A stretch of 33,395 nucleotides of DNA, from positions 1-33,395 of the forward strand of contig VGYC01000069.1 of the NCBI GenBank assembly GCA_016873095.1, given 5' to 3'. Shown here one piece after another: positions 1 through 33,395 of the stretch; positions within the stretch are counted from its first letter, which is position 1; each line of letters starts with the position of its first letter. The notes beneath the pieces were generated by a model that was not told where the DNA came from, ran no database searches, and was given only the letters and a program-made list of their open reading frames with translations. The position numbers and the translations under genes are program-made. The DNA comes from Planctomycetota bacterium. Its GTDB lineage: Bacteria; Planctomycetota; Planctomycetia; Gemmatales; Gemmataceae.

Positions 1-289
1 CGATATTTGAGATACTTATCAGACTCCCGAAAATGCCAGGGGTTTCGAGTTTTTTCAGAAATCTCCGCTGCTAAACGCCTCCGGGTTCGCTTGGTTGAGG
101 TCTAGAGGCAGGCCTCTTGACGAAAGCTGGCTCGACACGAATCATTCAAAGGTTTGCTAGGAAGCTGGGCTCAGAGTAGGGGATGGCGCAAAGTTAATGG
201 CATTCGGGACGCGGCTCATCGTTTCGCAATCTCAGCAGCGCTATCGGCGCTCGGCTGTTCGCGTGGACCGATTCGGGTACTGGCCCCGG
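1..289. other. Intergenic, no gene seen
   Basis: No coding frame here resembles a protein and no RNA gene or strong hairpin was recognised. The stretch lies beyond the 3' end of the minus-strand glycosidase gene, so it may hold that gene's transcription end, but no clear terminator is visible. The edge of the window cuts any upstream context. Confidence 0.4.
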
Positions 290-2638
290 TCATAATTCGC
301 CGAAGATGCGCGAGAACTCGAATGGCTGCTGCAGGATGCTGCTGGACATCAGATCAACGTGGTTCAGCGTGCCGCTCGGGTTCTGCTTGTCCCGGTTCAG
401 GGACCACATCGAGATGCGGCCCAGGCCCATCTGCTCGGCGAAGGCGACCAGCTCGCGTGCTTCCTGCTGATCGAATACTTCCGTGGTCACATCGTTGAGG
501 CCGATCATGGGCGTGACGCCGATCATCTGCCAGAGCTGGGCGTCGGACTTCGCGGCGTTGTAAAGACCCTTGAGCTGGTTGAAGGTGCTGGTGGCGGCCT
601 GGATGGCGTAGTCGCCCATCTTGCCCTGTGGGTTGGGCGCGGCCGAGTCGCCGTAATCCATTGCCATGATGTTGACACCGGCGAGGCTGACGCCATGATG
701 CAGCGCCGATTGCACGACGTAGAGGCCGTCGGCCGTCAGGCCGGTGGGCAGCACGGGCAACGTCAGCCAGATGCTGAGCGGCCGACCGGCCGCGGCGGCG
801 TCGCGCTGCAGCGCGGCCAGAGCCTGCGAGCGGCGATCCACCGACACGCGGTCCGCCTGCGCCGCCCCCTCGATGTCGAAGTCTAGCTGCGTGGCCTGGT
901 AGGTGTCGATGACTTTTTGATAGGCAGTCTTGAGGGCGTTGACATCGGTGATGGCCTCGGCCAGCTCGCGGCCGTTGGCGCCGCCGAAGGAGATCATGAC
1001 GTCACCGCCGACAGCCCGCACGCCGGCGATGTGGTTCTTGATGGCGGTATCCCAGTCGCCGCCGCCGTTGACGCGGTATTCCTGGTAGCCGCCCCAGGCC
1101 GGCTGATTGCCCGCATCGGCGACGATGAATGCCAGCGTGAAGTACTTGATGCCCTGGTCGCGGGCGGCAGCGCTCAGGTCATACATCGGCCACAGGGCCA
1201 TATCGACGTACGGAGCATAGTACTGTGCCGGCCAGGTCGAGGCTGCCGGATCGAGCACGGTCACGGTCACGGTCGCCGTGGCGGTGCCGCCCTTGCCGTC
1301 GGCAATCGTGTATGTGAACGTGTCGCTCCCGGTGAAGCCGGCGCGCGGCGTGTAGGTGATCGTGCCATCAGAGTTGCCGACGACGGCGCCGTGCTGCCCC
1401 TGTGTGACCGCGGTCACGCTGAGCGGATTCTGGTCCGGGTCGGAGTCATTGGCGAGGACGCTGATGCGCGTCGCCTGACCCAGGTAGGCGACCGCGGAAT
1501 CGTTGACCGCCGTCGGCGGCCGGTTGGTCGTCGTGCCGCCGCCGCCGGACGCCCCGTTGATGGCGAAGTTGCTCGGCGGTGCTGTCGGGCTGCCGGGGCT
1601 GGCAACGAAGCCGAACGTCGCCGTCGCGTTGGCCGCGAGCGTGCCGTTCCAGCTTGCGTTCTTGACCACGTAGCGGGTGCCGACGTGGCTGACGATGCTG
1701 GCGTTCCAGATGGAGGAAATGGTCCCGGCAAAGTCGAAGGCCAGCGTCCAGCCGTTGAGCGCTGTCGTGCCGGTATTGCGAAGCGTGATCTCGCCGGTGA
1801 AGCCGCTATTCCACGAGTCGAGCACGCGGAACTGAACGCTGCCGGTAGACGGCGCGGCGTCGTCGTTGCGGATCGTGCCGATGGCCTGGGCCCGGCTCAG
1901 CGAGGCCCCCACGGGATTGACCAGGTTGACGGCGAACGTCTCGTCCGCCTCGAACAGCGTGTCGCCCAGCACCTGGACGTTGATCGTCTTTTGCGTCTCT
2001 CCCGGGTTGAAGGTGAGCGACCCGGAAAGCGCGGTGAAATCGCTGCCGGCCATGGCCGTGCCGCTGGCGGTGGAGAACGACACGGTCACCGCGCTGGTGG
2101 CCGGTCCGGAGAGCGTGACGCTGAAGGCGAGATTCTTGCTGCCGCTGTTGCCGTCGGTGACTTCGGCGTCGGCGATGGACAGGGCGACCAGCACCGGCGG
2201 CGGCGTGGTCCCGCCAAGCGCGGCGCCATTGAGAACGTAGTTGCTCGGCGCCGGCGGCGACTTGCCGGGACTGGCGACAAAGCCGAACGATACCGCACCA
2301 TTGGCAGCCAGCGTGCTGTTCCAGCCGGCGCTTTCGATCACGTAGTGATCACCGACATGGCTGACGATGCGAGCGTCCCAGATGGAACTGATCGACGCGG
2401 CATAGTCGAACTCGAGCCGCCAGTTGCTGACGGCGGACGTTTGCTGGTTCTTGAGCTGGACCTGCGCCTGGAAGCCGGAACCCCAGTCCTGCGTGACGGC
2501 ATAGCTTGCGACCACGCCGGCGGGGACCACCCTGGATTCGAGGTTTTCAATCTCCAGTCGGGTCCTGGGGGTGAGCTTGCACTGGGGCCGGGACATTTTC
2601 TCGAGCATGCGCTTGAGCCAGGATTTGCGGTTGACCAC
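290..2638 (-). CDS. Secreted GH18 glycosidase with two CBM2 modules, Calx-beta and cadherin-like domains
   Basis: Predicted 782-residue extracellular chitinase-like enzyme. The N-terminus has LEIENLESRVVPAG (about residues 27-41), a string common at the start of planctomycete surface proteins. Domains in order: CBM2-type carbohydrate binding (about 43-138), Calx-beta (149-261), second CBM2 (267-364), a cadherin-like/Big_9 type domain starting NRPPTAVNDS (373-462) and a GH18 barrel (469-782). The barrel has SFGG at about 550 and the catalytic signature LDFDIEG, with Asp586, Asp588 and the acid Glu590; the first Asp of DxxDxDxE is Thr. The start chosen is GTG at 2638 because GAGGAGG lies 7 bases upstream (2646-2652); an upstream ATG at 2920 would add 94 residues of atypical sequence. 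It is divergent from the DUF1559 gene. Chitin or a related polysaccharide is inferred as substrate; an endo-beta-N-acetylglucosaminidase is the main alternative. Confidence 0.88.
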   Translation of the reverse strand: MVNRKSWLKRMLEKMSRPQCKLTPRTRLEIENLESRVVPAGVVASYAVTQDWGSGFQAQVQLKNQQTSAVSNWRLEFDYAASISSIWDARIVSHVGDHYVIESAGWNSTLAANGAVSFGFVASPGKSPPAPSNYVLNGAALGGTTPPPVLVALSIADAEVTDGNSGSKNLAFSVTLSGPATSAVTVSFSTASGTAMAGSDFTALSGSLTFNPGETQKTINVQVLGDTLFEADETFAVNLVNPVGASLSRAQAIGTIRNDDAAPSTGSVQFRVLDSWNSGFTGEITLRNTGTTALNGWTLAFDFAGTISSIWNASIVSHVGTRYVVKNASWNGTLAANATATFGFVASPGSPTAPPSNFAINGASGGGGTTTNRPPTAVNDSAVAYLGQATRISVLANDSDPDQNPLSVTAVTQGQHGAVVGNSDGTITYTPRAGFTGSDTFTYTIADGKGGTATATVTVTVLDPAASTWPAQYYAPYVDMALWPMYDLSAAARDQGIKYFTLAFIVADAGNQPAWGGYQEYRVNGGGDWDTAIKNHIAGVRAVGGDVMISFGGANGRELAEAITDVNALKTAYQKVIDTYQATQLDFDIEGAAQADRVSVDRRSQALAALQRDAAAAGRPLSIWLTLPVLPTGLTADGLYVVQSALHHGVSLAGVNIMAMDYGDSAAPNPQGKMGDYAIQAATSTFNQLKGLYNAAKSDAQLWQMIGVTPMIGLNDVTTEVFDQQEARELVAFAEQMGLGRISMWSLNRDKQNPSGTLNHVDLMSSSILQQPFEFSRIFGEL

Positions 2639-2904
2639 GGCTTGGCCTCCTCTGTGTGGAATTCGACCGATCGCTCGCCTGGCGGCGAGTCGGCAGGGCA
2701 CATGCCCATGCGCACAGGTTTGGGGAGTAGCCAGGTTCTGAGGCTGGCAACCCGAAAGGTCAGGTTTTCTTACGGACCGAAACAAGACGAAGTTCGCCGG
2801 GGGATCAGCGACTCCTTCCCTCGGAAGATCCAGCGACAGATTCCTGATCGCGGGGACAGGAAAATGTCTCGTCGTGAGAAAGTAGTGTCCCCTGAGGTTT
2901 TTCC

Positions 2905-2933
2905 TTGACAACTCCTTCACAGTTTCTTAATTT
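2905..2933 (+). promoter_or_regulatory. Possible sigma-70-type promoter for the DUF1559 gene
   Basis: A perfect TTGACA (2905-2910) is followed after 17 bases by TAATTT (2928-2933), a weak -10, in a locally AT-rich stretch. Transcription would start near 2940 and leave a leader of roughly 65 bases before the GTG at 3005. The rest of the 366-base divergent intergenic region (2639-3004) shows no gene. Confidence 0.4.
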
Positions 2934-3004
2934 TCACTTGTCATTTTCACCCGATCCGAAAGCACAGTCCCCAAGTTAGGCCGGTCATTCTGAGGGAGGC
3001 TCTC

Positions 3005-3853
3005 GTGACAGTCCCATTGCGCCGCCGAGGCTTCTCGCTGATCGAATTGCTGGTGGTGATCGCCATCATCGCCATATTGATTGCCTTGCTTGTCCCGGCC
3101 GTGCAGGCGGTCCGGGAGGCCAGCGCCAAGACAGCGTGCATGAACAATGTCAAGCAGCTGGCGCTGGCGCTACACAACTTCAGCAACGCCAAGGGCTATT
3201 TGCCCTTGGCGGCTGGGTTTCAGGGACAGTCGTCCTGGACCGGTCAGAAATCATCGCTGTTTTTCCAGACACTGCCGTTTCTCGAACTGGATCCGCTGTA
3301 CAAGCAGCTACCGCCCGACGGCTGGGGAGACATGTTCTTCGGCAAGCCGGGGCCGGCCATCTTCCATTGCCCGAGCGATTTCACCATCACCCCGGGCGCG
3401 ACACAGGGACTTTGCAGTTACGCGTCCAATGCGCAAGTGTTCGGGGACTTGAGCAAGGGCAATCCGTTCGCCCGATTGCCGCAAACGTTCAAGGATGGCA
3501 CCTCCAACGTCGTCATCTTTGCCGAGCGCTACGGCATGTGCCAGGGCTATCCGATGTACTGGTCCTCTGGCCATGAAGCCATCTGGCTCGGCCCGCCGAT
3601 GTTCGCCTACAACTTGCGTTACGATTGGAAGATCGAGCCCATCAACCGGCTGGAGCAACTTTTCCAGATCAACCCGACCGAGGTGCAGTGCGACCCCTAC
3701 GGCACGCAGACCGGCCACAAATCGGCGATGACCGTGGCCATGGGCGATGGCAGTGTTCGTGGGGTGTCCAGCCTGGTCTCGAAAACGACGTGGATCAACG
3801 TTCAGCTGCCCGCTGACGGCAACGTGCTGGATTCTGACTGGACATCGAACTGA
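3005..3853 (+). CDS. DUF1559 domain protein with type II pseudopilin N-terminus
   Basis: The 282-residue protein begins with a short basic leader, then [21 protein letters not shown], the classic prepilin-peptidase cleavage and methylation motif with its hydrophobic helix (about 9-31). This is followed by [27 protein letters not shown], the typical entry to DUF1559, and the C-terminus near DGNVLDSDW also fits the family. DUF1559 proteins are hugely expanded in planctomycetes and are thought to be pseudopilin-like surface proteins; their exact role is unknown. The start is GTG with GAGGGAGG (2992-2999) 5 bases upstream. The next gene is a small lipoprotein 17 bases on, a pairing common in this phylum, so the two probably form an operon. 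Confidence 0.92.
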
Positions 3854-3879
3854 CCGACAACTCCGGAGAGATGCCTGAC

Positions 3880-4356
3880 ATGCGCTGGTGTCATCGACTT
3901 CACCGACTTCTCGTTTGCATGAGCGTGCTGCTGGCCGTTCAAGGTTGCGCCGGTTCAGGCGGCCGCGATGACATGGGCGTCGTGGAGGGCAGGGTGCTCT
4001 TTCAGAGCATGCCGCTCCCCGGCGGCACCATTCACTTCTTTCAAGGACAGGAAAAAGTCGGATCATTCATGATCCGCGGCGACGGCACCTACGCGGCCGA
4101 GGTCCCGCTCGGCCCGGTCACGGTCGCTGTCGAGAACGTGTCGGTCAAGTATCAGGACCGCGATGCCATCTTGAAAGTGATGAAGGAGAGCGGTTTCGAC
4201 GTGGACCCCAAGCAACGCAGACCGGAGTCTCCGGCCAATATCGCGGCCAAGATGAGCTATGTCGAGATTCCCGAGCGTTTCCGCCACCACGAGAAGTCCG
4301 GTCTCGAGCATGTCGTCATGCGCGGACGACAGGTGCGCGATTTCGATCTTAAGTGA
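3880..4356 (+). CDS. Small lipoprotein, carboxypeptidase-regulatory-like fold likely
   Basis: About 158 residues. The N-terminal basic and hydrophobic stretch ends in LLAVQGC, a lipobox with the lipidated Cys at about residue 23. The body (VEGRVLFQSMPLPGGTIHFF, GDGTYAAEVPLGPVTVAVEN) has the pattern of the transthyretin/carboxypeptidase-regulatory-like beta-sandwich lipoproteins that commonly sit next to DUF1559 genes in planctomycetes. An ATG at 3871 is also possible, but the GGAGAG at 3864-3869 is better spaced for the ATG at 3880. Likely anchored in a membrane; molecular function unknown. Confidence 0.78.
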   Translation: MRWCHRLHRLLVCMSVLLAVQGCAGSGGRDDMGVVEGRVLFQSMPLPGGTIHFFQGQEKVGSFMIRGDGTYAAEVPLGPVTVAVENVSVKYQDRDAILKVMKESGFDVDPKQRRPESPANIAAKMSYVEIPERFRHHEKSGLEHVVMRGRQVRDFDLK

Positions 4357-4413
4357 GATGTCTATCGGAGAACGGCTGCCGATGAAGCCCTTTGCCATGG
4401 CTGTCCGTGAGCG

Positions 4414-5685
4414 ATGCGTCGCGCCCTCGTGGCGGCGGTTCTGCTCATCGTCATCATCTCGGCGGGGGCGTGGCTGGGTTCGGAGGCATACGCCGAGGCC
4501 CAGTTTCGACAGGCGCAGTCGGCTCTGCAGGATGCGGATTTTGCTGCGGCCCGCGGGCATTTGCAGTGCTGTCTCGCGCTTCGGCCGAATCGCTTTCAGT
4601 TTCATTTCGCCGCCGCCCAGCTGCAACGCCGCATGGGCGCCTTCCAGAGTGCACTGCACCATCTGGACCGCTGCCAGCAACTCGCCGGCGCCGGTGTCGA
4701 TGTCAGCTCTCTCGAACGGACCCTGCTCGCCGCTCAGCAAGGCGCCGTGCTCAAGGTGGAACGACCACTGTGGGCCCTTGTCGAGCAAGGCCATCCGGAA
4801 ACCGTCTTGATCCTCGAAGCCCTGGCACGCGGCTACCTCCATGTTTACTCCCTGCCGCTGGCCGAAAAATCATTGAAACTGCTCCTGGAGCAGCGCCCTC
4901 AACATGCCGAAGGCTGGTTCTTGCGGACAGGCATTTGCGAGATGACCGGCCCGGCAGCGGACGCGGTGGCCTTCTACCGGCGCGCACTGGAGTTGCGGCC
5001 CAGCAACGATTCCTATCGCTTGCGACTCGCCAACTTCCTGATTCAACTTCAACGATTCGAGGAAGCGCGGCCGCACCTGGAGGAGCTTTGCCTGCGCCAG
5101 CCCGCCAGCTCCGAGGCCCTGCTGGGTCTGGCGCGCGTCGCGAGCCATGCCGGCGAGCGCGACCGTGGCCGCGAGCTTGTTGAAAAGGTCCTGGCGATCC
5201 AGCCGGCACACGCTCAAGCCCTGGTCGAGAGTGCCAGGCTGGATCTGGACGAAGGCAAGCTGGCGCACGCCCAGGCGGCTCTTGGCCGGGCGCTCGAGGC
5301 CGATCCGTCGGATCGGGCCTGTCATTATCTCCTGTTTCAATGTCTGGAGCGGCTCGGCAACCAGAAGGCTGCCCGTCAGCAGCAAGCGCGCTGGCAGGCC
5401 CTGGAAAGCGACCTCACGCGCCTGGAGAAGATCGTACGCCAGGATATCCCCGAAAATCCGCGCAGTGCCGATCTTGATTACGAGATGGGTTCCATACTGG
5501 CTCGCCATGGCAAGGCCGAACGTGCCCTGTCTTCCTACCGACATGCCCTGAACTGCGATCCCAGCCATAAGCAGACGCACGAGGCGCTCAGCCGCCATCT
5601 CAGCCAAACGGGCATCCTGGAGCAGGCCGGCCTCCATCAAGACCCGGCCGCGCCTCCGGCTGCGATTCGACGCCCTGGGCCATGA
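4414..5685 (+). CDS. TPR-repeat protein with N-terminal membrane anchor
   Basis: 423 residues. A single hydrophobic segment at about 4-22 (ALVAAVLLIVIISAGAWLG) acts as membrane anchor or uncleaved signal. The rest is helical with tetratricopeptide-like units, for example residues around LQDADFAAARGHLQCCLALRPN, AVAFYRRALELRPSNDSYRL, AHAQAALGRALEADPSDRA and ALSSYRHALNCDPSHKQTHEAL, each ending in the TPR-style xLxPxx turn. TPR domains are protein-interaction scaffolds. It follows the DUF1559/lipoprotein pair on the same strand after a 57-base gap, so it may belong to the same transcript and function in the same surface assembly; that link is inference. The last 15 or so residues are proline-rich and look disordered. 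Confidence 0.82.
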   Translation: MRRALVAAVLLIVIISAGAWLGSEAYAEAQFRQAQSALQDADFAAARGHLQCCLALRPNRFQFHFAAAQLQRRMGAFQSALHHLDRCQQLAGAGVDVSSLERTLLAAQQGAVLKVERPLWALVEQGHPETVLILEALARGYLHVYSLPLAEKSLKLLLEQRPQHAEGWFLRTGICEMTGPAADAVAFYRRALELRPSNDSYRLRLANFLIQLQRFEEARPHLEELCLRQPASSEALLGLARVASHAGERDRGRELVEKVLAIQPAHAQALVESARLDLDEGKLAHAQAALGRALEADPSDRACHYLLFQCLERLGNQKAARQQQARWQALESDLTRLEKIVRQDIPENPRSADLDYEMGSILARHGKAERALSSYRHALNCDPSHKQTHEALSRHLSQTGILEQAGLHQDPAAPPAAIRRPGP

Positions 5686-5749
5686 CCCTCCTGGCGAGCC
5701 CGGATGAATTGCATTGCCGAGCCATCGCCAAATGCGGATCGCAGTTTCG

Positions 5750-6652
5750 TCAATTCTTCCCCGTCAGAAAGCCGCGACCGTCAAGCCAGGCCTGGCAGCG
5801 CGCCGGCCAGGTGGAGAAGGGCAGATTCTTCGGCCCCAGGCCCAGGCCGTGGCGGCCCTTCTCATAAACGTGCAGCTCGGCGGGAATGTTGAACTTGCGC
5901 AGCGCCAGGTAAAAGGCCACGCTGTTTTCCGGTGGCACGCCGGTGTCCTCGCTGGTGTGCGCCAGGAAGGCGGGCGGCGTCGTTTTGTTGACCTGCTTGT
6001 CGTTGCACAGGCTATCGACAAGGTCGTCGGCAGCATCCTTGCCGAGCAGGTTGAAACGCGAGCCCATGTGAGCGTGCGGCCCCTTGAAAGTGATCACGGG
6101 ATAGACGAGCACCATGAAGTCGGGTCGACTGCTCTGTTTGTCGATGTCATCGGTGGCGTCGGGGTTGCCGGCGTCGAAATGAGTCCCGGCCGTGGAGGCG
6201 AGATGCCCGCCCGCCGAAAATCCCAGGATGCCGATGCGCTTCGGATCGATGCCCCACCTGGCTGCATGGGCACGCGCGTAGCGGACGGCGCGCTGTGCAT
6301 CTTGCAGCGGCGCTGGATGCCGGTAGCGCGGCGCGATGCGATACTGCAGGATGATGCCGGCCACGCCTAAGGAATTCAGCCAGCGGGCGATCTGGTGCCC
6401 TTCGTGGTCCATCGCCAGAAAACCGTACCCGCCGCCCGGACAGATGATCACCGCGGCGCCGTTCGCCTTGTCCTTTTCCGGCAGATAAACAGTGACCTTC
6501 GGCACATCCACCGGCGTCTGGCCAGCGGAGCCGGGAGCGTCGCCGCTCCAGAGCCGTTGCGGCATGGGGACGGCTGCTTTCTTGTCGCCGCCGAATCCAG
6601 CCATGCAAGGAATCAGAATCGTCCAGAGGCTCAATGCTAGGATGCGAATCAT
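5750..6652 (-). CDS. Exported alpha/beta hydrolase, acetyl-esterase/xylanase-like
   Basis: 300 residues with an N-terminal signal peptide (about 1-20). The alpha/beta-hydrolase fold is shown by the CPGGGY oxyanion region (about 71-76), the nucleophile elbow GFSAGG with Ser146, a probable acid in SEDTGVPPENS and the catalytic His in GRHGLG near the C-terminus. This arrangement is typical of the BD-FAE / acetyl-xylan-esterase-like family that planctomycetes carry in many copies for deacetylating polysaccharides. The substrate cannot be read from the sequence. It converges with the TPR gene and lies on the same strand as the two small exported proteins upstream. Confidence 0.87.
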   Translation of the reverse strand: MIRILALSLWTILIPCMAGFGGDKKAAVPMPQRLWSGDAPGSAGQTPVDVPKVTVYLPEKDKANGAAVIICPGGGYGFLAMDHEGHQIARWLNSLGVAGIILQYRIAPRYRHPAPLQDAQRAVRYARAHAARWGIDPKRIGILGFSAGGHLASTAGTHFDAGNPDATDDIDKQSSRPDFMVLVYPVITFKGPHAHMGSRFNLLGKDAADDLVDSLCNDKQVNKTTPPAFLAHTSEDTGVPPENSVAFYLALRKFNIPAELHVYEKGRHGLGLGPKNLPFSTWPARCQAWLDGRGFLTGKN

Positions 6653-6818
6653 GGAGGAGGTCCACCGAGTGTCACAAGAGCGTGGCCGCCTCCCTTACGC
6701 GGAACAGGCGGCCCGTCTCGTCAAGTGCCACCGGTGAGACTATGGAAAAAGTTCCAGGCGGGCGCTGTCCCCCGGCAATCACCAGCCTGGAAAAGCGGAC
6801 GCGAGGTCCGCTGGAGAG

Positions 6819-7085
6819 TTACTTCTTCTTGGGCGTGGCGGACTTGGGGGAATGGTCTTCAGGCAACAGGTCGCTGGCCTCGGCGCGATCCATCTCGTCC
6901 CACAGCGCCGTGGACAGGTCGCGGGCGTTGTCCTTGGTGACTTGCTGGGGCGTCACGGCGGAGAACGTCCTGGGTATCGGTCGCGATGCCGAAATGTGAG
7001 ACACTTTGCTTTCTTCCGGTCGCGTGGGTAAGCAGCCGGCAGCAACGAAAGCCAGCAGCGTCGCAGTCCAGGCGCAACGTGACAT
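6819..7085 (-). CDS. Small lipoprotein of unknown function
   Basis: 88 residues. The N-terminus MSRCAWTATLLAFVAAGC is a lipoprotein signal with lipobox VAAGC and acylated Cys at 18. The mature part is short, polar and ends in a lysine-rich tail (SPKSATPKKK). No family was recognised. It lies 18 bases downstream of the gene at 7104-7574 on the same strand, so the two are probably co-transcribed. Minus-strand sequence just upstream (AAGAGGGAGG) is a good ribosome-binding site and supports the ATG at 7085. Confidence 0.7.
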   Translation of the reverse strand: MSRCAWTATLLAFVAAGCLPTRPEESKVSHISASRPIPRTFSAVTPQQVTKDNARDLSTALWDEMDRAEASDLLPEDHSPKSATPKKK

Positions 7086-7103
7086 GATCGTGCCTCCCTC
7101 TTC

Positions 7104-7574
7104 TTAGTCCTGGCCAGCACCGCGTGCCCGTGGGCCGGTCGACAAGCGGTCCTCTTCGGCCCGTGAATGGTTCGACGGGCGGCGCTGCGCGGCGGTGTCG
7201 CTTGACGGCGCGAAGCGGCCGGTGGCCGTCATGCCATTTGATCGCTTCACGTAGATCTGATAGGCGCGTGTGTCAAGATCCTCGGCCCAGCGGCGCAATT
7301 GCTCATCGTTGGTCTCGAGGGCGATGTCGTGAAGCTGAGCGCACACCGCACTGCGGCGCAGCCAGTCGGCTTTCTCGCGGGCCAGCCGCGCGGCAGGCGA
7401 TTCCGACAGTTTCGCCGCTTCGGCGGGTTTATCGCGCGCCTGGTCCGCGGCGGGCTTGTCCGCTTTTCTGAATGGGATCAGCCGGGAATACCAGCTGCGC
7501 TTCGGCGGTTCGGCCGATGCCGCCGCCGACAGTGCCATGACAACCGCGCCGCTCAAGAGACACCATCGTCCCAT
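7104..7574 (-). CDS. Small exported protein of unknown function
   Basis: 156 residues from the ATG at 7574, chosen because GGGGGAG stands 7 bases upstream and because the protein then opens directly with a signal peptide (GRWCLLSGAVVMALSAAASAEPP, cleavage expected near residue 21). A longer reading to 7634 adds 20 residues without a better ribosome-binding site. The mature part is charged and helical in the middle (AARLAREKADWLRRSAVCAQLHDIALETNDEQLRRWAEDLD), with a polar Ser/Arg-rich tail likely to be disordered. No family recognised. It is the first gene of a two-gene unit with the lipoprotein downstream. Confidence 0.68.
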   Translation of the reverse strand: MGRWCLLSGAVVMALSAAASAEPPKRSWYSRLIPFRKADKPAADQARDKPAEAAKLSESPAARLAREKADWLRRSAVCAQLHDIALETNDEQLRRWAEDLDTRAYQIYVKRSNGMTATGRFAPSSDTAAQRRPSNHSRAEEDRLSTGPRARGAGQD

Positions 7575-7803
7575 GGGCTTGCTCCCCCGTGCAGGCGCAA
7601 CACCTCGTGCGAGGCATGCCGCCACGTCTCTCACCTTGGACCGAAAAATGAATGGCGAGCGTATGCCAAAAGTCCTCGCGCCTGTCCAGTGCAGTTTCTG
7701 TGTGAAATCAGCTTCAGCTCAGCGGTCCGGATTCGCCTCTCATCTTCGATCTTTCATACAAAAGTGGGTGAAGAGCGATCCCGTCGGCGATTTAGGAACC
7801 GCT
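7575..7803. other. Intergenic, no gene seen
   Basis: The 229 bases between the start of the minus-strand exported protein and the left inverted repeat at 7804 contain no recognisable gene. The segment should hold the promoter of the minus-strand pair, but no convincing -35/-10 pair was identified. Confidence 0.35.
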
Positions 7804-7824
7804 GAATAACAACTTCCCGATTTC
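7804..7824 (+). repeat. Left terminal inverted repeat copy
   Basis: GAATAACAACTTCCCGATTTC matches the reverse complement of 12258-12275 (GAATAACTTCCCGATTTC) at all 18 positions if three bases (AAC) are treated as inserted. The right copy sits directly at the end of a transposase fragment, which suggests that this is an IS terminus. Confidence 0.6.
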
Positions 7825-8068
7825 GAGGTCGGTATGGTAGGCTCAGCTGACGCACACAAACCTTGCATCCCAGTAACGCTCACTCTCGAAAACATTTGTG
7901 CGTAATAGTCAGGCCCGGTGAGGGGAGAGCGGCGGGGGAGAAAAAATGCTAAGACGAAAGAAGCAAGGAAGCGAAGGCAAGCCGCCGGATCGCGAGCGTG
8001 AATGGTCCGCGCGGTGCGAGAAAAATCGATAAGATGCCTGCATGGGGCTTGACGCGAAACCTCATAGA

Positions 8069-8091
8069 CGGCCTGGCGGATCGCCAGGCCG
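8069..8091. repeat. Perfect hairpin upstream of esterase gene
   Basis: CGGCCTGGCG, a 3-base loop (GAT) and CGCCAGGCCG form a perfect 10-base-pair stem, 46 bases before the ATG at 8138. No T-run follows, so it is not a standard terminator; it may be a small palindromic repeat or a leader structure. The surrounding 7825-8137 contains no recognisable gene. Confidence 0.6.
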
Positions 8092-8137
8092 CTACGAGCT
8101 ACTCGACCACTACTCTACCTGAAGGGAGTTTCTGTTT

Positions 8138-9028
8138 ATGACCAAGCTCTCAGCGACGCTGGCGGCAATGCTGTTGACACTTGGAGGCCTGCTCCTTACG
8201 TCCTTCGCCCAGCCGGCAAGCAAAGCTGTTGCTGACCAGCCCAAGGACAAGGGTCCGGATCAGGAAGAGAAAATGGTGGTCAAAGAGGATGTGGTTTACG
8301 GCCGGATCCAGGGAGCGGGCTTGCTCGCAGACATCGCCTATCCCGAGGGTGCCGGACCGTTCCCGGTCATCCTCTCGGTCCACGGCGGGCGCTGGTTCCG
8401 CGAGTCGAAATCGACCCATAGCGCCATCAAGGTCCGCCAGTGGGCCCGCTTTGGCTTCTTCGCCGTGTCCATCGAATACCGGCTGATCGGCTGCACTCCG
8501 GCGCCGGCTTGTTATCAGGATGTTCTCTGCGCCATCCGCTGGGTCCACGCCCATGCGGGCGAATACCCCATCGACCGCCAGCGCGTCTTCTTGATCGGCC
8601 AGTCAGCGGGCGGCCACCTGGTATCGCTGGCCGCGACCCTCGGCGAAGGCCCCTTCAAGCGCACCGGCGGCTGGGAAGATCAACCCCACGATTTCCGAGG
8701 CGTCATCGCCGTGTCCGCACCCTACGATCTCAACAAGCTGGACTGGGGCAATGGCTGGACACCGCTCGGCGAGGAGCCGGTTGCCGCCCGACAGTTGGCG
8801 TCACCGATCCATCACGTCAGCGCGAAAACAAAGCCGATTTTGGTTATTCACTCTGACGACGACCATTCGGTGCCGATCCGGCAGGCCCTGGACATGGTCC
8901 AAGTACTGGAAAAGGCCAAGGTCCGCCATCGCTTTGTTCATCACAAGGACAAAGGCCATGTTTCCATCACGGACGATGTCATCCGCGAGGCCCGGGCCTT
9001 TGTCGAGGAGATCAGCGGAAAACAATAG
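8138..9028 (+). CDS. Exported alpha/beta hydrolase (esterase/lipase-like)
   Basis: 296 residues with a signal peptide (MTKLSATLAAMLLTLGGLLLTSFAQP, cleavage near 25). The fold is shown by VHGGRWF (oxyanion HGG at 82-84), nucleophile GQSAGG with Ser157, acid in HSDDDHSVP and catalytic His in KGHVS. This is the BD-FAE/Abhydrolase_3-type secreted esterase group; substrate unknown. AAGGGAG about 9 bases upstream supports the start. The gene lies inside the island bounded by the inverted repeats, 71 bases before the DUF4440-type gene, with which it may be co-transcribed. It is only distantly similar to the esterase at 5750-6652, so it is not a simple local duplicate. Confidence 0.86.
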   Translation: MTKLSATLAAMLLTLGGLLLTSFAQPASKAVADQPKDKGPDQEEKMVVKEDVVYGRIQGAGLLADIAYPEGAGPFPVILSVHGGRWFRESKSTHSAIKVRQWARFGFFAVSIEYRLIGCTPAPACYQDVLCAIRWVHAHAGEYPIDRQRVFLIGQSAGGHLVSLAATLGEGPFKRTGGWEDQPHDFRGVIAVSAPYDLNKLDWGNGWTPLGEEPVAARQLASPIHHVSAKTKPILVIHSDDDHSVPIRQALDMVQVLEKAKVRHRFVHHKDKGHVSITDDVIREARAFVEEISGKQ

Positions 9029-9099
9029 TTTGATTTCGGTGACAACCTCTTTTCTTGGGGACGCGACAGGATCCCTAACTCTACTCGAGGAGGTCCGAC

Positions 9100-10563
9100 A
9101 TGAACCTGAAGGTGTTGGTGGCCCTGGCAGGCGCCCTCCTGATTGGTGGAAATGCCGCCGGGGACAATGCTACCGTTGAGGAAGTCGAGAATGCGGTCCG
9201 AACCCTCAATGAACTGTTTGTGAAGCGGGACGCAGACGGCATCCGACGGCTCATGACCGCGGAACACCTGGCAATTACACCGTACTACGGTGGTCCTCAG
9301 AACATTACGGAGCAGTTGGAGCACCTGGCGGACCACCGACTAACGGAGTACGCGATGGGGAAGGTCAAGGTTACCCTGCTGGCCAAGGACGTGGCCCTCG
9401 TCAGTTACCCCCTGACCCTGAAAGGGACCTACAAAGGGGAAACGGTTTCCGGAAAGTACTACGTAGGCGCGGTCTGGGTGAGGCGAAACACGAAATGGCT
9501 GGAGGCGTTCTACCAGGAATCGCCGGTGGAGAACGCGCAAAAGGGGGGCCGTTTCCGGCGCGTGCGCTACGGTGAGATCTTCGTGGTCGATGGCAGCTCG
9601 AATCAGCTGGAAGCCAGAGTCTACAACACAACTGGCCTCAACGACTGCCCCGCGGGCAAATGGAAGGCGCTCGATCCGGAGGGAATCAAGAAGGAGCTCA
9701 AAGCTCTCGCCGTCATCCTGAATGGACCGCGTTATTGGATCATGGACAAGGCCGGCCTGCAGGATAAGCCAGGACCGGTGGTTTCATTCGGCGGGCTCGA
9801 GATGCGTCAGATCGCTACCCTGAAAGTGCCTGCGGGCGATCTGCTCGGCGGCAGACCTCGGCGAACGCCTTATTCGGAGCAGGTGGTCATGCGAAATACG
9901 GAGTACACTTATGCCGCCGGAAACAAGGTCTATGAGCTGGTTTCACCGGACGGCACTGCGTACGTTATGCAGTCCTATTCTCACGAGGTGGATGATACCT
10001 TGACGGAAGAGTCCCTATCGAGCCTGGGGAATCGGCTGAAGCTTCCGCGGAATTGGAAGTATCGCCTTCGAAAACTGGATGCCGACTGGGTTGTACGTTC
10101 CACGGAAGGCAAAGCGCATGTGATCCAGGATGAGTTCCAGAATACCTATCAGCGCGTTGATCCAGTGACCCCTGCCCGACAGGATGCCGAGTCCATCAAA
10201 AAACTGCTCCTCAAGGTGGAACGCGACTGGGCGACCGCCCTCGAGAAGAGAGACGGCAAGGCGATCGCGGCGCTGCTTGCGAACGACTTCATTTCCGTCG
10301 AACCCGATGGCAGCCTGCTCAATAAGGAACAATACCTTGAAGCCCGTGTGAAAGACCAGGAACTCGAGTCATCCACATTGGAGCAGATGCAGGTTCGCGT
10401 CTATGGTCCTACGGCAACGGTCACGGGACTCCAGACCAATCAGCGCAAGCGGAAGGGAGAAAAGGTGACCGAGCGGTATCGCTATGTCGATGTGTTCATC
10501 CTACAGGACGGAGCCTGGAAATGTATTTCAACTCAGGTGACGCCACTGCCCGCGAAAAAGTAG
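9100..10563 (+). CDS. Exported three-part protein: DUF4440/SnoaL-like, middle domain, DUF4440/SnoaL-like
   Basis: 487 residues with signal peptide (about 1-20). Residues about 24-145 (VEEVENAVRTLNELFVKRDADGIRRLMTAEHLAI) and 362-485 (AESIKKLLLKVERDWATALEKRDGKAIAALLANDFISVEPDGSLLNKEQYL) are two NTF2-like modules of the DUF4440/SnoaL type. Between them, about 150-355, is a distinct module with VYNTTGLNDCP, NGPRYWIMD, SPDGTAYVMQSYSHEVD and GNRLKLPRNWKYRLRKL, which to memory resembles a stand-alone uncharacterised secreted family. NTF2-like folds bind small ligands or act as enzymes, but no catalytic residues can be assigned. GAGGAGG 6 bases upstream fixes the start. Its base composition looks less GC-rich than that of core neighbours, which agrees with acquisition along with the island. 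Confidence 0.75.
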   Translation: MNLKVLVALAGALLIGGNAAGDNATVEEVENAVRTLNELFVKRDADGIRRLMTAEHLAITPYYGGPQNITEQLEHLADHRLTEYAMGKVKVTLLAKDVALVSYPLTLKGTYKGETVSGKYYVGAVWVRRNTKWLEAFYQESPVENAQKGGRFRRVRYGEIFVVDGSSNQLEARVYNTTGLNDCPAGKWKALDPEGIKKELKALAVILNGPRYWIMDKAGLQDKPGPVVSFGGLEMRQIATLKVPAGDLLGGRPRRTPYSEQVVMRNTEYTYAAGNKVYELVSPDGTAYVMQSYSHEVDDTLTEESLSSLGNRLKLPRNWKYRLRKLDADWVVRSTEGKAHVIQDEFQNTYQRVDPVTPARQDAESIKKLLLKVERDWATALEKRDGKAIAALLANDFISVEPDGSLLNKEQYLEARVKDQELESSTLEQMQVRVYGPTATVTGLQTNQRKRKGEKVTERYRYVDVFILQDGAWKCISTQVTPLPAKK

Positions 10564-10886
10564 TGCCTGCCACCCCAGCACGAATCGAAGGGAACAGGCC
10601 GGCATTCCATCGGCGTGAGCCAAACTACCGGGTGCGGTTGAACGGGCCGGCATGCGGTACAATCGCGGTAGTGTCGCAAACGCCCCGGGCAATGGGGACA
10701 TTCACGGGGGCAAAAAGGGACGCAGCTCATTAATGAATGAGTTTCCGATAGGAGTGTCAGTAGGATGTCACTGACTGAATGGGGGGGGGCCGAACAATCC
10801 GCTCAACTTGACCGGGGCCGCCCTTTCGGTTTTGCGCAGTACAATGTTTTCCGAGGCGGCCCCGGCAGCTTATCCTTATCGTTCGG
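10564..10886. other. Intergenic stretch with G-run and long-loop palindrome
   Basis: No coding region was recognised. It holds a nine-G homopolymer (10781-10789), which is a possible sequencing weak point, and the palindrome at 10812-10865. It ends at the GTGCG that may begin the group II intron-like segment. Confidence 0.4.
10812..10865. repeat. 11-bp perfect inverted repeat with 32-base loop
   Basis: CCGGGGCCGCC (10812-10822) pairs exactly with GGCGGCCCCGG (10855-10865). The loop (10823-10854) is long for a terminator. The palindrome ends 21 bases before the putative intron 5' end at 10887; some group II introns insert just downstream of stem-loops, so it may be part of the insertion target. 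Confidence 0.6.
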
Positions 10887-11420
10887 GTGCGACACGAGGC
10901 TGTCGCTGTTACTGTCATGCTCTATTAAGGAGGGCGTTACTCCCCAAAGTGATATGACCTGCGGTACTGCCCGCAGTATCCTACCGCGACTTGCGTCACC
11001 GGAGGTGCGAAGCTCGCGGCACAACGTAACCTCATCCGTCAGGATGGCAATCTAACCGTGAGGCCAAGTTGCGACTGCCAGCATCCAAGGTGGTCGGGAA
11101 CCAGGATCGTGTGGTAGGGTCAACCCAGGTGAAGCGCTGCTAAACGTCGTCACACAGAACCAGGGCAAGATGCTCTACGCCCTGGGACCAAAAGGTACGT
11201 GGTCAGGTCCAGGGGCTCCGAACTCCTCTGGCGCAGTTGTTGTACCACCGGCGGAGAGGCGCGACCTAACCCACACTGTGACAGCGCCGGAACGTGGTAA
11301 GCCCGTCGTCTTCCCTCGCGAGGGAAGGCTGTCTCGCAAGAGAGGCTATGGGGCGGCGGGTAGAGGAGGAGGGAGCAAGCGAAGGCCGGTCTGTAATGGA
11401 TCGGATAGGCATTGAGCTTC
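10887..11420 (+). ncRNA. Probable 5' fragment of a group II intron (ribozyme domain I onward)
   Basis: The segment opens with GTGCGAC, the group II intron 5' consensus (GTGYG), and contains GGAACGTGGTAAGCCC (11289-11304), ACCGTGAGGC and GGGTCAACCCAGGTGAAG, all of which recall domain I of bacterial group II introns. It is dense in hairpins: CTGCGG/CCGCAG (10959-10976), CCAGGGC/GCCCTGG (11160-11185) and the palindrome TTCCCTCGCGAGGGAA (11311-11326). No long reading frame fits it. No reverse transcriptase and no domain V (AGC...GAAA...) was found downstream, so it would be a 3'-truncated remnant. The 3' limit is approximate. Recognition is from memory, not an alignment. Confidence 0.55.
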
Positions 11421-12259
11421 CCGGCGACATCATCCCACGGCGAAAGCCGGCAGACTTCCCTCTGGTGTTGGTCTACGTGAAACGTGTGGCAAACCGACTT
11501 GAGGAGGGAAAGCAGAAATGTTGGCGGAGTGCGATGCTCTCCCATGGCCAGGGTCTTGAAGGCTTGCCGCCGACCCAGGTCGAACCTGTCCAGGAGTTGC
11601 TGGACGACGGCGCTATCGACCGGCGTGCCCAGAGCGGCCTGTTCTATCGCGACGGCCAACTCTACAGCACGACGACGATGCGTGTCTGGGATCACGATTT
11701 CCCGTCGTTTGCTGAAGGCGTGGTCATCCCACATGGCTTGTATGACCTCAAACGCAATCGCGGCTACGTCAACCTCGGCATCAGCCGCGACACCAGCGAA
11801 TTCGCCTGCGACAGCATCTACCAGTGGTGGACTGCCGAAGGACAAGCCGCCTATGCCCACGCCAAGGCCTTGCTGCTCTTGTGTGACGGCGGCGGCAGCA
11901 ACAGCGCCACGCAGTATCTGTTCAAGCAGGACCTGCAGGCCTTGGCCAACCGGATGGGCCTGGAGATCCGCGTGGCTCATTATCCGCCGTATACCTCCAG
12001 GTACAACCCACTCGAGCATCGGCTGTTTCCGCATCTGAGCCGTGCCTGCCAAGGCGTGATCTTTCGCAACGTGCAACAGGTCCAGCATTACATGGCCAAG
12101 GCTGCCACCAAAGGCGGGCTCTCGGTAGTCGTCAACATCCTGGACAAGATCTACCAAGCCGGGCGAGAGGTCGCCGCTGGCTTCAAACAAACCATGCGTA
12201 TTGTCAAAGACAAACTCCTTCCCCGACTCAACTACCGGGCCCTGCCGGCTCCATGTTGA
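11294..12259 (+). pseudogene. ISAzo13-family transposase, N-terminally truncated
   Basis: The open frame is 321 codons, but only about residue 115 onward resembles a transposase: FYRDGQLY, WDHDFPSF, IPHGLYDLKRNRGYVNLG, DTSEFACDSIYQWW, LLLLCDGGGSN, HYPPYTSRYNPLEHRLF. This is the C-terminal two thirds of the ISAzo13 DDE domain. The second Asp (Asp198 in CDGG) and the Glu (Glu241 in NPLEHR) are present, whereas the DTKKKE motif bearing the first Asp is not recognisable (an Asp stands at 109 in AIDRRAQSG). The usual N-terminal DNA-binding half is missing, and the first 40 or so codons overlap the intron-like stretch. The element is therefore very likely unable to transpose on its own. The stop codon overlaps the right inverted repeat. 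Confidence 0.85.
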
Positions 12260-12275
12260 AATCGGGAAGTTATTC
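12258..12275 (-). repeat. Right terminal inverted repeat copy
   Basis: GAAATCGGGAAGTTATTC is the inverted partner of 7804-7824. It overlaps the stop codon of the transposase remnant and ends 26 bases before the next gene's ATG, so the IS end has become that gene's upstream region. Confidence 0.65.
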
Positions 12276-12301
12276 TTCGCCGCGTCCTTAAGGAACGATC
12301 C

Positions 12302-13198
12302 ATGCGACTGGCCATGCGTTTTTCCGCCATCTTCGTGACATGCGCAGCTTTCCTGATTGCCGTCCGTGCGGACGACGAGGCGAAGGACCTGAAGGCCACG
12401 GTAAGCTGGCTGGTGAAGCATCAGGCAGCCAACGGCGCGTTCTTCGCCGCCGAGCCGAACAAGGAAAAATCGCCTTCGCTGCGTACGACATCTGCCGCCG
12501 TGCGCGCACTTCTCTACCTCGGCGCTGAGGTGCCGAGGAAAGCGGACTGCGCGAAGTTTGTCGTGAGCTGCTTCGACCCTGCCAGCGGCGGCTTTGCCGA
12601 TGTTCCAGGTGGGAAGCCGGACGTGTTTCTTACCTCGGTTGGCATCATGGCTGTCGTTGCCCTGAAGATGCCGGCGGACAAGTACGAGGCCGGCGTCATC
12701 AAGTTCTTGACGGATGAGAGCAAGACGTTCGAGGACATGCGCATTGCCGTCGCGGGGTTGGAGGCGCTGGGCAAGCCGTCGCCCATGGCCAAGGAATGGC
12801 TAACGCGGATTCGCATGATGCAGAATGCCGACGGCACCTTCGGCAAGGACCTGGGCCGGGCGCGCGTCACCGGCGGCGCCGCCGTGGCCATGCTGCGACT
12901 CGGTGGCAAGCTGCACAACTCGGACGCGATTGTAAACGCGCTCAAGGACGGCCAGCGCCTCAACGGCGGCTACGGCAAGGAGGATTCCGAACTGGCCTCC
13001 GACATGGACAGCACCTATCGCGTGATGCGTGCGTTCGTCATGCTCAAGCACAGGCCGCCCGATGTGGAAGGCGTGGCGTCTTTCGTTCTGAAGTGCCGCA
13101 ACGCCGACGGCGGCTACTGTCTAAAACCGGGTGAGGCGTCGAGCATCCCTGCGACCTACTACGCGGCGATCATCCGGCACTGGCTCAAGCACAAGTAG
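12302..13198 (+). CDS. Exported prenyltransferase/squalene-oxidase repeat protein
   Basis: 298 residues with a signal peptide (MRLAMRFSAIFVTCAAFLIAVRA). The rest is built of alpha/alpha-toroid repeats with the usual markers: LVKHQAANGAFFA, CFDPASGGFADVPGG, MMQNADGTFGKD, GQRLNGGYGKE, CRNADGGYCLKPGEASSIPATYYA. This fold is shared by protein prenyltransferase beta subunits and triterpene cyclases, but exported bacterial versions lack an assigned reaction; the family alone does not prove terpenoid chemistry. AAGGAA about 7 bases upstream supports the start. The IS right end stands 26 bases upstream, so the native promoter is either within the IS or lost. The gap to the next gene is 70 bases, so they may be co-transcribed. 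Confidence 0.85.
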   Translation: MRLAMRFSAIFVTCAAFLIAVRADDEAKDLKATVSWLVKHQAANGAFFAAEPNKEKSPSLRTTSAAVRALLYLGAEVPRKADCAKFVVSCFDPASGGFADVPGGKPDVFLTSVGIMAVVALKMPADKYEAGVIKFLTDESKTFEDMRIAVAGLEALGKPSPMAKEWLTRIRMMQNADGTFGKDLGRARVTGGAAVAMLRLGGKLHNSDAIVNALKDGQRLNGGYGKEDSELASDMDSTYRVMRAFVMLKHRPPDVEGVASFVLKCRNADGGYCLKPGEASSIPATYYAAIIRHWLKHK

Positions 13199-13268
13199 CC
13201 GGGAATCGCGAAGACCGACGCTCTATATTGGTTCGATGTTCTGGCTCAATTCCCGAAAAGGACAGTCC

Positions 13269-13847
13269 ATGGCAAGACGTGACTTTGATGACGAGGACGA
13301 GGCCCCACGGCGCCGCAAGGCCAGAAGGTCCGATGAAGACGACGAGACACCGAGGAAGAGTAAGAAAAAGAGCCGGCAGAGGGATGACGAGGAAGAACCG
13401 TCCTCATCTCGGGGACTGCTCATCTGGGCTAGCGTGGGCGGCGGTGTGCTGATTGTCGGACTGATCGTTGTCGTCATCGTCCTGGTCAGTCGACCCGGCG
13501 GTGCCGATCCCGCCAACACCAAGGTGAAAAAGCTGGGGCCGACGCAGTCGTTTGTCGGAGACCTGAATTCCGAAGCGGCCGGCAAGACTTACAAGATCAC
13601 GGTGGAATGCGACCCGGAGACGGAAATCGAAATCGTCGTGGAAGCGGAAATTGAGGATAACCGCGGCAGGCGCCGAGAACAAAGGCTGGGCCAGACCCGG
13701 TCGCGTGGCAAGACTTGTTCCATGAGTTTCGTGGCGCCAGGATTCGGCAGAATTCCTTTTCGCGTGACAAATCATGGGACCGGCGCGGCGACCTGCACAA
13801 TCTCCCATAACGGCATCCGTCCGGGCAGTCCCGGCCTGAAATTCTGA
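13269..13847 (+). CDS. Single-pass membrane protein with highly charged N-terminal tail
   Basis: 192 residues from the ATG at 13269; the open frame extends further upstream but overlaps the preceding gene. The first 45 residues are almost entirely Asp/Glu and Arg/Lys (for example RRDFDDEDEAPRRRKARRSDEDDE), a tail frequent in planctomycete membrane proteins and probably disordered in the cytoplasm. One transmembrane helix follows (about 49-74, LLIWASVGGGVLIVGLIVVVIVLVS), then an outer domain of about 115 residues (FVGDLNSEAAGKTYKITVECDPETEIEIVVEAE) that looks like a small beta-rich domain reminiscent of pre-peptidase C-terminal folds. No function can be assigned. Confidence 0.72.
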   Translation: MARRDFDDEDEAPRRRKARRSDEDDETPRKSKKKSRQRDDEEEPSSSRGLLIWASVGGGVLIVGLIVVVIVLVSRPGGADPANTKVKKLGPTQSFVGDLNSEAAGKTYKITVECDPETEIEIVVEAEIEDNRGRRREQRLGQTRSRGKTCSMSFVAPGFGRIPFRVTNHGTGAATCTISHNGIRPGSPGLKF

Positions 13848-13889
13848 TATCTAGAAGTTCGCTGGCGCCAGGTTCCGCAGGAATTGGCG

Positions 13890-14003
13890 TCACTTACCCT
13901 TGATCATGCGCCCGATGACGCCATACTTCTTGGCGCGCGCATCCTCCTTCTGGCGCAGGGCACGTTTCTTGGCGGCGCGGGTGCGCGGTCGTTTCCTCGG
14001 CAT
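13890..14003 (-). CDS. 37-residue very basic protein downstream of rplX
   Basis: A short gene encoding MPRKRPRTRAAKKRALRQ... ending YGVIGRMIKGK. About 40 percent of residues are Lys or Arg and there is no Cys. AGGAGG with 8-base spacing precedes the ATG, and the gene begins 24 bases after the rplX stop on the same strand, so co-translation with two ribosomal proteins is likely. Size and charge fit a ribosome- or RNA-binding protein such as the tiny bTHX or L34/L36-type proteins, but it matches none of these motifs to my eye. It may be a planctomycete-specific ribosomal protein or assembly factor; this is inference from charge and context. Confidence 0.7.
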   Translation of the reverse strand: MPRKRPRTRAAKKRALRQKEDARAKKYGVIGRMIKGK

Positions 14004-14027
14004 GACGTGAAACCTCCTCGATGATCC

Positions 14028-14378
14028 CTATTCGGCGGTGGCGTGCGCCTTGCGCGGCGGCGCGACACGGCCCATGGACGCGCCGGACTTCTTCGAGTAG
14101 CGCTCCTTGCTGCCGTCCGGCAGATAGCGGACGCCGACACGCGTCGGTTTGTTGGTCTGCGGGCAGATGAGCTGGACGTTGGAGATATCCACGGGCATTT
14201 CCTTGGAGAGCCGGCCGCCCTGCGCGTTCTGCCGGTTGGGGCGCAGATGCTTGTAGACGCGGTTGATGTTCTCGACCAGGATCTTGCCTTCCTTGTGCAA
14301 TACCTGCAGCACCCGGCCGCGCTTGCCGCGATCGTCGCCGGAGATCACTTCCACGATGTCGTCTTTGCGAATGTTCAT
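14028..14378 (-). CDS. rplX: 50S ribosomal protein L24 (uL24)
   Basis: 116 residues from the ATG at 14378 (MNIRKDDIVEVISGDDRGKRGRV...); an ATG six codons upstream is possible. The KOW motif (DIVEVISGDDRGKRGRVLQVL, 7-27), VENINRVYKHLRPN and the ISNVQLICPQTNKPTRVG region identify L24, an early-binding large-subunit protein that starts 50S assembly. The CPxC/CxxC zinc ribbon seen in many L24 proteins is reduced to one Cys (Cys72). It sits outside the usual spc operon order, between rpmG and a tiny basic protein. A Pro/Lys/Ala tail (about 105-116) extends beyond the core. Confidence 0.95.
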   Translation of the reverse strand: MNIRKDDIVEVISGDDRGKRGRVLQVLHKEGKILVENINRVYKHLRPNRQNAQGGRLSKEMPVDISNVQLICPQTNKPTRVGVRYLPDGSKERYSKKSGASMGRVAPPRKAHATAE

Positions 14379-14446
14379 CGCCACACTCTCCATCACGTTC
14401 CGAGGTTCACGATTCAGGTTCGCAACTTGAATCTCGACACTCGCAA

Positions 14447-14614
14447 CTACTTGCCTTCTTTGTAGACCACGTGCTTGCGGACGACGGGGTCGTACTTCTT
14501 CAACTCCAGCCGCTGATTGGTGTTCTGGCGGTTTTTCTCCGTGAAGTAGCAGTGGGGGCTGGCCGTGCTCTGCATCTTCACGTAGGACCGTTTTTCCTTG
14601 TTCTTCTTGGCCAT
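14447..14614 (-). CDS. rpmG: 50S ribosomal protein L33 (bL33)
   Basis: 55 residues, [17 protein letters not shown]...[31 protein letters not shown]. The [15 protein letters not shown] tail is diagnostic of L33. It keeps a single Cys (Cys22), so it is the zinc-independent (C-minus) form. AGGAGG about 8 bases upstream fixes the ATG. It is the first gene of an apparent rpmG-rplX-basic protein unit, with a good promoter at 14666-14694. Confidence 0.96.
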
Positions 14615-14665
14615 GTTCGCTACCTCCTGGCCCGGCCGGGTATCCCGGCGCTGTTCGGATTTCTT

Positions 14666-14694
14666 AATCTACAAAGTCAAAACGCAAATGACAA
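14666..14694 (-). promoter_or_regulatory. Sigma-70-type promoter of the rpmG-rplX unit
   Basis: Read on the minus strand, TTGTCA (14694-14689), a 17-base spacer and TAGATT (14671-14666) give 5/6 and 4/6 consensus matches. Transcription would start near 14659, about 45 bases before the rpmG ATG. The remaining sequence to 14928 contains no gene. Confidence 0.55.
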
Positions 14695-14928
14695 TCGCAC
14701 CTGGACGAACTGGAGGGGCCAGCTGGAATGGGACGAATGGACCGAATTGACCGAAAAAGCAGGCGCATCAGCCATTTCTCGCTCGGTTTCTTGACCTGAC
14801 CATTGCCCGGTCTTTTTCCGTACGCGAACAATGGGTACAGATTGACCTCAAGATTGCGCCGAGGGGTAGAGGTCGGCGTCCGGACGTAATCTCGGGCGAA
14901 TGTGCAACGGCAAGCAGGTTCACGAGAA

Positions 14929-15744
14929 ATGACAAAGTGCTGTTCCCCTGTCCTCGTCCTGGTTCTGTCGTCGTCGCTGCCAGGCGCGCCAGCCGCACCG
15001 AAGTCGGCGCCCTTATCCGAGAGTGCTGTCAAGGACATGGCCGGCGTGTTGCGCAAGATGATCATCCAGGCCATGCCGCCGGTGCTTTACGAGGGGCAGG
15101 AAAACTGGGGCCGCCACTCCAACACGCTCGATGGCATCACCTGGCGCGGCAAAGGGGGCGGCATCCGCGCCGAAATCCGCCGCAAGCCCAAGAACGACGG
15201 TACCTGGCGGAAGGTGCGAGTCACGCCACGCGATCTGGAGCGCACGCTTGCCTTCGACATTCGCAACTGGCAAAACGCCAGCGCCGAACGCATCACCTTC
15301 AATGCCATCCTGGCCTTTGACGCCGGCGTCCGCTTCGATCAGCAGATCTGGGAATCCGGCGTCCGCCTTTACGCCGGCTTCACGCGCGCCCGTTTTCGCG
15401 TCAAGCTGAATCTCAATTGTGAGCTATTGACTCGTGTCGAGACCAAGAAGAACAGCATCCTGCCTGACTTCGTGTTTCGGCTCCGCGTGGTCAAATCGGA
15501 CATGAAGTACGACGACCTGGTAGTGGAACACGTGGGCGGCATCGGCGGCACTGCGGCGAAGCTCCTGGGCGAAGCCATGCACAAGGCCGTCACTCGCCTC
15601 CGGCCGGACCTGGAGCGCGACATGCTCGCCAAGGCCAACGCTGCCATTGTCAAGGCGGCCGACACCCGAGAGGTGCGCCTGAGTCTGGGCGGATTGCTGA
15701 GCGCAGGTTCTGCAGTGAAACAGGCGCCCGGCTCCCACAAGTGA
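14929..15744 (+). CDS. Exported hypothetical protein
   Basis: 271 residues from the ATG at 14929, which opens with a signal peptide (MTKCCSPVLVLVLSSSLPGAPA). An upstream ATG at 14902 would place nine polar residues in front. The mature part has an amphipathic start (SESAVKDMAGVLRKMIIQAMP), a beta-rich middle (LAFDAGVRFDQQIWESGVRLYAGFTRARFRVKLNLNCEL) and a helical C-terminal third (RLRPDLERDMLAKANAAIVKAADTREV). I do not recognise a named family; the beta pattern with alternating residues could be a lipid-binding or periplasmic sandwich. It converges with the potassium uptake genes. Confidence 0.7.
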   Translation: MTKCCSPVLVLVLSSSLPGAPAAPKSAPLSESAVKDMAGVLRKMIIQAMPPVLYEGQENWGRHSNTLDGITWRGKGGGIRAEIRRKPKNDGTWRKVRVTPRDLERTLAFDIRNWQNASAERITFNAILAFDAGVRFDQQIWESGVRLYAGFTRARFRVKLNLNCELLTRVETKKNSILPDFVFRLRVVKSDMKYDDLVVEHVGGIGGTAAKLLGEAMHKAVTRLRPDLERDMLAKANAAIVKAADTREVRLSLGGLLSAGSAVKQAPGSHK

Positions 15745-15773
15745 ACGAGCCAGTGCGCGCCGTTCGCTGATCG

Positions 15774-16460
15774 TCACTCCTGCGGCAGTTCGGCGATCGC
15801 CTGGTGATCACCGACGAGCACCAGGATGTCGTTGCCCTGGATCGTCTCATCGCTGCCGGGAACTGCGATGTTGCGTTCTCGTTTCTTCGTGCCGTTCCCG
15901 TTACCGTTGGTGGTGACCTGCCGCTTGATGCCTATCAGGTTGACGCGGTAGTGCGTGCGCAGTTTCAATTGCGCCAGCGTTTTCCCCTGAAAGCTTCGGG
16001 GAGCGCGGAGTTGCACGATGCCGTGCTCCTCGTCAAGCTCGATGAAATCCTCGAGTTGAGGATTGGCCAGCCGCCGCGCCAGCTCGAAGGCTGCCTCTTT
16101 TTCCGGCTGAATGATCTGATCAGCGCCGATGCGAGTCAGGATGTCCGCCTGCATCTGCGTTTGCGCCCGGGCGATCACTTTCTTCACACCCAGCTTCTTG
16201 GCGATGAGGGTGGTCAGCAGCGACGGCTCGAACCCTTCGCCGATGGCCACCACACAGACGTCGACGCGGCCGATGTTCTGGGCGCGCATGGCCTCCTCGT
16301 CGGTCATGTCCATCTGCACGGCCACCGTGACGTGCTCCTTGATCTCGTCCACCAGGCGCCCGTTACGATCGACGGCGATGATCTCCACACCGCACTTGCA
16401 CAGCTCGCGTGCCAGCCGCGAGCCGAACCGACCCAGGCCCAAAACGGCAACCTTGCGCAT
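15774..16460 (-). CDS. ktrA: KtrA/TrkA-type regulatory subunit of potassium uptake (RCK domains)
   Basis: 228 residues, cytoplasmic. RCK_N (TrkA-N, about 1-130) begins with the Rossmann glycine motif VLGLGRFGSRLA, followed by an acidic residue at the end of strand beta-2 (IIAVDRN), the NAD/ATP-binding arrangement. RCK_C (TrkA-C, about 140-228) follows, with a Gly/Asn-rich insert (TNGNGNGTKKRER). One RCK pair of this length is the KtrA type rather than the doubled E. coli TrkA. These subunits gate the partner channel in response to nucleotides. The gene begins 26 bases after the membrane subunit on the same strand, so they form an operon. Confidence 0.93.
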   Translation of the reverse strand: MRKVAVLGLGRFGSRLARELCKCGVEIIAVDRNGRLVDEIKEHVTVAVQMDMTDEEAMRAQNIGRVDVCVVAIGEGFEPSLLTTLIAKKLGVKKVIARAQTQMQADILTRIGADQIIQPEKEAAFELARRLANPQLEDFIELDEEHGIVQLRAPRSFQGKTLAQLKLRTHYRVNLIGIKRQVTTNGNGNGTKKRERNIAVPGSDETIQGNDILVLVGDHQAIAELPQE

Positions 16461-16486
16461 GAAAGTTTCCTTTCCGTGCCGCGTTC

Positions 16487-18313
16487 CTATCCCAGCATGA
16501 CCTGCTCATCGGGATAGCGGTAATGTTCCGAAGTAGTGCGTCGGGCCAGGGCCATCAATAGCGTGAGCGGACCGACGCGGCCGATAAACATGGCCACGAT
16601 GATCAGACAGCGCCCCCCAGTGCTCAGGCTCGGCGTCACGCCCGTGGACAGGCCGGCCGTCGCCAGCGCGCTGCTCACCTCGAACAGGTAGTCCAGAAAC
16701 GAGCCAGCGCGGTTCTCCATCACCAGCAGTACCAGCGTCATGGCCACCACCATGACCATGCCCAGCACGACGATCAGGAAGGCGCGATACACCTGGCTGG
16801 TGCCGAGGGTTCGGCGAAACACCTCGGTGCGCTCCCGCCCGCGCAAGACAGCCAGCAAGGTCAGCAAGGCGACGGCCACGGGGATCGTTTTCACGCCGCC
16901 GCCTGTCGAGCCCGGCGAGGCGCCGATGAACATCAACAGGACCAGCAGAAACTTGCTGGCTTCGCCCATCTCTCTCACCGCCACTGATTGAAAGCCGGCG
17001 GTGCGGCTAGTCGCCGATTGAAACCAGGCGTTGGCCAGCCGGTTTTCGGGTGGCAGATCAGCCAGAACGCCATTCCATTCCAGCAGCAAAATGCCCAGGG
17101 TGCCCAGGACAAGCAGCATGAGCGTGGCGACCAGCACGAGGCGCGTCGTGAGGCTGAGTCGGCCGGGGGCGGCTGTTCTTGCGAAGCTTCGCCGCCGGAC
17201 TACTTCACCGGTCCGCCGCGACAGGCGATGGAAAACATCGTGAAGCACGGCGAATCCCAGTCCGCCCACGATGATCAGCCCTGCCGTCACTCCCCACACT
17301 TGCCAGCGCTCGCCGTTGCCTTCGAAGCTGTTCGGCGCGAGCGCGAAGCCGGCATTGCAGAAGGCGCTGACCGAGTGGAACAGGCTGAAGAAGATCCGCT
17401 CTCCCGGCGCGCGGTCGGACCACAAGCCGCTGAGAAGCACGGCCCCGACCGCCTCGGTCGCCACCGTGAAGATCAGGATGGCCAGCACCAGCCGGCGGAT
17501 ATCGGCCAGGAACTTTCGCTCCAGCAAGCTACCGAGCAGGACCGTTTCGCGCATCAACAGGCGCCGGCCGGCAAAGATACTGAAGAACGCGCCGCAGGTC
17601 ATGATGCCCAGGCCGCCGACCTGGATCAGTCCGAGGATCACCATCTGTCCGCCGCCCGACCAATAGGTTCCGGTATTCTCCACGGTCAGGCCCGTGACGC
17701 ACAAGGCGCTGGTCGAAGTAAACAGAGCGGTGAAGAAATCCGCGCTGCCCGGTCCACGCTGGGCGAACGGCAGCATGAGCAACACCGTGCCCATGCAATC
17801 GGCCGCGAAGAAGGATCCCACCAGCACGCCGGCGGGACTCCAGCCGGCAATGCTCACGTGGCGAAAGAGATCCAGGAGTCCCAGGCCGGCCCAGGCGATG
17901 ATGGCCAGACGTGACCACGGCACCAACGCCCCCATTCCCCCCATTCGTGTATCGAAGCTTACCAGTGTTGTGAGGTAACCGTCCGGCAGAATCGTCAGGA
18001 TGAGGGCGATGAGGAACGCGATGGCCAGCGCCACGGCTGCGATGGCTTGTCGATGACGAACCGGCAGGCCCCACGACACCCCTAGACGCCAATCCAGGAC
18101 GGCAAGCGCGGTGAGCACGATGGCCGATGTCACCGCCAGGCACTCGAGCCATAGCCGTGTTTGCCACGACAGGCTTTCAGCCCCGAAGACGACCAGAACC
18201 GTCGCCACGCCGACAACGAGACCTGCCACACGAAACCATGTGAGAAGCGATGGCCAGGGCCGGCGCGTCGTGATTGGCGAATCCGCAGCTGGATTGGCAG
18301 AGAACCACACCAT
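16487..18313 (-). CDS. ktrB: KtrB/TrkH-family potassium transporter, membrane subunit
   Basis: 608 residues, inner membrane. The four pore loops of the superfamily are visible: TSALCVTGLTVENTG, SVSAFCNAGFAL, ATSRTAGFQSV and VSSALATAGLSTG, each with the selectivity-filter glycine. GASPGSTGGGVKT, a hallmark of TrkH/KtrB, is also present. About 120 extra N-terminal residues with several hydrophobic helices make it longer than typical KtrB (about 450), so the name is approximate. Together with KtrA it would import K+ coupled to Na+ or H+. It is first in a two-gene operon and divergent from the MscS-type channel, which suggests a shared role in osmotic and turgor control. Confidence 0.93.
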   Translation of the reverse strand: MVWFSANPAADSPITTRRPWPSLLTWFRVAGLVVGVATVLVVFGAESLSWQTRLWLECLAVTSAIVLTALAVLDWRLGVSWGLPVRHRQAIAAVALAIAFLIALILTILPDGYLTTLVSFDTRMGGMGALVPWSRLAIIAWAGLGLLDLFRHVSIAGWSPAGVLVGSFFAADCMGTVLLMLPFAQRGPGSADFFTALFTSTSALCVTGLTVENTGTYWSGGGQMVILGLIQVGGLGIMTCGAFFSIFAGRRLLMRETVLLGSLLERKFLADIRRLVLAILIFTVATEAVGAVLLSGLWSDRAPGERIFFSLFHSVSAFCNAGFALAPNSFEGNGERWQVWGVTAGLIIVGGLGFAVLHDVFHRLSRRTGEVVRRRSFARTAAPGRLSLTTRLVLVATLMLLVLGTLGILLLEWNGVLADLPPENRLANAWFQSATSRTAGFQSVAVREMGEASKFLLVLLMFIGASPGSTGGGVKTIPVAVALLTLLAVLRGRERTEVFRRTLGTSQVYRAFLIVVLGMVMVVAMTLVLLVMENRAGSFLDYLFEVSSALATAGLSTGVTPSLSTGGRCLIIVAMFIGRVGPLTLLMALARRTTSEHYRYPDEQVMLG

Positions 18314-18604
18314 GGCAGACCTGAGAGCGATGACGGTCTGGCGAACAGCTGCGGGATGATAGCCAATGTCGGCGACCCGAACGAGTCCAACTCACACGTA
18401 CAGGGTGCTCGAATCCATACCACCCAGGATCCTTACATGACCCATGCCACCTGCCTGATCCACGCCAGAGTCCCGCCGGGTTTCCTTGGAAAATCGAAGC
18501 GACCGGCTATCATCCCGCCGCGCTGGCCCGTACGACGTGCCGATTTCCCTGAGTTTGCCAGGCATCGTCATTCCACCATCTTCTTTGTTTTGCGGAACCA
18601 AATC

Positions 18605-20710
18605 ATGCTCTCGACATTGCTTGCCACCGCTGCCCTGGGCGCTTGCTGTGCGATGGACTTTCCCCCACGGGATGACGACCATGTAATTCAGCTTGCACGG
18701 GTCGGCGATCTCAGGCCGGGCAGCGAGCCGGCCGGGCCCAGCGCGCCGGCGCCGGCCGCCAAGAACGAGGCTCCCTCGGACGCTGACCGCATCGGCCGAC
18801 TCAAGAAGTCCATCGAAGTCGACCAGAAGCAACTCGAATCGTTGATTGAGGAGGAGAAGAATCCGAACAACGAGTTCCGCAAGGCCGAAGCCGACTTCCG
18901 CACGCTGGACAACGAGCTGGCCGACAAAAAGAAGCAGATCCAGGCCCTTCAGGAAGGAGGCAAGGTGAACGAGGCCAAGAGCCTGGATGCCGAGATGCAG
19001 AGCCTGTCGGCCCAGTTCAAGACTGCCAAGGATCGCTTCAACCTGCTCATCCAGGAACGAAAAGTATTGCAGGAGAAGGCGGCCGTCCTCAGCAAGAAAA
19101 TCGAGCAAGACCAAAAAGCACTACAGCAGCTGATCGGGACGATGCCACAGACAGTGGAAAAGACTACGCCCAAGACGGAACAAGCACCGCAACCGCCAAC
19201 GCCTCCCGTGGCCCAACCCGCGACACCCGTCGGCACACCGCCCGGAAACGCGCCCGTCGTTACGCCCGTGCCGGTCCCCAAAGTCTCCGTGCCGCCGGGC
19301 GCACCCCAGCCGGACCCGAAGCACCCCGAAGCAGCGCCGGCGCCGCACGCGACGACGGACGCGAAAGACAAGCCATCCACGGAACTGATCCAGGCACAGA
19401 AGGAAGTCGCTGTCAAGCAGGAGGCCGCTCGCGAAGCCAAGGTCAAGGTCGAGTCCATCTCGGCGCGCATCGATGCGCTGCGGCAGAATATAGCCCTCGA
19501 GCAGAAGCTGCTCGAGACCGCTCAGAAGAAGGCCGACCAGGCCCGGCAAGCCCGCACGCTCTTGAACAAGGAGCTGCAACGGCGTCTCCGCGAGGATCCC
19601 ACCAAGCTTGACGAGCTGTTTCAGGAGATCGGTGAGATCGAGCCGCGGCTCGCCAAGGCGCAAGCCGATGTTCGCTCGACGCATACCCGGCTCAACGAAC
19701 TGCAAACCAGCCTCAATCAACTGCAACAAGAGCAACTCGCCAGCTTGCGCGAAGCCAAGCAAAAGCAGGCCGAGGTCGATGTGGCCGAGCAGAAGGTGAG
19801 CCACCTGCGCAACCCCTTCACGCCGCGCAACATCCTCAAGTGGCTGATCGATCACGGCCCCAACCTGCTTGCGATCCTGGTCGGCACGTTGCTGCTCTAC
19901 CTGCTGGTCCGGCTGTCCAGCCGGCAGATCGCTCGTGTTATCGCCCGCAATGGCGAGCGCGGCAGTGAGCAGGATCGTCAAAATCGGGCCCTGACACTGG
20001 TCGGCGTCGTTCGCAATTCCGCCTCTCTGGCCCTGGTCTCGGGCGGCATCCTGATGGCCCTCGACGAGGTCGGAATTCCGATCTTGCCGTTGATGGGCGG
20101 CGCCGCCGTGCTCGGCCTGGCCGTCGCCTTCGGAGCACAGCATCTGATACGCGACTACTTCTCGGGATTCATGGTCCTGATGGAGGATCAGTACGGCATC
20201 GACGATGTGGTCCGCATCGGCACAATCTCCGGAAAAGTCGAGAAGATCTCCTTGCGCATGACCGTGCTCCGCGATATCGAAGGGATCGTGCACTTCATTC
20301 CGCACGGTACCATCACGGGCGTCAGCAACCTGACACACGGCTGGTCGCGAGCCTTCTTCGAGATCGGCGTTGCCTACAAGGAGGATCCGGACCGCGTCAT
20401 GGCGGTTCTCATGGAACTGGGCAAGGAGTTGCGTGACGATCCCGCCTTCGGTCACCTCATTCTCGAAGATCCGGAGATGCTCGGCGTGGACGGCTTCGGC
20501 GACTCGGCAGTCGTCATCAAGTTCTTTCTCAAGACACGCCCTCTGCAACAGTGGCCGGTCAAGCGCGAGTTGCTCCGCCGTATCAAGCACCGCTTCGACG
20601 AACTGGGCATCGAGATTCCGTTCCCGCACCGTACCGTGTACCATCGTCACGACTGTGACGTGCCCGTGGACGGCTCGATCGGCAAGCACTCCAAGCACTC
20701 GGCGGCGTGA
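18605..20710 (+). CDS. Large MscS-family mechanosensitive channel with coiled-coil periplasmic domain
   Basis: 701 residues from the ATG at 18605, which gives a signal peptide (MLSTLLATAALGACCA); an open frame continues upstream without a start context. Two long coiled coils (about 60-180 and 260-400) are separated by a Pro/Ala/Thr-rich linker (186-256). Then come membrane helices at about 418-437 and 471-488 and the pore helix (about 492-520, GGAAVLGLAVAFGAQHLIRDYFSGF), followed by the MscS beta domain (MEDQYGIDDVVRIGTISGKVEKISLRMT) and the alpha/beta cytoplasmic vestibule. The layout resembles MscK/YnaI-like large MscS proteins, which release solutes on hypo-osmotic shock. Divergent from the KtrB gene. 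Confidence 0.92.
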   Translation: MLSTLLATAALGACCAMDFPPRDDDHVIQLARVGDLRPGSEPAGPSAPAPAAKNEAPSDADRIGRLKKSIEVDQKQLESLIEEEKNPNNEFRKAEADFRTLDNELADKKKQIQALQEGGKVNEAKSLDAEMQSLSAQFKTAKDRFNLLIQERKVLQEKAAVLSKKIEQDQKALQQLIGTMPQTVEKTTPKTEQAPQPPTPPVAQPATPVGTPPGNAPVVTPVPVPKVSVPPGAPQPDPKHPEAAPAPHATTDAKDKPSTELIQAQKEVAVKQEAAREAKVKVESISARIDALRQNIALEQKLLETAQKKADQARQARTLLNKELQRRLREDPTKLDELFQEIGEIEPRLAKAQADVRSTHTRLNELQTSLNQLQQEQLASLREAKQKQAEVDVAEQKVSHLRNPFTPRNILKWLIDHGPNLLAILVGTLLLYLLVRLSSRQIARVIARNGERGSEQDRQNRALTLVGVVRNSASLALVSGGILMALDEVGIPILPLMGGAAVLGLAVAFGAQHLIRDYFSGFMVLMEDQYGIDDVVRIGTISGKVEKISLRMTVLRDIEGIVHFIPHGTITGVSNLTHGWSRAFFEIGVAYKEDPDRVMAVLMELGKELRDDPAFGHLILEDPEMLGVDGFGDSAVVIKFFLKTRPLQQWPVKRELLRRIKHRFDELGIEIPFPHRTVYHRHDCDVPVDGSIGKHSKHSAA

Positions 20711-20845
20711 TCCCTCAAGACACGCCTGTTTTGTGGAATTGTTGCGCGGCCGCGCCGCTTACTCGTAGTGTTGGGTGATGCCCCGCGCCGGTTCGACGCG
20801 GATAACTCCGTCAGATGTGACAGCGTCGTCGGCAACACGCGAGCA

Positions 20846-22462
20846 TCACCTTTTCACTTCTACCCGCTCGCGATTCTTCATGTTGTACCGGTCTCCGGGC
20901 TGCAACACCTCGTAGTCCGTCTTGCCGGGGGCCACCGGCAGGCGGCGATTGTAGACGGCGACTGTGCTCTTGCCGATCACTTCCATCACCTCGCCACGGA
21001 CAACTAGGGCCGTGGATTCGTCAATGCCTATGCCGAGGAGCTGTGGGAAGACGGCCATCAACTCGGTCATGTCCTGGGTGCGCTTGCGCTTGAAGAAATG
21101 CTGGTCGATGGCGGTGCCGGGGAGGAAGCCGAGGCCGCGCTCGTAGCCCTCGGCCATGATCTTGAGGTTGCCGAGCGGGTCGCCGCGCGGCATGTATTCG
21201 GACTGGATCGAGGCGCCGGCTGACGAACCGCCGATGACGCCGCCGCGCGCCAGCACGTCGCGAAACGCCTGGTGCGCCTTGGTGTCGAGATAGGAATCGA
21301 CGAAGCGCCACTGCCGGCCGCCGCTGAACCAGACGCCGCGTGCGTCCTTGAGGCCGGCCAGGAACTCGGGCGTCTCCGCCTGAGCACGGTCGCTGGCGTG
21401 CAACACTCTCACGTTGCGGGCGCCGAACTTTTGCAGTGCCTTTGCCTCGCCGATCGTCTTCGGCAGTGGTTCGCCCAGAGCCGTCGGGATCACGACGATG
21501 GGCGCATCCGCGCCGCCGGCGGCGGCGATGAAACGCTGCCAGATCTGCGCCGGCATGCCGCCGCCGCCTCCGATGATCAGCGCACCGTGCGGCACGACGG
21601 GCGCCGCCGGTTTCTCCCGCGGAAACGGCGTTTGCGACCGTGCCAGCGCAGCCCGGCCCAGCGCCAGCAGATCCGCCTTGTCGCCCGGCCGCAGCACCTG
21701 GAAGCTCGCAGGCCTTCGACTGGACGCGGCCAGCATGGTCACGGCGTACGAGTTGCCGATCACGCTCATGGAACGTCCCCGGACCACGACGGCCGTTTCC
21801 TCGTCGATCCCCATTCCCGCCCAGCCCGGATGGTTTGCAAGCACCTTGACGAGGCGATTGACGCGATCGCGCTTGAGGAAATGCTGATCGATGACGATGC
21901 CGGGCAGCAAGCCGAGCCCTTCATGAATCGCGGCGACTGGATTGCCCTTGGCGATCATGAGCCGGCTCATGATGGCGGCGCCGGCGGAAGTGCCGCCGAT
22001 GACGCCGCCGCGGTCCAGCAGCTTTTTCAGCTCGGCCTCGACGGCCGTGCCGCGATACGCCGCTGCTAAAAGAGATTGATCGCCGCCGCTGATCCACACA
22101 CCGGTCGCCTGCGTCAACGGCTTGACAAAGTCCGGATTGTTGGCGGTCTCCCTGGAGCGTGTGTGCAGCACATGCAGCGACGCATGCTCGAAGCGCCGCC
22201 AGGGTTCCAGCGTCTTTTCGGCCGGCGTCTTGTCGGCGGCGGCGCTGGCCGTTGGAATGACGATCAATCGTGCTTGGTCGCCGCCCGCCAGTTCATGGAA
22301 GCGCTTCCAGATCACGTCCGGCAATTTCGCCCCGCCGCAGATGACCAGGCTGCCCCGAATCGGCTCAGGCAGCTTCGGCGCGGGAAAGCGCTGCTGCGCA
22401 AACAGAACGCACGGGATGAGAAAACAGACGTTCAGAACCGCGGCAGCGCGTCGCCATGACAT
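20846..22462 (-). CDS. Exported protein with two cyanophycinase-type (peptidase S51) domains
   Basis: 538 residues from the ATG at 22462, preceded by GGAG with 7-base spacing; an ATG nine codons upstream is weaker. A signal peptide (1-22) is followed by two homologous domains (about 33-262 and 290-520). Each has a nucleophile motif, GGTSAGA (Ser159) and GGSSAGA (Ser414), followed by DQHF (His194, His455) and GIDExTA, all conserved in cyanophycinase. That family hydrolyses the beta-Asp-Arg bond of cyanophycin and is usually a single-domain protein of about 270-280 residues. Tandem fusion with both sites intact is unusual. No cyanophycin synthetase lies nearby. The sigma factor gene ends 23 bases upstream, so the two are probably one unit. 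Substrate is inferred only. Confidence 0.9.
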   Translation of the reverse strand: MSWRRAAAVLNVCFLIPCVLFAQQRFPAPKLPEPIRGSLVICGGAKLPDVIWKRFHELAGGDQARLIVIPTASAAADKTPAEKTLEPWRRFEHASLHVLHTRSRETANNPDFVKPLTQATGVWISGGDQSLLAAAYRGTAVEAELKKLLDRGGVIGGTSAGAAIMSRLMIAKGNPVAAIHEGLGLLPGIVIDQHFLKRDRVNRLVKVLANHPGWAGMGIDEETAVVVRGRSMSVIGNSYAVTMLAASSRRPASFQVLRPGDKADLLALGRAALARSQTPFPREKPAAPVVPHGALIIGGGGGMPAQIWQRFIAAAGGADAPIVVIPTALGEPLPKTIGEAKALQKFGARNVRVLHASDRAQAETPEFLAGLKDARGVWFSGGRQWRFVDSYLDTKAHQAFRDVLARGGVIGGSSAGASIQSEYMPRGDPLGNLKIMAEGYERGLGFLPGTAIDQHFFKRKRTQDMTELMAVFPQLLGIGIDESTALVVRGEVMEVIGKSTVAVYNRRLPVAPGKTDYEVLQPGDRYNMKNRERVEVKR

Positions 22463-22485
22463 CAGAGACTCCTGCAGTGCCTGAA

Positions 22486-23097
22486 TCACTTCAGCAAGTC
22501 GCGCAGCCGTCGCAAGGCGCGCAGATAGCGCATCGAGGCGGCCGCTTCGGTGATGCCGTGCTCGGCCGCGACTTCCTGGTTCGATAGCTGCTCGAAATGC
22601 CGCATCCAGATGACCTCGCGATCATCCTCGTCGAGGCGGGCGATGGCTTCGTGCAAGCGGCGCTGCAACTCCTGGCGGACGGCGGCCGAGGCCGGCGTCA
22701 GCTCCGGATCGAGGAACTGGGCGGCCAGCTCCAGCGAGGAATGCTGCGCCCAGTCGGCGCCGGCCAGAGGTTGCTCCCGGTCCACGCCGCGCTTCTGGGC
22801 CAGACGATGCCGGCGATGGGCGTCGATGACATGATCGCGGGCGATGTGCCGCAGCCACAGGTGGAAGGGCATGACCGGCCTGGCAAGATAATCCTTGAGC
22901 CGGCGGCTGGCCTCGATCAGCACTTCCTGCACCACGTCGCTGGCGTCCACGCGGCGGGCGATGCCGGCATCCAGGCGCAGATGGATCATGCGGCGGACCG
23001 GCTCGCGGTGGTTATCGAGCAGTCGTTCCACCGCGGCGGCATCGCCCTGCCGGGCCTGGTCGAGCAGTTGGCGAGTCACATCGGATTCGTCCATCAT
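22486..23097 (-). CDS. ECF-type RNA polymerase sigma factor, planctomycete subfamily
   Basis: 203 residues, cytoplasmic. Region 2 contains RRVDASDVVQEVLIEASRRLKDY followed by MPFHLWLRHIARDHVIDAHRRHRLAQKR; region 4 is a helix-turn-helix (QLSNQEVAAEHGITEAAASMRYLRALRRLRDLL). The sequence fits the planctomycete-specific ECF subfamily (TIGR02984-like, from memory). No anti-sigma factor gene is adjacent; the downstream gene is the exported tandem cyanophycinase, which it may control. Start is one of two adjacent ATGs (23097 or 23094). Confidence 0.93.
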   Translation of the reverse strand: MMDESDVTRQLLDQARQGDAAAVERLLDNHREPVRRMIHLRLDAGIARRVDASDVVQEVLIEASRRLKDYLARPVMPFHLWLRHIARDHVIDAHRRHRLAQKRGVDREQPLAGADWAQHSSLELAAQFLDPELTPASAAVRQELQRRLHEAIARLDEDDREVIWMRHFEQLSNQEVAAEHGITEAAASMRYLRALRRLRDLLK

Positions 23098-23229
23098 GGG
23101 GGTATCGTAAGACGTCCCCTCTGGATTGCCAGCGGTCTACCGGAAATATCGGCATCGTTGATTGCTTTCGCTCGCGCGCGGGAGTACGTTGAAGGCTAAA
23201 GACACCTCACCTTTTTTGGAGGAACCCTC

Positions 23230-24252
23230 ATGTTTCGTCTCTTGATGGTGGCCGTTGGGGTCGCCGTGCTGCTGACGTCGCGCGTTCCGGCCGGCGACGA
23301 TCCGGCCGACGATCCAAAGCCCAAGAAGCAGGCCGCCCAGAAGCCCAGCCTGAAAGTCGAGGGCAAGCTCACGGAGGACGATCCGAAGGACAAGTTCCTC
23401 AAGAAGAGCCCGCACAAGGTCCACCAGTACAAGATGAAGGCCAAGTCGGTCTATGTGATCGATCTGTCCAGCAAGGATTTCGACTCGGTGCTGCGGATCG
23501 AAGATTCGAAGGAAAAGCACCTGGCGGCCAACGACGATTTCAATCCGCCCAACCTCGATTCACGCCTGATCTTCAAGGCGCCCAAGGACGACACCTATCG
23601 CATCATCGCCACCAACCTGGACGGCAAGGAAGGCAGCTACTTGCTGACCGTGCGCGCCGGGACCGAGGAAGACATCCGCAAGGCCGATCCGTTCCACGCC
23701 ATGATCGGCAAGCCGGCCCCGGAGATCGTCGGCGAGTTCAGCATCAACGGCGAGGCCCGCAAGCTCTCGGAACTCAAGGGCAAGGTTGTGTTGCTCGATT
23801 TCTGGGCGGTCTGGTGCGGACCGTGCATCCGCACGTTCCCCCACCTGCGCGACTGGGACAAGAAGTTCAAGAAGGACGGCCTGGAGATCCTCGGCGTCAC
23901 CACTTATTTCCAGCGTTTCGGCTTCGACAAGGAGAAGGGGCAGCTCAAGCAGGTGGCCAAGCAGACCAAGGACGAGGACACCGGCAAGGTCAAGATCGAA
24001 GGCTTGCTGAAGCCGGCCCAGGAACATGAGGTTATCAAGGACTTCGCGGCCCACCACAAGCTGACCTACGAGCTGATGACCATGACGCAGGCCAACTGGG
24101 CCAAGGCGTCCAAGGACTATCGCATCACCGGCATTCCGCATGTCGTGCTGGTGGACCGCGCCGGTAATATTCGCATGGTGCGCGTCGGCTCGAGCGAGGA
24201 GAACGCCGAGGCCCTGCGCGAAGAGATTCAGAAACTCCTGGCGCAAAAGTGA
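23230..24252 (+). CDS. Exported TlpA-like thioredoxin with N-terminal PPC-like domain
   Basis: 340 residues with signal peptide (about 1-21) and a charged linker. Residues about 40-143 (KVEGKLTEDDPKDKFLKKSPHKVHQYKMKA ... YRIIATNLDGKEGSYLLTV) look like a pre-peptidase C-terminal-type beta domain. Residues 158-338 form a thioredoxin-like AhpC/TSA/TlpA domain with the redox site WCGPC (195-199) and the cis-Pro loop GIPHVVLVD. TlpA-type proteins reduce or isomerise disulfides outside the cytoplasm; an insert (about 236-262, rich in Lys/Glu) lies within the fold. GGAGG precedes the ATG. A strong hairpin at 24278-24309 follows the stop. Confidence 0.9.
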   Translation: MFRLLMVAVGVAVLLTSRVPAGDDPADDPKPKKQAAQKPSLKVEGKLTEDDPKDKFLKKSPHKVHQYKMKAKSVYVIDLSSKDFDSVLRIEDSKEKHLAANDDFNPPNLDSRLIFKAPKDDTYRIIATNLDGKEGSYLLTVRAGTEEDIRKADPFHAMIGKPAPEIVGEFSINGEARKLSELKGKVVLLDFWAVWCGPCIRTFPHLRDWDKKFKKDGLEILGVTTYFQRFGFDKEKGQLKQVAKQTKDEDTGKVKIEGLLKPAQEHEVIKDFAAHHKLTYELMTMTQANWAKASKDYRITGIPHVVLVDRAGNIRMVRVGSSEENAEALREEIQKLLAQK

Positions 24253-24277
24253 GTGAGCCTCTACCCGCAAACGAAAG

Positions 24278-24309
24278 AACGAGGAGGGAGAGCGATGTCC
24301 CTCCTCGTT
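24278..24309 (+). terminator. Strong hairpin terminator after the TlpA-like gene
   Basis: AACGAGGAGGGA (24278-24289) pairs perfectly with TCCCTCCTCGTT (24298-24309) around an 8-base loop; TCATTTT follows. It sits 25 bases after the stop codon. It could work for both strands, also ending transcription from the minus-strand gene at 24370. Confidence 0.7.
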
Positions 24310-24369
24310 TCATTTTAAACCGAGAGCCAGAAACTCGGGTCAGCCGAGGCGTCGGACCCGAACAGAGGG

Positions 24370-24660
24370 CTAGTAGACTTCGATCCAGCGGCCGCGGGAC
24401 TGGAAGCGAATCCCCTTGCCGTCGCTGGACTGCTCGACTCCCTCGCGAACCTGGCGCCAGCCGGACGAGGTGCTGGCCTCGCGAAGCGACGCCTGCAGGT
24501 CAAGAGCGTGCCAGTCATTATCTTTCGGGACCGCCCAGCCGCGCTTGTTAAGCTTGGCAACAATGATAGCGCCGTCGTAGAGGATGTGGCTATCGCCATC
24601 CTTGACCCAGCGGGCCTGCGGTTGCTGAACGGTAGCGTAACTTATGGCCGGACCGGCCAT
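24370..24660 (-). CDS. Small hypothetical protein, 5' end interrupted
   Basis: 96 residues from the ATG at 24660. The body (ARWVKDGDSHILYDGAIIVAKLNKRGWAVPKDNDWHALDLQASL) is well formed and hydrophilic, but no family was recognised. No ribosome-binding site precedes 24660. In the same frame, 25 codons upstream, is an ATG with a strong AAGGAGG and a signal-peptide-like sequence that stops at a TGA (24673-24675), so the native protein was probably exported and starts at 24735. Read that way the gene carries one nonsense codon. It converges with the TlpA-like gene. Confidence 0.55.
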   Translation of the reverse strand: MAGPAISYATVQQPQARWVKDGDSHILYDGAIIVAKLNKRGWAVPKDNDWHALDLQASLREASTSSGWRQVREGVEQSSDGKGIRFQSRGRWIEVY

Positions 24661-24672
24661 GGTGGGCGGACA

Positions 24673-24735
24673 TCAGGAGCCGGGCGCTGGCCGGGCAAAG
24701 GCGATCAACAGGGCGACAGGGAGAATCAACCTCAT
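24673..24735 (-). other. Orphan signal-peptide reading frame ending in in-frame TGA
   Basis: From the ATG at 24735, 20 codons give MRLILPVALLIAFARPAPGS, a textbook signal peptide, then TGA. AAGGAGG lies 7 bases upstream (24743-24749). The reading frame is the same as that of the 24370-24660 protein, with only four codons between the TGA and its ATG. Confidence 0.6.
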
Positions 24736-24749
24736 CAAGAAACCTCCTT

Positions 24750-25478
24750 GTGGGCGATTACCTGGGCGACAAGCAGCACACACATCTACGCTTCGCTCAG
24801 AAGTTCCCGGAATGCCTCGTTCCACGGCAATTGCTATGGGCAATTGTTTTGTCAGCCGGCCGGCCGAACCGTCTTGCTTTCTCACGCGGTTCATCCGCTG
24901 GTTCACGGCCGAAAAAAAACAACTCACCTGGGCGAAGGAGACGCACTTCGCGTCATGCCTCCTTCGTATTACATGCGGAATCAGGAATGAATGATCGGCG
25001 CTGGCTTACCCGCGAGGGTAGAGGTCAGGCGGTCATGAAAATGACAGCCCTCGGGTAAACCCGGCCTTGTATGGCCGTTTGGAAGGTGCCGCCGTGTCTG
25101 TTGCGAAATTCCTCATGGTGCATCCTCACGATGGTAGGTTGAAGAGTAGGAAGGATCATTGTGGTGGTCAAGTAAAAAGTCAAATTATTTTTTCCATATT
25201 GCGCAAGTCTCCCATCTTAGAGCCGCCAGTTCCGCAAGATGAGAGAAAAACCACCAAGATAGAAAATCTGGATAAAATGCGTTGACTATTAGCCCGTGGT
25301 GCATTTGTCGAGCAGCGGTCGAATCGCGGCCTTGCCATTGACACGACACCCCGCACAGCGTATCCGCACCGGCTCATTGTCCCCATTTCGGATTGGTTTG
25401 ACCGTTCCCCGGCGGGGGGGGGCGCTATCCCGCAAAGGGCAAGCGCGAAGCCGGCAGGCGGTCATGCGAGGGTGCAAC
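24750..25478. other. Gene-poor stretch with AT-rich patch and imperfect hairpin
   Basis: No coding region was recognised in about 730 bases. There is an imperfect hairpin around 25009-25059 (ACCCGCGAGGG against CCCTCGGGT, enclosing TCAT/ATGA) and an unusually AT-rich patch at about 25165-25200 and 25240-25285 that could carry a promoter for the downstream gene, although no good -35/-10 pair stands out. A nine-G run (25414-25422) is a possible sequence weak point. Confidence 0.35.
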
Positions 25479-26168
25479 ATGAACGGTATCGGCCGCAAGG
25501 TCGGTCTGGTGCTGTACTTGCTCGGGCTAGCCCTGAGCGGGCTCAGGCTGTCGGCGCAGTCGCCGGAAGGCCTGCAGAGGATTGCGCCGCCCGGCACGCC
25601 GAACCTGGACCATGTGCTCGAAGCTCCCCCGTCAGCGCCATCCCAGCCGAAGCCGCCTGCCCTTTCGGTTGCCCTGCAGCGTCCCTCCACCAGCGAGCTG
25701 GAGCGCGATGAGACGCAGCTCTTTCATCCGCTTCTGCGGCTGGATTTGCCGGGCCCCCAGGGCCTGTTCCGGCTGGAATCCGAGGACCAGTTGCGCGAAC
25801 GCCTTCGACAGGAGGCCAAGCAGCGGCCAGGCGGCGTCGCCCGTGGTAACCTGGAGTTCCCCGACGACCGCATCACTCTCTCCAAAGAGCCGTTCCCGAC
25901 ACGCTACTGGCAGCAGCAGGTCGAAGTCGTCGAGCCCTACTATGTCGCCTATCGCAAGCTGTACTTCAACCAGATCAATCTGTCGCGTTACGGCTGGGAC
26001 ATGGGCGTGCTGGCGCCGCTGATTTCCGCGGGAACGTTCGTCGTTGATTTCGCCAGCATGCCGCTCCAGATCCTGAGCGATCCATGCCGCTGCTTTGAGT
26101 ACAACACCGGTTACTTCCTGCCCGGAGACCCGGTGCCGTTCCTGCTCTATCCGCCGCGCGCGAAATAG
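25479..26168 (+). CDS. Exported hypothetical protein upstream of TolC-like gene
   Basis: 229 residues from the ATG at 25479, which follows GAGGG and opens a signal peptide (GRKVGLVLYLLGLALSGLRLSAQ). The open frame runs further upstream, but that part reads like non-coding sequence. The mature protein begins Pro-rich (about 35-60) and then has LFHPLLRLDLPGPQGLFRLESEDQLRERLRQEAKQRPGG, YYVAYRKLYFNQINLSRYGWDMG and a final region rich in aromatic residues and two Cys (SDPCRCFEYNTGYFLPGD). No family was recognised. It ends 43 bases before the TolC-family gene, so the two are very likely co-transcribed and may act in the same export assembly. Confidence 0.72.
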   Translation: MNGIGRKVGLVLYLLGLALSGLRLSAQSPEGLQRIAPPGTPNLDHVLEAPPSAPSQPKPPALSVALQRPSTSELERDETQLFHPLLRLDLPGPQGLFRLESEDQLRERLRQEAKQRPGGVARGNLEFPDDRITLSKEPFPTRYWQQQVEVVEPYYVAYRKLYFNQINLSRYGWDMGVLAPLISAGTFVVDFASMPLQILSDPCRCFEYNTGYFLPGDPVPFLLYPPRAK

Positions 26169-26211
26169 CGGGAGCCGGGAACTGGCAAGAGGGAAAAGGA
26201 ACACGGGCTTC

Positions 26212-28497
26212 ATGCGGAAAAACGGAAACAGCCTGGAATCACGAATCGCGGCGCTGTGCCGTTGCCTGCGCAAGCTGTTGCGCAGCGTGCGCCTGCCGTC
26301 CCTGTTCCTGTTCGCTGTTTCCTTGTTCCTTCTCTCGGCCTGCCAGAAGACAGTCTTCATCCGTGAGCCGGATCTGTTCGAGGCCAGCCAGCGGCTCGAC
26401 CTGACCCTGAACCCGGAATACGATCCGACGTCGGGGGTGGTGCCGTTCCTCGGCCGGGTCGGCGAGCCGGCCACCGTCATCGATCCCGAGCGGACACCGC
26501 GCTTCATGACGCTGATGGAAGCCATCGCCATCGCCCTGGAAAGCGGTACGGTTGGCGCCCAGAGTATTCGCAGTCCCGGTCTGCCGACCGACGACCTGGT
26601 GAACTTCACGGGAGTCGGCGTCGTCGGCTCGGACGCCATACGGGTGTTCGCCTTGCAGCCGGCCATCGACGGCGCCAACATCGACGCCGCCCTCGGCCGC
26701 TTCGACGCACAGTGGATCACCGGCATGAGCTGGAGCGCCCAGGACAATCCGACGCAGGGCCTGGCGTCGTTCACCAACGGCTCGGGCGCCAATTTCAACA
26801 CGGCGCTGGCCAAGCCGTTGCCCACCGGCGGTGTGGCGGGCATCACCTTCAGCACCGTTTATCAGAACCTGATCAATCCGCCCGGCGGCTTGTTTCCGGT
26901 CGTCAATCCGTCGTACACGACCAACCTGCAGTTCGGCATGGAGCAACCCTTGTGGCGCAACAACGGCGTGGCCATCAATCAGCTCCTCGACAACTTTCCG
27001 GGCAGCGTGCTGTTTCCCGGCCTGAATGCACGTACCTCAGCCATAGTTCCGGGCGGCATTCTCATTGCCCGGCTGCGCTTCGACGAGCAACGCGCGGAAT
27101 TCGAGCGTCGCCTGAACTACATGCTCCTCAACGTCGAGGTGTCGTACTGGCGGCTTTACGGCGCGTATGTCACGCTGTTCGCGGCCGAGCAAGGCCTGCG
27201 GCAATCCATCGAGACCTGGCGCTTTGCCAACACGCATTACCAGGTCGGTGACTACGATCCGGTGTTGCTGGCACAGACACGCGCCCAGTATGAACTGTTC
27301 CGCGTCGAGCGTCTCAAGGCCATCGGCCAGGTGCTCGAGGAGGAGCGGACCTTGCGCATCTTGCTCGGCATGCCGATCGAGGACGGCACGCGGCTGGTGC
27401 CTGCCGACACGCCGACGCTCGCGCCGATCGTGCCAAACTGGGACGCTGCCTACGAGGATGCCCTGTCGCTGAGGCCGGAACTGGTCATGGCTCGCGAAGA
27501 CCTCAAGGCCAAGCAGTTCGGCGTGGTCGTGGCCCAGAACCTGCTCCGGCCTGATTTGCGCGCTCAGGCCACTTATGCGATGGTCGGTCTGGGCAACCGG
27601 CTTGACGGCAACGGCACCATCATCACGCCCGCCGGTGCCATTCCCAGCAATAGCCTGCGGACACTCTTCTCGGGCGACTTCGCCAACTGGACAGTCGGCC
27701 TGACCATGAACGTGCCCATCGGCTTCCGCACGGAATATGCACGCATGCGGCAGGCGCGGCTGGAACTGGCGAAATCCTACGCCGTCCTGAAGGATCAGGA
27801 GAAGAAGGCGCACAACATCCTGGCGCGGCAATATCGGCTGTTGATCGAGTCCTACAAGACCATCGAGATTCGTCGCATCCGCCGTCAGACACTGGCCCAG
27901 GAATTGAAATTGCTGGCAGACAAGGTCGCCGTCGGCACCATTGACCCGACCTCGCGCAAGTTCGGCGACTCGCTGCTCGACGCCCAACGCCTGTGGGCGC
28001 TTTCGCTCAGCGAGGAGTACCAGGCCATCGTCGATTACAACAACAATCTCGCGCAGTTCGAGTTCACCAAGGGGACGATCCAGCAACGCGATAATGTGCA
28101 TATTGCCGAGGGCCCGGTGCCGATGGCCGCACAGATTCGCGCCGTCGAGCACGAGCGTGAACGCAGCCGGTCGGTGGTCATCAAGCGCCGCCTCGGCTTC
28201 CCGCTACGGACCAACGCGCCGGCCGGCGGCACGGGCGGCGCACCGGCGGGAGCCGTGGAGCGCTGGCCCGAAGGCGTGGCGCCGCCGTTGCCGGCGCTGT
28301 GGGAGCGCGGTCCGGGCCTGGACAAGATCGAGCTACCGGACGATGCCGAGGCATCGCCAAAGCCGCGACAGCGCCAGCAAGCCGCGCCTGCACTTCAGAA
28401 TCAGCCGATTCAATCCACTCAGCCGACGTTGCTCCAAGCGCCGGCCAGCCCTGAACACGCCCCGGCCGCGGCTGGTGCAGCGATTTCGTTCCAATAG
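26212..28497 (+). CDS. TolC-family outer-membrane efflux lipoprotein
   Basis: 761 residues from the ATG at 26212. The signal ends in FLLSAC, a lipobox with Cys at about 44, so the protein is likely lipidated. The middle carries two TolC-like repeats, with long amphipathic helices (ARLRFDEQRAEFERRLNYMLLNVEVSYWRLYGAYVTLFAAEQGLRQSIETW; ARMRQARLELAKSYAVLKDQEKKAHNILARQYRLLIESYKTIEIRR) alternating with strands (WTVGLTMNVPIGF). The last 100 or so residues are Pro/Ala/Gln-rich and probably disordered, an extension not seen in standard TolC (about 470). TolC proteins form the outer-membrane tunnel of tripartite exporters. No inner-membrane pump or adaptor gene lies in the window. Confidence 0.87.
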   Translation: MRKNGNSLESRIAALCRCLRKLLRSVRLPSLFLFAVSLFLLSACQKTVFIREPDLFEASQRLDLTLNPEYDPTSGVVPFLGRVGEPATVIDPERTPRFMTLMEAIAIALESGTVGAQSIRSPGLPTDDLVNFTGVGVVGSDAIRVFALQPAIDGANIDAALGRFDAQWITGMSWSAQDNPTQGLASFTNGSGANFNTALAKPLPTGGVAGITFSTVYQNLINPPGGLFPVVNPSYTTNLQFGMEQPLWRNNGVAINQLLDNFPGSVLFPGLNARTSAIVPGGILIARLRFDEQRAEFERRLNYMLLNVEVSYWRLYGAYVTLFAAEQGLRQSIETWRFANTHYQVGDYDPVLLAQTRAQYELFRVERLKAIGQVLEEERTLRILLGMPIEDGTRLVPADTPTLAPIVPNWDAAYEDALSLRPELVMAREDLKAKQFGVVVAQNLLRPDLRAQATYAMVGLGNRLDGNGTIITPAGAIPSNSLRTLFSGDFANWTVGLTMNVPIGFRTEYARMRQARLELAKSYAVLKDQEKKAHNILARQYRLLIESYKTIEIRRIRRQTLAQELKLLADKVAVGTIDPTSRKFGDSLLDAQRLWALSLSEEYQAIVDYNNNLAQFEFTKGTIQQRDNVHIAEGPVPMAAQIRAVEHERERSRSVVIKRRLGFPLRTNAPAGGTGGAPAGAVERWPEGVAPPLPALWERGPGLDKIELPDDAEASPKPRQRQQAAPALQNQPIQSTQPTLLQAPASPEHAPAAAGAAISFQ

Positions 28498-28675
28498 CGG
28501 CTCGTGCCATCCGTGACACTCCATCGCTAGTCGAAGCCTTCCCGACGCGATTTCGACCCGTTGAAAAGCTGCTGCGTCGGAATACCTGGCTCGCTGGTCC
28601 GCGCGCAATCCATTCGGCAGCTGCTTTCGTCTATTATCATGGTGACGTGACAGATCGCGGGTTGTGGAGTCAAAC

Positions 28676-29839
28676 ATGAGCAAGCGTTATCTGGTGGCAG
28701 CCGGCAGCCTGTTTCTGTTCGGGGCGCTGAGCTATTTGTCGTCGGCCGATCAACCGGCGGCGAAGGAGCCGGCCAAAACCGTTCGGCCGACGGTCGAGGT
28801 CGTCTTCTGTCTTGACACGACGGGAAGCATGGGCGGGCTCATCGACGCCGCCAAGCAGAAGATCTGGACGATCTGCAACCAGATCGCGCAGGGGACGCCG
28901 ACGCCGAAGCTCAAGATCGGCCTGGTCGCCTATCGCGATCGCGGCGACGCCTATGTCACCAAGGTCTTCGACCTGACCGACGATCTCGACAGCATCCACG
29001 GCCAGCTGATGGCCATGCAAGCCCAGGGGGGCGGCGATTTCCCTGAAAGCGTTAACCAGGCCCTGCACGAATCCGTCACCAAGATCAAATGGTCCGCCGG
29101 CAAGAAGACGCTCAAGATCATTTTCCTGGTAGGCGATGCGCCGCCGCACATGGACTATGCCGATGACGTGAAGTATCCGGAAACGTGCAAGCTGGCCGCC
29201 AAGAGCGACATCATTATCAACACCATCCAGTGCGGCAACAACGCCGACGCCCGGTTGCACTGGGAGAAGATCTGCCGGCTGGCGGAGGGCTCCTACGTGC
29301 AGATCGATGCCAAGGGCGGACCCATCGTCGCGGTTGCCACCCCGTATGACAAGGACCTGGCGGCCATCAACGCCGAGCTGGCCCGTTCGACGCTCGTATA
29401 TGGCGGCCGGGCACGCCGCGCCGAGAGCAAGGCCGTTGCTGAAAAGGCTGCCAGGCTCGATGCGCCCGCCGCCGCCGATCGCGCCGGCTTCGCCGGCAAG
29501 GCGGGCGGCATCACTCCTGCCGACGATCTGGTCGATCGCGTTAAGGACGGCAAGGTCAAGCTGGAATCGCTCAAGAGGGAGGAACTCCCGGAGGAGCTGC
29601 GCAAGCTCACCCTGGAGGAGCAGAAGGAGTACCTCAAGAAAGTCGATGCGCGCCGGCAAGAATTGTTGAAGAAGGCGGCCCAGCTCGACAAGCAGCGCGG
29701 CGCCTACATTGCCAGAAAGCTCGCCGAGGATGAAAAGGGCCGCGCCCGCGACAGCTTCGATGGCCAGGTCCTTCGCGTGCTGCAACGCCAGGCCCAGCGC
29801 GTCAACATCCAGTACGGAACCGATCCGAAGAAAAAATAA
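28676..29839 (+). CDS. Exported von Willebrand factor A (VWA) domain protein
   Basis: 387 residues from the ATG at 28676 (GGAG 6 bases upstream); a GTG at 28664 is less likely. A signal peptide (about 1-24) is followed by a VWA domain (about 38-245) with the MIDAS motif DTTGS (Asp47, Thr49, Ser51) near VVFCLDTTGSMGGLID, and by IIFLVGDAPPHMDY, where the Asp would contribute to metal binding. The C-terminal 130 residues are Lys/Glu/Arg-rich and helical (PEELRKLTLEEQKEYLKKVDARRQELLKKAAQLDKQ), probably coiled coil. VWA domains bind metal and partner proteins. No adjacent MoxR ATPase is present, which is the common partner of bacterial VWA proteins. Confidence 0.88.
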   Translation: MSKRYLVAAGSLFLFGALSYLSSADQPAAKEPAKTVRPTVEVVFCLDTTGSMGGLIDAAKQKIWTICNQIAQGTPTPKLKIGLVAYRDRGDAYVTKVFDLTDDLDSIHGQLMAMQAQGGGDFPESVNQALHESVTKIKWSAGKKTLKIIFLVGDAPPHMDYADDVKYPETCKLAAKSDIIINTIQCGNNADARLHWEKICRLAEGSYVQIDAKGGPIVAVATPYDKDLAAINAELARSTLVYGGRARRAESKAVAEKAARLDAPAAADRAGFAGKAGGITPADDLVDRVKDGKVKLESLKREELPEELRKLTLEEQKEYLKKVDARRQELLKKAAQLDKQRGAYIARKLAEDEKGRARDSFDGQVLRVLQRQAQRVNIQYGTDPKKK

Positions 29840-29874
29840 GCGGTCAACTCGCGGTCATTGGAGCGCAACGTGCG

Positions 29875-29930
29875 CGTGGGGCAAGTTGCCAGCCGCTCGT
29901 CGGGACGGGCAGCTGGCAACTTGCCCCACG
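29875..29930. repeat. 19-bp perfect palindromic element between VWA and MBL genes
   Basis: CGTGGGGCAAGTTGCCAGC (29875-29893) and its exact complement GCTGGCAACTTGCCCCACG (29912-29930) flank an 18-base loop. The stem begins 35 bases after the VWA stop and ends 20 bases before the next ATG. No T-run follows directly, although GATTTTCT comes next. It may be a terminator, a REP-like repeat or a small non-autonomous element. Confidence 0.75.
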
Positions 29931-29950
29931 GATTTTCTACAACAGATCTC

Positions 29951-31354
29951 ATGGCCGATGAGCAATCATCCGTGACCTTCTGGGGCGCGGCCCGGACCGT
30001 CACGGGTTCCATGCACCTGGTGCGGGCGAATGGCAGGCAGGTGCTGCTTGATTGCGGCCTCTTTCAAGGCAAGCGATCCGAGGCACGCGAGCGCAATCGT
30101 GACTTCCCATTCGCGCCGCGCGAGCTGACGGCCGTGATCCTGAGCCACGCCCACATCGATCATTGCGGCAACCTTCCCAACCTGGTGCGGCAAGGCTTTT
30201 CAGGGCCGATCTTCTGCACGGCGGCGACGCGCGACCTGCTCGCCGTGATGCTGGCCGATTCCGCCAAGATTCAAGAAGAGGACGCTGCCTACCTCAACCG
30301 CAAGAAGCCGCCGAGCGACCCGCCAATCCAGCCGCTGTACCAGCTGCGCGAAGTGCACAGGACGGTCGCGCTGGCCGAGACCGTGCCGTTCGATCGGCCC
30401 TTCAATGTTTGCGACGGCATGGAGGGGCTCTTCGTCGAAGCCGGCCACCTTCTCGGCTCGGCGATGCTGCACCTGCGCATGGACACCGGCGGCTGGCAGC
30501 GCTCGCTGTCCTTCACAGGCGACCTCGGACGCAAGGGGCTGCCGATCTTGCGCGATCCCGCGGCGCTTCCGCCGGCCGATCTGGTGATCTCCGAGAGCAC
30601 GTACGGCGGTCGGCGACACGCGCCGCTGGAGCAACTCCTCGACGCTCTCGCCGACGTGGTGCGCCGAACCATCGAGCGCGGCGGCAAGCTGCTGATTCCA
30701 GCCTTCAGCCTCGGGCGCACGCAGTCCATCGTCTACGATCTGCATCAGCTCATGCAGGCGGGCCGGATCAAGGATCTGGGTATTTTTGTGGACAGTCCTC
30801 TGGCCGCCAACGCCACAGAGGTTTTTCGCCTGCATCCGGAGTGCTTCGACGAGGAGACGGGCGTGCTCTGGTTGCTGCACCCCGACCTGTTCGGGCAGGA
30901 GCGGGTGCGCTATTTGCACACCGTCGAGGAGAGCAAGCAGCTCAACTCGGCGCCGGGGCCGTGCATCATCATCGCGGCCAGCGGCATGTGCGAATCCGGG
31001 CGCATCTTGCATCATCTGAAGCACAACATCGAGGATGCTCGCAACACCGTGCTCATCATCGGCTTCCAGGCGCCCAACACACTGGGCCGCCGCATCGTCG
31101 AGAAGAGCCCTGAGGTTCGCATCCTTGGCAAGACGCTGAAGCTTCGCGCCGAGGTTGTGACGATGAACGGCTTCTCCAGCCACGCCGACCATGACGATCT
31201 GCTGAGCGCCTTGACGCCGCTACGCGAGCGTGCGCGGCAAGTCTGCCTGGTGCACGGCGAGGTACCGGCCGCGGAAGCTCTGGCCGGCGCTCTTCGCACC
31301 GCTGGCTTCCGGCAGGTGACGATTCCGGATCGCGGCGAAGTCGTGGCGTTTTGA
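29951..31354 (+). CDS. Metallo-beta-lactamase-fold RNase with beta-CASP and RMMBL domains
   Basis: 467 residues, cytoplasmic (no signal). The MBL fold has the zinc-binding motif HAHIDH (66-71), then EAGHLLGSA and FTGDLGRKGLPIL with the bridging Asp, and ISESTYGGR. The beta-CASP segment (about 205-340) carries PAFSLGRTQSIVYDL and FVDSPLAANATEVF. IIIAASGMCESGRILHHL and the final GFSSHADHDDLL are the RMMBL signatures of CPSF73/Ysh1-like nucleases. Bacterial members act in RNA maturation or decay; exact substrates here are unknown. The start at 29951 lies 20 bases after a strong palindrome. Confidence 0.93.
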   Translation: MADEQSSVTFWGAARTVTGSMHLVRANGRQVLLDCGLFQGKRSEARERNRDFPFAPRELTAVILSHAHIDHCGNLPNLVRQGFSGPIFCTAATRDLLAVMLADSAKIQEEDAAYLNRKKPPSDPPIQPLYQLREVHRTVALAETVPFDRPFNVCDGMEGLFVEAGHLLGSAMLHLRMDTGGWQRSLSFTGDLGRKGLPILRDPAALPPADLVISESTYGGRRHAPLEQLLDALADVVRRTIERGGKLLIPAFSLGRTQSIVYDLHQLMQAGRIKDLGIFVDSPLAANATEVFRLHPECFDEETGVLWLLHPDLFGQERVRYLHTVEESKQLNSAPGPCIIIAASGMCESGRILHHLKHNIEDARNTVLIIGFQAPNTLGRRIVEKSPEVRILGKTLKLRAEVVTMNGFSSHADHDDLLSALTPLRERARQVCLVHGEVPAAEALAGALRTAGFRQVTIPDRGEVVAF

Positions 31355-31388
31355 AACGGCAGCCCGGGCCGCGCAGCGTTCACATCGA

Positions 31389-32432
31389 TCACTGCTTGGC
31401 GGCTTGCTGGATGTCGATTCGGGCGCGTGGGCGGAGCTGACTGATGAGCGACTCGCGCAGCCGGTCATAGTAGACCTCGCGGACCACGGGGCGCACGTCT
31501 TCGAACTTGATATCCTTGCCGGGCTTGTGGTCGATGGCCAATATGAGATGCTGGCCGAACTCGGTCGCAACCGGCTCGCTGAGCTGATAGGGCTTGAGGG
31601 CGAAGGCGGCGCGTGCGAAGGGCTCGACCATGGCGCCGGCGCGCGGAAACCAGCCGAGACTGCCCCCCTCGGCCTTGGAAGGGCAGTCGCTCTCCTTGGC
31701 CGCGATCTCGGCGAAGGCTTTCTCCATGGCCTGCATGCGCGTCTTCTCGCGCTCCAGCTTGTCGGCGCGATCGGACAGCTTGGCCAGTTCCTTGGCGACT
31801 TCGGCCTCGATCCGCGCCTTGGCGGCCAGCAAACGCGCCCGCGCCTGCTCCGCATTGCGCTCGGGGTTGATGGTGAGCAGGATGTGCCGCGCCTGCATGC
31901 GGCTGCCGTCAAACATCGCCTTGCTGCTCTCGAAGAGATCGCGCAATGCCTTGTCGGTGGCCTGCTGGGCGACGTACTTCTCCATGCGCATGGCGCCGGC
32001 AAGTTGATAACGCAGTTCGTCCTCGCTCAGGTGCAGGGCCTTCAGCATCTTGTCGAAGTCTTGCCCCTCTTTCTTGGCCTCGGCACGCATCTGTGCCATG
32101 CGCGCTTCGACCTCCTGACGCTCGACATTGACTTTCATCCGCATGAGATACTGATCGATGAGCACATTGCCGATGAGGAATTCAATGACTTCCTTGCGTG
32201 CCTGGGCGCGAGCTTCCTCGCGCTCGCGGATGAGGACTCGGTAGACGGCCATTTCGGGAATGGCCTGGCCGTTGACCGTCACGGCGACGGCATTGGCCGG
32301 CGGCGGCGGCGGGATGAACACCTTTTCTCCCTTGGCTGGCGCCGGCGGGGGCGTGCCGGTCTGCGCCCATGCCGGACGGATCGTCAGCATGGCGATGCCG
32401 AAGGGGATTAGCCAGCGAATGTTCCTGTCCAT
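31389..32432 (-). CDS. Exported peptidyl-prolyl isomerase, SurA/PrsA-like (parvulin)
   Basis: 347 residues from the ATG at 32432, preceded by GAGGAG with suitable spacing; an ATG nine codons further up is possible. A signal peptide (about 1-24) and a Pro-rich stretch (about 28-47) are followed by a helical SurA_N-like region (about 50-170) and a parvulin domain (about 178-302, QARHILLTI ... GGSLGWFPRAGAMVEPFARAAFAL ... VATEFGQHLILAID). The parvulin domain is split by a helical, charged insert (about 203-240, AKARIEAEVAKELAKLSDRADKLEREK). Such proteins help fold exported and outer-membrane proteins. It converges with the MBL RNase gene. Confidence 0.92.
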   Translation of the reverse strand: MDRNIRWLIPFGIAMLTIRPAWAQTGTPPPAPAKGEKVFIPPPPPANAVAVTVNGQAIPEMAVYRVLIREREEARAQARKEVIEFLIGNVLIDQYLMRMKVNVERQEVEARMAQMRAEAKKEGQDFDKMLKALHLSEDELRYQLAGAMRMEKYVAQQATDKALRDLFESSKAMFDGSRMQARHILLTINPERNAEQARARLLAAKARIEAEVAKELAKLSDRADKLEREKTRMQAMEKAFAEIAAKESDCPSKAEGGSLGWFPRAGAMVEPFARAAFALKPYQLSEPVATEFGQHLILAIDHKPGKDIKFEDVRPVVREVYYDRLRESLISQLRPRARIDIQQAAKQ

Positions 32433-32885
32433 GACCGTTCTCCTCTTGCCACGGCCCACTGTCGAGCCGGCGGATTCTAGCGGGGCATGGTTCGCGCGCC
32501 GAGAGGAATTTCACAACAGCTGTGCGGGCCAGATTGCCAGGGCTGCACTGCTTGCGCTTCTTGCCGCGAACTCCAGGTTCCGTTCGCATAGAAGGAACCC
32601 CCAACCTCGCAAGTAACCCGGTCATGATCTCATTTTCCCGCGATGTGCAGGTATGAGCGTGCGCAGATCCTGCGCAATTGCTTGCTGACTCGACGCCTGG
32701 TTTCGCGAGGGCGAGGCTCCTGCCGAGCCGAGACTGATTAACGCTTGTTGCTCCTGGCTCGGCTCCTGGCTCGGCAGGAGCCTCGTTCGGTCACGGAATT
32801 ACGGCTGACCGGCAACTGGCACGGCACTTGCACCTAGTTCGCTTGTGGGTGCCCGCTTGCAGAGATTGGCCTCAGGAGGTTGACG
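32433..32885. other. Divergent intergenic region with palindromic repeat
   Basis: No gene seen in about 450 bases between the isomerase (minus) and the DUF2892 gene (plus). It contains a small hairpin (GCGCAG/CTGCGC, 32661-32675) and the long palindrome at 32712-32785. Promoters for both flanking genes are expected here, but none was confidently identified. Confidence 0.45.
32712..32785. repeat. 18-bp perfect palindrome with 12-bp tandem repeat in the loop
   Basis: CGAGGCTCCTGCCGAGCC (32712-32729) pairs with GGCTCGGCAGGAGCCTCG (32768-32785). The 38-base spacer ends in the unit CTCCTGGCTCGG, which occurs twice in tandem at 32751-32762 and 32763-32774 and overlaps arm two. The design suggests a repetitive extragenic palindrome. 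Confidence 0.75.
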
Positions 32886-33272
32886 ATGATTCCCTCGACT
32901 GTCGAACGAGTACCAGAGCACACCGCCGCGCATGTCACGGAGCAAATTCGCCGCAACACCGAGGAGCGGGTGGCACGATATGCCGGCGCGGGCCGACAGG
33001 CCATCGATCGCCGTCTGGCCGAGCTGGACCGGGAGTGGGACATCGAGCGAACGCTCGAGGCAAATGCCGCCACCTTCTCGCTGATTGGCTTGACACTGGG
33101 CGCGACGGTGGATCGAAAATGGTTTATCTTCCCCGCCGTCATCGCCGGATTCCTGCTTCAGCACGCCATCCAGGGCTGGTGTCCGCCGCTGCCGGTCTTC
33201 CGGCGTCTGGGGTTCCGGACGGCGTCGGAGATCGATTATGAGCGCTATGCACTCAAGTCATTGCGCGGGTAG
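32886..33272 (+). CDS. DUF2892 (YgaP-like transmembrane) protein
   Basis: 128 residues from the ATG at 32886, with AGGAGG (32874-32879) 6 bases upstream. The N-terminal 60 residues are soluble and helical (VTEQIRRNTEERVARYAGAGRQAIDRRLAELDREWDIERTLE). Residues about 61-108 fit DUF2892, with two hydrophobic helices (ANAATFSLIGLTLGATVD; WFIFPAVIAGFLLQHAIQG) and the hallmark GWCPPLPVFRRLGFRT. In E. coli YgaP this domain anchors a rhodanese; here no rhodanese is fused and the function is unknown. Confidence 0.85.
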   Translation: MIPSTVERVPEHTAAHVTEQIRRNTEERVARYAGAGRQAIDRRLAELDREWDIERTLEANAATFSLIGLTLGATVDRKWFIFPAVIAGFLLQHAIQGWCPPLPVFRRLGFRTASEIDYERYALKSLRG

Positions 33273-33355
33273 TTGCCCATTCTGCGACAGCGAGCGTCTG
33301 CAGAGACTTCGAAACTGGCGCAGCTGCGCGGTGATCGGTTTGATAGTCTGGCAGC

Positions 33356-33395
33356 ATGGAGGACATCGAGCGACTCAAGGAGGACGCGCGGGCGG
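33356..33395 (+). CDS. Possible start of another gene, cut by the window edge
   Basis: An ATG at 33356 opens MEDIERLKEDARA and continues to the edge. The composition is plausible, but the ribosome-binding site is weak and there is too little sequence to identify a family. It could also be a chance frame. Confidence 0.3.
   Translation, partial: MEDIERLKEDARA

Follow-up and report, generated by a model that had tools for sequence, protein, structure and literature searches.

The window, the whole 33,395-nt stretch of contig C69 analysed here (assembly 8,355,748 bp, 548 contigs, 95.5% complete), carries between 7795 and 12287 an element whose anatomy we interpret, with a probability of roughly 85%, as that of a transposase-defective, non-autonomous derivative of the ISAzo13 family with a replaced middle (Table 1). 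The parts kept from an ISAzo13 element are a left end of about 60–120 bp and, on the other side, the C-terminal portion of the transposase with the right end (about 650 bp), and about 3.6 kb of foreign DNA stands in for the middle. A passenger-carrying, transposase-defective ISAzo13 derivative was the best fit to these features. The initial annotation had proposed a passenger-carrying ISAzo13-like derivative, and the anatomy agreed with this (both ends, a truncated transposase and cargo), but the ends lie further out than had been assumed and the cargo is framed by integron features.

Table 1. Coordinates of the ISAzo13-type element, its cargo and the adjoining genes in the window.
Feature	Position	Strand	Evidence
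Left neighbour gene	7104–7634	−	Adjoins downstream gene without the element in L073 and L075
Box TATGCCAAAA...GTCCAG	7662–7689	+	Just upstream of downstream gene in L073 and L075, read by eye
Left TTA flank, putative target duplication	7792–7794		Identical to 12288–12290
Left terminal inverted repeat, tip GGAAC	7795–7824	+	24/30 match to right end; layout as in relatives' ISAzo13-type elements
ISAzo13-type left end	7795–7850	+	7804–7850, 83% over 48 nt to G094 (L084)
IS110-type right-end fragment	7917–8072	+	83% to L235 (same place as L072) and L236, 80% to G095
Esterase gene, BD-FAE / alpha-beta hydrolase, cargo	8138–9028	+	PF20434, 131 bits
DUF4440-containing protein gene, cargo	9100–10563	+	PF14534, 116 bits, two stretches
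Integron attC	10790–10886	+	Model match 10791–10885, 70.7 bits, E 9.5e-18
Group II intron 5' part, begins GTGCGAC at attC end	10887–11527	+	RF02012, 87 bits; homologues L154, L155, L156
Junction region between intron and transposase	11528–11635	+	Intron similarity ends at 11527; Pfam match begins at 11636
C-terminal ISAzo13 transposase fragment	11636–12259	+	PF07592, 225 bits, profile 103–307 of 308
Right terminal inverted repeat	12258–12287	−	34-nt ungapped repeat; 24/30 match to left end
Right TTA flank	12288–12290		Identical to left TTA flank
Right neighbour gene, PF00432	12302–13198	+	Separated from the element by 14 bp

The two inverted copies reported earlier, GAATAACAACTTCCCGATTTC at 7804–7824 and GAAATCGGGAAGTTATTC at 12258–12275, were found at those positions. 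The 3-base gap introduced into their alignment was unnecessary, since an ungapped comparison of the arms at 7791–7824 and 12258–12291 was 79% complementary over 34 nt. The exact core, AACTTCCCGATTTC, occurred twice in the 8.36-Mb assembly, both times at this element and in inverted orientation, against about 0.06 exact matches expected for a 14-mer by simple arithmetic. When up to two mismatches were allowed, the core had 53 matches in the assembly and the reversed control had 21, and 2 of 100 shuffles of the window contained at least two such matches; thus, only the exact core pair is striking. The repeats are genuine terminal repeats that bracket an element, but the two copies are only the inner part of longer ones, and the tips lie further out. 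Comparison with ISAzo13-type elements of relatives set the span at 7795–12287 (4493 bp) with imperfect ends of 30 nt. The left repeat, when matched against ISAzo13 termini, agreed with the left end of the ISAzo13-type element in G094, and the similarity ran past the repeat. In the alignment with full-length elements that had been suggested as a check, both termini could be placed and TTA was present on both sides. The left and right tips matched each other at 6 of 10 positions, the lowest value among 21 elements, which could reflect different source copies or age. The stretch at 7851–7916 lies between the ISAzo13 left end and the IS110 fragment.

ISAzo13-type transposase loci were present in 35 of 95 genomes of the same family (E <= 0.001) and in 24 of 397 genomes of the same class (E <= 1e-60), with the window's own genome included in both counts; the comparison of ends rests on some of these family and class loci. 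Tips in the relatives were mostly GGA(A/T)C, followed by an inner motif like AATAACTTCCCGA, and 19 of the 20 elements measured were 1310–1382 bp long, the other one (L097) being 1926 bp. Matching flanking 3-mers, mostly TTA or TAA, were observed in 14 of 19 relatives' elements, compared with a mean of 5.7 and a maximum of 13 in 20,000 shuffles; the mismatched flanks were those of L193, L063, L090, L097 and L101. This count excluded L065 (at a contig end; flanks differ), L066 (flanks match), five loci with unclear tips or ends (L084, L089, L094, L102 and L188) and loci in which no repeat pair was clear; it became 15 of 21 when L065 and L066 were added. Because random pairings of the relatives' flanks match in about 30% of cases, the TTA/TTA pair at the window element is weak support when taken alone. 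As regards family features, the window element has PF07592, both terminal repeats and a 3-bp flanking repeat, and it shares the PF07592 domain, tips, inner motif and 3-bp flanks with the ISAzo13-type IS of same-class relatives. It differs from them in its length of 4493 bp and its broken transposase: a complete transposase within an element of about 1.3 kb is absent here, the N-terminal part being missing.

The right repeat copy had been said to end an ISAzo13-like transposase fragment, and the PF07592 match confirmed this. We aligned the fragment with nine longer proteins of relatives and the transposase piece of G094. Clear similarity to the relatives started after their DTKKKELLG stretch, at which the window reads AIDRRAQSG; the DTKKKE motif was unrecognisable, and a single Asp could remain of DTKKKELLG. 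We take this motif to hold the first catalytic Asp of the ISAzo13 transposase. The closest sequence was the G094 piece (75% over 212 aa), which likewise lacks its N-terminal part, the deletion falling at almost the same codons; an intervening 186-nt stretch of the G094 element has palindromic arms. No second PF07592 match was found elsewhere in the assembly, from which, at 95.5% completeness in 548 contigs, a helper copy may have been lost.

The contents described earlier for the DNA between the repeats, namely an esterase, a DUF4440-type protein and an intron-like RNA, were all recovered by profile searches (Table 1). Preceding them is the IS110-type fragment, whose similarity to G017 and G097 (83%) ends at CTCATAGACGGC and to G095 (80%) continues weakly. 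IS110 transposase sequence lies upstream of the matching stretch in all three genomes, with PF02371 in L072. In both places where it could be read (L072 and L243), the left end of this IS110 type stood directly after the GTTCG end of an attC, that in L244 being off the contig; the array in L072 comes after an integrase gene. The esterase and DUF4440 genes thus stand between an attC-linked IS110 end and the attC of the window. The nearest homologue of the cargo esterase, at locus L071, had 79% amino acid identity. No attC was detected by the model in the fetched loci of homologues, either of the esterase (L071, L152, L079 and L080) or of the DUF4440 gene (L226). The DUF4440 gene stops 227 bp before the attC of the window, and 8073–10886, if a single cassette, would measure 2.8 kb, the largest annotated integron cassette being about 2 kb as implied by the available text of PMC8352920. 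On these three grounds, the esterase and DUF4440 genes need not be cassettes, and they may or may not be so.

The attC and the intron are integron-linked. The attC model was built from 24 copies, with the window copy excluded, and it found 21 sites in the assembly, including the window site and six of the copies used for building. The matches to IntI over the curated cut-off in this genome were on contigs C83 and C132, which bear five and two attC sites, respectively. No IntI over the cut-off was found on C69, and the window attC therefore does not belong to a complete integron. The intron is in the orientation of the cassette genes and starts directly after the attC end GTTCGG. Ten RF02012 copies were examined together with the DNA upstream of them. 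Six started with GTGCGAC, and five of these six followed directly after an attC (the window copy, L154, L227 at 4037, L230 and L231, but not L155); the remaining four (L227 at 5169, L228, L229 and L232) did not follow a model attC. Domain V (RF00029) had no match in the window, the intron similarity ending at 11527. All three homologues have RF00029 matches, which in L154 and L155 are less than 0.9 kb from the 5' end, and a search of these two loci with one query gave no reverse transcriptase match. A reading in which the window intron broke off where a reverse transcriptase gene began was therefore dropped.

Homologues of the left neighbour and the downstream gene adjoin each other in 2 of 11 loci that carry the downstream-gene homologue, L073 (G003) and L075 (G002), in the same divergent arrangement and without the cargo. 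Of the other nine, three are short and the remainder may be paralogues. It had been noted that finding the esterase and DUF4440 genes at the same place in relatives without the repeats would refute the proposal; the 11 loci had neither the DUF4440 gene nor a homologue closely similar to the cargo esterase. L078 carries a 42% homologue of a different esterase of the window (5750–6652), which also resembles the cargo esterase, if weakly (27%). By eye, a box ATATGCCAAAATAACC...TGTCCAG was seen directly upstream of the downstream gene in both L073 and L075, and the corresponding box of the window lies beyond the element as seen from that gene, indicating that the insertion parts the downstream gene from its box. 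The expectation of an empty site in relatives was thus supported as far as the adjacent neighbours go, but the exact joint, which would read CGGCGATTTAAGGAACGATCC, was not found, the intergenic DNA of L073 and L075 being too divergent by eye. No same-genus genome was among the matches listed in the genome searches. The element was a single copy in the assembly, and no second site was found. In a plasmid search, 291 records had partial matches, the best of which covered 11% of the query among the matches listed.

We infer that the foreign chunk was put together at an integron. An integron array would have been the place of assembly, and insertions and deletions there would have left the chunk enclosed by ISAzo13 ends; an ISAzo13 transposase supplied in trans would then have carried the enclosed unit to a place between two neighbouring genes, duplicating TTA. 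The edges of the chunk, both being truncated attC-linked elements, are as expected for DNA that came out of an array. Whether the element arrived as one unit is evenly balanced in our judgement: such an arrival is favoured because the chunk has these truncated elements at both of its edges and outer flanks that resemble those of one insertion, and against it stand the single copy, the missing second site and exact empty site, the absence of another PF07592 match and the poorly matched tips. A more specific reading, put forward tentatively and at somewhat less than even odds, is that of an ISAzo13-type mobile insertion cassette with part of an integron array of chromosomal type, in which the IS ends would supply a mobility otherwise missing from such a cassette. 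It would be a natural unit for mobilising integron DNA in an environmental planctomycete relative, outside the Tn3/Tn402 elements and without resistance genes. The position of the IS110 type against attC in both readable places raised our estimate for this reading slightly.

The main competitor of one-unit arrival is that an ordinary 1.3-kb ISAzo13 element inserted between the two neighbouring genes, producing the TTA repeat, and that its interior was replaced later, by illegitimate recombination, with the integron-derived chunk, the 4.5-kb unit never having moved. This course of events accounts just as well for the TTA flanks and for the adjacency of the neighbours in relatives, and it needs no second IS copy in a genome with a single one. 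It does, however, require an illegitimate insertion at both ends of a chunk that itself ends in truncated elements, and the tips are poorly matched for one IS copy. Simple cassette insertion by IntI into a secondary site would be insufficient to account for the interior, as the chunk passes the attC into the intron and begins in an IS110 end. We regard replacement in place as possible but doubtful, and as a less probable account than arrival as one unit.

The initial annotation had also offered the debris of two insertions. In such a case, two independent ISAzo13 copies would have contributed one end each, left and right, and the intervening DNA would be either old local sequence or separately acquired. 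Such a history would accommodate the poor match of the two tips and the broken elements at both inner boundaries. However, the neighbours are adjacent without a gene between them in two relatives (L073 and L075), which makes an old local origin of the intervening DNA unlikely; the TTA/TTA pair would be a coincidence with a chance of about 0.3, and the attC chunk would need to have come to rest between insertions that happened separately. The matching flanks and the neighbour adjacency weakened this alternative, leaving it improbable. That the inverted repeat arose by chance, the left copy having nothing to do with an IS and the genes being ordinary local ones, is far more improbable still: the perfect match is short and the core with two mismatches is common in the genome, but the count of the exact 14-mer, the match of the left end to the G094 element beyond the repeat and the synteny, which indicates an insertion, led us to reject it. 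A composite transposon with two IS copies was rejected as well, one left and one right end being all that is present.

Returning to the passenger-carrying ISAzo13 derivative, its anatomy resembles that of a mobile insertion cassette: IS terminal repeats surround passenger genes without a complete transposase, and the TTA/TTA pair, weak by itself, is in accord with a target duplication. Of this type, MIC231A1 was mobilised in trans by the IS231A transposase according to the available text of PMC3913671, in which MIC231 of Bacillus cereus and mic-qnrD of Proteeae are likewise described as having IS-type repeats that bracket passenger genes and a target duplication. Those cassettes are described there as being without a transposase gene, whereas the window element keeps a transposase remnant; it differs further in its ISAzo13-type ends, 3-bp flanks, attC and partial group II intron, and any movement of it in trans would be hypothetical. 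Integron mobilization units, or TIME-COMP, are also alike in having non-autonomous ends around other DNA, which move what they bracket with a transposase provided in trans (PMC13367494, available part). In that account a pair of Tn3-derived miniature elements forms their boundaries, whereas the window has a single ISAzo13 left end, a single right end and a lone attC with no integrase; membership in this group was rejected, as the ends are of ISAzo13 type and not Tn3-derived. No title in the ISAzo13 literature searched named passenger genes on these elements.

If the element is mobile, it would show how ordinary IS ends can carry integron-array DNA among environmental bacteria, as the literature, in the parts available, describes for resistance elements, and ISAzo13 would become a carrier of passenger genes. 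The structure of the ends and the 3-bp flanks make the idea of mobility directly testable.

As for the intron, group IIC-attC introns insert in the orientation opposite to the cassettes and mostly at TTGT/T; the window intron has the same orientation as the cassettes and another site, and assignment to that class was ruled out. UHB.I2, a IIB intron, encodes a protein in the available text of PMC7923331, and the window's homologues L154 and L155 gave no reverse transcriptase match with the one query used. UHB.I2 lies directly after an attC and in cassette orientation, as does the window intron, and it was the closest precedent seen.

Copies of a group II intron lineage (RNA family RF02012) that start with GTGCGAC were found at six positions, including one in the window. 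Five of the six directly adjoined the end of an attC site, lying downstream of it and in the same orientation as the cassettes; the copy on locus L155 had no attC directly before it. None of the four RF02012 copies with other starts followed an attC.

Start positions of the RF02012 intron copies beginning with GTGCGAC
Locus	Start	Strand
Window	10887	
L154	8332	-
L227	4037	
L230	3956	
L231	3356	
L155	5059	-

A search with a single query showed no reverse transcriptase match in L154 or L155, and therefore these two introns may be ORF-less, with reverse transcriptase needed in trans. In the window, nine consecutive G residues (10781-10789) were observed directly upstream of the attC.

The genome to which the window belongs carried two contigs, C83 and C132, with an integron integrase above the cut-off and adjoining attC sites. 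The attC sites on both contigs ended in GTTCG, as against the textbook GTTRRRY; the 24 copies underlying the attC model were selected by the GTTCG ending and thus give no gauge of its frequency. At both readable left ends of the IS110-type element (L072, 4295 onward, and L243, 278 onward), an attC end GTTCG was immediately followed by the start of the element. The element looks attC-targeting. On L072 (G017, contig C501), positions 683-6068 formed an integron in which the integrase and the cassettes read in the same direction.

The closest ISAzo13 relative (L084; G094, contig C20; reverse complement, 740-1670) was also missing the N-terminus of its transposase, at nearly the same codons as in the window, and the two elements possibly descend from a common N-truncated ancestor. 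The L084 element contained a 186-nt stretch with palindromic arms. Another ISAzo13-type element (L097; G026, contig C65) measured 1926 bp, approximately 0.6 kb above the other reference elements.
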